NCBI GenBank assembly: GCA_001051155.2
Contig: JYIP02000003.1
Location: 1 to 64,000, forward strand
Direction: 5' to 3'
From: Chrysoporthe austroafricana
Lineage: Eukaryota > Ascomycota > Sordariomycetes > Diaporthales > Cryphonectriaceae
Length of the DNA: 64,000 nt
Under the pieces are notes generated by a model. The model was not told the origin of the DNA, made no database searches, and saw nothing but the letters and a program-made list of their open reading frames with translations. Below, piece after piece: positions 1-64,000 of this stretch. The stretch's first letter is position 1. Each line of letters begins with the position of its first letter. Position numbers and translations under genes: made by a program.

Positions 1-98
1 CTAACCCTAACCCTAACCCTAACCCTAACCCTAACCCTAACCCTAACCCTAACCCTAACCCTAACCCTAACCCTAACCCTAACCCTAACCCTAACCCT
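1..98. repeat. Telomere repeat array
   Basis: About 16 uninterrupted copies of the C-rich strand of TTAGGG run from the first base to 98, then stop abruptly. The C-rich strand reading 5' to 3' at the left edge is the orientation expected of a left chromosome end, so base 1 is at or near the physical end. This is the vertebrate-type repeat also used by most filamentous ascomycetes. Confidence 0.98.
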
Positions 99-940
99 GG
101 TATAGCTTTTCCTTAACGTATTAACCCTTTTCAAGTAATAGCGGATAAAATTTACGAAATATTGAATAAAATAAAATAATAGCGCTTTACGATATTAGCT
201 AGAAAAGCCCGATTAATTTCCTAAACGCTTAGCTTAATAAAATATATAGCTTTGCTTTAATAGCATTTTTATATAGCTTTTAATCTAAACCGGATTATTA
301 TAAATTCAGTTAATAATAATTATTTTCCGATTAATCCGAAAATATTAATAAACCGCTTAAATTATTTCGATTTGAAATTACTTAACTTTTTGCTAGCTAA
401 TGCAATTGCTATATTCCGCTATTTTTTCCCCGATATTACTTTTTACTTATAGCTATGCAATAACTTAAATTAGCTTTTCGATTAAGCTATATTTAATAAA
501 ATCTATTGGACTTATATTATATTTACGCTTTATAATATCGAAGCCTTTATCTTATAGCGCGAATAAATTACGGATATAGCCTTAATAAGTTTAATCCGAT
601 AGCAGCTTATAGATTTGACTTGCTAGATCTAAATGCCGAATTAGGTTTTCAATCTTAAAAGCCATTCTATTTTATATTTTCGAAATAAATACGGGCTTAA
701 AATGCATTAAGCGATTTTCCTTTATATTCGCTTGCATTACTAATTTATAGCTATATACGATTATTATCGCTATATTATTCAAGTATTCGATTCTTTATTA
801 GCTAGCAAGAATAAGCTTTAGCAAATTATTATAAAGCTTATCGAATAGCATTTAATAGCGATAAATAAGCTACTGGTTAATAAAGCTTTGGATTATCGCT
901 ATATACTTACTTTCTTTTAGGAAGACGGATAGAGTTGCGG
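99..940. other. AT-rich subtelomeric sequence, no gene seen
   Basis: AT-rich sequence full of TpA and poor in CpA, as RIP leaves. All frames are closed by frequent stops and I recognise no domain. It separates the telomere array from the first readable coding remnant. Confidence 0.5.
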
Positions 941-951
941 CTTATATATAG

Positions 952-1437
952 CGAATAACTTGCGGTTTTTTTCCGGGAATTCGAGAAGCAGCGCGGCAGG
1001 GAATTTACGGACTAGCAGCGATTTATCTTATATATAAGTACGAATAGCAAGCTGCTGCTCTAGCGCTATATCGAAAAGGCATTTCTAATTGCTATCCGCT
1101 CTGAGCTCGGCATGCCCGAAAGGATTCTGCGAGCGAACGAATTCTTTACGAAAACTCTGGACGATTAGCAGCGCGATAGCAAGAAAAATTTAGCCAATAT
1201 GCAGCTTTCGGATCGGGCAAAGAATGCTTAAATCGACCCGATAAGCATACGGCTAATAAACTCGGAAATTATAGAATTCAGTCCGTAAATAGCCGATCGG
1301 ATTTGCAGCCCGCTTTTGCTTATATTAGCCTAGCTTGCTATAATAGAATAGCGAATCCTTTTGCTAATCCCGGTATTCGAAACCGGAAGCTTTTGCTCGT
1401 AATTGCTAGAGGCGATAATAAATATCGAAAAATACCT
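952..1437 (+). pseudogene. Decayed coding remnant of unknown family
   Basis: One plus-strand frame reads as protein-like sequence over about 160 codons, with internal stops at 1045 (TAG), 1102 (TGA) and 1177 (TAG), then 85 open codons to the next stop near 1437. The translation has a balanced composition with segments such as ARHARKDSASERIL and FGSGKECLNRPDK. The remaining stops are of the kind that arise from CAG, CGA or TGG by transition. I do not recognise the family. It lies between the helicase remnant and the telomere and reads away from the telomere. The opposite strand is also partly open, so strand choice is uncertain. Confidence 0.3.
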
Positions 1438-2340
1438 TAGCTTTGAGAAAGGTATAATATAAATCGAAATTTCGAGAAAAGGCTATACGGCTATTTTGCT
1501 TTCGAGTTTTCCTCCTTTTATATTTACTGCTAAAGCTTTTACTAAGCCCGGAGTATCTGATTAGTCTTTGCCCGTTTATAATATGCCGCTTACGGGCTCG
1601 GTATGCATTTTTTTGCGAAATTCCGTATAGGATTCGCTGCGAAAGTTTCCGATAGATTTCGAAATTATACTTAATATCGATACTCTGATTGCTAGGTTTA
1701 GTTTATCGAAATAGCCTAAAAGGCTACTGCAAGCTTTAAATAGTAAGGATATCGCTTAGCAAGCGATAGCGAAATCGATATTCCAGATAAGTTTCGGCAA
1801 TATGCTATTATCGAAATCGGTAAGTACGGGTAGCGATATATCGATAGCAAATAGAGTTTTAACTGAAATCCGAAAGTTAGTACTGGGACGAGCTTTTTGC
1901 CCGCTATTCCCTATATTAGCTTTAAACCCGTTTCGCTAATTAATACTAATATAAGAGCCTGATTTCGAAAGATAGCAAGCAGTATTGAATAAGCTAGCGG
2001 AAAGAATAAGCAATACTTTGCAGTAAAAATAAAGGGCTAAAGCACGGAAATAAAGGGCAGATATGCAAGAAGGCAAAAAGCCTGCCTGAATATTAAGGAA
2101 CTAGCTATAAAGCCGGAAAGAAAATATTAAAGTAATAATAAATATAGCAAATTTGGTAAATTGGGAAGCTGAAAGTTAATAAGCAAGCTTGTATTGCATT
2201 TTTGCTATTTATTTTAAGCTCGATAATTTTTTACAGAAATTCGCTATATTATATTTCTGATTAAGCTTTTCTAGACCTGGCTTGCTATAGAAATCGATCT
2301 ATTTTTTCCTTTCGATTTTTTTTTTTTTTTTTTTTCTTTT
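1438..2340. other. AT-rich subtelomeric sequence, no gene resolved
   Basis: RIP-like sequence with no domain I can name. It ends in a T tract of about 20 near 2310-2333, just beyond the apparent C-terminal end of the helicase remnant on the minus strand. Confidence 0.4.
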
Positions 2341-5300
2341 CCCTTCTTCCCGTCTTCCTAGCTATATATAAATAACGCTTTGCCTTTAACTTAATAGCCC
2401 GTCCTATTCGAAAAACGATAAAATAAATGCCGAAATCTTATAAGTATAAAGCGCTTAAAAGCCCGTAAGGATAAACTTAACCAAGCCAGGATATTAATAT
2501 ATTCTGCTAGCTTTATAGCAATACGATTTCTGATCCGATAGCATAATTATTTACGATTCGCAAAACGCTTGCGGAATCCCGTATTAGAAATATTCCGAAT
2601 ATAGCGCTAGGCCCTTTTTCGCAAAAACGATTTCCTGCAATTCCTTTTGCTTCCTTTCGATTTCGTACCAGGCCGGATCTTGCCGGGATAAGCAATCTGC
2701 TTTTATATATAAAGCAGCTATGCTTTTTCGCCTTTTGCCTTTACAAAAAATATAAGCCCCGGCTTATATTTCGAGCTGCTAGACAAAAGTATCGGCTGTC
2801 TAAGCTTTTTCCCGAGTATTTCTAATTATTTCTTTTTACGCCTAATCGGTTTTCCGTTATATTTGGTCAAAAAGCTCTTGGCTAATATTCTAATCTATTT
2901 CGTATTTGCTTTATTGCAAAGTCCTTATTTCGTATAAATCGCAAGCTATTTTGCTATTCGTATATTGCGTCTGAGTTATATGCTTATCGAGAATTTAATC
3001 GAAAACGATATGGTAGCATTCCTTTTCTTGCAAAAACTGGCTAATTTCGCTATTAGCATTCTTAGCAGCCCGGCCGTTCTAGAAAAGAAGAGCAATATTA
3101 TTATTTCTATCCCGGCTTATTCGTTTGCTTTCCTGGGCGTAATCTCGTAATTGCTTTAGCAATTCGGTATGAATAACCGTATAGATTATAAGAATATCGA
3201 AACCCATTTTTAATGCATTAATAGCTATAATAATACGCTTATTTTCTATCTATCTCTAGATAATAGCAAGTTTGTTAAGCGTATTAGCTACTTTGCTATA
3301 ATATATCTCGCAGCTTAGAGCGGTTTCGAGCTTTTCGATATGCTAGATAATTCCGTTATAAATAATCGCTTTGCTTTTATTTTAGCGCGCTAAGATTAAT
3401 ACGATTGCTTTGCAAATAGAAATTTCGATTTGATCGGATATAACTTTATATATTCGATAGCTAATATTCTTTCGAATTATAGCTATCCGGAAAATAATAG
3501 GGCGAGAAATCTATATTATACGGAAAAACGAAAGTTTATTTCGAAAAGGCAGCATAGCTATCAAAAAAATACGCTATATGCTATAAGCTATAATAATCGC
3601 CCCGAGCTCTTATATTTTAAGCCGAAAGCCGTTTTTAATATCGAAAGAAATATAGTATTCGTTTATAATTATTCAATCCAATTGCTTGCAAATCCGGAAC
3701 TGGTTAATAAAAATATAAAATTATTACGTAATAGCAGATTTAAGCGTAATAAAAATAATAATTGCAATACGATTAATTATAGACCCGGCCTAGATATACG
3801 TATCGATTTAATATATCTGGCATTTTCGGATTAAATCGTTTTATAATGCAATAATCGGAAGAATAATAATCGAAATGTTTTAAAGCGAATAATAAACCAG
3901 GAACAAGAAAGAAAAGGCTTTTCTATTATTAATCCCGGCAATTTGCAAAATAAGCGTTTCGCTTTATATAATCGCTTTAAGTATAGCTTCTTAGCCGTTT
4001 CGGAAATGCGCTTATTCTATTATTATCTGCTATAACTGGCCGGGAAGGTCGGTTTTGTAAAGCTGCCGGAAGCGCTATAGCCGGCTTTGCTTGAATTCTC
4101 TTTCGAAAATTTCTCTTTCCGTTTGGAAAAAACCTAATAGCTATAAGAGTTTCGGAAACCGAAAAAACGATACTATTAAGTGCTAACTATTCGAAATTAG
4201 TCTTTTCGGAAAGCAAATTCGAACTATCTTTACTATAGCTCTTTTCCGTATACTATATAAGCTATTGCAATACTATACTTGGCTTATAAGTCTAAGATAT
4301 AATTCGCTTTTTCGTTATTAGTCAAATTGTTTTCGCTATTTTCTTATTGCTTTTGCTTGCAGCTGCTATAGCTTTCTCTTCAATACTAGCAAGCAATAGC
4401 AATCGCTATATGCTGCTAGGCGCTAATAGTAATCTTGGAACTTAGTAGCTATAGCGTATATTACTGGAAAAGGTACCGTATCCGATCCGAAAGCTATAGT
4501 TGCGCATTTCGAATTGCTTATTCCGAATCCGGCCTTTTTTCTTATTGCGCCAATATTAAAACGGATTCGGCCCAGAAAAACGGATTTCGTACCTGGCTAG
4601 CGCTTAAAAGCCTTTCGATTTGCTGCTAGAAAGGAAAAGCAAGCCAGAAATACTAGATAATAAAAGCCCCGACCTTATATAATAAATAATAGTAAATAAT
4701 CTTAAGCTATATTGCTGCTTAATACCCCTTATAATATAAAATTATAAAATAAATAAGCCCGCTATAAATAAAGAGATTACGAATACTTCCGTATGCCGAA
4801 TTCTCTAATCGGAAAGTTAAGATTTTAAAGGTCCGTACTAGCTGCTTTCCGGTAAAGTATATTAAGATTAGAATTTGCTTGCAGAATTTCTTTGCTTAGC
4901 AACAGAATTAGCAAAGAATACGAATCCGGATTTATTGCAAGCCTTGCTCGAATTAACCGGTATATAATTCCGTACGGGCGAGAATATAATATAATAGCTA
5001 TTCTTAACAATTAAGAAGCTATTAATTTCGATAATCGGTAAAAAACGAATAGCCGATCTAGTTTTCGTAATAATTATTTTCGATCGAAAGCCAGTCAATA
5101 AGCAGCAAAATATCTAAATCCGGAATTTCGAGCATTTCGGCAAGGCTTTGCTACGCTAAGCTTAATAGGCTATAAGCTATATCGGAAATTTAAATAAACG
5201 AAACTTATATATTGTAATAGAGAATCCGATTTCTTTGCTATTCGATTCCGTTTTGCGCTGCAAATATATACCGAATCTTTAAACTATATAAATATATTTC

Positions 5301-6680
5301 GTAAATCCAATCGAACGGCATTAGCCTAATTTCAGAGCCAATAATTATTATATACCGATAGACTTTAGCCTGAATAATTTCGAAAAACTTATAATATTGC
5401 TCTTTTGCTTATTATTCGGAAATTGCTATATTAGCTTCGGCTCGTTTTATTGCAATCTCGTTTTCGCATTTGAAATAACTTTGCGAAATAACGAGCATTT
5501 AAGCTATTTTAATTATAGCAAAATAAATACTAATATAATCGAATAGCATTATTCAGTTACTATCGTTTCGGATGCTAAGAACGGCTAAAGCGCTTAAAAG
5601 GGCATTATAATATTCAGTATCCTGAAACGGATAATCGAAAAGCTGAATCGTAAAATCCAAATAAGCCCGATTATATTGCGATAAAATATCCGTATATAAA
5701 CGTACCGAAATGCTTTCGGCCCAATATAAAAGCTATTGATATAAACGGCTTTATACAATTATTAATCGATACTCTAGCCGCTAATTAGATAGGATAGCCT
5801 GGGTTTGTACGATATAGCTAATAATCTAGCATTAGATATCTAAATACCGTTCTTATAAGCTGGGCTCGAGCCGGTTATCGAATAGCTGCTTAAGCTTTAT
5901 ATACTTATCCTTCTGGTTAATTTCGAAAAGGATAGAATGGCTAATAATAATAGCGATTGCTATATCTCGTACTTGCCGGGCGTTCCGCTAAAAGCTATCC
6001 CATATAACTTGTAAGACCGGCTTATTTTCCCGGATCGGCATAACGAAATCCTTAGTTTTAATTAAGTCGAAACTTTGCAAATAGGCAGCTTAGCTTACTT
6101 TGCGAAACTATAAGTTAAGTTCTAGCTGCTCGTCTTTTTCTTAGATTTGCTTATCTGTCTGATCAGTAAATATCTATTATATTCGGCAAAAAGATACGAT
6201 AATTTGCTATTTCGGAAGTTCCTTGCTGCTATGCTTATCTTTTGCGGTATTGCTCTGCTATTCTATTTCGAACTATTTGCTAGCTTGCTAGCTCGGAAAG
6301 AGCCGTTAATAGCATACTTGCATTTGCTAAAGAATTAAGAAAATAGCTTTATAAGCAAATAAACGGCCATTTATATAAGAATTAACCTATCCGTACGAAA
6401 TGCGATAGTAATTTCGCATTTTATTATATTGCCGGCTAATAAAATAGCATTCTTGGCAAATAAGGCTATTTATTTGGATATTACCGAGAAACGGGATAGA
6501 ATTGCTTAATAGATCTGGAAATCGGAAATCTTATAAGTCTTATTGCATACGATAAATGCCAAGCAAGCTTTGAATAATGCGAGCAATAGATTATTGCTAT
6601 TTTTTTGGCATTTAATAGCGTAAAATAGCTAGATAAATTAGAATTTCGTTTGCTAGAATGCCGAAATAGCATTCTTTATA
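2340..6680 (-). pseudogene. Telomere-linked RecQ-type helicase, RIP-inactivated
   Basis: Reading the minus strand through its stops gives a RecQ-like helicase of the subtelomeric (TLH) type. Around 3946-3910 lies the ATP-binding segment, now QIAGINNRKAF; around 3850 a motif Ia segment (IIILPIIAL); around 3685-3650 the DECH box, now INEYY after LD; near 3120-3150 motif VI, retaining RDYAQES. The C-terminal Cys-rich tail continues to about 2400, and the N-terminal half runs up to about 6680. TAG, TAA and TGA codons interrupt the frame throughout, mostly where Gln, Trp or Arg would be expected. Such helicases sit next to telomeres in many fungi. The helicase residues needed for ATP hydrolysis are altered, so this copy is dead. 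The exact ends are uncertain. Confidence 0.85.
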
Positions 6681-6774
6681 TATTATAATATGTAATTAAG
6701 GATGAAAAACGAATGGATGGATTTGATTAGCTATATTCGAAATAGATATTTACGATATACGGAAAGAAAGGTTT

Positions 6775-7215
6775 TATTATAAACGCTGCAGCAATCCTGA
6801 AATATACTGTAAAGTTAAAGGGTTTATATTAATAAAAGCGGTACCAAATATAAGCCTTGAGTATTAAAATACGATTTACTAAGTATTGCAATATTTATAA
6901 GTCTTGAGCGACTATTAATAATAAGGTCCAATTAATATTTAAATTTATAACTGAAAAGCTATTTCTATTTAATAAATATCTGGTCTTTATATATCTAACT
7001 TTTCAGTATAGGATTACTAGCTTATTAAGTAAGCTGATAAGCCTGGCTTGCCGGCTTATTTAATAATTCAATAATCCTTATTTTATTTATCTTTAACCTT
7101 TGCTTATATAAGTATCTATTAAGTTTTGCAGCCAAGCCTGGAAATTCTAGCATTAAATAAGCCATTTTGAGTAGCTTTAATACTATATCCTAATCTTATA
7201 TATTAGTTTATAATA
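6775..7215 (-). repeat. G1 3' LTR
   Basis: 441 bp, alignable by eye over its full length to 13719-14160 in the same orientation. It starts TATTATAAACG and ends TTATAATA, which are TGTTATAAAC-type termini changed by transitions. On the element's own strand this is the downstream LTR. Confidence 0.88.
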
Positions 7216-7419
7216 TTATTTCCTATCCTATCGGTTAATATCCTTATTAATTCCTGTAAGCTTCTTTGGTTCTTCTTATTATTTATCGTACCTTCTTGAT
7301 TAGAATATCGAATAGGGTGCAAAAGAACTATTCGCTTAAAACCTAATATCGTAATTCTTTTTTAGAAGCGATTTTTCAATATGCTATTTAAATGCTTTCC
7401 TATTCGTTTTGTAAAGGTT

Positions 7420-7910
7420 GCAATATTCCCGTTTATCAGGTTTCCGAACGGGATTCTTCTCGTTATTCGGAATATATATAGCTCAATCGTTCCCATTATA
7501 ACATATTGGGCATTACCCTTAATGAGTTGCGCAGGATAGCTTACTATTATAAGAAACTGGAAGATAAACTGGAAGCGGCGGAAAAGAAAGTCTTTCGTTT
7601 TCGGCGCTAAAAGCGTATATGGTATAAGAAGATAATACGGGCCGTTTATCGGGAGATTAATAGTATAGAAAAGTTAGAAAAGCTGGAAGCTAAAGAGGCT
7701 AAGGAAGAGTATCGTAAGGCCGAGGCCGAATATTATGCTATAAAGCTTTTTATTCCCGAAAGTCCTTTTCTTGAAAGTTTCGATTTTAAGGCTGCCTTAT
7801 AGCAGTTTGATTCCGAAATTAATTAGTCCGTTGCTATTTTAGAAATTAGGCCTGAAAATGCAGCTAGCTTTTCTGGTATTGATTATCCTTTTAATTAATT
7901 AGTAAGTCTT
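7420..7910 (+). pseudogene. G1 accessory ORF, opposite to pol (coiled-coil protein)
   Basis: Plus-strand frame between the chromodomain end of pol and the 3' LTR, convergent with pol. It reads a charged helix, with ELEDKLEAAEKKVFRFRR and then a Glu/Lys/Ala-rich stretch, followed by a C-terminal part with SFDFKAAL. The same protein is recognisable in G2 and, best preserved, in G3. It is broken here by stops. Its function is unknown; comparable hypothetical proteins accompany fungal Gypsy elements. Confidence 0.6.
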
Positions 7911-7959
7911 CTCGATTAGTTATTTTTTATTCTAGTATTAAGCGCTAACTAATAGTAAT

Positions 7960-10900
7960 ATTTTACTGTTTATAGTTTTAATTAACTAGTTGCTGCTTTT
8001 TCCTAGTAAATTTGGAATACTTGTTTTGCGTTAGCTAGGTTTTTGATTAATTCTTAGCTATTTTCGTTTGAATAGTATCCTTTCCATTTAATCAGATATT
8101 CCTTCTAATTCGTTAGTTTTCGATATTTAAAGATTCGTTCTATTTCGTATTCTAATTTGTTGCTTTCTACTTATGCTATATTGTCTGTTTCGGCTATTTT
8201 AAATGCAGGTTCAAAAAGCGAAATGTAAAAGACCGGATGGATTTTTATCCCGTAAAATAATGCAAATTCAAAATTAATATCTGAGATTTTCCTTAGAACT
8301 TTAAATAGTCCGAGTTTCTTATAATTCAGCAAGTAAGAAAGTCTAGTTATTTTGATATATTCTTTTTGTCGAACGAAATAAACTTTATCTCTTTCCTGCA
8401 AAATTAGTCTTTCAATTCTCTTGGAATTAGCATATCGGATTATTCTTTCTTATATAAATTTTAATTCTTCTTGCAATTCTTTTTATACTTTTTTGATTTT
8501 CTTAATTCGTTTCTCTACTGCTTCCGTATTTGTTTCTAGCAATTCGTTATAATAAGCTATCGGGTTATAGCCGTATAGCGTATAAAATAGTAACTTTTTT
8601 ATCGTACTTGTATTTGCATTATTATATGCGAACTATATTAAAGGCAATAAGTTAATCCAGTTATTCTATTTGTAATTTATATAATGCCGTAAATATTATT
8701 TAATAATTTAATTCGTTCGTTCTATTTATCCGTCTATTTGTAAGTAGAATGCTATGGATATCTTTTATTACATTCCGAGTAATTTCGTAAATGAAATCCA
8801 AAAGTTTAACGCGAATTTCCTATTTTTATCGGAAATAATTTCCTTAAATATACTATAATTAGCTATAACCGTTCTCAAAAATATATATGCGAGATTTTCT
8901 GCTATACTGCTTTCTTTATACGGAAAGAAATAAGCATATTTGCTCAGTTTGCAAACTATTATTAAAATATTATTATATTGCATTTTAATTAAGGGTTTTC
9001 GTAAGAGAAATAGCTTAATAATAAAATTCTAGCTAATAGATTGCCAAATTGCTTCTAGAATAAAGAGCGGTTGGAATAGCTTATAAGGCTTATAGTATTC
9101 AATTTTATTCTTTTTGCAGCTATTGCATTCTTATAAGATTTTTTCAATCCTTTTCTTTAATTCTGAAAAGTTCCAGTATTTCTTAATTCTTTCGTATATA
9201 GCTCTAATTCTTTAATAGCCGTATACTAATGCATTATATATATTTCGGATATATTTATCTTATTCTTTAAAGGTTATATTTTCTAGTTCTTTTTCGTTAT
9301 TGCTAATTCTAATAATTATATCGAATTTTCTAGCTTTGTTTATAAAGTTGCTATCCTTATTTTGCCGAAAGATATTTTGAAATTCTTTTAGCTTTATATT
9401 TTAATAGTTCGATCGTTTGCTAAATGTATTTGCTTTACCGTTTTCCAATCCTTTGCAATAAATAATCTTAAAATCGAATTATAAAAAGAATTCTGCTTAT
9501 CTGATTTGCTATTTATTCAAGACTTTCGTTATTATAAATATTATTAAGTTTTTATAATCGGAATGTATTATAATCTAGTATTTCGTTCCGATTAAATAGT
9601 ATTTCTATTCTTCGAATGCTTTTACGATTGCTATTAATTCTTCATCCGGAATGCCGTAATTGAGCTCTAGACCGTTTAACTTTTTCGAAAAATTGCTTAT
9701 AATCTTAAGGCATTCCCGGTCGTCTCGTTAACCGAATTGTCTTTCTAATGCATAATCTGATATATCGGTTTTAATTTCAAATAATTTGCTTGGATTTGCT
9801 TTGCAAAATACGGGTTTTAATATTACCTGTTTCTTAATTTCGTTAAATGCTTCTTATATTTCTTATATCCATTCGAACCTTCGGTCTTTTTTCGTAAGAT
9901 CCGTAAAAAAGCATGCAATTCTGCTATAATCCCGAATAAATTATCGGTAAAAATTAATATAGCCGAAAAATGCTTTAACTTCTTTTATTTTTTCTAATAT
10001 AAGCTATTCTTTTACTGCTTAAATTTTATCCTTTTGCATGCTAATCTTGCTTAATTCTATCGTATAGCCAAAATAATTAATTTTTTATTAATAGAAATAA
10101 TATTTACTTGGTTTTATTAAGAATTTATTATTTTGCAAAATTTATAATACTTGCTATATATGCTATTTATAAGATTCGAAATCTTTTGAATAAATAAAAA
10201 TATTATTAAAGTAGATAATAATAATAGTATTCAAGTATTCGCGAAAAATATCGTTAATTATTTTTTGGAAAGATACGAGCGTATTAATTAGTCCAAAAAG
10301 TAAGATTATATATTCGAAATATCCGTAATAAGTCCTAAATGCTATTTTCCAAATATCGTTTTCTTTAATTCGGATATAATAATATCCTTTTTTAAAATTA
10401 AGCGTAATAAACTAGTTTATTTCAATCAGTCGATCTTGCATTTCCCTTATTAGCGGCAAGGGATAGCGATTCTTGATTGTAATATCGTTAAGCTATTAGT
10501 AATTTACGCAAAGTCGCAATTTGCCATTTTTTTTGGGTATGAAAAGGATCGGGTATTTTGCTAATAATTATAATTTTCGTATATAGCTTTTCTTTAAGTT
10601 TTCGTTAATATATTCTTTAAGTGCTTCGAGTTTCGCTTAATCGAGTTTATAAATAAAGTAATTCTTAAGTTTCGTTCTTTCTTTTAATAGGATTTCGTAA
10701 TCAAAAAAGCTGTATTCTAGTAAACCGGTATCGAATTTCTTTTGCTATAATTTCTTAAATTTATAGTATTTTCGTAATACGTTTTTGAGTTCTAATAGCG
10801 GTTTTTTTTCGTTTTCGGAAATTTGGAAGAATAAAAAATACTATTAAGCGTATTTTTCTTCGCTTATTTCTTATTATTATTTTCGGAACTTAACTTTCGG

Positions 10901-13650
10901 TAATTTCGGATATTTGTTGCATGCTAGCCCGAACTTTTGCTCGTAATTCTTCTGTATTTGCTATTTTGGAAGCAGTATTTCTTTATAATCCTATAGTCTA
11001 TATAGCTTTATAACGCTTTATGCTAGATTAGTCCTTTATTAATTGCTAATCGTTCGAATTTTTAGTCTGTCCTTAATTTGTATTTGTAAGTTCGGGATTC
11101 CCGTAACCTTTCTTTTTATTCTGGCAAATCCTTTTATTTTAAAAGTAAATCTGAACCTGTTTGAGCGTATATTCTTAATACTATCTTTAATAACTAAATC
11201 TTTCTTTATTCTATTAATTGCGATTATTTCAATAAGTACGGCTTATTTTTATAAAATCTGGCTAGTAATTCAATTAATATAAGAGTTATATTCTTTAAAT
11301 TAAAATATTCTTAAGATTAATTCGTATTATGCCGTATTTGTAATATCGAAAATAGTTTTTGTTATAAGGCTTTGGATTGAGATAAGTAAGTAATTAATTT
11401 CCATATCGATTATATTAAAGTTATATGCAACCGCTTTTCCTTTTATAATATTAAGCTTATAAGGATTCTTCTTCTATATTTAAGGAATCTGTTCTTTATT
11501 AACAATTTCTAGCAAGATAAAATTCCCTTATACGCTATTATCCAATAATGCGCCGTAATATTACCCGTTAATATATATATTCAAAATAATATATTCCTTT
11601 TTATTATTCGTAATAACGTATAAGGACTTTATAGTCCTGATCGGCTACTATTCTTTTATAGGCAATCTTTTCCTTTTGGGTTATTTTATACTTATCTCGC
11701 TATTTGCCTTGTTAACCTTCTTATCTGGCTTTGGGCATACTATTTTGCCTTTTCGGCTTTTTGTAATCGGTATTAATCCTTGGCTTTATTTTGCATATAA
11801 ATGGAATATGCCGATATATAATATTATTCCTATATTATTTTTCTTTAAACGTATTTCTATAGATAATTGTCGAGTAATCCGATATAAGCGTTATTGCATT
11901 CGATATGCAAAATTCTTCTGTATTTCCTTTAGGATTTCGTAATAAGTTAAATCAATTAATCCTATTTCCTAATTAAAAACTAATTATATTTGACTTTTTT
12001 GCTAAAATATATCTAGCAATTGTAATATACGCAATATATCCAAGCAAGTTTATAATAATAAGAGTATAAGTAATTAATCTTTCTATTTTCTTAGGGTTTG
12101 CATTCGCTTTTCTGGAACGGAATGCTTTGGAAGAGTTCCTATAATATAAGCCCGTAAACCAAATATTCAATCCTCGTATATTTAATTATCCAATCGTTAT
12201 ACTTTTGTCGTAATTATTTCGTATTTTGGATACCGGGTTTTTCCGATTCTTTTTCGAACGTAAGGGTTAGTAAGTTATCTAGCTATCGGTTTGGGAATGC
12301 TATTTCTTCCGTAATAGCGCTAAGTATAAGTATTATCGTATTTAAAATGCCGAACTCTTCTTTTGCTATTTTTTCCTATTGTCTATCGAAATATATTTCT
12401 AAAAGAAATCGTCCTAAATCTTTTTCTCTGATATTCAGCAAATTGCTTAAACAATCTGAATTGCTATTATTTATAGCCGTATTATAGAATAAGCTTCTTC
12501 TTCCTATAACGAGTTGCTATTATCTTTTAAGTTTGCATAAGAATTATCCTAAGCTTTCCTTTGCCGAAAGGTATAATAAGCAGTAATTTCGGTAGCAGGC
12601 CGTCCAGCTTATGCTGCTATAATTAAAGTCCGCTGCTTGCTTTAATAGGACGTTATTGCTTAGCTAATTGGGTTCTTATTACCGGGCGACATTAACCTAT
12701 TTTTCCGGAACTAGCTTCCATTCTCGTTTTTTTTTCTCTTAATAGCAATTACGGGCAATATATCCTTTCTTGCTATAATTATAATAAATAATTCCTTTGC
12801 ATTATTCTTATATAAGAACGTCTAGTTTTATAAGTTTAGCATATATTATGCCCGAATAAGCTATGCTATTTCGGTTGCCGTATTGGAATTTGCGCTTCCT
12901 GGAATTAAGTTAATGCCGAAAAATATTATTATAGTTCTTTTATTATTATTATTTTCGTTCGTAAAGCCGATTGTCGATACGAACGGCCTTATTAATAAAT
13001 TTACTGAATTTTTTGAATTAGTCTTTCTTATAGAATTCGTCCTTAATTTCTTCTTTAAATTTTGCATAATAAGTATCCATAAAGGGCTTATTTTCGTAAT
13101 CGAAATAAGCAATAATTTATCTGAATTTGGCCGTATAGTTTGCTATTAATTCTATTTGCCGAAATGCTTCCAATTGCTATATTGCAATATATCGTTTGTC
13201 TGGATTTCCGAAAGTTTTAGTAAAGGCTTTTTCGAAATTGGAATAATGCTAGAAAATACATTTAGTATCCTCGGAATGGAATACATTATCGTTATTTAAG
13301 TAATCGCGAAAAGTAAGCTCCCATTACTGGAACGCTATTCTTTCGAATCGGCTTCTTGCGAAATCGATCTTGTCGTAAATAATCCTGAATTGGGTATTAT
13401 AGTACTTGAAATAAGCCTTAAGCTAAATCAAGAAAGCCTGAAAGTCCTTGCAAATGCTTTTATAAAGCCCGGGCTTATTAAGCTTGAAAGCTTTAGCTTG
13501 CTAAAAGGCATTGAAGCGGAGAATCTCGTTCTTAACTTCTTCGAGCTGCTAATACAGGGCTATATTTTGTTCCTGGAATTGTTCGTTAGTAAAGATAACC
13601 GGATTTCCTTCCTGAAAGGCCTGGTTGCTAGAAGAAAATAGAATCTGGAA
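7960..13650 (-). pseudogene. G1 gag-pol remnant
   Basis: Minus-strand polyprotein remnant. The gag core lies around 13650-12860, reverse transcriptase around 10700-10200, RNase H around 9850-9450, and integrase around 9200-8750 with its C-terminal segment in an open stretch 8401-8171 (ERDKVYFVRQKEYIKITR). A chromodomain follows at about 8150-8010 (YEIERIFKYRKL, then EYLIKWKGY). Dozens of stops and missing catalytic residues show that it is inactive. The chromodomain places it in the chromovirus branch of Ty3/Gypsy, which targets heterochromatin. Confidence 0.8.
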
Positions 13651-13718
13651 CGCTATTGTATTTCTGGTATTGCTTAAAGGATATATACTAAACCGTTCTT
13701 GAATAAGAATTATGAAAA

Positions 13719-14160
13719 TATTATAAACGCTATAGCAATCCTGAAATATATTATAAAGTTAAAGGGTTTATACTAATAAGAGCAATACTAAATATAAGCC
13801 TTGAGTATTGAAATACGATTTACTGAATATCGCAATATTTATAAATCTTAAGCGACTATTAATAATAAAGTCCAATTGATATTTAGATTTACAATTTGAA
13901 AAGCTATTTCTATCTGATAGATATCTAGTCCTTATATATCTAACTTTTCAGTATAGGATTACCGGCTTATCAAGTAAGCTAATAAGCCTGGCTTGCCGGC
14001 TTATTTAATAATCCAATGATCCTTATTTTATCTATCCTTAACCCTTGCTTGTATAAATATCTGTTAAGTTCTATAGCCAAGCCTGGAAATTCCGGCATTA
14101 AGTGGGCCGTTTTGAATAGCTTTGGTGCCGTATCCTGGTCTTGTATATTGGTTTATAACA
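13719..14160 (-). repeat. G1 5' LTR
   Basis: 442 bp partner of the LTR at 6775-7215. On the minus strand it begins TGTTATAAACC and is directly bordered by the GGTTT duplication at 14161-14165. Confidence 0.88.
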
Positions 14161-14165
14161 GGTTT

Positions 14166-14560
14166 GAAAGGATAGCAAATTTTAGCTTTTTCTCCTATCT
14201 ATCTTATTAATCTATCTTCTGATTAGAAATGCGAGCGGGTTAGGGGTAATATAGAAAGTTCTTTAATCTGTTAGTTATTTGATTAGAATTCCGAATTAGG
14301 ACTAATATAAAACCCGCTTCGTTTTGATTAGTTATTTCAAAAAGTAAGGCTTGCCCTATCAATCTTCTAAGTGAAAATTTAGGGTTTGCAATTGCAATCT
14401 TTTTAAACGTTATACGGTTCTTATATTTAGATATATTATAGACTATATTGGATAGATAAGAGATCGAATTGAAACGATATAAATACTTTGAAAAACGGGT
14501 TAAGTATAGTTTGTATAATTTTAATACAATCCTTTACTCCCGGTTTTTACTAGCGCCAAA
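14166..14560. other. AT-rich spacer, nothing recognised
   Basis: RIP-like sequence between the G1 target duplication and the next Gypsy fragment. It contains no LTR end or gene that I can identify. Confidence 0.4.
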
Positions 14561-16570
14561 TTTTTGCCTATACAAAAAAACTATTCTTTACTTTAAAGAT
14601 ACTTTTACTTAAAGATAAGATTCGTTTTAAGAAGGTTTGCAAATTTCAATTATATTACCGAAATTACTAAATAGATATTTATATAGAAAGCCAATTTCAA
14701 TTTATATGCTAAGTTCTTTATTTTTCGAATAATTTGGAAAAATCTTATTTTCTATTATAAAAATTTCAGAAATAAATTACTTAGCAATAAATATTTATAA
14801 CCCAAATAAATATATATTCAATTATTTAATTCGAAAACTATTTAGCAATAATGCTTATTATATTGCAATTTGGCTATTATTTGCATTTCAGTAATGAACA
14901 GTTAAGCTTTTTCTTAGAAAATTTCTTTTGCTAAAAATATTATATTCTCTATTCATTAGCCCGATAATAAGTTAAATCCAAATAGCATTTAGCTAGTTAA
15001 ATATTTTATAATTCGGTTATATGCATTATTCAAATTGAATTATAATGCCGGTATTATTTCGGTTTATTTTGCATTAAAGTAAGCGGTTATAAAATGCCGA
15101 ATTGCTATTTCAATTATTCGGTTTTTTATTTTAGATTGCTTATCCGTTTGCAAATATAAAGCAGTAAAGTAAGCAAGTTTCGTTCCGATAGCTTCTTACA
15201 AATATCTCCAGAATTCCGATAGGAATTTCAAATCTCTATTTAAAATAATCCTTTTAAGTATTCTTTAATTAATAATATAAAATATCCGTAAAATAAGAAT
15301 TGCTTAGTTTGCTGCAATATATATTGCATTGCTTAGTATAATAATCGTAATTTTGGAATATTTATCTATAATTATAAGAAATATATTTAAGAATAGCATT
15401 TTAGCTAAAACTTATATAATATTTATAAATAATATTATTAATAGTTCTATAATAAAATCTATAATAATAGTATAAAATAGGATTAATAGAGATAATATAA
15501 GCTGCATTTCTTTTAAAAGTTGCTATAAATTATTTTTATTCTTATTATAAGTTCGATATATCGATATATAATTATATATTTTAGTATAACAATATCTAAT
15601 AACGAATCGATTTGTTAAATTGTATTATATGCAATTTATACCGAAATAATATTTTCTATCGTAAGCTTTTTTAATAAAATCCAATATTACTTTATTCGGA
15701 ATGTATAATTATTATTTCTTGTAATAATTCTTGAGAAATAATAAGTTATTATAATTTAATATAAAAAGTAATCGAGTAATTTTGTTTGGGTTTTTCAGTT
15801 ATTCGATTATTTTGAATTATAAAGAGTATTTTTCGTATCCTTTCTTGATATGCCTTTTTATTTCGCTATTTATAGATATTTTATTGAAAATCTAAATAAA
15901 TTCGTTTTCTTATATTTTATTTAAAACGCTTTTATTATCGATAAATTTCTGGATAAATAGTAATCTTAATATAGCATTTGTAAAAACGTTCGACTTTTCC
16001 GGTATATAATATGCTTTCAAATTAAATTGGCTCAAATATTCTAAAGCGAAAATTAGCTATATATTTGCTTTGGTTTTATTTATTATATTTATAAATAATA
16101 AATAAATAATGCTAATTATCGTTATATAATCGGTAAAGATATAAACTAGCTTAATTCGGTTCGATTTTATTATCGTTTGCAGTTTTCGTATTAGCTATAT
16201 TAAATAGATTATTTTAAGCTTTATAAGCCAGTACTTTTATTCTGCTTTATTAATTATTTTATTTAAGTAAAGGATTAATTATACGGCTATATTTGCTATT
16301 AGCGATATTCCGTTCTATATATAATTATTTGTTAATTAGAAAATAATGCTTAAGAATCCCATTTCTTTAAATATATCTAATTAAATAAAAAGAAGTTTAT
16401 TTGGAATATAATAAAATAAAGCATTTTTAGCTTCTAAAGCTATTTTAAGGTTATAAAAACTATTAATTTCGTTTAATATTAAATCGAAAGTAGCTTGCGT
16501 AATATAATTTCGCTATTTTATACTTAAAAGTAAATAATTCGATTAGCAAACTTCGCTTAGCATTCTAGTT
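14560..16570 (-). pseudogene. Fragment of a second Gypsy family (RNase H, integrase, C-terminus)
   Basis: Read on the minus strand through many stops, 16450-14580 gives the RNase H region (near 15970-16060: ALEYLSQFNLKAYYIPEKSN, equivalent to the 'sQfnl.v.yrPGk.N' block of fungal Gypsy elements), then the integrase zinc-binding and DDE regions, then the 'LQTDKQS..KNRIIEIAIR' block near 15160 and a C-terminal chromatin-side segment to about 14580. It differs from G1-G5, whose RNase H and integrase sequences resemble each other. There is no reverse transcriptase, gag or LTR, so it is a truncated relic. Confidence 0.65.
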
Positions 16571-16593
16571 TTCCTTTTCTGAAATAAGTTAAT

Positions 16594-17070
16594 TGTTATA
16601 ATCCAATAAAGGAATAAAGCATGCAGGAAAAAATATAGGATAGCCGAAAACTCCGTCCGCAGCCTTATCCGAAAACCTTTCTTAACCGCTTATATAATCC
16701 AGGGAAAGGGTTATAAAGCAAAGAGGATCTGGGGATTTATTTTAGAGCTACTAGATCTAGGATTTAAGGAATTTGCCCTAGAGCTATTAAATTCAAGATT
16801 TGAAAGATCTGCTCTGGAGCTGCTAAATCCAGAACTGAAAAGCTGAATATATAAGAATAAAATATCTATTAAAATAAATTACTATAGCTTTTCAGTTATC
16901 AATCTAAATATCAATTAGACCTTATTATTAATAGCTATTCAAAGCTTATAAACCTTATAATACTTAATAATCTTATTTCTAAAACTTAAAGCTATATTTA
17001 ATACCGTTCTTATTAGCATAAACCCTTTAATTTTGCAATTATTTTAGGATTTGCAGCAGCATTTATAATA
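16594..17070 (+). repeat. G2 left LTR
   Basis: Starts TGTTATAATCC and ends ATTTATAATA just before the ttttaataactc leader shared with the other elements. The block from about 16838 matches the right LTR closely, whereas the first 240 bp (including three variants of an 'agatct..gagctactagatc'-like segment) have no counterpart there. Confidence 0.65.
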
Positions 17071-17179
17071 TTTTAATAACTCTTATTTAAGAACGGTTTA
17101 ATATATTCCTTTTAAGCAATACCGAAAATATAATAGCGTTTCAAATTCCGTTTTCTTCTAGCAACCAGGCCCTTTAAGA

Positions 17180-20100
17180 AAAAGCCCCAACTACTCTTAT
17201 TAACGAATAACTTTAGCAGCAGAATATAGCCCTTTACTAATAGCTTAAGGAAATTAAGAATGAAATTATCCGTTTCAATGCTTTTTAGCAAGCTAAAGTT
17301 TTCAAGCTTGATAAGCTTAAGCCTTATAAAAGCATTCGAGAAGATTTCTAAGCCTTCTTAATGCAATTTAAAGCTTATTTCAAGCATTACGGGATTTAAT
17401 TCAAGACTACTTACGATAAAATCGATTTCGCAAGAAATCGTTTCGAGAGAATAGCCTTTCAGTAATAAGAGCTAACTTTCCGAAACTATTTGGATAATAA
17501 TAAGGAATTTCGTTCCGAAAATACCAAATGCATTTTCCAATATTACGCTAATTTCGAATTAGCCTTTATTAAAACTTTTGGAAATCCGGATAAAAGGCGT
17601 ATTATAATACGGTAACTGGAAATATTGCAATAAACTAGCTTAATTGCGGACTATACGGCTAAGTTCTGGCAAATTATCGCTTATTTCGATTATAAAGATA
17701 AATTTCTTATAGATGCTTATTATACGGGATTTAAGGAAGAAATTAAAGACGAATTTTATAAAGAAAACCGATTCGAAAAATTTAGCGAGTTTATTAATAA
17801 AGCAATCCGTATCGATAATCGATTTTACGAATAGCATTAATAACGATAGAAAAACTATAATAGCGCTTCAAAATACTAACTTAATTCAGGAAAATGCAAG
17901 TTTTAGCAGAAAACCCGGAATAATATAGCTTATTTGAATATAATATATACTAAACTTATAAAATTAAATACTTTTATGCGAGAATAATGCAAAAGGGTTA
18001 TTTATTACAATTGCAGCAAGAAAGGCTATATTGCGTGCAATTATTATTAGAAAAAGAAAAAGCGAAAATAGAAACCAGTTCCGGAAAAATAAGTTAATAT
18101 TACTTAACGATAAAAACCCAATTAGCTAAATAAAAATATCCGGCCAGAATAAGCAATAAACCCCGACTATAATAATATAAGCTGGACAGCCTGCTATTAG
18201 GATTATTGCTTATTGCATTTCTTAATAAAAGAAAGTTTAGGATAATTCTTATATAAACTTAAAGGATAAAAGCAATTTGCTATAGAAAAAAAAGGCTTAC
18301 TTTACGATACGGCTATAAATAGTAGTAATTCCGATTGTTTAAGTAACCCTTTCGATACTAAGGAAGAAGACTTAGGAAAATTCCCTCTGAATTATTATTT
18401 TGAAAAGCGATAGGAAGAAATAATAAAAGAAGAATTCGGAACTTAAAATACAATAATATTAATACCTAGCATTATAATATTGCAAGATCAATAATTAAAT
18501 AACCTATTAATTCTTACGTTCGAAAAAGAATCGGAAAAGCATAGCAATTCCAGAATAAATTAATTATAATAGAAATACGGTAACTGAATAACCAAATATA
18601 CGAAAGTTGAATATTTCGTTTACGGGCTTATTCTATAAGAACTCTTCTAAAGCATCCCATTTCAGAATAGCAAATACAAATCTTAAGAAAATATACGGAT
18701 CAGTTACTTATACTTTTATTATTACGAACTTGCCTAAATATATTATATTTATTATAATTGCCAGATATATTTTAGCGAGAAAATTAAATATAATTGGTTT
18801 TTAATTAAAGAATAAGATTAATTAATCTAACTTATTATAGAATCCCGAGAGAAATATAGAAAAGTCTTGCATATTAAGAGTAATAACGCTTATATAAGAT
18901 TATCCGATAATTATTTATAGAAATGCGCTTAAAGAAAAACGATATAGGAATAGTATTACATTATAGCATATTCTATCTATATGCAAAATAAAGCTAAAGA
19001 ATAATACCGATTATAAAAAGCCGAAAAAGCAAAGCAATATGCTTAAAGCTAAATAAGAAAATTAGCAAAGCAAATAGCGAAAAAAGCTTAAAATACCCTA
19101 AAAGAGAAGGATTGCTTATAACGGGATAATAGCCGATCAGAATTACAAGATCCTTATGCGCAATTACGAAAGAAAATAAGAAATATATTATATTAAATAT
19201 ATATATTAACGGGTAACGATACGGCGCATTTTTGGATAGCGGTATATAAAGAAATTTTATTTTGCCAGAAATCGTTAATAGAAAACGAATCCTTTAAATG
19301 CAAAAGAAAAATCCTTATAGATTTAATATTATAAAAAGAAAAACGATTATATATAACTTTAATATAATCGATATAGAAACTAATTACTTATTTATCTCGA
19401 TTTAAAGCTTTATAATAAAAACTACTTTCGATATTATAAATATAGCATAGTATAAATTAATCTTAAGAATACTTTAATTCAAAAAGCATAATTTTCAAAT
19501 CGATTAGATTACTAGCCAGATTTTGTAAAAATAAGCCGTATTTACTAAAAAGGTTGCAATTAATAGAAAAAGGAAAGATTTAATTATTAAGGATAATATC
19601 AGAAGCATGCATTTAAATAAATTCGGATTTACTCTTAAAGCAGAAATATTTGCTAAAACGAAAAGAAAAGTTACGGAAAACTCGAACTTATAAATACAAA
19701 TTGAAAGCGGATTAAGAATTCAAGCGATTAGCGGTTAGCAAGAGATTAATTTAACGCAAAGCATTACAAAACTATATAGATTATAAAACTATAAAGAAAT
19801 ATAGCTTCCGAAATAACGAATATAAAGAGATTATGGGCAAAAGTTTAAGCTAATAAATAATAAGTACCCGGAATTCCCAAAAATTAAATCCCAAGAATAG
19901 CAATAAGAAGCAAGTAAAGCAAAATACGCTTAACGATACCTTTTATTCTTCCAAATCTCAAAAAACGAAAAAGGACCGTTACCCGAATTCAAGAATATAC
20001 CAAAAGAATATTACGAGTTCAAGAAATTATAGCAAAGGAAATTTAATACCGGTTTATTAGAATATAGCCTTTTTGATTATAAAATTCTATTAAAAGAAAA

Positions 20101-22760
20101 GACGAAATTACAGAATTATTTTATTTATAAGCTCGATTAAGCAAAGCTCGAAATACTTAAGGAATATATCGATAAAAATTTAAAGAAAGATTATATACGG
20201 AAATTACAATTACTTACAGAATACTTAATTTTATTCGTATTAAAGAAAAACGGCAAATTACAATTTTGTATAGATTACTAATAACTTAACGATATTACGA
20301 TTAAAAACCGCTATCTTTTATTGCTAATAAGAGAAATGCAAGATTAATTAATAAGAGCGAAATAGTTTATTACGCTCGATTTCAAAGAAAAATACTATTA
20401 TATCCGAATTAAGGAAAATAATATTTGGAAGATAGCATTTAGGATTTATTATAGATATTTCGAATATATAATCTTATTTTTTGGATTAATTAACGCATTC
20501 GTATTTTTCTAAGAAATAATTAATAATATCTTTATTTATTCAAAAGATTTTAAGTCCTATAAATAATACGTATAGCAAATATTCCAGATTTTATAAAATA
20601 ATAAGTTCTTAATCGAATTAAGCAAATGCTATTTCTATTAATAAAAAGTTAATTATTTCGATTATATAATAGAATTAAATAAGATTAATATATAAAAAGA
20701 TAAAGTTTAAGCAATAAAAGAATGGTCTATATTAGAAAAAATAAAAGAAATTAAAGCATTTTTTAATTACGCTAATTTTTATTAACAATTCATTCGGGAT
20801 TATAGCAAAATCGTATGCCCCTTTACGAATTTAATAAAGAAAAATTAAAAATTCGAATAAATATAAGAAATACAGGAAATATTTAACGAAATTAAGAAAT
20901 AGGTAATATCAAAACTTATTTTTTGCAAAGCAAACCCAAATAAGCTATTTGAAATCGAAACCGATATATCGGATTACGTATTCGGAAAATAACTTGGCTA
21001 ACGAAATAATTAAAGATATTTCAGAATCGTAAGCAATTTCTCAAAAAAATTGAGCAATCCAGAATTCAATTATAGCATTCCGGATAAAGAATTAATAGCA
21101 ATTATAAAAGCATTCGAAAAATAATAGCATTACTTAATCGGGGCAAAATATTAAATTATAATATATTTCGATTATAAGAATCTAATAACGTTTATAATAA
21201 CGAAAATCCTGAATAAATAGCAAATCAGATAAGCAGAATTCCTTTTATAATTTGATTTAAAAATTGTTTATTGCAAAGGATTGGAAAATAGCAAAGCAAA
21301 TATATTTAGCAAACAATCAGATTATTAAGAAACGGAATTAAGAGAACTATAGAATATTTTCTAGCAAGATAAGAATAGCAATTTCGTAAACGAAGCCAGA
21401 AAGCTCGATATAATTATTAAGATCTTTAATAATAAAAAGAGATTAAAAAATATAATAATAGAAAAACAGAATAAATATATTAAAAATATATATAGTATAC
21501 TCGTATACGGCTATTAAGGGATTAAAGCTATATACGAAAGAATCAAAAGATATTAAAACTTATTAAATTTCAGGAAAAGAATCGAAAATATCTTATAAGA
21601 ATGCAATAGCTGCAAGAAAAATAAAATCGAATATTATAAGCTTTATAAACTGCTTTAATCGCTTTCTATTCTAGAAATAGTTTGGCAATCTATTAATTAA
21701 GATTTCATTATTAAGCTATTTTTCTTATAAGAACCTTTAATTAAAATGCAATATAATAATATTCTAATAATGGTTTGCAAATTAAGCAAATACGCTTACT
21801 TTTTCCTTTATAAAAAAAGCAATATGGCAGAAAACTTTATATATATATTTTTAAAAACGGTTATAGCTAATTATAGCATGCTTAAAGAAGTTATTTCCGA
21901 TAAAAATAGGAAATTCGTATCAAATTTCTGGATTTCGCTTATAAAGCTATTCGAAATATAATAAAAAATATTTATAGCATTCTATTTATAAACGGATAAA
22001 TAAACAGAACGAACGAATTAAATTATCAAATAATATTTATAGCATTACATAAATTACGAATAAAATAATTAAGTCGACTTATTGCTATTAGCATAATTTG
22101 CATATAATAGCGCAAATACAAATATAACGAAAAAATTACTATTTTATATATTCTATAGCTATAACCCGATAGCCTATTATAACGAATTACTAAAAGCAAA
22201 TGCAAAAGTAGCAGAAAAACGAATTAAAAGAATTAAGAAAGTTTAAGAAAAATTTTAGAAAGAACTGAAATTAATATAAAAAAGAATAATAAAATATGCT
22301 AATTCCAGAAAGATTGAAAAACCAATCTTATAAGAAAGAAATAAAGTTTACCTTATATAACAAAAAGAGCATATCAAAATAATAAAATCCTCTTATTTAT
22401 TAAATTATAAGAAATTAGAATTATTTAAAATCTTAAAGAAAATCTCGAATATCAATTTTGAATTTGTACTACCTTATAGAATAAGAATTTACCCGATATT
22501 CTATCTTTTATTCCTTAAACTAATACCCAAAATAGCAATAATAAATAAATTTATACAAATCAGAACTAGCAAACTAGAATACGAAATCGAATAAATCTTC
22601 CGTTATCGAAAATTAACTTGGCATAAAGAATATCTGATTAAATAAAAAGAATACTATTCGAGCGAAAATAGCTAGGAACTAATTAATAACTTAAATAACG
22701 TATAGCAAGCATTTAAAGAATATTGGGAAAAGTAATTAACCCGTTAATTAAAAGAAAAAT
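17180..22760 (+). pseudogene. G2 gag-pol remnant
   Basis: Gag core about 17190-17930, open for 71 codons at 17713-17928; zinc-knuckle region about 17990-18060; protease region around 19100-19300; reverse transcriptase about 20160-20700; RNase H about 20920-21300; integrase about 21490-22480, including the open stretch 21746-21961 (YNNILIMVCKLSKYAYFF). The chromodomain is near 22570-22700. It is heavily RIP-mutated and more AT-rich than G3, with stops every few tens of codons. Confidence 0.78.
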
Positions 22761-22789
22761 TAGAAAAATCTAGAATAATTTCGTATCTC

Positions 22790-23350
22790 GCAATCGGATC
22801 AATACTAGCCCAGTCGATATCCGGATCAAATTATTGCAAAATAATATCCAGGTTAAAGCTCTTAGGAAGAAGACTTTTCGAAACTAAAGCTTCCAAAACG
22901 CAATACTTAGTCTTGGCCTTGCAATATTCCTTTTCGGCCTTTTCTGCCTTTATCCGCTCCAATTCTTCAATAATATCTAAACCCTAGCATATTGCGCGAG
23001 CTATTTTCTTAGCTTATAAATAGCGCTATTTCCGTAACCGAAAAACTTTCGCATTAGCAAGTATCGTTTCTTTTTCCGTAATATCTAATTCCGCTTTAAC
23101 CTGGGAATACTATTTTACGATCCGCTATATCTGAATAGGCATAAAGCCCGCTATATCGCAATTACCCCGCTTGCTGCGAATATATTCGGTATAATATAAG
23201 GAATCCTTTTCCGAAACGCAACAGAAAAGATTGCGGTTCAAGTACGAGGAATACGCAAGCATTTCAGAATAACGGGAAAAAATAGTAAGCTAAAGGGTAT
23301 TGCTCTGATCCGTTTTCTTATAAAAACGTTTTTCGACTTTGCAAGATATC
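22790..23350 (-). pseudogene. G2 accessory ORF, opposite to pol
   Basis: Minus-strand frame homologous to those in G1 and G3. It has paired Cys residues in its N-terminal part, then AKVFRLRK, KKIARAIC and IIEELERIKAEKAEKEY, and an acidic C-terminal end (FDPDIDWASIDP). It is interrupted by stops. It lies between the chromodomain end of pol and the polypurine tract, convergent with pol, as in the other copies. Confidence 0.6.
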
Positions 23351-23439
23351 CTAATTAAGATAAAAGATAAGAAAGGAAAGGTTAATAGAAACCTTACCGG
23401 AAAAATTATTAAGGACGATAATTAATAAGAAAGGGATAA

Positions 23440-23870
23440 TATTATAACTTAATGTAAAGTAACCCGCTAACGCAAGAGAAATATACTAGCAAGCCAGTTT
23501 GTATAATAATTTTGCTAGGAAGTAATCGTAAGGATTACGTAATCCAGGATTAGGGATTGGACTAATAAGATTGCTATCGGTCCTAATAGTCTTATATAAA
23601 CCGATAATATCGATAGCAATCCTATCGGTTTAATACTAAAAAGCTGGATATATAAGAATAAAATATCTATTAAATAGATTTCTATAGCTTTTCAGTTATT
23701 AATCTAAATATCAATTAGACTCTATTATTAATAGCCATTCAAAGCTTATAAACCCTATAATACTTAGTAATTTTATTTTTAAGATTTAAAGCTATATTTA
23801 GTACCGTTTTTATTAGCATAAACCTTTTAACTTTGCAGTTATCTTAGGATTTGCGGCAGTATTTATAACA
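23440..23870 (+). repeat. G2 right LTR
   Basis: 431 bp, starting TATTATAACTT after the purine tract and ending TTTATAACA. The part from about 23640 onward is close to 16838-17070. Confidence 0.75.
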
Positions 23871-24120
23871 TATAGTATAAAATGCTATTTACGATTAAAA
23901 GTTAATGTTTTCAAATTATTGCGATATTTGTAATGCTTTGCTATAGTAAAGGATAAAATATTTAATTACTTATCCCTTTATAGCTTTTCGATTAGAGCTT
24001 ACGATAATATTGCTGCTATTTATTTTGGAAAGCTTTTATTAATTAGGCTTTTCTTATTATTAATCGTTATCGTAGCTACGCATAAGCTTATTGCAAGGCT
24101 ATATAATAAGCTTGCTAATT

Positions 24121-24189
24121 AAGCCAGCTATTATTAAGCCAGCTATTATTAAGCTAGCTATTATTAAGCTAGCTATTATTAAGCTAGCA
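24121..24189. repeat. 15-bp tandem repeat
   Basis: Four full copies and one partial copy of aagc(c/t)agctattatt. The first two carry c and the later ones t at the same position, a single transition between neighbouring units. Confidence 0.9.
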
Positions 24190-24888
24190 ACCCTTTTAGC
24201 TAGCGCTTTTTATAATGCTAAATCTTGCTTTCGGTATTTCTATTCGATTTGCTCTTTTAGTATTGCAAAATTAGCAAGAATAGCTTTTGCTCTTTCTCTT
24301 TCCTGAAATATAATTAAATATGCTTATCTCGAATCAAAATATATTTTATACTTTCTTTCTTGCTTTTATTATTCTTAATATTCCTCTTTATTATTATAGC
24401 TAATAAAAAGAAAATAAATATAATTATTTCTTTTAATAAAGCATTAATCCTAAAAATATGCTTAATACGGCTATTGCTAAATATAAGCTTATTATAATTT
24501 AGTAATGCTATTATATTTAAGCTTATTATAGCGAAACTTATTCTTAAGCCTTTATTATCGAAAAGTTATAGCTTCAAATATAATAATACAAAACTTATAT
24601 CCCTCTTTTGCAAGAAAAATTTAATAATAATAATATTGCTTTCTTTAGCAATAAAAATAATTTGTAATATTTTAACTTTTTTTTAGCTTAAGTTTAATTT
24701 GCTTATTTCGATAATAAATATTAATAATAAATTCTATTTTTTCTAACCGGCTTATATTAATAGCCGTAAATGAATTAAATTTATATATTTCTATTAAGGA
24801 TTCTGGCTAATATTTTCTTTAATAGGTTTTTCTAAAGCGATAAGCCTTTTAGATTAACAAGCTTTCTAAACCGACAAGCCTTTTATTC

Positions 24889-25160
24889 GTACGCTTGGCA
24901 TAAAAGAATCCTTTATTTAAGCATTATTTGCAGATAAATATTAAAGGTTAAGCCGTTTAAAAAAGAACCTTTACTGGATAGCCTGTTTCTATACCGGCTA
25001 AGCCAGCAAGCCTTTCAGGCCGATAAGCCTTCCAGGCCGGCAAGGCGTCTATCTATATGCTCGGCGCAAAAGAATCTTCCGTCTAAGCACTATCTGTAAA
25101 TAAATGCTAGAGGTTAAGCCGCTTAAAAAGGAGCCTCTACCGGCCAGACTGGCTATCCTT
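24889..25160. repeat. Imperfect direct repeat, one copy mutated
   Basis: The segment starting near 24889 recurs about 166 bp later near 25055. Shared blocks include aaaagaatc, ggttaagccg and taaaaa.ga.cct. Most differences are C/T or G/A, with the telomere-side copy the AT-richer one. Confidence 0.65.
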
Positions 25161-25164
25161 CCAC

Positions 25165-25216
25165 GCCAGCCAGCCTTCCAGCCCAGCCAGCCTTCCAGCC
25201 CAGCCAGCCTTCCAGC
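25165..25216. repeat. 17-bp GC-rich tandem repeat
   Basis: Three copies of a unit close to gcccagccagccttcca, in normal-GC sequence at the edge of the gene island. Confidence 0.85.
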
Positions 25217-25440
25217 CTCTATGCCGGCCAGACCAGAGGCGTATATAGCGAGAGAACCAGAATGGCGCCTACGAATGCAGGCCGGCGAAAACCGCGGGAT
25301 GCCGTAGGCGCGCGCACCAAAGCCGGGCGCAAGATATCGTCCGGTCCGCGGTAAGCCAAGAACTCGAACTCGAGCTTTAGCGAGCGCTAAAAGCGATATT
25401 CGGCAGTGCTCTAGCAATCTGAGCTCTCGAAGCTTTGCCT

Positions 25441-26716
25441 AGGGCTGGCAACCTTGCGTTGGCTGTAGGAATATTATAATGGGCATCTTGGTGCGGGTCT
25501 GGCTGGCTGAATATCACTTCAGGCGGTCAACCCAGGTTTGTCGGGCCCGTCAGGCTGCCAATCTCAGCCACACGTACTTACAACTTAGTCCATCAGCAAC
25601 AGACAGGCAGGCAGGCAGGCAAATGTCCCAGCCCGTCTGTTGAGGCCATCGCAAGCTCTCTGATCGAACCTGAAATGAGCCCTTGAACTTTCATGCTGGA
25701 CAGAGCTTTTCCATCTTTCGGTGCAGCGCAGAGCAACGCGATACAGGCCAAAGATAGCACCAAGATGTTACCCTGTCACTGCTGCCATGGAGCCGCGCAG
25801 GTGACGACTCCAAAAACACAATAGGGAAGCCCTGCTGGAACCTCGTTCCTAACTAGGACCTGGTGGTGGGTTTTCAGGCCTCACCGTCTATCGGCAGCTG
25901 GAACTGACATTTATTATCACCGGCCAGCCACTGTGCTCGAACGCCTATTCACCGGTGGCTGAGAACATGACATATTGGGCCCTTCAGGGTTGGCAGCCTC
26001 CCTTCCCGCCAAGCGTCTGGTTCTGTATAGCCCCTCAGATGCAGCCGTCTCCTCTCCTCGTACTCATCAAGAGAGTCATCCTAGACACAGACAGTCTACA
26101 TTACCTACCCACTTAGGATAGGATATAGCAAGGACCAAGAAGTAATGCGTCCGTATGCTCACGATGTTCCTGTCCCATTGTCGTGCTGTCATGACTAGAC
26201 AGGTGAGCTGTCATCACCACGCCCAATCATCCAAGCCCTCTTTTGCCGAAAGCGCAGCTGGCGCCCAGCAGCAGGGACTTTTGTTGAGGTGAGGCGGGCG
26301 CTATTTTTGTTCGACCAGAGCTGCCACGAAAAGTTTCTGTCCCGGGCTCCCACAGAACCTAGAGTCTCCTAACTTCTCCTAGAACTTAAAAAATAGGCGA
26401 CATTTAGCACCATCTCTCTCATCTCTCCCAGTCTTCTAGCAACCCACAGTACGAGAGACCAAGGCAGCCCTTTGTACAGATTCAGAATCATCTAGCGCCT
26501 CATTTAGTCTTCTTTACCACCTTTCCTCTTGCTCTGATTCCTCCCGCGTCTAGGCTCGATCCACAAGTACAGGCACCCCGATTTCTACCCTTCTATCCTT
26601 ACGAGCGACATCTGGCATTACGACTAGGTCAGTAATTTACCCATTCACCAGCTTCGCTTCTGCAGATTTTCTCACATATTTTCCCACGGCACAGGAACAC
26701 GATAACACGCTCCGAA
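25441..26716. other. Intergenic, start of the gene island
   Basis: Normal-GC sequence with no long conserved frame. It has a short ggca microsatellite at 25603-25621. The last few hundred bases, with pyrimidine-rich stretches, are probably the promoter and 5' UTR of the gene at 26717. Confidence 0.5.
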
Positions 26717-27538
26717 ATGTACGAGGACGACAGCTGCGACATGTCGACCATTCTTAACAACTCTCCGGGCAACAAGCCAACCATCCTTGACAGCTCTCCG
26801 GTCGACAAGCCAACAAGACAGAGACAATCCGCCTCAAAGCCCGCCGACTTGCTCTCATCACCTTCGGTTGTCTACAATCTCCTTGTCGGAACCTTTGGCA
26901 TCGTAGGATGGGTCTTGCAATATATGCGGAAGCCGGTGGCTATAGCATTTGCTGTCTACCTATTCTTTGGTTCGATAGTGCTTGTAGCCAACTATACGGT
27001 GCATTCCTTCTACACTACCATCTCGCCTATCTGCAACATCCCCGGTCTCAACTATGTTGTCAATATACCTTTCTGCCCTCCAGTTCCCGGCACAAACAGC
27101 TCTCGAATGCGTGTTGATTTCAATAGTATCATCGATATTCAAGAGCGTATGGGAGACCTTTTTGAGGAGGCTGTTAAGCACTATGGCCTCGACTATGATA
27201 TCATGAAGGGCGAGATGGCAATTGATAGCCTTGAGCAAATGGTTGCCTGGCCTCAGCTGCTATGCAAAAACGAGCTGCTTCCTAAGTTCAAGGCCTACTT
27301 GAACGAGACGGATATCATTGTTGACAAGCTGCAGTAGTTTAACGTCAACGCTGGCTATTCTATCAACCTAGTGATTGCCGCTAACACCTTCACATTGCAA
27401 GACTTGAAAAACATAGTCGACCGCACCCGGAAGAAGCTTGAGTCCGCGAGGACGCGGATCGAAAATGAACGGGAGGACCGTCTCGCAGCGGCGAGGGCCA
27501 GGTGGAATGGCGAAGAGGCGCTCATTGAGGCTTCTTGA
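26717..27538 (+). pseudogene. Membrane protein gene with in-frame amber stop
   Basis: The ATG at 26717 opens 206 codons ending at TAG 27335-27337. The same frame then continues for another 66 codons to TGA at 27536-27538, with comparable codon use and a charged helix (RKKLESARTRIENERE). The N-terminus is Ser/Pro-rich and is followed by a membrane segment at about residues 69-93 (IAFAVYLFFGSIVLVANY), then an extracellular-looking part with Cys residues. The pattern resembles a broad fungal family of one- or two-pass membrane proteins of unknown function. The codon preceding the break is CAG, and TAG itself could derive from CAG by one C-to-T change in a CpA context. It could be a truncated but expressed gene, or the stop could be read through; pseudogene is the simplest reading. 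Confidence 0.6.
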
Positions 27539-27539
27539 T

Positions 27540-28289
27540 CTTTCAGTCCCTCTTCTTGGGTGTGCCCTGGGAGTGAACTTTCACGTCCCACTCCTCTGAT
27601 GATGAGACTTTCTCCCGTCTCCCCCCCCCCAAAAAAAAACATCTTTTCTTTCTTGAGCCGTCATCACTTGTACGATGTTCAAACATATATGCGACATCAT
27701 AGACTGTTACACGCATCGACTCTGCTTCAATTCAACGATAATTACTAAGGGGTTCTAAGGAGTGCTTAAGGAGCCAGGTTCTTCTTTGGACTCCGGGATT
27801 CCTCTCCGCGTTCTTATAGACAACGGCCCCTCTGAATTGCTGCCTCAAGCTTCTATTGCACAGCCCCTTTTTGTATGCGGTTAGCTTCCTGAGGGCCGGT
27901 ATAGCTAACAATTAATACTATCTAACTAATAATGTACGCTAACGCAGGAGGCCTACCATACGTTTCGGAATCGTACGTTCCGTACCTTATTGTAAACAAG
28001 CTGTGGTGTCCTTCCCCCCTGCACCAACAACAGTAAAAAGTCACCCTGGTTTTTTTTTTTACATAGTCTCCATGGGTTGGTCCTCTGGGACTCGGTCGGC
28101 CTACCGACCGGTCCGTCCTTCGCCCCAGCCGGCCCGGCGAATACATGCTAATCTGATTGGCTTAGCGTCATGCAAGGACACCAGGACACCGCACACCACA
28201 GCTGTAATATTAAGGGCATTCGAAGTTCTCAAGGCGAGTCTAGCGTCTATGGTGAATCTGTAGTAGTGCATGCAACGAAACATACCATT
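27540..28289. other. Intergenic, nothing recognised
   Basis: Contains homopolymer runs (near 27628 and 28053) and several short random frames on both strands. No conserved protein was seen. The right end is the likely promoter of the acetyltransferase-like gene. Confidence 0.5.
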
Positions 28290-29718
28290 ATGGCCAAGAC
28301 CATTGATGTTGTCAACCACGAGCTCCGGCCGCTGGGTCAGTTTCGTCATGTCTCCCCCCATAGCCCACCCCGATTGATGTTGTCTAGGACTTCTCGAAAA
28401 ATACTCATCCACACGGAGCCATTTGGGTATTTACCTCAATGTTTGCATCACAGCGACTTTCAAGCATCAAAACACCGAGGATCCAAGGCTGGCGATCTAC
28501 AAAGCCCTTGACACCTTGGTGCTGCGGCACCCGGTTCTGTCAGCAGTGCCAGTGGATATTGAAAGCGAACACCCTCGATTCGTCCGGCTTCCTGCCATTG
28601 ATCTTACCAAGACTGTGAAGATCAGTAGCTTTGGCAAGGCAGAGGAATTCGACCTAGACTCATTGCTCGAGGAGCAACACAATCGACCATTCCTGCATGG
28701 AACGAACGAGCTGATTCCCTTCTGGAGAATTGTCGTGTTCGAGGCTGCGTCGGAGTTTACACTGATCTTCTGTTTCCATCACTCTATCGCAGATACGAAG
28801 AGCGCACTGGTGTTTCTCGAAGATCTTGAAACAGCGCTTTCCGACCCGACGCGGGTTGTTTCCGGTCCAGACTCGGCCACTGCAGAATTCGTTGTCCGCA
28901 GGTTGTCTAGAGAGCCCCTACCGCCGACGATCGAATCCTGTATCGAGCTGCCAGTTTCGGCTACCTTTCGTACGCAGCAGGAACAGAATGTTGAGCCGGG
29001 TGTTGAGACCTGGTCTGGCCAGCCACAGTCTCTACCAGTGAGAACCCACTTTTCTTCTTTCTATCTGCCACAAGCCACCTCAGATGCGCTCTTGCGGATT
29101 TCCAAAGTGCACGGCGCCTCTGTCACCGCGTCAATCATGTCGATCCTCGCCATGGCCTTTTACGATAATCTCCCAGAAGAATACACGTCGCTTCAAGGTG
29201 ACTGCGCTATCTCAATGAGACGCTTCTTGACGCCGCAAGTCACCGAGCGAGACATAGGCTGCTGGGTCGGTTCGTTCAGCGAGACCTACCAGCGTGCAGA
29301 TTCCTCTCCGACAATGTTTTGGGCCAATGCGCGGCGCACCAAAGATACAATCGATAGAGTCATGAAGGATAAGGGCAAAGATATGGGTGTTGGCTACCTG
29401 AAACATGTACCAAACATGTCTGCGTGGTTCCTCAAGAAGATGGGAAGGAAGAGGGCGCCTGCATGGGAGCTCAGCAATGTCGGAACTCTGAGGAAACGGG
29501 ATCACAGCCGCTCTAGAGACTACGAGATCGAGAGCTTGTTGTTTAGCCAGAGCGCCAGTGCGTGCGCTGGCGCCATCAAGGTCAGTGTTGCGTCAGGAAG
29601 GGATGGTAGGCTCAGCTTCGGCTTCACGTGGCAGGATGGCATTGTCGAGAATACCCTCGCGAAAGACGTTATGTGGAGCTTCAAGACGTTGGTTCTTAGC
29701 ATTGTAAATGGAGATTAA
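28290..29718 (+). CDS. Alcohol acetyltransferase-like (AATase / condensation fold)
   Basis: Two exons, 28290-28335 and 28388-29718, joined across a 52-bp intron (gtcagt..tctag), give 458 residues. Splicing restores the N-terminal block LRPLG then LLEKYSS, typical of fungal alcohol acetyltransferase-like proteins; without it the frame opens only at a non-ATG codon. The catalytic HHxxxD motif is HHSIAD at about residues 146-151. The family transfers acyl groups from CoA to alcohols, or acts on peptides and polyketides in secondary metabolism; the substrate cannot be told here. It is tail-to-tail with the aminotransferase remnant, 174 bp away. It appears intact. Confidence 0.85.
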
Positions 29719-29892
29719 CTACCCACTAAGAGAATATTTCTTCACTTAACAAGTACCGATGCATCGGGTTTGGGACCCGTTATGATGCTTTTCCCCGTTT
29801 GTCCAATTCAAAACATTTTGAGTCATGGGCCTCTGACTATCCGTGATAAGAATAGAAAGGTCAAGTTTTTATTCTGTTTGCTATATCCCACT

Positions 29893-31100
29893 CTAAGCCG
29901 TAGAGTAGAGGCCCTTGAGCACTTTCTCTAGCGTGGCTAGCAGTCCAGGAATCAGATCCCGGGTGAAGATCAGCATTGGCCGGAGACGAACTGTCTCCTT
30001 GCCACAAGTGCCGACATTGATGCCTAGCTTCTTCATTTCCCGCACAAGAGCTGCCGTATCTACCGTGTCAAATGCGAGGTATGTACCACTGCCCTTCCCG
30101 CGCAGACTGGCAATGTGTCGCGGGTATTTAGCGGCCAGTTCCTCGAGTCCGGCATAAAGTGCTTCACAGACCTTTGCGCACTGCTCAACTAGCCCGCTCG
30201 CCAGAATCTCGTCGATCATGGTATTGGAGATGACTACGCATGTCGGGTCGCCCATCCAGGTATTGAACTGGCGATAGGCCTTGTCGGGCCGGAGCTGCTC
30301 GTCACCGAAGAAGTGCCCCGTAGTCTGGGCCTTCTTCGAGAATGTAATCATATCTGCGGGCTCCTGGAGATTCCAGTGCTCATGAGCCCAGAACTTGCCC
30401 GTCGCACCGAATCCTGTCACTCGTCAGACTTTTGGCTGCCGTATACTTTCTTGGTGATGCAAACCTATCTGTACTTCATCTATAATGAGAGCCACGTTTC
30501 TCTCTTTCGTAAGGCGTCATAGATCCTGGAAGAATGTAGGAGATGCGTAGTTATCGCCACCCTTACTCTGAATGGACTCGACAATAACGGCCGCTACCGG
30601 GCAGTGCCTATTTGGTCGTAAGCCATTGGATCATTGAGTCCGGGCCACTTTATGCGTACCAGGTGTCAATCAGGTTCTTAACTTCTTACAAGCACTTCGC
30701 TTCCTCCCCCCCGTTCTCGTTCTTGTGCAGGTCGAGGGGATACTTGAGGGCTGGGAACGAAGCCTGCGGCCATTTGAAGGCCGGGATGTCAAGCTTGTGC
30801 ACGGCCTTAGACCTCGTTATTGATAGACTTCCGAAGCCTCGGCTATGGAAAGAGTTGCGAAAGCTCAGAATAGCAAGCTCGAGAGATCCTGGGGCGACAT
30901 TGTTCAGGCACGACTCTACCTCCTCGGTCTTCCACTCGACGCCCTCTCCTCGCTTCTGGCGTTGATAGCGCATGAACACGGCCTTGTACGCAAGGGTGTC
31001 AATATAGTATCTCGTTACCGTTTTCAGCACTTATAACAAAGACCGAACATCTCGAAGCTCCAACAGGCTTGTAAAAGATTTTAGACTAGGCTGCAACGGC
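29893..31100 (-). pseudogene. 4-aminobutyrate aminotransferase pseudogene
   Basis: Class III PLP aminotransferase of the fungal GABA transaminase type. The C-terminal 175 codons (30413-29893) are open, with GATGKFWAHEHW at the start. Upstream exons are readable: 31030-30660 with NNVAPGSLELAILSFRNSFH and LDIPAFKWPQ, then 30607-30465 with AAVIVESIQSKGGDNY and ALIIDEVQ. Two introns keep good borders (30659-30608 and 30464-30414). Two nonsense codons break it: TAA at 30688-30686, where homologs have a charged residue, and TGA at 30519-30517. The PLP-binding lysine region lies in the C-terminal part and looks retained (FSKKAQ). Sequence upstream of about 31030 is too decayed to reconstruct a start. 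It would have degraded GABA in the mitochondrion. Confidence 0.85.
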
Positions 31101-31667
31101 CTATCAAGGCCCACCAAGCCCTTAATGCAAGTTATAGTCTGGCCGCCAACTTAAACTCTAGAATCACTGCAGTCAGTATGCTAGAAAGGAGTATATTGGA
31201 TGCAAGGAGCTGGACTTTGTTTAAGATAAAGCATTCCCATGAGAGGCGCGGAGAAAGTAGCGTGGAAACCCGCTTAGATAATATGATTAGATCCGTAGGG
31301 CAAAGTGCAGGGTGGGTTACTCTATCATCCTCTAAACCTTATAATGTAGTCATTATGGATAGTATGTGTAATGAGCAGCGCAATAGCACAAGTACCTAGT
31401 ACGCGATAGGTTTTTGCTAAGCAAGGGCAGTATTAAGTATAATCTACCGTATACGGAAATATAGCAATGGAGGTAATTAGAAACGATGCAATATGTACTA
31501 TCCGTATTGAATATTAATTAAACTGATTATCGAGGTGAATAGTTACAGTGGTCGTCGCTGTCTCTCATGTTCGAATCGCTGGAGCCAAGTTCAGGAAAGT
31601 CCTACTGTTATTGCGATCGTACACTGCGGTGATATACCCCCCAAACTAGTGCATTATAACAATCACC
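31101..31667. other. Intergenic, includes decayed N-terminus of the aminotransferase
   Basis: The minus strand near 31100 still hints at the LI.RPL block of GABA transaminases. Farther right, no conserved frame is seen. Confidence 0.4.
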
Positions 31668-32408
31668 CTACCACGGGATAGTCTCAAGCCTATTAGACAT
31701 TGTCGCAGTCTCTCCATCTAGTCCCAACGTAGCCAGGCGGCAGATATTGATTGCCCCGTTCGCAGGGCTGTCAGAGCCTCCGTAGTCAGTGAATCGTGTT
31801 GAACAGTGCCCCGGGCAGCCCAAGTTGATCTTCCAACTCGGGTCCTGCGAGTACTGTATTGCTAGGTTCGTGGCCAACATGTTCAAGGCGGTCTTGCTTG
31901 CCGCATAGACTCTGTAAGGGAGGACAAATGCGTTCGAGGGTTTGAACTTCCACGCGATGCTGCCGAGTTCTGAGGTGACGAAGACGATACGCTTTATTTT
32001 CTCCGACTTTTCTAGCAGTGGTATAAGCGAGTCCGTAAGCACTGAAGTGCCGAAGACATTCGTGTTGAACACTTCCTCCCACTCGCGTCGAGGCCAAGGG
32101 CCACGAGGGGTGGTCCCCCCAATGCCCGCATTGTTGATCAGCACATCGAGGTAGCCGTACTTTTCATTGATATAATTGACAGCAGCCGTGATTGATTCGT
32201 CCGAGGTAAGGTCGAGCATCAGTGGCTCAACAGAAGCGCCTTGCTGTTCGACAAGTTGTTTGGCAGCCTCTTCAATGGCTGCTTTTCTCCGCCCAGCCGT
32301 TAGAATATGATAGTCCTTGTGCTCGACTGCCAGCTTCTTGACGACTTCGAAGCCGATGCCTTGGTTGGCACCGGTGACTAGAACGAGAGTGGGCTTGGAA
32401 GATGCCAT
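31668..32408 (-). CDS. Short-chain dehydrogenase/reductase
   Basis: Single-exon, 246-residue SDR. The ATG at 32408 was chosen because the Rossmann motif TGANQGIG follows at residues 12-19; the frame extends upstream without homology. NNAG is at 92-95, the catalytic Ser is in TSELGS (about 146), and YAASK (Tyr168, Lys172) completes the active site. The C-terminal block ETATMSNRLETIPW resembles the ends of carbonyl-reductase-like SDRs. It probably reduces a carbonyl with NADPH in the cytosol; the substrate is unknown. It is divergent from the SnoaL-like gene, with 605 bp between starts. It appears intact. Confidence 0.88.
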   Translation of the reverse strand: MASSKPTLVLVTGANQGIGFEVVKKLAVEHKDYHILTAGRRKAAIEEAAKQLVEQQGASVEPLMLDLTSDESITAAVNYINEKYGYLDVLINNAGIGGTTPRGPWPRREWEEVFNTNVFGTSVLTDSLIPLLEKSEKIKRIVFVTSELGSIAWKFKPSNAFVLPYRVYAASKTALNMLATNLAIQYSQDPSWKINLGCPGHCSTRFTDYGGSDSPANGAINICRLATLGLDGETATMSNRLETIPW

Positions 32409-33013
32409 GATATACGTATTCCGATTTTTTTTTAAATGCTTGATACCTTTCACACCTTTAGGTTCATCGTGCATTTTATCTACCTGCACATGTCTTTTAT
32501 AAATCACATCACTAACTCGGCTTCACAGCACACGGCGGAGATAACCAGTCATGTTAGATGCCGAGCTTTAGGGGCTCGCCCAGCAGCTCTAATCCCCGAA
32601 ACCGAAGAAGGAAAAATGAGGAGGAATCGTCGCATCCTGTCTACGGAAGCGCCAATGTCGGGAATTTACATGAGCCGTTCGGGTTGTCGAGTTCATCCGT
32701 CAGTCCTACCTGTGCGTGGGTCAACCCAGTCCCGGTTTTGTTTCATAAAGGGGTGAAGGCAAATGGGCCCACCCCAGCTGATGTCCCCACACATTAGACT
32801 TTTGTGTTTGAATCGCTGCCCTACTAAGAGCATTGCTTCTCTCGACAACTAGCGGCGTGCTGGTAAACGCGAGGCCGAAACTGGCCGACCGCCCCATGAC
32901 TAGCTCTCAGCCTCTCTTATCTATCTTCACAGTTCCAACTGCCGGTAACATACCTCACCAGTTTACTTTTCTGGAAGACTGACAGACCCAACCATTGAAT
33001 TACATCCGGCACA
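32409..33013. promoter_or_regulatory. Divergent intergenic region, SDR / SnoaL-like
   Basis: 605 bp between two outward-facing start codons, long enough to hold both promoters. No binding site was identified with confidence. Confidence 0.45.
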
Positions 33014-33652
33014 ATGGATCCCGCCCTCACCACACACTTGGAGGCTAGCTATCTCCTGCTCCGCGAGCGTTACTACCGGGACACGCTACAATGGTCGCGG
33101 CTGCGCGATGCATGGCATCCAGACGCTAAGCAGACATCGATCAAAATCAGCTGGTTTAGCGGTGATGTCGACACCTTTGTAACGCGGTCCATGGACATGG
33201 TGTCGCGGGGTACGCAGTCAAGCCACGCACTGACGCCTATCGAGACCCACTTTCGGCGACCCGGCAAGGGTATTGACCCCGGGCCAGTTGGCAACAAGGC
33301 GGTGCTGGAGGCCGTGGGGAGCGTTTTATTTCGCGTCAAGGTGCAAGGGGGCGAGTACGACGTCGTGTCATGGGCTCGATTCTACCTGGGGCTGAGAAAA
33401 GTGCCGGAGCTGGGCTGGAGATTTGTGTCATTCGAGTCGATCTATGATCGGGACTCAATCATACCGACTTGCCCAGGGCAGGAGCCGTTGGTCGTGAATG
33501 TGGAAGGGAAGAGAGAGAGCTACAAGTACCTCACTTGGGTTTTGGATTTGCATGGATTTTCGACTCCCGATACTTTGCCTGGAACGGATAATCCAGCGAG
33601 TGTGAGAGATGTTATGGAGAGGCAGTGGAGCTGGCTAGAAGCAGATGATTGA
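33014..33652 (+). CDS. SnoaL-like (NTF2 fold) protein
   Basis: Single exon, 212 residues. The N-terminal helices lead to RLRDAWHPDAKQTSIKISWF, the typical start of fungal SnoaL_4-type domains, and the body alternates strands and helices to about residue 175. Such proteins are small cyclases, isomerases or dehydratases of secondary metabolism, or have no known activity. It is divergent with the SDR, which fits co-regulation. The 5' side has clean non-repetitive sequence. It appears intact, with no signal peptide. Confidence 0.82.
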   Translation: MDPALTTHLEASYLLLRERYYRDTLQWSRLRDAWHPDAKQTSIKISWFSGDVDTFVTRSMDMVSRGTQSSHALTPIETHFRRPGKGIDPGPVGNKAVLEAVGSVLFRVKVQGGEYDVVSWARFYLGLRKVPELGWRFVSFESIYDRDSIIPTCPGQEPLVVNVEGKRESYKYLTWVLDLHGFSTPDTLPGTDNPASVRDVMERQWSWLEADD

Positions 33653-34214
33653 AATTCTATGATTATTGCTTACCTGGACTGTATTCGTATAGAGCGTTAA
33701 ATGGAAAGAGATTTCTAGAGTAATAAAGCCAAAAACAAGCAAAGCCTCTCAGCTTTACGGGGGGTTGCACAAGTCCTCCTCTTGCTAAAAGGCACTTTCC
33801 TACACATAGCTGGCCCTACTATAGGTTTCGCTAAAGCGCTTGACTAAACTCTTGCATTTTACGCAGAGAATAGACAATAGTAAGAATTGTAGCGAGGAAT
33901 CCTGCAAGTGCAAATCTCTGAGCCAGCATATCTACACCCCTCTTGTGCGAGTGCTATTCAACAAGGCAGCTTTTGCTACGACTCCTAGCCTAAGAGTCAG
34001 CACTCCTTGAGCTAAGGCCTTGGTGATGGCGAGAGATAAGCAGACGTTTTTGTCCCAGGCGAAGAAAGGGCAGGAAGAGCGGAAGGCGCAAAGCGTTCAC
34101 GTGGACTCTTTGCGCTTAAATCCGAACGGATATGTTTATACGTCAAGTTGTCCAAGTAAAGCAGAGTCAGAGATCGGGCTTAGAAGAAGACTAGGACACG
34201 CTCAGCTGGCCCGA
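33653..34214. other. Intergenic, no gene seen
   Basis: Short random frames only. It lies between the 3' ends of two convergent genes. Confidence 0.5.
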
Positions 34215-35193
34215 TCAGACGAAACTAGCAACCCAAACATCCATGGCCCTAACTCCCTTCCGACCCCCCTGCACACCGTCCAAGCTCGCCTCACACGCAT
34301 CTCGTGACGCAAGAACTACCGCCCGTTCCCTCTCATCACTCACTTGCTCCTCTACTTCCCTTTCGAAAGATGAAGAAAGACAAGCAGAGACTTCCCATTG
34401 TCCGTCCAACAACCCCTCCCCACCTTGCACGCGGGTCTCACTCTCCAGCTGCCACCCGGCAGCCAGGGCCAGCTCGGTAAGCCGCTTTGGCCCCAGCACC
34501 GTGCGGACGTTCGAGGCGCTCTTGGGTTTACGGCACTCCAGCGCTGCCTGGGTGAGCGCAGCTAATACATGAGGCTGGGCAGAGGGGTGCGTCGCTACTA
34601 ACGACCATTCAGCAAGGAGGAGACGCTTGCTGTGCTGCTTGAGAGTACGGAAGGTGGAAAGTATGAGCGAGGGTGAGGCAAAGTACCATAGGCAGTGGGC
34701 GAGCACTGTTGCGTCGAAGGCCTTACTTTCGCTGGCGGGCAGCGAGGAGGTGGAAGAAGGGGAAGAGAGGGAGGAGAGGTAGTCCAGGGGCGGTTGTTGG
34801 ACCCAAGTAATCCGCCTACCCAGCGGGCCTTGCGAGATGTGACCCTGTGCTTGGCCGAGAGTATATGGGGCACCTGGGGGAACAATCAGTCGGCTGCTTT
34901 CCGCTCGCACCGCCAGGACAGGCAGCAGGGTAAGAAAAGCGAAAAGACTCACCATAATCCAATTCCGCCGGATCGACCGCCACCACCTTCCCCTGCTCGC
35001 CCACAGCACAGGCAAGGACAGTCGTGCAGTCCCCCTGCCCGCATCCTAGTTCCAGCACCTTGGAGCCAGTGGGAAGGTTCCAGTGCTGCAGGAGCACCAG
35101 TCGGTGAAGGGTTTGGGAGTGCTGGATGTTGAAATGGGTAGGATCGTGTAGGGAGACACGGGCGAGAGAGGCGGCATCGAGTTGAATGGACAT
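34215..35193 (-). CDS. Class I SAM-dependent methyltransferase
   Basis: Two exons, 35193-34953 and 34873-34215, with a 79-bp intron (gtgagt..ccccag), give 299 residues. Motif I is VLELGCGQGD at about residues 46-55, followed by VAVDPAELDYG, where the intron falls, and GAPYTLGQAQGHI after it. The middle third contains the post-motif region (FDATVLAHCLWYF) and a regulatory-looking C-terminal half. It resembles fungal small-molecule methyltransferases; the acceptor is unknown. Exon joining keeps the frame and is supported by the conserved sequence across the junction. A 145-codon frame on the opposite strand is a shadow. Confidence 0.85.
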
Positions 35194-35678
35194 GTTTTGC
35201 TCGATGGGTGTCGGGCATAAGACAGTTGAGTGGGTTTTGCGTAGCTAGGTGATGGAACTTGGAACTATAGCCTTTATTGTAGCTACTGAAAAGCTGCGGA
35301 TGGGGACATCTTATAGTGTTAGAGGGTCGCCTAGGAGCACCCCCACCGCAAAATTAGTATGGGGGCAAGCTACTGCCCGACTACCCCGCCTTTTAGATTG
35401 ACCCCAAGGGGTCGGCCCTGAATTGCCCTCTTTCGACAGAATTCTTAGAATCAGACATCTCCTTACCTAAAAGATTGGCCCTGCCCACCAGTGTTCAACA
35501 TATAGGCCCAATTCCATGTGCGGGAGAACCCTCAGCAACATAGGCTGCCGGGTTAGGTGAGTGTACTGGGGCTACAGGTGACTATTGATTCGAAGAGTCA
35601 CCAGACATAGCTGGAGACAGGGTCCATTCTACGTAAATAATAACGCTGATTGAAAGCAATATAGCCATCCTTCCCCGC
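35194..35678. other. Intergenic, no gene seen
   Basis: 485 bp between the start of the methyltransferase gene and the 3' end of the membrane protein gene. It likely holds the methyltransferase promoter. Confidence 0.5.
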
Positions 35679-36636
35679 TCATTCCCTCCTCCTCACCAAC
35701 TCAAACCCAAAGCGCGGCGCCATATCAATCTGCATAAAGCTCACATGACACGCCACGCGCTGGCACCTCATCTCTACTACTAGGCTCTCCGCCCCGCTGG
35801 GACAGGCGAACTCGACTGTCGTGCTGTTCGGCTTAGCTGTGAGGTCTAGCACGCCGAGCAGCTCTCCGCGCACGGGAAGGCTCGAGTACGACAAGATATC
35901 ATAGTCGAGCTCGTCCATACTGGAAGGGACAGTGGGCGAGGTGGCCGAGGGCGCGATAAGCTGCCAGACTTCGATCTCCGTTATATCCCCCTTGGTTGTG
36001 ACGTCCTTGGCACGCGCAGAGAACTCGGGAGGCGGCCGCCAGGAGAGCGCGCAGGCGTTGACGCCGGTGGAGGGGATGGGGAAGCGCATAATTGTCGAGT
36101 CCTTCTCTGGCGTCAGCAGCTGCATACATAGCGGTAGATACAGAGAATAGGTGGTACGGAATGCGGACCTCGACAGTAACATAGACCTGCACCCCATGGC
36201 CCCACACGGCATTCTGCAACTTCCGGCTCACCCGTGCAATTTTATCCGGCCAGGCATGGTGATAGACCTGGGGAGGGGGGATCATTTTCGCTGCCCTGTC
36301 CAATCCCAGCCTGGCGTCGCCATAGGGGAGGGCCTCGAGTTCAGAGTCGGAAAAGGGGTAGGCTTGGTGCTTTGATAGCGTAGTGGGAAGGAGAGCGACG
36401 TTTACGGCTGATAGCAGCGCTAGGGCGAAGGAGAAGTAGAGGATGAGCTTGGGCAGCTGGGAGGGCTTGGATGGCGCGAGGGCGGGGAGGTTGTCCGAGG
36501 CTTCCAGCAAGGGGGCAGAGTGGTCGTCCTCAGAGGAGGGGCGCTTCTCAAGAGTTGCGCTGGAGCCCTCGCCATCATCGTGTAGCGCAAGGGGCGCATA
36601 CTGGGAAGAGCTGGATTTTGCTTTAGAGGAGAACAT
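35679..36636 (-). CDS. Single-pass membrane protein of unknown function
   Basis: Two exons, 36636-36169 and 36101-35679, joined by a 67-bp intron (gtccgc..agaag, branch ctgac), give 296 residues. The N-terminal 60 residues are Ser/acidic-rich and cytosolic-looking, followed by one hydrophobic segment at about 63-84 (LILYFSFALALLSAVNVALL). The C-terminal two thirds contain QVYHHAWPDKIARVSRKLQ, then (after the splice) DSTIMRFPIP, GDITEIEVWQL and a Cys-containing end. I recall similar uncharacterised fungal proteins but cannot name a domain. The donor gtccgc is non-standard, but the protein reads smoothly across it. The gene abuts the A/T island on its 5' side. Confidence 0.7.
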
Positions 36637-36794
36637 GGCGAGGGGCGGTCAAGGAGCGAGCGAGAGAGGAAAGAGGGTGCGCCGTGGTCGAAGACAAGAT
36701 TAAAGCAGGCGGTGGCGCTCATGCCAGATAATCTCTTAGAAAGTGGGACTGCATAATGCTTAGTACGCCTTGCTGCTTACTCCGCTCGCCAGAG

Positions 36795-38515
36795 ATACTC
36801 TTATATAAGGGTATGAATTTAATACTTGGAATTATTTATATTCTATACCGCTATTTAATAATTAATACAAAATAAATATTAATAAAATTTTCTTTATAAT
36901 TATTATTATTTTATAATATTTTTTTTAATATTAATTATATTTTAATAATATTTATAAATAATTAATATAAATAATAAAAATATTAATTAAAATTTTTTAA
37001 ATATATATATAAATTATTTAATTTTATAAATATATATATATAAATAATTATATATATAATAAATATAAATAATAAGCTTTATAATAATATATTTATATAA
37101 TATAAAAAGCTTAAATAATTAAAAAAAAAAATTAATAAATAAATAATATTAGAATTATTATATTTAAATAATTAAAAGAAAAAAAATTAATAAATAAATA
37201 ATATTAAAATTTTATTTTTTAATATTTTAATAATTATATAAATTATAAAATTAAAATTATTNTTATAATTATTATAAATTATATTTATATATAAAAAATA
37301 TAAATATATATATATAAATATATATATAAATAATATAAAAAGCTTAAATAATTAAAAGAAAGAAAATTAATAAATAAATAATATTAAAACTTTATTTTTT
37401 AATATTTTAATAATTATATAAATAAAAATTATTATTTTTAAATAAATAAATTAAAAAAATATTTATATTAAAATTAAATATTATTTAATTATTTATAAAT
37501 ATTTATATCGAATATTAATATTTAATTATAATAAAAAATATTTAAAAAAAATAAAAATTTTAAATATATATATTTTATTTTTTATTTATATAAAAAAATA
37601 AATATTAATATAAAATAAATATTAATATAAAATAAATATAAATATATATAAATTAAAAATAAATATTTAATTTAAATAATTATATAAATATAAATAAAAA
37701 TAAAATAAAAAAAAATTAATTTTTATTATATTAATTATTATATAATTATTATTTTTTTTTTATTTTTTTTAAATATTTTTTATTATAATTAAATATTAAT
37801 ATTCGATATAAATATTTATAAATAATTAAATAATATTTAATTTTAATATAAATATTTTTTTAATTTATTTATTTAAAAATAATAAAAAAATAATTATTAT
37901 AATAAGCTTTATATTATATAAACTTATTATTTATTATTTATATAATTATTAAAATATTAAAAAATAAAGTTTTAATATTATTTATTTATTAATTTTTAAA
38001 GAAAATTAATAAATTCGAAAAATATAATAAATATATATATAAATATATATATATAAATATAAAAAATATATATTTATATTAAATATTATTAATATTATAT
38101 TTATTAAAATTAAAATATTAAATATATTAATAATTTTATAATTTTTTATTTTAAAATTATAATAAATAAATAATTAAAAAAAAGAAAATTAATAAATTTC
38201 TTTTTATATTATTTATATATATATTTATATATTATTATAAAGCTTATTATTTATATATTTATTATATTAATTATTTATAAATTAATATATTAAAAAATAT
38301 TTAAATTATTAATAATATAATTTTTAATTTAATTAATAATAATAATTTAAAATTATTTTTAAAATATAATTTATATTATTTATTATATTATTAAATATAA
38401 TAATAAAAAAAAATTTATAAATTTATTATTTAAAAATATTTATAGCATTTATTAATGCAACTTATAAATATTAAATAAAAGGTTAAATATTTCGGCTTAA
38501 TACTCTAGTAATAAG
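36795..38515. repeat. A/T island A (relic element)
   Basis: About 1.7 kb of nearly pure A and T, bounded sharply by normal-GC sequence. Its ends match those of the island at 41290-41755: the left end begins with ctcttatataa, and the right end has tttattaatgcaa, then gttaaatatttcgg. The two islands are therefore copies of one repeat, probably a transposon relic driven to saturation by RIP. An undetermined base (n) lies at 37262. No coding content. Confidence 0.75.
37365..37995. repeat. Long inverted repeat within A/T island A
   Basis: The left arm (about 37365-37558) is the reverse complement of the right arm (about 37750-37995). The best block is over 100 bp without mismatch and includes the only GC-bearing point, tatcgaa at about 37508, matched by ttcgata at about 37802. 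The right arm carries an extra segment of about 50 bp near 37885-37935. The centre is near 37655. Confidence 0.85.
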
Positions 38516-38816
38516 GAAACTCGGCCCTTCTCTACGGCCAAACAGACCCTTACGCGTCCGTGCACTTATCAGTTCGCATAAGCGCGCATTGCAGCTGAGG
38601 CGGGGACGGATCGAACTGTACAACTGTACTATCTGACGCCACCCAACTCAGCGATCAGCCATTTTGGCGGTGTGACCGTGACCGCTCCTTCTGGCATGTA
38701 GGAAGAGTCCGAAGGGAGTTAGACTGTCTGAGCATAAGGTACTCCATTTTGCCCTCGCTCTCTGCACCGTGCTGCACTTGACCTCTGTCAAGCATGCCCT
38801 CTGTCAACTGTCAATC

Positions 38817-39466
38817 ATGGCCTCCCTCCTCACCGCAATCACCTTCCTGCTTGCCCTCAGCATCAGCATCAACCTCACATCCGCCGCGCACGCCGGCTTC
38901 CACGTCCAGTTCCCATGGATGTCCCGCGGTCCAAACCCCAGGACCCGGCCAGAGATAGATCGGTACAACCCTTTCTGCCGTACGTTCCCGTCCGTCTCCG
39001 GTCCAGTAGCGTAGGCTGATATAGAGAAGGGGAGATAATTCACAACCCCCAACGATACTCCCGCCGCTCCCGCAGTTTCCTCTCGTTCTCCGGCCATCCC
39101 GGGGACCTTGTAACGGCCCTCTATACCCGGAATAGAGTGCCAAGGAAGAGAGACGACTTCCCCTATATCATCCTGCAGGATGTGCCCATCCAGCCTTCGG
39201 GGCAGCTGTGTGTAAACGTCACGATACCATTTCAGACCGAGGTCGACGAGATGGGAGTCATGTACTTCGAGGCGAGGGATCCGAGGACGGGGAATGTGGA
39301 ACACCATGTCAGTTGCTCCGACTTGCAAATAGTAGAGCTGATGCTGATGCAAAGGTAGTGCTCCGACGTCAAGATGGCTGACAAAGAGGCTCTTCCGGAG
39401 GAACATCCGGCTATGTGTGCGGCTGACAACGAGACGCTTATCCCGATGCCGGATGAGTACCTGTAG
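38817..39466 (+). CDS. Small secreted protein, possibly X325/BIM1-like (copper-binding)
   Basis: The ATG at 38817 starts a signal peptide (ASLLTAITFLLALSISINLT..AA) that would expose an N-terminal His (HAGFHVQFPW). Exon 1 ends near 38989; the intron to 39075 has a weak donor, and its exact start is uncertain. Exon 2 is 39076-39307. A clear 51-bp intron, 39308-39358 (gtcagt..gtag), removes a stop. Exon 3, 39359-39466, starts CSDVKMAD. Paired Cys residues (PFC, QLCV, HHC, AMC), an N-terminal His and the C-terminal C(S)DV block fit the X325/BIM1-like family of LPMO-fold copper proteins, but identity looks low. Mature size is about 130 residues. It lies next to the repeat precursor. Confidence 0.5.
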
Positions 39467-39611
39467 ATACAGGCTGGAGAGCTATCATGTCCTGCAAATG
39501 TCATGTGTGGTTCGCTTCTAAACGTGCAACTTTGCGCCCCTCCCTCATCTTAACGTACAATGGCTCAACGCAACGGCACTCTATTAGCTTGAAATGAAGT
39601 AGATATCCAGC

Positions 39612-40015
39612 TTGCTAGCTCCTTTATTCGTTTCTATCAAATCCAGAGTAATCATCGTAATGCTACTGCTATCTATAGCGTGTCCGACTGAACGATCTGC
39701 CGCCGACGCGCTGGTGTACCTGCCCAACGGGATTGCTAGCCCAACTGAAGAAGCCTACCTAGCTAGAAGACGACGTAATCATCAGATATACTCCATCCTA
39801 GATCAACGTAGATTTATCTCGGATCGCTAACCTCGAGAAAGCTAATGAGGCAGCGTCAGAGCGAAAGCAGCGTAATAAAAAGCAAATTGCTCGTGAAGAG
39901 CGTCGAGGAAGAGAGCGATCCGGTCTTAGTCGCCAGGCTCTAGCGCGCTGTACAAGGTGTAGAGAGGCTGGACATAACACAAGTACGTGCAGAAAAAATA
40001 CCCAAGATACTGCTT
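39612..40015 (+). pseudogene. Tail of a DDE transposase with zinc knuckle
   Basis: A plus-strand fragment, with one frame change near 39815, ends in a Lys/Arg/Glu-rich helix and then CTRCREAGHNTSTC (about 39948-39989), a C-x2-C-x4-H-x4-C knuckle. Fungal pogo/Tc1-type transposases commonly end in this way. The catalytic domain and terminal repeats are missing. It lies between the small secreted protein and the repeat precursor, so it is a truncated relic, not part of the peptide system. Confidence 0.6.
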
Positions 40016-40219
40016 GATATACTCGTGTATATATATGTATACTGCTATGTAACGAACGTGGTGAAAAGAATACGCTCAAAGAGAGCGCAAAGTTGGTGGG
40101 TTGCGGCGCTCGCCTGTGGAATACGTTATAGACGTTTGAAAAGCTCGTTCCATACGAGACTTCAGTTATCCGCAGCGGAGCGGTAGACGTGCAGGTTCTC
40201 GTCATTGTCACTCCTGTAT

Positions 40220-40924
40220 TTATGCGATCTCATCCTCATCTACTCCGTAGGTGTGGCGCTTCTCGTGAGCGACCTCATCTTCATCCACTCCGTAGGTGTG
40301 GCGCTTCTCGTGAGCGACCTCATCTTCATCCACTCCGTAGGTATGGCGCTTTGCGATCTCATCTTCATCCACTCCGTAGGTGTGGCGCTTTGCGATCTCA
40401 TCTTCGGCCACTCCGTAGGTGTGGCGCTTTGCGATCTCGTCTTCGTCCACTCCGTAAGTGTGGCGCTTTGCGATCTCATCTGCATCCACTCCGTAGGTAT
40501 GGCGCTTTGTGATCTCGTCTTCATCCACTCCGTAAGTGTGGCGCTTTGCGATCTCATCTTCGGCCACTCCGTAGGTATGGCGCTTTGCGATCTCATCTTC
40601 GGCCACTCCGTAGGTATGGCGCTTTGCGATCTCGTCTTCATCCACTCCATAAGTGTGGCGCTTTGCGATCTCATCTGCATCCACTCCGTAGGTATGGCGC
40701 TTTGCGATCTCGTCTTCATCCACTCCGTAGGTGTGGCGCTTTGCGATCTCGTCTTCATCCACTCCGTAGGTGTGCCGTTTCCCCACCGTGTTAGAGCGAT
40801 AGACATGGCTGATCGACTCATCAGCGCGGCGAGCCAAATCAGCAGCGGGAACCGCTGCGGACTGGACAGGGAGGATGTTCAGGCCGAGGCTGGCGAGGCT
40901 GAGCAGAGTGATGGTGAATTGCAT
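40220..40924 (-). CDS. Kex2-processed repeat precursor, dikaritin-type RiPP candidate
   Basis: Single exon, 234 residues, starting at ATG 40924. Residues 1-22 form a signal peptide (MQFTITLLSLASLGLNILPV..), followed by a short propeptide to residue 48. Then 14 tandem units follow, each beginning Lys-Arg and mostly reading HTYGVDEDEIA; the gene stops directly after the last one. HTYGV is identical in all 14, while the tail varies (VAEDEIA, VDADEIA, DEIT; units 12 and 13 end DEDEVAHE). Lys-Arg is the Kex2 cleavage site of the Golgi, so the product would be 14 secreted short peptides. UstA-like precursors of ustiloxins and phomopsins have this architecture, and an UstYa homolog and tyrosinase lie within 4 kb. 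The core has no Cys. A pheromone precursor or cell-surface repellent is the alternative. Confidence 0.85.
   Translation of the reverse strand: MQFTITLLSLASLGLNILPVQSAAVPAADLARRADESISHVYRSNTVGKRHTYGVDEDEIAKRHTYGVDEDEIAKRHTYGVDADEIAKRHTYGVDEDEIAKRHTYGVAEDEIAKRHTYGVAEDEIAKRHTYGVDEDEITKRHTYGVDADEIAKRHTYGVDEDEIAKRHTYGVAEDEIAKRHTYGVDEDEIAKRHTYGVDEDEVAHEKRHTYGVDEDEVAHEKRHTYGVDEDEIA
40223..40780 (-). repeat. 39/45-bp coding tandem repeat (14 units)
   Basis: Twelve units of 39 bp and two of 45 bp make up the precursor array. The DNA is near-identical between units, with differences mostly in tail codons. Despite being repetitive, the array has normal GC and no stop, unlike the neighbouring repeats. 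Confidence 0.95.
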
Positions 40925-41289
40925 TGTTACAGTTTGGCGATGATTGGATGCTTTCGTTAGACGAGGCGAAGAGGTGGTTCGTTGATCAGATGTTGTTAAT
41001 GCTCGTCGTGCTCTTGGGAATTTATGCGTTTCGAGATCTGAAGGAGAACTGCGTACAGAAGGGATATCCGTAAGACGATCAATGTCTGCTATCCACTTGG
41101 TGGCTGGAACTTCAGCTCCACCAATGTAGTTACGATTCTAACCAACAAGGAGAGTTAGGGGGTCGTCTGGTCAACTATCGCGACTAAAAAGGGAGGACTA
41201 GCGTATGCTTCAGCTACAGTGTATAATGCGATCCGCTAGATAGTTGGCGGTGTGGAAGTGAGGTCGGCATTATTCGCTAATGCTAAGAA
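40925..41289. promoter_or_regulatory. Upstream region of the precursor gene
   Basis: 365 bp of normal-GC sequence between the precursor start and A/T island B. It presumably holds the promoter, but I see no motif I would name. Confidence 0.4.
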
Positions 41290-41755
41290 CTTACTCTTAT
41301 ATAAAAGTATATATTTAACTTTTAAAAATATTTATATTTATACCGCAATTTACCGATTAATATAAAATAAATAATAATATCTTTTTTTAATTATTTATAT
41401 TTTATTATAATTTAATTAATATTAATTAATTATTTATATTTAAATTTTTAATATATAATAAAATATTTTTTATTTAAACTTTATAAATTTTTTATAATAT
41501 ATTATTAATAATTAAAATAATATAAAATTAAATAAATATAAATAAAATTAATATTATTATATTAAATAAAAATAAAATAAAAATTTAATTAATAATATTA
41601 TTTTAAAATTATTATAAAATAAAAATTTATTATTATTATAATAATTAAAAAAGAAAATTTATAAATTTATTATTTGAAAAAAAATAAAGTATTTATTAAT
41701 GCAATTTATAAATACTTAACAGGGGTTTAAATATTTCGGCCTGATATCCCAGTAA
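41290..41755. repeat. A/T island B (relic element)
   Basis: About 465 bp of nearly pure A/T with the same two ends as island A: ctcttatataa on the left; tttattaatgcaa and aatatttcgg on the right. It is shorter, so either internally deleted or a different size class. Islands A and B face the same way and bracket the secreted protein, transposase tail and precursor. Confidence 0.72.
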
Positions 41756-42587
41756 ACCAGAGTTAGCCCGAGCTTCTTTCGATCCTTTTAAATTCCTATC
41801 AGCTTTTAGCGGGGCCAGGCGGAAGCCGGCAAGGTTCCAGTGATGAGCCAGCCCCGCGCGTGGCACGTCTACGGTTAGACTGCCAAGTCTTTGGAAAAGC
41901 TTATTTTGACAACATTTACTTAGCGAAGCTTATTTTGACAACATTTACTTGGCAGCAAGTGAGACACCGTACAATGACACAATACGTAATAGATTGATGC
42001 CACTCTATATCATGCCATGCTGTGCTGATCGGTAATATGGGCATATGGGTTCAGAAAGGGGCTGAATTGACACGCCTTAACACCCTTACCAAGGTGTTAT
42101 CTGCTTCTGTCCTGCAGTCATAAATCCTTTAGATCCTCTCGAGGGCATCTATCCACTTCCGAAGGAGCTTCGCATATTACTTCTTATCTTGTTTCCACTT
42201 ATCTCTTTGGGCCTGACCGTAAAAGGGGCGCGATAACCTGTCACGCGAGCCTTAATTATTAATAGCCTCAAGGGTGATCCCGGTGTACTTTTGTTCTGAG
42301 TAGGATAGTATTTGTGGAGCCACAAACTGCCTTGTGTGTGCTTCTCTGCTTACTGGTGCTCTCCACGTCATCGACGAAATCCTTCGAATAAGGGCTCTGG
42401 TGAATAGAGCATCTCGAAAGCTGCGTCTCCTCCTACCCCTCTCTTCGGGACCATCGCGACTTGCCCACCCAAGTGAGAGCGGATACAGCCATAGCTGTGC
42501 TAAACACTATTAGCCCGCTCCTGATGCTGAACAAGATCCTCGTCTCCCTCTGCTATCCTCAACGCACCACCCTACCAGCACATCAAG
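41756..42587. other. Intergenic, upstream of the UstYa-like gene
   Basis: About 830 bp of normal-GC, non-coding-looking sequence. It contains a perfect 25-bp direct repeat (listed separately) and a pyrimidine-rich stretch before the start codon. Confidence 0.5.
41897..41950. promoter_or_regulatory. 25-bp direct repeat upstream of the UstYa-like gene
   Basis: The 25 bp aagcttattttgacaacatt(tactt) occur at 41897-41921 and again at 41926-41950, a 29-bp period with no mismatch, about 640 bp before the UstYa start. Repeats spaced near three helical turns suit a bound regulator, but a simple duplication is equally possible. Confidence 0.4.
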
Positions 42588-43260
42588 ATGTTCCCCAAGT
42601 CCCCGACAGCCCAATTATGCGGCCCCTCCCTCGGCCTACTCGCAGCGCTGAGCGTATGCCTCGTCCTGAATCTGGGCGCCCTCCTCTTCTCCCTCAGCAT
42701 CTTAACGCGCGGAACGCGGGGATACAGTGCGCCATATCCCAGCTTCTCCTCACACTCATGACTAACGCACAGTAGCCTACCTCACCGGCGACCGACCTCG
42801 CGAGCTCCCCCTAAAGGTTCGCACCATCCAAGCCGCCTTCCACGACGACCCCTCCCACTACGGGATGGAAGGCATCACGGCCACGGCTGAATGGAACGCG
42901 ATCCGCCCTCCCGGCAATGGCTTCGTTTTTCTAGGGGAGGAGCACTTCGCATTTGGTGTGTCGATGTGGCACCAGATGCACTGCCTTAACCACATCCGCG
43001 CGGTGCTTGTCAACGGGGACGACGGGTCGGACCATACGGCGCACTGCTTCCATTACCTACGGCAGGGCATTCTCTGCGCCGCCGACACAACCCTAGAGCC
43101 GGGCGGCACGAGCATGAAATTGGCTAATGGGGATAAAGTCGCTGCGGGCGGAGAAACTGTGCATACCTGCCGGGACTGGAGACAGGTGCATGATTGGATG
43201 GAGAGCCAGCATGAGGAGTGGACACCGGACATGTATGAGAGGATTAAGGAGTCTAGTTAA
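42588..43260 (+). CDS. UstYa-family (DUF3328) oxidase
   Basis: Two exons, 42588-42726 and 42773-43260, with a 46-bp intron (gtgcgc..cacag, branch ctaac), give 208 residues. A membrane anchor spans about 13-36 (SLGLLAALSVCLVLNLGALL). The two hallmark HxxHC motifs are HQMHC at 113-117 and HTAHC at 134-138, the latter followed by YLRQ and the conserved CxAD(T)TLEP. UstYa-type proteins catalyse oxidative cyclisation of ribosomal peptides (ustiloxin, phomopsin, asperipin) in the secretory pathway, often in pairs; only one copy is in this window. It is tail-to-tail with the tyrosinase, 230 bp apart. It appears intact. Confidence 0.9.
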
Positions 43261-43490
43261 TATAGTGGGTATAGGATGGGAATATAAAGATGATGCGTCG
43301 TATGAGAACTGGACAACTATTCTTTGGGTTTTGTGTAGGAGAGTACGTAGTTATGTGCGCAGAACCAGTTGAGCAGGGCACCTCGCTTCTCGTTTCTCTT
43401 TACCAAGAACGAGAAGCCAGGTAAGTGGCCGTGGGGGAGCAAGGTGGGGCGGAAGTCCAACTCGAGTGAATGTGACCCGTCTAATACCCG

Positions 43491-44770
43491 TCACTCGTCG
43501 TCCGTATACCGATAACATAACGGCCAACCCTCCGTATCAAAGACGCTCCTCGGTGTCACGGGCACACTCTGAACGTCGAAAGGCATCTGATGGTCTGCGT
43601 GCGCGTCAAGGTCGTAGTGTGCGTTGGTCATATTGTGCGGGGATAGGGGCATGCCGGAGAAGGCGGCGAAGTTGGATGGGTGGTGGCGCTGCCACTGTAC
43701 AACTCATGTCAGCCACGTTGTACTGCAGCAAACATATAAGCGGGGCAACTAGCATGGGGTTCGGGGGCGCACCTCACTCCACAACCGGTCAAGTTGCGCA
43801 TGATGCAGCCAAAAGAGCGGGTCATTAGGCGTGAAGCTAGATGCCATGCCCTGGCAATCCTCCTCCAGCAAGACCTTCGGGCAGTCTCCCGCCAAGTCGC
43901 CCCCAACGAAATTGTGTACGTGGTTGTGCATTAGTGTCATTGCGTGCTGGAACCTGAAAAAGTCGCCCGTAGTTTGCTCGGTCGAGTTGCGCACAAAGTC
44001 CGGGCCGAGGGTACGGTTTTGAGGCAGCTCATGGGGGAACCAGCCGGTTATGAGCGTCAGGTTCCTCCGCAGCGGGTGGGGGATCGGCCAGGCAAGCTCG
44101 AAATTATCAGTGGACGGGGCAAAAGCGCCGGTGGTGACGGTACAGTCCGCTTCGGGGGAGGAATCGCAGTCCCCCGTTCCACCCAGCCCGTACTCTGGTG
44201 AGTCCTCGAACACTGGCGAGCTGAACAGGTCTGCGTGATCGCGCGACCAGTCCCAGTATGGTGTTGGCCCGCTGTACCCGCAAGTGTTGCGGAGGGAGGT
44301 GTCGAATAGGTAGGTGAACCAGCGGTCTGCGCTTTGTAAGTATGTGCTTGGGGGGGGGAAGGAGGGACGGAACGAACGCCACGGCAAAAAGTAGGCATTC
44401 CTATGCGCGCTGTGCTCCACTAATGCGTGCGAGTAAGAGAAGTCGTCGTACAGGCTCCTCTTCCCCTCAAGTACCGTCTGGTCCTTCGTCAAGGATAGCC
44501 GTTCGTGTTGTATGCTTGCCAAGCACTACTCGGCATTAGCAACGTACGCGTTACATACGGGGAGGAAGAAGGGCGCACCTTAACAGCTCTCACCCACTCG
44601 GCTTTCTCGCTATGCGTTAACGTCCGCCATTCTTTGCGTGTCAGCAGCTTGCTGCACTTTTGTGGTTGTCCCTGGTCCCATTGCTGCGCATATGAGAGGT
44701 GAGCGCTGGGGAGGACGGCGAGGACGGCGAGTACGCAGAGGAATATAATCGAACGGCCCATGGCTATCAT
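43491..44770 (-). CDS. Secreted tyrosinase (UstQ-like)
   Basis: Four exons: 44770-44579, 44525-44378, 44326-43773 and 43694-43491 (introns of 53, 51 and 78 bp), giving 365 residues. The signal peptide is MIAMGRSIIFLCVLAVLAVL. Copper A: His97, His102 or His105, and His114, the last recreated by splicing (YFLPW then HRWF). Copper B: His247 and His251 in HNHVH, and His288/289 in FWLHHAQLDRLW. The CGYSGPTPYWDW block is typical of the family. The splice at 44377 uses gttcgt, an unusual donor, but no other choice restores WHR. In ustiloxin clusters a tyrosinase (UstQ) works on the precursor tyrosine; here the peptide has one Tyr per unit. The gene is divergent from the methyltransferase. Confidence 0.9.
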
Positions 44771-45244
44771 TTAGCTAGGAATCAAATAAAAGCAGGCACG
44801 GAGGAGAGGTTGCGATAGTCGCAATATGAAATGAAAGCCTAAATAGTCAGCTTACTGTGCATGATAGAAGAAGCCTGGCCAGCATGCTTGTGATCGGCCA
44901 TTACCATTGATGCGGAGCATGCCAGACTCCACCGCCTTCTAGATTGAGAATTACTATTCGCACCCTAACTTTTTGCTACCCGTACCCCAGGTGTAACAGG
45001 CTAGGCCTCTGATAGACGAGGCTGCGCCTCGTCCCAAAGCTGGTCCAAGCGTTGGTGTCTAACGATGCCCTTATCTCGGACAGCGGGGCAGCCATTGCGG
45101 CAGCTCCTTTTCTTCTTGAGGCCAAGAATGAAACGCACTGCGCTCGTGTTGCTTTCCCGCTCTTCCGCCCTCCTCCCCTTGTGCTACTAACAGCAAGAAC
45201 CAACCCTTCCCACCCACGTCCATCTTGAAGCCACAAGCACAACG
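44771..45244. promoter_or_regulatory. Shared divergent promoter, tyrosinase / methyltransferase
   Basis: 474 bp between two outward-facing starts, so the two genes are likely co-regulated. gcatgc occurs twice, near 44881 and 44918 (…agcatgc… / …gcatgcc…). No binding protein can be named; no regulator gene is seen nearby. Confidence 0.5.
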
Positions 45245-46712
45245 ATGCGCACCTCAACCTACCTCTCCCGCTTCCTCGCTCTCCTCCTCTGCATCGTCTT
45301 CCCCCTCTACCTCGCCGTCCGTGGCTCCGCCTCGTTGTCTGATATCGCACTTCTCCTCTCCTCCCTTTCCGAGCGCGCCGAAGCCCTGCACGTCGCGCTC
45401 ATATCCCCGCTTGCCGCCCCTCCCGCACCAATCTCCGAAGAAGCCTTCGAAGCTTCCGCCGAGCCCGCCAAACACGTGCGCGCACCCGAAGGCGGGAAAA
45501 GGAAAAGATACCCCTCCCTTCCCGATGGACTGGCGCACTGCATCAACTCCTTCGAGCAGTATCAGTTCCTCGCCGAGCAAGTTCTTCACCGGAAGCATGC
45601 GCGGTATTCCAAGCAGACGCCCGCGCAGAAGGCAATAAGCAACAAGCTCGGCTATACTGCACATTTCGAGAAAGCTAGGAAGGGGATCGAGGTGAACGCC
45701 CGGTTCTCGGAACAGATCGCGCAGATTGCGAGGGAGGATTATCACACCGGCCCGCGAGCGCTGGAGGACGATGAAGACGCGGAGTTCGGAGTTGTGGACC
45801 TGGCGTTTGGACATCTTTCGCGAGACTGGAGCACGCAGGGCGCAAAGGAGAGGCAGGCCGTGTTTCCGCCTGTTCTGGCTGGGCTTGAGCAACATTTTGG
45901 CGGGAACGGGAGAGGGAACAAGGTGCTTGTACCCGGAAGCGGTATGGGTAGGCTGGCAAGCGATATCGCTGATCTCGGTGCGTCCATCTTACATCGTTGA
46001 GTTGAAGCCGCGGTCTTACATCAGCGCAGGGTACGACGTCACGGCCAACGAGCTGGACTATGGCTCCATCTTGGCATACCACCTACTAACCAACCATACG
46101 AGCTCGCTGCACCAACACACTTTGCAGCCCTTCGTGACCAAATGGACGCATCAAGCCAACCCCTCCTCGCGCTACTCCGCCCTAACGGTGCCGGACCACT
46201 GGCCAAACAAGGCCGTCAAGCTCGTCGAGGGCGACTTCTTGGAGAAGTTCCCCCGGGACGGTGAGTTTGACGCCGTCGTCACGCTGTTCTTCATCGACAT
46301 GTCCGACAACGTGATTGACTTCCTAAGCAACATACATCGGCTGCTGAAGCCTGGTGGGTTGTGGATCAACCTTGGACGTACGTTACTGTCCTCCCTTACA
46401 TAAATACTGACATTTATACTTTTCTTGTAATCAGTTTGCCGAACTCGGGCTGACGTGTATACAGCGCTGAAATGGGGCACTTATACCTCTCTCCAGCTCT
46501 CTGCGGAAGAAGTGCTCCAGCTGGCAGATCTGCTCGGGTTCGATGTGGACCATACGTCAAGGAAGAACATCGATAGCCGGTATGCCGAGCAGCCGGAAAC
46601 GTTGCTGAAGTTCACTTATAGTAAGTGCTTGCCGGTTTCTTATAAGGAATAAAGACGGTTGCTAATAGGACGGGCAGTTACGCAGTTCTGGTCTGCAATA
46701 AAGAGGGTATAA
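45245..46712 (+). CDS. N2227-type (carnosine N-methyltransferase-like) methyltransferase
   Basis: Four exons: 45245-45977, 46030-46377, 46465-46620 and 46678-46712 (introns of 52, 87 and 57 bp), giving 423 residues. An N-terminal hydrophobic segment at residues 8-25 looks like a membrane anchor. The family blocks are INSFEQYQFLAEQV at about 99-112, motif I KVLVPGSGMGRLA, GYDVTANE (spanning intron 1), GDFLEKF, NLGPLKW (spanning intron 2) and the terminal FW.A.K end, recovered only by the third splice. This is the PF07942-like family, which N-methylates amines and peptides. A methyltransferase of unknown class occurs in ustiloxin and phomopsin clusters, so a tailoring role is plausible, but the canonical target is carnosine-like. 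It is divergent from the tyrosinase. Confidence 0.85.
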
Positions 46713-46876
46713 AACGAGGGTTAAATAGTTTTTGCTTTCAAGCTTTGAGCTAAATACTCTGAAAATTACAATCTATAAATGAAGCTATACCCAGGCAGGA
46801 AGTGAAGCGAGAACCCGAGTACTCAGCTGCGTGACATAAGACCGGGCCATATCCCGTCACACAAACTTGCTAGTTC

Positions 46877-48238
46877 TCATCCCTGCGTTGATGACGCAAA
46901 GTATCCGAGGGCTTCAAGAAGATAACGTTCTTGGTTATTGAAACATCTTGGTGCCGCATTGATGATTAAAGCTCTCGCGATCTCGAGAAGTCGAGCTCCT
47001 AGTGAGACATCGCTGACTGCGGTGAGAATCTTCCAGTTGACTGTTACGGGATTGGTGGAAACGTCGAAGAGTGCTGCGCACAATTCTGCATCCTCAAGGA
47101 CCTGGAAGCAGAATTCCTCGAACAATTGATTTCTGACGATAAACTCGATGGCGCAAGAAGCAGATGTTGGATCTGAGATGGGGCTCGTGAGCAGCTCCGA
47201 CGATGATTTCCTCAGCCCTCGACGGCACGAATCGACACGGTTCAACTCAGCCAACAGGCTGTCTTCATCGAAAGGTACTATTTGTCGAACAAAAGGGCGG
47301 TTGTAGCCTATCCTGTGTCGCCAGAGGTAGTTGGTCGAGACAGACAAAACTATGCAAGGAGCCAAAACCACGTAGCCCCACCACATAGTTGCCGTGACTA
47401 GTGATGCGGCTCCGGCGACAATGCCTGTAATCCCGTTCAGAAGACTGTGAAGTTGGACACTGGACGTGCGCATCTTGAGCACGTGCTCGACCCTTCTTGC
47501 CTTGAGTTTCTTCGTTCCGGCGAGGCTGTGTCGATATGCCCTTCTCCACACATACGCAGACCATAGTAGATTGGCCAGCCCGTAGACCGCACAGGGCACG
47601 TTGCCAATATATCCGGACATGAGATTGCTGGTCTCAAAAATAATAGGATTGGCGCCGCCAATAGCGAGGAATGTACCAATCCCGACCACCAGGGCTCCAA
47701 AACCCATGAAAATGTCCAATCCGATGCGGTCCACCCATTCCGTGCCCATTTCCCGGAAGTTTATATCCGACAGGCAATCCAGTGCTCGGGCTACGTCCGT
47801 ATCCCGGCTCTGTCGGCTTCTCTGTGCTCGCAGATAGTGGCGCTCCGCCCGGAGGCCGCGGAGGTTTTGCCAGCTGAGATGGGCATCTCTGCTGGCAAAA
47901 TAAACAATGCTGAGCGCAACTGTGCCGCCAATGGCCATCAGAACCATCGCATAGATCGGGATCGGAATATCGTTCTAGACGTTGGCCGCGAAGTCGCCGG
48001 CATTAGCAAGCTCGAGAAATCCCACGCCTGCAAGAAGATTGTTCTTGAGACTGACGTGATTTTCAAGGTGATAATGGTCCTTCCGCTTGATGAACGTGAG
48101 GTACCCTGAAGCAGTCTCTGACATGGGCGCGCCGCCTTTCCTTGCCGCTTCCACCTCCGCGTAGGGCGGACCGGGATCCGATTCAACGACTGGTTGCAAT
48201 TCGAAAACGCCATCGATGGTAGAAAGGGTCGGCTCCAT
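46877..48238 (-). pseudogene. Multi-pass membrane protein gene with one in-frame TAG
   Basis: From ATG 48238 the frame is open to TAG at 47977-47975, then continues in the same frame for 366 codons to 46877, giving 453 residues if read through. The reading before (NAGDFAANV) and after (NDIPIPIYAMVLMAIGGTV) the stop joins as one protein, so this is a point nonsense change and not an intron. Four or five hydrophobic spans are visible (about residues 94-112, 165-192, 200-222 and 262-300), with a soluble C-terminal third. The family is unknown to me; similar integral membrane proteins occur in fungal genomes. TAG from CAG (C-to-T in CpA) is the RIP signature. It is next to the peptide cluster and could have been its exporter, which is speculation. 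Confidence 0.65.
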
Positions 48239-49300
48239 ATTCCGATGAGAAGCTGTGATCGCAATAGAAACTTGATGGATGGAGGCTGTGCAAAGGGGAG
48301 GGGGGAAAGAGGACACGATGGCTGGGCCGCGTCTCGGCTAACTAAAGTTCTGACGGACCACGACCCGGTATTGCCTCTAGGGCGTGTTAACAAGGGTATC
48401 GGTTATTCGCCCCGGAGACTTCCTCATTTCGAAAAACCTCATTCAGCAATGCCTTACGTGAGCCCGGGGGCGGAACCTTTGGTTACAGACGCTATCTGCC
48501 GATAAAACTACTACGTAGGGCGACGGAAGCGATCTCTGGATCTTCGCCTTCAGAGAGTTCACGGCAACCACCGACAGCTGATTCGACAAACTTTATGCCT
48601 CGGAACATTCCGGGGGCGCAGCCATACACGAGACCATAGCAACTGAAGAGCCTATGCCAGTTCGCATCAAATTCGTCAAGAAAGTTTGCATACTCGTAAA
48701 CAAGAATTGAGAACAGCTGTCGTTAGAGTTGATTGCCAGTCCCGTCCCTCCTATCGTTCATAACCCAACCGTCAGAACGCCACAGCCATTGGCTGGACGC
48801 ACGACCACCTTGGTCGTAATCCTTAGAGACTCAAACACAAGAAAGACTCTGAATTACGTCTCAAAATGTCTCTGATTGCGGTACTATACAAGCTATGCCG
48901 AGGCAAGCAGCGATATTGAGTTGCGCAACTACGCGCGTAGAAACGGCCAAGGAGCAGAATCCACGAATTATCAAGTATACGAACGTGGGGATGAAAGGCT
49001 TGGGTCTGAAGCCATACAGCCGTCGCAGACGATGTCAGACTCGCCTAGGAGTGGGATGGCCTTCGACTGGAACGAGGGGGGGCGATTGAGCTTGGATCTT
49101 TGCAGCGGATGCTTGCGCTTATGCAACACGAGTGGTTTTCGGTAGGGCGGGGTCATGGTCTGCCCTTCCTCCTGCATCTCCTGCTTATCCGACAACGACA
49201 CCCTCCATAACAGGGAGGGGGTGAGCTACAGTAATAACAGGGGTTGAATCATAAAGAAGCGGTACGCCTTTGATAAGCTATAGAGCATAGGGGTTAGTGC
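48239..49300. other. Intergenic to repeat boundary; possible gene fragment
   Basis: Non-repetitive sequence. A plus-strand frame at 48876-49145 (89 codons, no ATG; contains SSDIELRNYARRN and YERGDERLGSEAIQPS) looks protein-like and may be the stub of a broken gene. A nearby ATG at 48866 is in another frame. I could not assign it. Confidence 0.3.
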
Positions 49301-49711
49301 GGCCCAAAAAAGGCTATTGGACGGACGGCAAGCGGGCTTGCTGAAAAAGGGCCGCGGGATATGCGCGACTTATAGATTAGACTCTTTAACTATAAAACGT
49401 AAACCGTTACGAAAATGCCGGTTTCCCGAGCGTTAACTTTAATCGTATAGAAATAAACCTGTCTTTACGCGATACTCATTCCTTCCCTAAGCACTATTCC
49501 CGGCCGATTATATTACAATCCGCTATAGAAACCGGTACGGGGGGCTTATGCTTTGCAATAAGATCGGTTGCGCTTAAATCGGATTGCTAATTAGCCGAAA
49601 TGCTCGATTTCTTATAAGGCCCGCGCAGACTTAAGGTTATACTTCCCGACTTAAAGCTATGCGCATTACAGCTAGAGTATACGTTTTTAGGAAAAGAAGA
49701 AAGAAGAAAAA
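49301..49711. other. RIP-like edge sequence before the LTR stack
   Basis: AT-enriched sequence without a recognisable gene, ending in a long purine tract (49690-49711) directly in front of an LTR. Confidence 0.4.
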
Positions 49712-50064
49712 TATTATAAACTAATATGCGAACCAGGTTGCAGTACTAAAGCTACCCGAAAAAACTCATTCGGTATTAAGATTTTTAGTATTATAACCCA
49801 ACGGGGAATAAGGGACGCAAAAGAAGAAAAAGCCAACCAAGCACTTCACTCGCAAAACCACCCGGGGAAAAACCCCGCAAACGCTTACGTAACCCAGGGT
49901 TAAGGTCAGATAAGATAAAGATTACCAGATTACTAAGTAATCCAGTAAGCCCGGCTTATTGGATTACCAGGTAAGCCAGTAATCCAAGAACTGAAAAGCT
50001 GGATATATAAGGATAGGATATTTACTAGATAGATTACTATAGCTTTTCAATCGTAAATCTAAGT
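49712..50064 (+). repeat. Outermost LTR fragment (E0)
   Basis: Starts TATTATAAAC, as in G1-type LTRs, and runs to aatctaagt. It is cut there by the TGTTATGAACC start of the next LTR, whereas intact LTRs continue with atcaattgg. The five bases taagt at 50060-50064 would be the target duplication of the inserted element G4. Confidence 0.7.
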
Positions 50065-50506
50065 TGTTATGAACCAATATGCAGAGCCAGGGTGCGATAC
50101 CAAAGCTACTTAAGAAAACGGCCCGCTCAGTGCCAGGATTTTCAGGCCTAGCTACAGAACCCGGCAAATGCTTATATAAGCTAAGGCTAGGGTTAAATAA
50201 GATAGGGATTAATAGATTACCAAGTAAGCCGGCAAGCCAGGCTTACCAGCTCATTAGATAAGCCGATAATCCTATATTGAAGAGCTGGATATATAAGGAC
50301 CAGATATCTATTAAATAGATAATAATAGCTTTTCAGTTATCAATCTAAGTATCAATTGGACTCTACTATTAATAGTTGCTCAAAACTTGTAAATATTGCA
50401 GTACTTAGTAAATCGTATTTTAGTATTCAAAACCCATACTTGGTACTGCTCTTGCTAATATAAACCCTTTAACTTTACAGTATATCCCAGAATTGCTATA
50501 GCGTTT
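50065..50506 (+). repeat. G4 5' LTR, interrupted by G3
   Basis: Starts TGTTATGAACC and runs to GCGTTT, where it is interrupted by G3. The missing last six bases, ATAACA, are found at 57824-57829 on the other side of G3, directly followed by the element leader. Confidence 0.85.
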
Positions 50507-50942
50507 TGTCGTAAACTTACGAATGGAACTAGGGACGGGAGGAAACAGACAGACGACCCACTACTAGGGATACCCCAGAAGAAAAAGTATAATTCCCAGG
50601 ATTACGCAAGGGCTAGGGTTAGATAAGATAAGGATTACCAGCTCACCTGGTAAGCCAGTAAGCCATGCTTACCAGCTTACCTGATAAGCCAGTAAGCCCC
50701 AATTACGACAAAAGTATATAAATAGTATTCAGGCACCCATTAGGGAAACAGTTATAGGTTTCCCAGTTATCAATCTAAGTATCAATTGGACCCTACTATT
50801 GATAGCCGCATTGGCTTATGAATATTGCGATATATAAGTAATCCCGTCCTGGAACTCAAAACCCGTACTTAATACCGCTTTTATTAGCATAAATCCCTTA
50901 ACTTTATAATACGTTTTAAGACTTGCTATAGCGTTTATAACA
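50507..50942 (+). repeat. G3 5' LTR
   Basis: 436 bp, TGTCGTAAACTTACG to TTTATAACA, followed by the leader ttttgataattc. Confidence 0.92.
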
Positions 50943-51049
50943 TTTTGATAATTCTTATTTAAGATCGGTTCAGTATATACCCCTTAAGCAATACTTAGGA
51001 TATAATAGCATTCCAGATCCCGTCTTTATCCAGCAACCAGGCCTTTTAG

Positions 51050-54000
51050 GAAGAAATACTAATTATCCTTACTAACGAGCAATTCCAGTAACAGAATATG
51101 GCTTTGTACTAATAACTTGAGGAAATTAAGAATAAAGTTATCCGCCTTAACGCTTTCTAATAAGCAAAGGCTTTCAAGCTCGATAAGCCCGGCCTTTATA
51201 AAGGTACCCGAAAAGATTTCCAGGCCTTCTTAATACAACTTAAGGCCTATTTCAAGTATTATGGAACCCAGTTCAGAACTACTTATGATAAGATCGATTT
51301 CGCAAGGAGCTGCCTTAAGAGAATAGCTTTCCAGTAATAGGAACTAACCTTTCGCGACTATTTGGATAATAATAAAGAATTCCGCTTAGAGGATACCAAG
51401 CGCATTTTTTAGCGCTATGCCAATTTCGAGTTAGCCCTTACTAAGACTTTTGGAAACCCGGACGAACGACGCATTGCGGTACGGTAACTAGAAGCATTTC
51501 GATAAACTGGTTCGGCCGCGGATTATATAGCCAAATTCCGGCAGATTATTGCCCATTTCGATTACGAAGACGAACCTTTTATAGACGCTTACTATGCAGG
51601 ACTTAAAGAAGAAATTAAAGACGAATTTTATAAGGAAAACCGATTTGAGGAATTTAGCAAGTTTATCAATAAAGTAATCCGTATTGATAACCGACTATAT
51701 GAATAATAGCAATAATAGCAGAAGAATTACAGTATTGCCTTGCAATATTAGCCAAATACTAGGAAGCGCAAGTTCTAATATAAGGGTAGAAATAATACGG
51801 CCTATTCGGGCATTATATATGCTGGGCCTATAGAACTAGATATTTTTGTACGTAAGCAATGCAAAGGGGTTATTTATTATAATTGCGGTAAGAAAGGCTA
51901 TATTGCTTGCAATTGTTAGCAAGAACGAAAAAGGCGAGAATGGAAGCTAGTCTTAGAGAAATAGCTTAATATCGCTTGGCGATAAGAACCTAATTAGCTA
52001 GACAAAAATATCTTACTGAAATAAATAGCGGACTTTGATTATAGCAGCTTTAACTGGATAGCCTGCTATTACGATTATTGCATATTGCATCTTTTAGAGA
52101 AAGAAAGTTTAGGATAGTTCTTATGCAAGCTTTAAGGAAAATGACAATTCGCTATGGGCAGGAAAGGCTTACTTTACGATATTATTATCCAGGATAGCGA
52201 TTCTGACTGCTCTAGCGAAAGGCTTTCGCGAAGCGGGGAAGACTTAAGGAAATACCTTTTGAACCACTATTTGGAATAATAATAGAGCAGTATAATAGAA
52301 GAGGAAATCAGTATTATACGATCAGGATTACCAATACCTAGCAATACTATTAAAGAATCAATATACCCCGACAGATAGCCGGATAACCTACCGATTCCAG
52401 TTCTTAATGAAAAATTATCGGAAAAAATAAGCCGCTATTAGCAAAAGAACTGCCAAGATTACAGCAAATGGATATCCAAATATACGGAAATTGAGCATAT
52501 TATTTATAGGCTTATAATAAAGGAACTCTTCCAAAGCATACCATTTCAGAATAGCGAATGCTTATTTTAGGAAAACGGAAGGATTAATTATTTATACCCT
52601 TGTTATTATGAATTTGCTTGGATTAGCTATATTTACTATAATTGCTAGATACATTTCAGCAAGAAAGTTAAATACGATTAGTTCCCGCTTAAGGAATAGA
52701 ACCAATTGATTTATCCCGTTACGGAAGAAAAAAGAAAGTATAAGAAAGTCTTGCATATCGAAAATAATAATGCATATATAAGACTACCCGATAACTGTTT
52801 ACGAGCATATATCGACAAAAAGATTATATAGGGATAATGCTATATAATAGCATGCTTTATATATGCATAAGATAAGGCTAGAGATTGGTATAGGCTGCAG
52901 AAAATCGAGAAGAATTGGCAGCGAGGCTATGCCTAAGCAAAGAGGCTGGCATAATAAGCAGCGAGAAACGCCCAAAATACCCCAAAAGGGAAAGATCGCC
53001 TGTAATAGGATAGCAGCCAATTAGGATTAGGAAGTCTCTATATGCTATTAGCAGAGGAAACGAGGAATATATTATTCTAGACGTATATATTAAAGGATAA
53101 CGATATAGCGCATTATTGGATAGCGGTATATAAGGAAATTTTATTTTGCTAGAAATCGTTAATAGAGAACGAATTCTCTGGATGCAGAAGAAGGATCCTT
53201 ACAGACTCAATACTATAGAAAGAAAATCGGTTGCGTATAACTTAAATATAATCGATATGGAAACTGATTATTTACCTATCTCGATCCAAAGCCTTATAGC
53301 GAATATTATCTTTGATATTACGGATACGGTATAGCATAAGTTGATCTTGGGAATACTTTGGCTTAAGAAATATAACCCTCGAATTAATTGGACTACTGGC
53401 CAGATTTTATAGGAATAAGCTATACTTACTGAAAGGGTTGCAATTATTAATAGAGGAAGAGACCTAGTTACTAAGGATGGCATAAGTGAAATGCGCTCAA
53501 ACAGGCTTACGAGTACCCTTAAGGCAGGAAAGCAAGCTATAATATAAGGAAGGGTTACGGATACCTTGAACTTCCGGATAAAGATTGGGAACGGATTAAG
53601 ATTACAAATGATTACTAACTAATAGAAGATTGGACAAGCACGAAACAATACGAAAAAGTATGGATTATGGAATTATAAAGAAATATAGTTCTTATAGTAC
53701 GAATATGCTAGAAGACAATTTGGCTTGGCATTTAATAAATACCCGAAACTACCAGAAACGAGAAAGCCCTAAAGACGAGAAGCTAGCAAAGCAAGATACG
53801 CATAGCGATATTTTATATTCCTACAGGTAATAGAGGATGAAAAAGGCCTATTACCAGATCTCAAAAATATATTACGGGAGTATTACGAATTCAAGAAATT
53901 ATAGCAAGGAAAATTCGATAACGGCTTACCCGAGCATAGCCCTTTCGATTATAAGATCCTATTAAGAGAAGGAATAAAGCTATAAAACTACCCTATTTAT

Positions 54001-56690
54001 AAGCTTGACCAAGCAAAATTCAAGGCATTCAAAGAATATATCGACGAAAACCTCAAGAAAGGCTATATACGGAAATTACGATTACTAACAGGATACCCAA
54101 TCCTATTCGTTCCGAAAAAAAATAGCAAATTACGACTTTGCATAAACTACCGGCAATTTAACGATATTACGATTAAGAATCGGTACCCCCTATTACTAAT
54201 AGGAGAAATGCGAAATCGGTTAATAAGAGCAGAATAGTTTACTATTCTGGATTTTAAAGAAGGATATTATTATATTCGAATTAAGGAAGATGACATTTGG
54301 AAAATAGCTTTCAGGACTCGCTATGGATATTTCGAATACGTAATCTTACCTTTTAGGTTGACTAATGCACTTGCGTCTTTCCAAGAAATGATCAATAATA
54401 TCTTCCGCGAATACTTGGATACTATCGTTATTATCTATTTTGATAATATCTTTATTTATTCCAAAGACCTTGCATTATACAAATAGTACGTACGATAAGT
54501 ATTTCAGATACTATAGAATAATAAATTCTTTATAGAACTAAGCAAATGCCAGTTCTATTAGCAAAAAGTCGATTATTTGGGCTATATTATCGAATTAGGA
54601 CAAATTAGTATGCAAAAAAACAAAGTTCGAGCAATAAAAGAATAGCTTATATTAGGAAAAATTAAGGAAGTCAGAGCATTCCTTGAATATGCTAATTTCT
54701 ACTGACAATTTATTCGGGATTATAGCAAAATTGCATACCTACTTACGGACTTTACGAAAAAAAACTGCAAATTCGAATAGATTAAGGAAATATAAGAAGC
54801 ATTCGATAAAATCAAAAAACAAGTTATATCAGAACCTATATTCTGCAAAGTAGACCCAAATAAACTATTTGAAATTGAAACCGATATATCGGATTACGCA
54901 TTTAGCGGACAATTAGGCTAATAAAATAACCAAAGACGCTTCAGGATCGTAAGCAATTTCTCAAAAAAGCTAAACGGCTTAGAGCTCAATTATAGCATTC
55001 CAGATAAAGAACTAATGGCAATTGTCAAAGCATTTGAAAAATAGCAGCATTATTTAATTGGAATAAAATATCAAATAGTAATATACTCAGATTATAAAAA
55101 CCTAATAACATTTATAATAATAAAAGTCTTGAATAAATAATAAGTTAGATAGGCAGAATTCCTTTTACAGTTCGACTTAAAAATAATATATTGCAAGGGA
55201 TTAGAAAACGGCAAAGCAAACGCCTTTAGCAAGCGAATAGATTACTAGGATATAGAACCTAAAGAACTGCAGAATATTTTCAGGCAAGATAAAAATAGCA
55301 GCTTAATAAACGAAGTAAGAGAACTCAATACAATTATCAGAATCGAGAACTAGGGAAGAAATCCTGAAAATATAACCCCTGAAAAATAGGATAAATATAT
55401 CAGGACTATATACAGTATACTAGCATATAGTTACCAAGGAATCAGAGCTACTTACGAAAGAATCAAGAGATATTGGAATTTGCTAGGATTTAGATAAAGA
55501 ATTGAAAGAATCTTACAAGAATGCAATAGCTGCAAGAAAAATAAGATCGAATATTACAAGCCCTATGAATTATTCTAACTACTTCCTATTCCGATAGCGG
55601 TTTGGCAATCTATTAGCTGGGATTTCATTACCAAGCTACTCTTTTTACGAGAACCTTTAACCAAAATGCAATACGATAGCATTTTAGTAGTAGTTTGCAG
55701 ACTGAGCAAGTATACTTACTTCTTCCCTTATAAAGAAAGCAATACGGCAGAAGAACTCGCATATATATTTCTCAGAACGATTATAGCCAATTACGGCATG
55801 CTTAAGGAAATTATTTCCGATAGAAATAGAAAGTTCATATCAAACTTCTAGACCTTACTTGTAAAGCTATTCGGAATATAATAAAGAATATTTATAGCAT
55901 TTTATTCGCAAACGGATGGATAAACGGAAAGAACTAATTAGATTATTAAGCAATATTTACGATATTATATAAATTACGAATAAGATAACTGGATTGATTT
56001 CCTACCCTTAGCGCAATTTGCATATAATAATGCAAATACAAATATAACGAAAAAGTTACCATTTTATATACTCTATAGTTATAATCCGATAGCCTATTAC
56101 GATAGGATATTAGGAGCAAATGCAGAAGCTGCAAATAAACGAATCAGAAAAATCAAGAAAATTCAAGAAGAATTCCAGAAAGAATTAAGGTTCGTATAAG
56201 AAAGAATAACAAGATATGCTAATTCCAAAAGGATTAAAGGACCAATCCTATAGGAAAGGGATAAAGTTTACTTTATTCGACAAAAAGAATATATTAGAAT
56301 AACGAGACCTTCTTACTTACTGGATTATAAGAAAATAGGATTATTTAAGATCTTAAGGAAAATCTCGAATATCAATTTCGAACTTGCGCTACTTTATAGA
56401 ATGAAAATCCACCCGGTATTCTACATTTCATTCCTCGAGCCAGTACCAAAATTAACTAAAACAGATAAAACTATTCAAGTCGAAAATAACGAACCAGAAT
56501 ACGAGGTCGAACGAATCCTCAAGTACTAAAAACCAAACTACAATCCCGAATACCTCGTTAAATAGAAAGGCTACCCGGCAAGTAAGAACTTATAAGAACC
56601 CAAATCTAACTTATAAAATGCATTTCGAGCGTTAGCAGATTATTTAGACAAATAATAACGAAAGAAAATAAGCCTATAAAGGCTTTACTT
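51050..56690 (+). pseudogene. G3 gag-pol remnant
   Basis: Gag about 51050-51710; zinc knuckle at about 51860-51915 (YYNCGKKGYIACNC); protease about 53050-53250; reverse transcriptase about 54000-54560, with FTILDFKEGYYYIRI and a catalytic box reading YFDN, the second Asp lost; RNase H about 54860-55200; integrase about 55440-55880 with the zinc-binding ECNSCKKNK and the DDE segments WDFITKL and SDRNRK; chromodomain about 56480-56580 (YEVERILKY, then EYLVK). The frame is interrupted by stops throughout. The damage to the catalytic box and stops rule out activity. Confidence 0.88.
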
Positions 56691-56701
56691 ACCCGAATCT
56701 T

Positions 56702-57235
56702 TTAAGAGGAAAGGCTGGCACCCGAAAAATTTGCAGAACCCGAATATTCAGGCCCAAGGTCCAGTACAGGCCAGTCGGATTCCGAACCGAATTGTTGCAA
56801 AGCGGTATCTAGATCAAAACCCTCGGGAAGAAAGCTTTCGGGAACCAGGACTTCCGCAATCCGATATTCTTTCGTAGCCTTATGCCCCTTTTCCTTAGCC
56901 TCCTTAGCCTTTAACCGCTCTAACTCTTCTAGGCTAGATAGCCTATAACGAATAGCCTGCATTATCTTCTTGTACTATATACGCTTCTGATAGCGAAGCC
57001 GGAAAACCTTCTCTTCCGCCGCTTCCAGTTCGTTTTCCAACTCTTGATAACGGCAAGCTATTTTGCGAAGCTCGTCGGGGGAAATGCCTAGCACGTCATA
57101 GCGTGAGCGATTAAGTTGTACGCATTCCGAATAGCGAGAAGAATCCCGTTCAGAAACCTGGCAAACAGGTATCCCATGCCTTTTACAAAAGGAGCAAGAA
57201 GGTATCGTTACGGCATATTGAAGGATTGCCTCTAA
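56702..57235 (-). pseudogene. G3 accessory ORF opposite to pol, nearly intact
   Basis: Best copy of the accessory frame. On the minus strand it starts with a Cys pattern (CSFCKRHGIPVC, then ECVQLNRSRYDVL) that could bind zinc, then a coiled coil (NELEAAEEKVFRLRYQKR, IMQAIRYRLSSLEELERLKA), then an acidic C-terminus. Only one in-frame TAG (about 56971) was found in this span; the 86 codons after it are open to 56702. It is conserved in G1 and G2 in the same position and orientation, so it was under selection in the active element. Function unknown; nucleic-acid binding is a guess. Confidence 0.75.
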
Positions 57236-57382
57236 AAGAGAATCGCGCCGCTAAGTTTTGAGTAAACGATTCTTTTGCACTCTACCCGATATCCTGATTA
57301 GGAAGGCACGAGAACGAAAAAGAGATTGCGAGATTCTTACAAGAATTGATAAGGATATTAAAACCGATAAGAAGGGGGATAA

Positions 57383-57818
57383 TATCGTAAACTTACGAGT
57401 AGAACTAAGGATAAGGGGAAATAGATAGACGACTTACTATTAGGAATACTCTAGAAGAAAAAGTATAACTTCTAGGATTACGCAAGGGCTAGGGTTAGAT
57501 AAGATAAGGATTACCAGCTTACCTAGTAAGCCAGTAAGCCATGCTTACCAGCTTACTTGGTAAGCCAGTAAGCCCCAATTACGATAAAAGTATATAGATA
57601 GTATTCAGGCACTTACTAGGGAAATAGTTATAGGTTTCCCAGTTATCAATTTAAGTATCAATTGGACCCTACTATTGATAGCCGCATTGGCTTATAAATA
57701 TTGCGATATATAAGTAATCCCGTTCTGGAGCTTAAGACTCGTACTTGGTATCGCTCTTGTTAGCATAAATCCCTTGACTCTACAGTACGTCTTAGGACTT
57801 GCTGCAGCGTTCATAATA
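57383..57818 (+). repeat. G3 3' LTR
   Basis: 436 bp, TATCGTAAACTTACG to CATAATA. The TG and CA termini are changed to TA by transitions. It is followed by the CGTTT duplication. Confidence 0.9.
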
Positions 57819-58567
57819 CGTTTATAACATTTTGATAACTCTTATTTAAGAACGGTTCAGTATATACCCCTTTAAGCAATACTAGAAATACGATAGCGCC
57901 CTAGACCTTATCTTTTTCCAGCAACCAAGCCTTTCAGAAAGGAAACCCGGTTATCTTTACTAATAAATAATTCCAAGAACAAAATATGGCCTTGTACTAA
58001 TAGCTTGAGGAAATTAAGAACGAAATTTTCCGCTTTAATGCCTTTTAACAAGCTAAAGCTTTCAAGCTTAATAAGCCCGGGCCTTACAAAAATACTTGCG
58101 AGGATTTTCAGGCTTTCTTAACTTAGCTTAAGGCTTACTTTAAGCATTATAGTACCCAGTTTAGGACTATTTACGATAAGATCGACTTTGCAAGAAATCG
58201 ATTCGAAAGAATAGCATTCCAATAATAGGAGCTTATTTTTCGCGATTACCTGGATAACGATAACGCATTCCGTTCCGAGAATACCAAATGCATTTTCCAG
58301 TACTATTCCAATTTCGAAAAGGCCCTTACCAAGACTTTCGGAAATCCGGACGAACGATATATTACAGTATGGCAGTTGGAAGCATTTCGGCAAACGGGAT
58401 TAGCGGCAGACTATACGGCCAAATTCAGACAAATTATTGCTTATTTCGATTACGAAAACGAGCCTTTTATAGACGTTTATTACGCAAGACTTAAGGAAGA
58501 AATTAAAGACGAACTCTATAAAGAAAACCGACCCGAAAAACTTAATAAGTTTATTAATAAGGCTATT
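57819..58567 (+). mobile_element. Gypsy element G4, resumed after G3 and cut by G5
   Basis: CGTTT plus ATAACA complete the 5' LTR of G4 (448 bp in total with 50065-50506), then the leader ttttgataactc and gag follow. The gag frame (57960-58567; open 58376 onward, with AADYTAKFRQIIAYFDYENE and EEIKDELYKENRPEKL) is cut at 58567 by the LTR of G5. The rest of G4 must lie beyond the window. Confidence 0.85.
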
Positions 58568-59072
58568 TGTTATGAACTAGCAAATGGTTCGAACCCTATA
58601 AACGAATCGAAAACAAGAAAGGACCAGATATGCCAAGAACTAACTACTATAATTATATAATCGGGGGTTAGGGTTAGTTTTACCAATAAGGATAAATAGC
58701 TATGGATATAAGTTATCCAGAAAAAAAGACAAGGTTGGATAGCTATGGATATAAGTTATCCAAAAGAAAAGATAAGGTTAGATAACTATGGATATAAGTT
58801 ATCCAGAAATATCCCCTAAAAAACATAATAACGGGAAAAGGATATAAGGATAAGGCATTCCCCCCCCCCGAATAAATAGACTATTAGAGAGTTCCCAGTT
58901 ATTAATTTAAATATCAATTAGACCTTATTATTAATAGCCGCATTGGCTTATGAATATTGCGATACTTAATAAACCTATCCTGAATCTCAAAGCTGTATTT
59001 AGTACCGCTCTTATTAGCATAAACCTTTTGACCCTATAATATATTTTAGGATCTGCTATAGCATTTATAATA
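58568..59072 (+). repeat. G5 5' LTR
   Basis: 505 bp, longer than the other LTRs because of an internal tandem repeat. It contains gggttagggttag near 58664, two telomere-like units. Confidence 0.78.
58698..58806. repeat. 43-bp tandem repeat with hairpin potential in G5 LTR
   Basis: Two full units and a half (58698-58740, 58741-58783, 58784-58806) of a(g/a)ctatggatataagttatcc plus a purine-rich tail. Each unit can pair an agata(g/a)ct-type arm with aagttatcc. Confidence 0.85.
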
Positions 59073-59149
59073 TTTTGATAATTCTTATTCAAGATCGGTT
59101 TAGTATATACCCTTTGAGCAATATTTAAGATATAATAGCGCCCCAGATC

Positions 59150-62100
59150 CCGTTTTCGTCCAATACCCAGACTTTTCAGGAAGAAATACCGGTTGCCCTT
59201 ACTAACGAACAGTTCTAGTAGCAGAATATAGCCTTATATTAATAGCTTAAGGAAATCAAGAACGAAATTATCCGCCTTAATGCTTGCTAGCAGGCTAAAG
59301 CTTTCAAGCTCGATAAGCCAGGCCCTTATAAAGGCACCCGAGGGGACTTTCAGGCTTTCTTGATATAACTCAAGGCTTATTTTAAATATTACGGGACTCA
59401 GTTCAGAACTACTTACGACAAGATCGATTTCGCAAGAAGCTGCTTTAAAAGAACGGCTTTCCAGTAATAGGAGCCAACCTTTCGCAATTATTTGGATAAT
59501 AGTAAAAAACTTCGTTCCGAAAATACCAAGCGCATCTTCTAGCGCTATGCCAATTTCGAATTAGCTCTTACTAAGACTTTTAAGGACCCGGACGAACGAT
59601 ATATAGCAGTACGATAACTAGAGGTATTGCGACAAACCGGTTTAGCTGCAAACTATATAGCCAAATTCCGATAAATTATTGCCTATTTTGATTATAATAA
59701 CAATCCTTTTATGGATGCCTATTACGCAAGATTTAAAGAAAAAGTTAAAAACGAACTTTATAAGGAAAACCGATTTGAGGAATTCAATAAGTTTATTAAT
59801 AAAGCAATCCGTATTAATAACCGATTATACGAATAATAGCAATAACGATAAAAGAATTATAGTATTATTCCGCAATATTAGCCAAATATTAAGAAGCGCA
59901 AGTTTCAGTATAAAAGCAAAAATAGTATGGCTTATTCGGGCATTATATATGCTAGGCTTATAGAATTAGATACTTTCGTATACGAATAATATAAAGGGGT
60001 TATTTGTTATAATTGCGGCAAAAAAGGCTATATCGCTCGCAATTGCTAATAAGAATAAAAGAAGCGAGAATGGAAATTAATCCCGGAAAAATAGCTTAAT
60101 ATCGCTTAGCGATAGAAATCCAATTAGCTAAATAAAAATATCTTACCGAAACAAGCAGAAAACCCTAATTATAGTAGCCTTAATTAAATAGCTTATTATT
60201 AAGATTATTGCTTATTATATTTTTCGGAAAAAGAAAATTTAGGATAGTTCTTATGCAAGCCTTAAGGATAATAATAGCTTATTATAAGCAGGAAAGGCTT
60301 ATTTTATAATATTATTATCCAAAATAGCGATTCCAATTGCTCTAGCGAAAGACTTTTACAAAACGAAAAAGACTTAAAGAATTACTTTTTAAATTACTAT
60401 CTGGAATAATAATAGAGCAATATAATAGAAGAAGAAATCGGCATTACGCAACCAGAATTACCGATACTTAATAATATTGCTAAATTAATATACCTTAATA
60501 AATAGCCAAATAATTTACTAATTCCAATCCTTAATAAAGAATCGACAGAAGAAATAGTCTATTATTAGCAGAAAGATTGCCAAGATTATAAATGGATATC
60601 CAAATATACGGAAATTGAATATATTATTTATAGGCTTACGATAAAAGAATTCTTCCAAAATATACTATTTCAGAATAGCGGATACTTACTTTAAGAAAAC
60701 AGAAGGATTAGTTACTTATACTCTTATTATTATAAACTTGCTTGGATTAGCTATATTTATTATAATTGCTAAATATATTTTAATAAGAAAGTCAAATAAG
60801 ATTAGTTCTTATTTAGGGAATAGGATTAATTGATCTATTCCGTTATAGAAGAAAGGGAAAGATTTAGAAAAGTCTTATATATTGAAAATAATAATGCATA
60901 TATTAAATTACCGGATAATTGCTTACGAATATATATCGATAGAAAAATTATATAGGAATAATGCTATATAATGGCATATTCTATATATGCATAGGATAAA
61001 GCCAAAAAATAGTATAGGCTGCAAAAGATCGGGAAGAATCGGCAGTAAAGCTACGCTCAAGCAAAAAGGCTAATATAGCAAATAGCGAAAAACGCTTAGG
61101 AAACCCCAAAAGGGAAAGATCGCTTATAAAGGGATAATAGCCAATCAGGATTACGAGATCCTTATATGCTATTATTAAAGAAAATAAAGAATATATTATT
61201 CTGGAAGCATATATTAAAAGGCAACGATATAATGCATTATTGGATAATAGCATATAAAGAAATTTTATCTCGCTAAAAGTCGTTAATAAAGAACGAATTC
61301 TCTGGATATAAAAGAAGGATTCTTACAAGCTTAATACTATAGAAAGAAAATCGGTTGCATATAATTTAAGTATAATCGATATAGAAACTGATTATCTACT
61401 TATCTCGATCCAAAGCTTTACGACAAATATTATTTTTAATATTACGGATATAGCATAATATAAATTGATTTTAGGAATATTTTGGCTTAAGAAGCATAAC
61501 TCTCGAATTGATTGGACTATTAGCCAGATTTCATAAGAATAAGCCGTACTTACTGAAAAGGTTGCAATTATTAGCAGAGGAAGAGACTTAATTACTAAGG
61601 ATAGCATAAGAGAAATGCGCTTAAATAGGTTTATAAGTACCCTTAAAGCTAAAAAATAAGCTATAACGTAAGGAAAGGTTACGGATATTTTAAACTTCCA
61701 AACGAAAATTAGAAACGGATTAAGATTACAAGTAATTATCGATTAATAAAAGTACGGTTAAGTACGGAATAATACGAAAAAATGCGGATTGTGGAATTAT
61801 AAAGAAATATAGCTCTTATAGTACGAATATGCTAAAAGACGGTTTAGCTCGATACTCAATAGATATCCGAAACTACTAGAAATACGGAAGCCCCAGAAAC
61901 GGGAGGCTAGCGAAAAGAAATACGCATAACGGTACTTAATATTCTTACAGATTGCAGAAAATAAAGAAAGACCAATACCGATACTCGAAAATATATTAAA
62001 AGAGTATTACGAATTCAAGAAACTATAGCAAGGGAAGTTCGATACGGGATTACTAGAGCATAACCTATACGATTACGAGATCCTTTTGAAAGAAGGAATA

Positions 62101-64000
62101 TAGCCAAAATTCTTCCCTATTTACGGGCTTAACGAAATAAGACTCGAAATGCTTAGAGAATATATTAACGAAAACTTAAAGCGAGGCTATATACGATTAT
62201 CGCGATTATTAATAAGATACCTTATCCTATTCGTACTCAAAAAGAACGGTAAATTACAACTTTATATAGATTACTAATAGCTTAACGATATTATTATCAA
62301 GAATAGATACCCATTGCTGCTAGCAAATGAAATAAGGGATCGATTAATTAAAGCCAAATGGTTTACTATGCTTGATTTCAAAGAGGGATATTATTATATC
62401 AGAATTAAGGAAGACGATATTTGGAAAACAGCTTTCAGAATACGCTATGGACATTTCGAATATATAATTATGCCTTTTGGACTTACAAATGCGCTAGCAT
62501 CTTTCCAAGAAATAATTAATTACGTTTTACGTAAATTTCTAGATATTATTATTATTGTCTATCTTAATAATATTTTTATTTTTTCCAAGGACTTTGAAAT
62601 ATATAAATAATACGTACGGGAAGTATTTTAAACGTTATAAGATAACAAATTTTTAATCGAATTAAGTAAATGCTATTTTTATTAATAAAAAATCAATTAT
62701 CTAAGCTATACTATTAAGCTAAGATAGATTAGCATGCAATAAGATAAAGTTAAAACAATACGAGAATAGCTTATTTCGGGAAATATTAAAGATATTAGAA
62801 CATTTTTCGAATATGCCAATTTCTACTAATAATTCATTCGAAATTATAGCAAAATCGCATACCCTCTTACAAACCTTATAAAGAAGGACTAAAAATTCAA
62901 ATAAACCTTTGAAATACAGAAAGCATTCGACAAAATCAAAAAACGAGTTATATCGGAACTTATCCTTTATAAAGCAAACTCAGAAAAACCTTTTGAGATT
63001 GAAACCGATATATCAGATTACGCACTCGGCGGATAACTAGGCCAGAGAGACGACTAAGGACGCTTCAGGATTGTAAGCAACTTTTCAAAAAAATTGAACG
63101 GCCTAGAATTCAATTACAGCATTTCTAATAAAGAATTAATAGCAATCGTTAAAACATTTAAAGAATAGCAATGCTATTTAATCGGAACCAAATACCAAAT
63201 CATAATGCATACGGATTACAAGAACCTAATAATATTTATAACTATAAAGGTTTTAAATAAACGATAAATCAGATAAGCAGAATTCCTTTCGCAATTTGAT
63301 TTGAAAATTATCTATTATAAAGAATTCGAAAATAGCAAAACAAACGCATTTAGCAAACGATCAGATTACTAAAATTTAGAACCAAAAGAATTCCAAAATA
63401 TTTTTCGACAAAATAAGAATAGCAACCTCGTAAATAAAGCAAAAGAACTCAATACAATTATCAAAATTAATAGTAAATAAAGAAAGCCGGAAAATATAAT
63501 TATTAAGGAATAAGACGAATATATCAGGACTATGCATAGCGTACTAGCATATAGCTACTAAAAGATCAGAGCTATTTACAAAAAGATTAAGAAATATTGG
63601 AACTTATTAGAATTCCGATAAAGAATTGAAAACGTTTTATAGGAATGCAATAGCTGCAAGAAAAATAAGATTGAATATTATAAGCCTTATAGACTATTCC
63701 AATTATTCCCTATTCCAAAAACGGTTTGGCAATCTATCAGCTAGGATTTTATTACTAAGCTACCCCTTTTACGAGAACCCTTAACTAAAATGCAATATAA
63801 TAACATTCTAGTAGTGGTTTGCAGATTAAGCAAGTATGCTTATTTCCTACTTTACAAAGAAAGCAGCATAGCGGAAGATCTCGCATATACGTTTTTCAGA
63901 ACAATTATAGCCAATTATAATATGCCCAAAGAAATCATTTCCGATAGAGACAGAAAGTTCGTATCAAACTTCTGGACTTTATTTACGAAATTATTCGGAA
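59150..64000 (+). pseudogene. G5 gag-pol remnant, truncated by window end
   Basis: Gag about 59160-59840; zinc knuckle near 60005-60050 (CYNCGKKGYIARNC-like reading); protease about 61150-61250; reverse transcriptase about 62130-62640, open for 98 codons at 62314-62610 (KWFTMLDFKEGYYYIRI, MPFGLTNALASFQE), with the catalytic box as YLNN, both Asp lost; RNase H about 62980-63330; integrase from about 63540 to the window end. Stops interrupt all parts. Confidence 0.85.

Follow-up and report, generated by a model that had tools for sequence, protein, structure and literature searches.

Do the five adjoining genes at positions 38817-46712 of the window analysed here, a 64000-nucleotide stretch of the Chrysoporthe austroafricana genome, serve a single RiPP pathway, and what would the small secreted protein encoded at one end contribute to it? 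The window opens with the telomere repeat (CTAACC)16 (positions 1-98), which bears out the subtelomeric setting proposed in the first-pass annotation, and the five genes described there were all found, each with a complete frame after splicing. Judged from sequence, the most likely reading of the locus is that of a conserved dikaritin-type RiPP cluster of five genes, one of them for a copper protein of its own, because its outer genes stay linked in other fungi; that it is a UstYa-type RiPP cluster is very probable. The earlier dikaritin-type assignment draws good support from the domains, an apparently shared secretory targeting as judged by eye, the presence of one of the two CARME genes found in the genome and the outer-gene linkage; the proposal that the genes make one cyclic peptide is weakened by an AT-rich block that interrupts the locus. 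A literature search found no description of this five-gene combination.

The precursor gene (40220-40924, minus strand) is intronless and encodes 234 amino acids with 14 HTYGV units, each directly preceded by KR (14/14), behind a hydrophobic N-terminal segment judged by eye to be a putative signal peptide, so that the secreted 14-repeat Kex2 precursor first described is retained. The HTYGV protein sequence is identical in all units and the codons differ between them. Departures from the majority codon were silent in 10 of 10 cases within the HTYGV core and in 7 of 14 within the next five positions (Fisher p 0.019, too favourable a value, since tandem units are not independent observations), suggesting that the core is conserved more than chance would allow. 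No second precursor copy was found in the 48 Mb genome, and no relatives were found among 7995 candidates scored in a protein search with a word pre-filter. In a control at the same database size, phmmer recognised precursor copies with up to 50% of the leader altered and the same repeats, copies with other cores, and copies with a 30% altered leader and unrelated repeats; scoring was therefore not the bottleneck, and the pre-filter or missing annotation may account for the lack of relatives.

The UstYa-family (DUF3328) oxidase lies 1.7 kb from the precursor (42588-43260, plus strand; exons 42588-42726 and 42776-43260, with an acceptor three bases upstream of 42776 equally possible) and comprises 207 amino acids with an N-terminal hydrophobic segment. 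It matches PF11807 with 76 bits (cut-off 25) and carries both expected HxxHC motifs, HQMHC at 112 and HTAHC at 133; members of this family are reportedly copper-dependent. This was the one DUF3328/UstYa match in a profile search of positions 1-64000. The tyrosinase (43491-44761, minus strand; 362 amino acids; introns 44578-44526, 44377-44327 and 43772-43695) matches PF00264 with 124 bits over 2-213 of 214 positions. Its copper sites are complete, as had been claimed, the first of them because removal of the 51-base intron 44377-44327 restores FLPWHRWF. No peptidase, transporter, P450 or flavoenzyme was found in 15 frames scanned beyond the five cluster proteins (short exons excluded), and an NCBIfam search gave no match for three proteins.

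The methyltransferase (45245-46712, plus strand; 423 amino acids; exons 45245-45977, 46030-46377, 46465-46620 and 46678-46712) scores 191 bits against PF07942 (CARME, formerly N2227), above the curated cut-off, in agreement with the N2227-type enzyme first reported; the 48 Mb genome yielded just one further CARME gene. Its closest fold is that of CARNMT1, a histidine N-methyltransferase. Unlike CARNMT1, it has a predicted N-terminal membrane anchor (by eye and hydropathy); the genome's canonical CARME copy used for comparison starts inside the protein, and its low N-terminal hydropathy is uninformative on this point. Where canonical enzymes read GPLLxHFEN, the cluster enzyme reads GPLKWG, and it lacks the LLxHFEN common to human CARNMT1 and the canonical copy. 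Of the 120 matches listed, 62 are full-length relatives; the variant GP[LF]K[WY] occurs in 56 of these, the other 6 having an insertion, a gap or other sequence at this site. As the enzyme combines a CARNMT1-type fold with a subfamily lacking LLxHFEN, methylation of the His that leads the core is a best guess. A search for the DNA of relatives found none in viral contigs and, in genome contigs, only nine distant bacterial relatives of the methyltransferase (L021-L029), which were left out.

The small secreted protein noted beside the precursor is encoded by a complete frame (38817-39466, plus strand; 182 amino acids; exons 38817-38979, 39030-39307 and 39359-39466) and can be refined to a likely X325/BIM1-like, candidate copper protein. 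Its intron was placed at 38980-39029 since homologues read FC-G/REI-HNPQ-Y, on which grounds a first model with intron 39011-39075 was rejected; the homologue search used that early model, and a PDB sequence search with it gave nothing at E below 0.7. With the corrected model, PF20238 scores 23.4 bits (E 9e-5), under the cut-off of 27, and several relatives carry PF20238 in precomputed annotation. The best fold match is the copper protein LaX325, with modest scores. The candidate copper ligands H25, H77 and D80, which would stand for the His made N-terminal by signal cleavage, the internal His and the Asp of this protein class and are offset by two residues relative to LaX325, are all kept in 36 of 47 sequences. 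The protein has a conserved C-terminal block, HPAMCA-NETLIPMPDEYL, and inspection by eye showed no GPI-type tail.

The BIM1-like and methyltransferase genes bracket the precursor, UstYa and tyrosinase genes as the outermost pair of the five. The methyltransferase is also present in 23 of 32 named taxa that have the BIM1-like protein, and in 13 of 24 shared species the two lie on one contig; this linkage extends over ascomycetes and at least one basidiomycete. Conserved synteny, which the first-pass annotation had named as support, was found in part: by locus tags the outer genes are 4 genes apart in four assemblies (N7453_011589 to N7453_011593 in P. expansum, CABS01_10115-10119, GQ607_015762-015766 and Nn.00g110890-110930), matching the four-gene span of the present locus, and 5 apart in one (HGRIS_002042-002047), but distant in three. 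A methyltransferase tree of 49 rows (the window protein and 48 of the 120 matches listed) had an unresolved backbone. In three one-clade tests in all, with uncorrected p-values, a single clade was not rejected for Basidiomycota (p 0.257) and gave p 0.027 for Dothideomycetes and p 0.0026 for Sordariomycetes; on the latter two values, transfer of the methyltransferase gene between ascomycete classes appears likely, though not proven. Within the window the cluster is split by an AT-rich block (41292-41755) between the precursor and UstYa genes, leaving the BIM1-like gene and the precursor on one side. Its edges are homologous to those of a second AT-rich block, which lies to the left of the BIM1-like gene (36796-38511; GC 1.9% at 37-38 kb). 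The block inside the cluster has probably moved in as a repeat.

Together, the five genes would make one cyclic peptide. Sent along the secretory pathway by its signal peptide, the precursor would be cleaved there by Kex2 after each KR to release HTYGVDEDEIA-type peptides with an N-terminal His. Tyr3 would be hydroxylated by the tyrosinase, after which the UstYa protein would link the Tyr ring to the side chain of a neighbouring residue, namely Val5, the presumed counterpart of Ile in YAIG/YVIP, or alternatively His1. The anchored methyltransferase would methylate His1 on the imidazole or the alpha-amine, a choice of residue that falls somewhat short of an even chance, and trimming would remove the acidic DEDEIA tail. 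Both oxidases would receive their copper from the BIM1-like protein, which would bind the metal and share their compartment. Such a scheme, leading to a Tyr-modified, likely cross-linked and methylated dikaritin-type peptide and probably leaving the handling of copper to the BIM1-like protein, is modestly favoured as a whole; within it, a working part for the BIM1-like protein is probable, and copper supply as that part is evenly balanced.

The methyltransferase might instead serve the BIM1-like protein, methylating its N-terminal His and not the peptide, which would explain why the two are linked. By eye and hydropathy, a secretory route is predicted for both proteins, they co-occur widely, and the closest fold is that of a histidine methyltransferase; a precedent is the 7-TM enzyme NHMT, which, in the available text of PMC10349129, methylates the N-terminal His of LPMOs in the ER. 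However, the cluster enzyme has lost the HFEN motif, and in Artomyces two methyltransferases and the BIM1-like gene share a contig despite an Arg at the His position of the BIM1-like protein, making this reading unlikely. It is similarly improbable that the locus is a canonical dikaritin cluster, in which HTYGV receives ustiloxin- and phomopsin-like modifications from UstYa, tyrosinase and an alpha-N- or O-methyltransferase, copper comes from the general cell supply and the BIM1-like gene is a mere neighbour. Four of the five genes, those for precursor, UstYa, tyrosinase and methyltransferase, make up the dikaritin set known from PMC12048977, and the BIM1-like gene sits with the precursor in a separate GC island; yet in several fungi it is linked to the methyltransferase gene at the far end. 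Decidedly unlikely is a Dikarya-wide copper-peptide system that owes part of its spread to lateral transfer among fungal classes and in which the cluster makes a ribosomal copper-binding peptide (a fungal ribosomal chalkophore, its ligands perhaps the N-terminal His, possibly methylated, and DOPA or a cross-linked Tyr) and its own histidine-brace protein loads or receives it. A rearranged subtelomere that has made these genes neighbours by chance, with the BIM1-like gene and a precursor of perhaps a signalling or linear peptide joined to UstYa, tyrosinase and methyltransferase by repeat activity, would fit the two related AT-rich blocks that bracket exactly the first pair, the lack of precursor relatives among the candidates scored and the three assemblies with distant outer genes, but is very improbable because five other assemblies have the outer genes of both supposed units at a distance of 4 or 5 genes.

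The preferred reading, a dikaritin-type cluster with its own copper protein, can be set against known systems. Dikaritin clusters were originally defined by a tyrosinase and a methyltransferase, several DUF3328 genes, and a peptidase or transporter, a definition later relaxed so that several DUF3328 genes and a peptidase or transporter were no longer required. The present locus has a UstYa protein with two HxxHC motifs near a Kex2-repeat precursor, a tyrosinase and a methyltransferase, and one UstYa gene in the window in place of several. With ustiloxin and phomopsin (UstA/UstYa/UstYb/UstQ/UstM) it shares a Kex2-repeat precursor with a putative signal peptide, a UstYa-family oxidase, a tyrosinase and, by enzyme type, a methyltransferase; it differs in its single UstYa gene, in that no scanned frame encoded a peptidase, transporter, P450 or flavoenzyme, in the added BIM1-like protein, and in its core, HTYGV with Tyr third, whereas YAIG/YVIG/YVIP have Tyr first. 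The asperipin-2a core is unrelated to HTYGV. The asperipin-2a cluster likewise pairs a Kex2-repeat precursor with a single UstYa-family gene in the available text of PMC7329392 and PMC12048977, to which the present locus adds a tyrosinase, a CARME-family methyltransferase and the BIM1-like protein. Clan R1 clusters of Parmeliaceae lichens also combine UstY, tyrosinase and methyltransferase but, as far as the available text of PMC12048977 goes, have two UstY genes, an O-methyltransferase and an FGE-sulfatase, with no repeat precursor found there. With the X325/BIM1 copper histidine-brace proteins (PF20238), the small secreted protein shares LaX325 as closest fold and the candidate His, His and Asp ligands, and differs in its sub-threshold Pfam score, the lack of a GPI-type tail by eye, its C-terminal block and its RiPP-type cluster setting. 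Known clusters of the UstYa class are treated as precursor, oxidases and tailoring enzymes; the present locus pairs two predicted copper oxidases with a likely copper protein. If this holds, it would explain how RiPP oxidases of the secretory pathway obtain their copper, the methyltransferase and copper-protein genes would form a new marker pair for mining clusters without an obvious precursor, and the histidine-leading core would make the methylation question directly testable. Most likely the cluster is a variant of the known dikaritin type that carries a copper protein of its own.

The source genome comprises 48.15 Mb in 22 contigs, and the window corresponds to C16:1-64000. Positions 1-98 hold (CTAACC)16, a telomere repeat, which places the locus in a subtelomere as the first-pass annotation had held. 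The cluster (38817-46712) lies inside a GC-normal stretch at approximately 25-50 kb with AT-rich flanks on both sides, and its gene strands alternate: in order, a BIM1-like gene (+), an intronless precursor gene (40220-40924, -, 234 aa), UstYa (+, PF11807 profile match), a tyrosinase (-, whole-domain profile match), and a methyltransferase (+, CARME profile match). It is a real UstYa-class RiPP cluster. An adjacent island (28378-35244) includes frames for alcohol acetyltransferase/condensation-like, aminotransferase III, SDR, SnoaL-like, and class I methyltransferase proteins and is perhaps a second biosynthetic cluster, and a retrotransposon gag-like frame followed by a 43-base tandem array is found at 58229-58809. 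Two AT-rich blocks, at 36796-38511 and 41292-41755, bracket the BIM1-like and precursor genes; their left edges are alike over 47 bases (79%) and their right edges over 115 bases (81%), the right edge being present only at these two places in the source genome in a search that skips very common words. On the simplest reading, one mutated repeat, seen here in two copies, would have inserted into a cluster that was previously contiguous. The AT block at 37429-37885 (GC 1.9% per kb) contains a perfect 129-base inverted repeat with arms at 37429-37557 and 37757-37885.

The precursor consists of a hydrophobic start, a spacer and 14 HTYGV units, with KR immediately before the core in 14/14 units, in agreement with the 14-repeat Kex2 precursor first proposed. 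The core is invariant in protein across units, with 10/10 departures from the majority codon being silent, whereas 7/14 departures in the five positions after it alter the residue (Fisher p 0.019, which is optimistic because tandem units are not independent); of the 45 single-base substitutions open to the core codons, 34 would be non-synonymous. This codon pattern fits expectation if the product forms from HTYGV and the acidic DEDEIA serves as a spacer. A search of the source genome found no second precursor copy, and a protein database search backed by a sensitivity control found no relatives among the 7995 candidates that it scored.

With 76 bits, the UstYa protein is above the PF11807 cut-off of 25, and it carries HQMHC and HTAHC, so that the family and both HxxHC motifs stand as annotated. 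With 50 exon-level matches out of 54 candidates in the source genome, a UstYa gene by itself is not rare here; several matches are grouped within a few kb at C16:257172-261774 and C4:575530-581985, perhaps representing further RiPP-type clusters. Tyrosinases are copper enzymes, and the one encoded here (124 bits, whole domain covered; 18 exon-level tyrosinase matches in the source genome) has the complete copper sites originally described, the first, FLPWHRWF, being restored once the intron 44377-44327 is removed and the second, MHNHVHNFVGG and LHHAQLDRLW, being read by eye.

The N2227-type assignment of the methyltransferase was likewise upheld (191 bits to CARME). Only one other CARME gene, the canonical copy on contig C19, was found in the source genome (3 matches from 3 candidates; the cluster gene accounts for two of them, as exons). 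That a gene otherwise present once has an extra copy next to UstYa and tyrosinase speaks for recruitment. A protein search returned 178 proteins, 120 of these listed; the closest among the matches listed were from Penicillium samsonianum (92%), Clathrospora elynae (91%) and Aspergillus alliaceus (89%). The backbone of a 49-sequence tree lacks resolution, and tests rejected a single clade of Dothideomycetes (p 0.027) and one of Sordariomycetes (p 0.0026), but not one of Basidiomycota (p 0.257; all p uncorrected). Given these rejections and the matches at 91-92% identity in two different classes, movement of the gene between ascomycete classes is likely but unproven. Gemmatimonadota MAGs also encode distant relatives (L021-L027), with ~30% identity to the fungal CARME subfamily.

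A search with the BIM1-like protein produced 82 matches from 145 candidates, the closest at 86-87% (P. expansum, P. antarcticum). Among the matches listed, the methyltransferase occurred in 33 named genus-level taxa and the BIM1-like protein in 32, with 23 common to both, and the two outer genes shared a contig in 13/24 species with both, as judged by two listed contigs of equal size (20 species compared, then four added). Contigs differed in 7/20 species (Westerdykella, A. sclerotiicarbonarius, Melanomma, Coniothyrium, A. alliaceus, Dacryopinax, and Stygiomarasmius), and sizes also differed in the four added, Parastagonospora nodorum, Colletotrichum abscissum, P. cf. griseofulvum and Plenodomus lingam, whose contigs come from multi-assembly clusters or from different isolates. 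Two metagenome contigs (154,608 and 265,027 bases) carry both outer proteins. Conserved synteny in relatives, suggested earlier as a check, was found in part: of the eight assemblies with locus tags printed for both outer genes, five have them close and three, A. alliaceus, Coniothyrium, and Stygiomarasmius, have distant tags on different contigs. Tags are 4 apart in N7453_011589/011593, Nn.00g110930/110890 (counted in tens), GQ607_015762/015766 and CABS01_10119/10115, and 5 apart in the basidiomycete pair HGRIS_002042/002047; four tag steps are the exact span of the outer genes in the window. This linkage brackets the precursor, UstYa and tyrosinase, since all three sit between the outer genes in the window. 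The cluster is most likely conserved.

In the literature searched, no paper was found on UstYa/DUF3328 together with BIM1-like/X325/DUF6595/PF20238 or on UstYa with N2227, and occurrences of HTYGV were unrelated, as judged by title only; no ustiloxin or dikaritin pairing with CARME names was found among the matches listed, nor an HTYGV-type core in the accessible text of PMC6339444 or PMC7329392. The probable copper-protein member of this UstYa-class cluster is apparently unreported, a provisional novelty, since the search did not extend to preprints, supplements or most subscription papers.

A DUF3328 enzyme is described as copper-dependent in the title of Chiang, Ohashi and Tang (2025), cited in PMC12186524, Bim1 binds and releases copper and is not redox-active (PMC7529816), and X325 has been linked to the transport of copper (PMC10952591). 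Given this copper handling, the copper dependence stated for a DUF3328 enzyme and the copper sites of tyrosinases, the BIM1-like protein may supply copper to both oxidases; the tyrosinase would then modify tyrosine and UstYa would form the cross-link. We infer every chemical step of this scheme, the precedent for tyrosinase modification of Tyr and UstYa cross-linking being ustiloxin (PMC12048977, PMC7329392). The locus is of a known kind, a UstYa-class RiPP cluster, and what is provisionally new in it is its probable copper-protein member.
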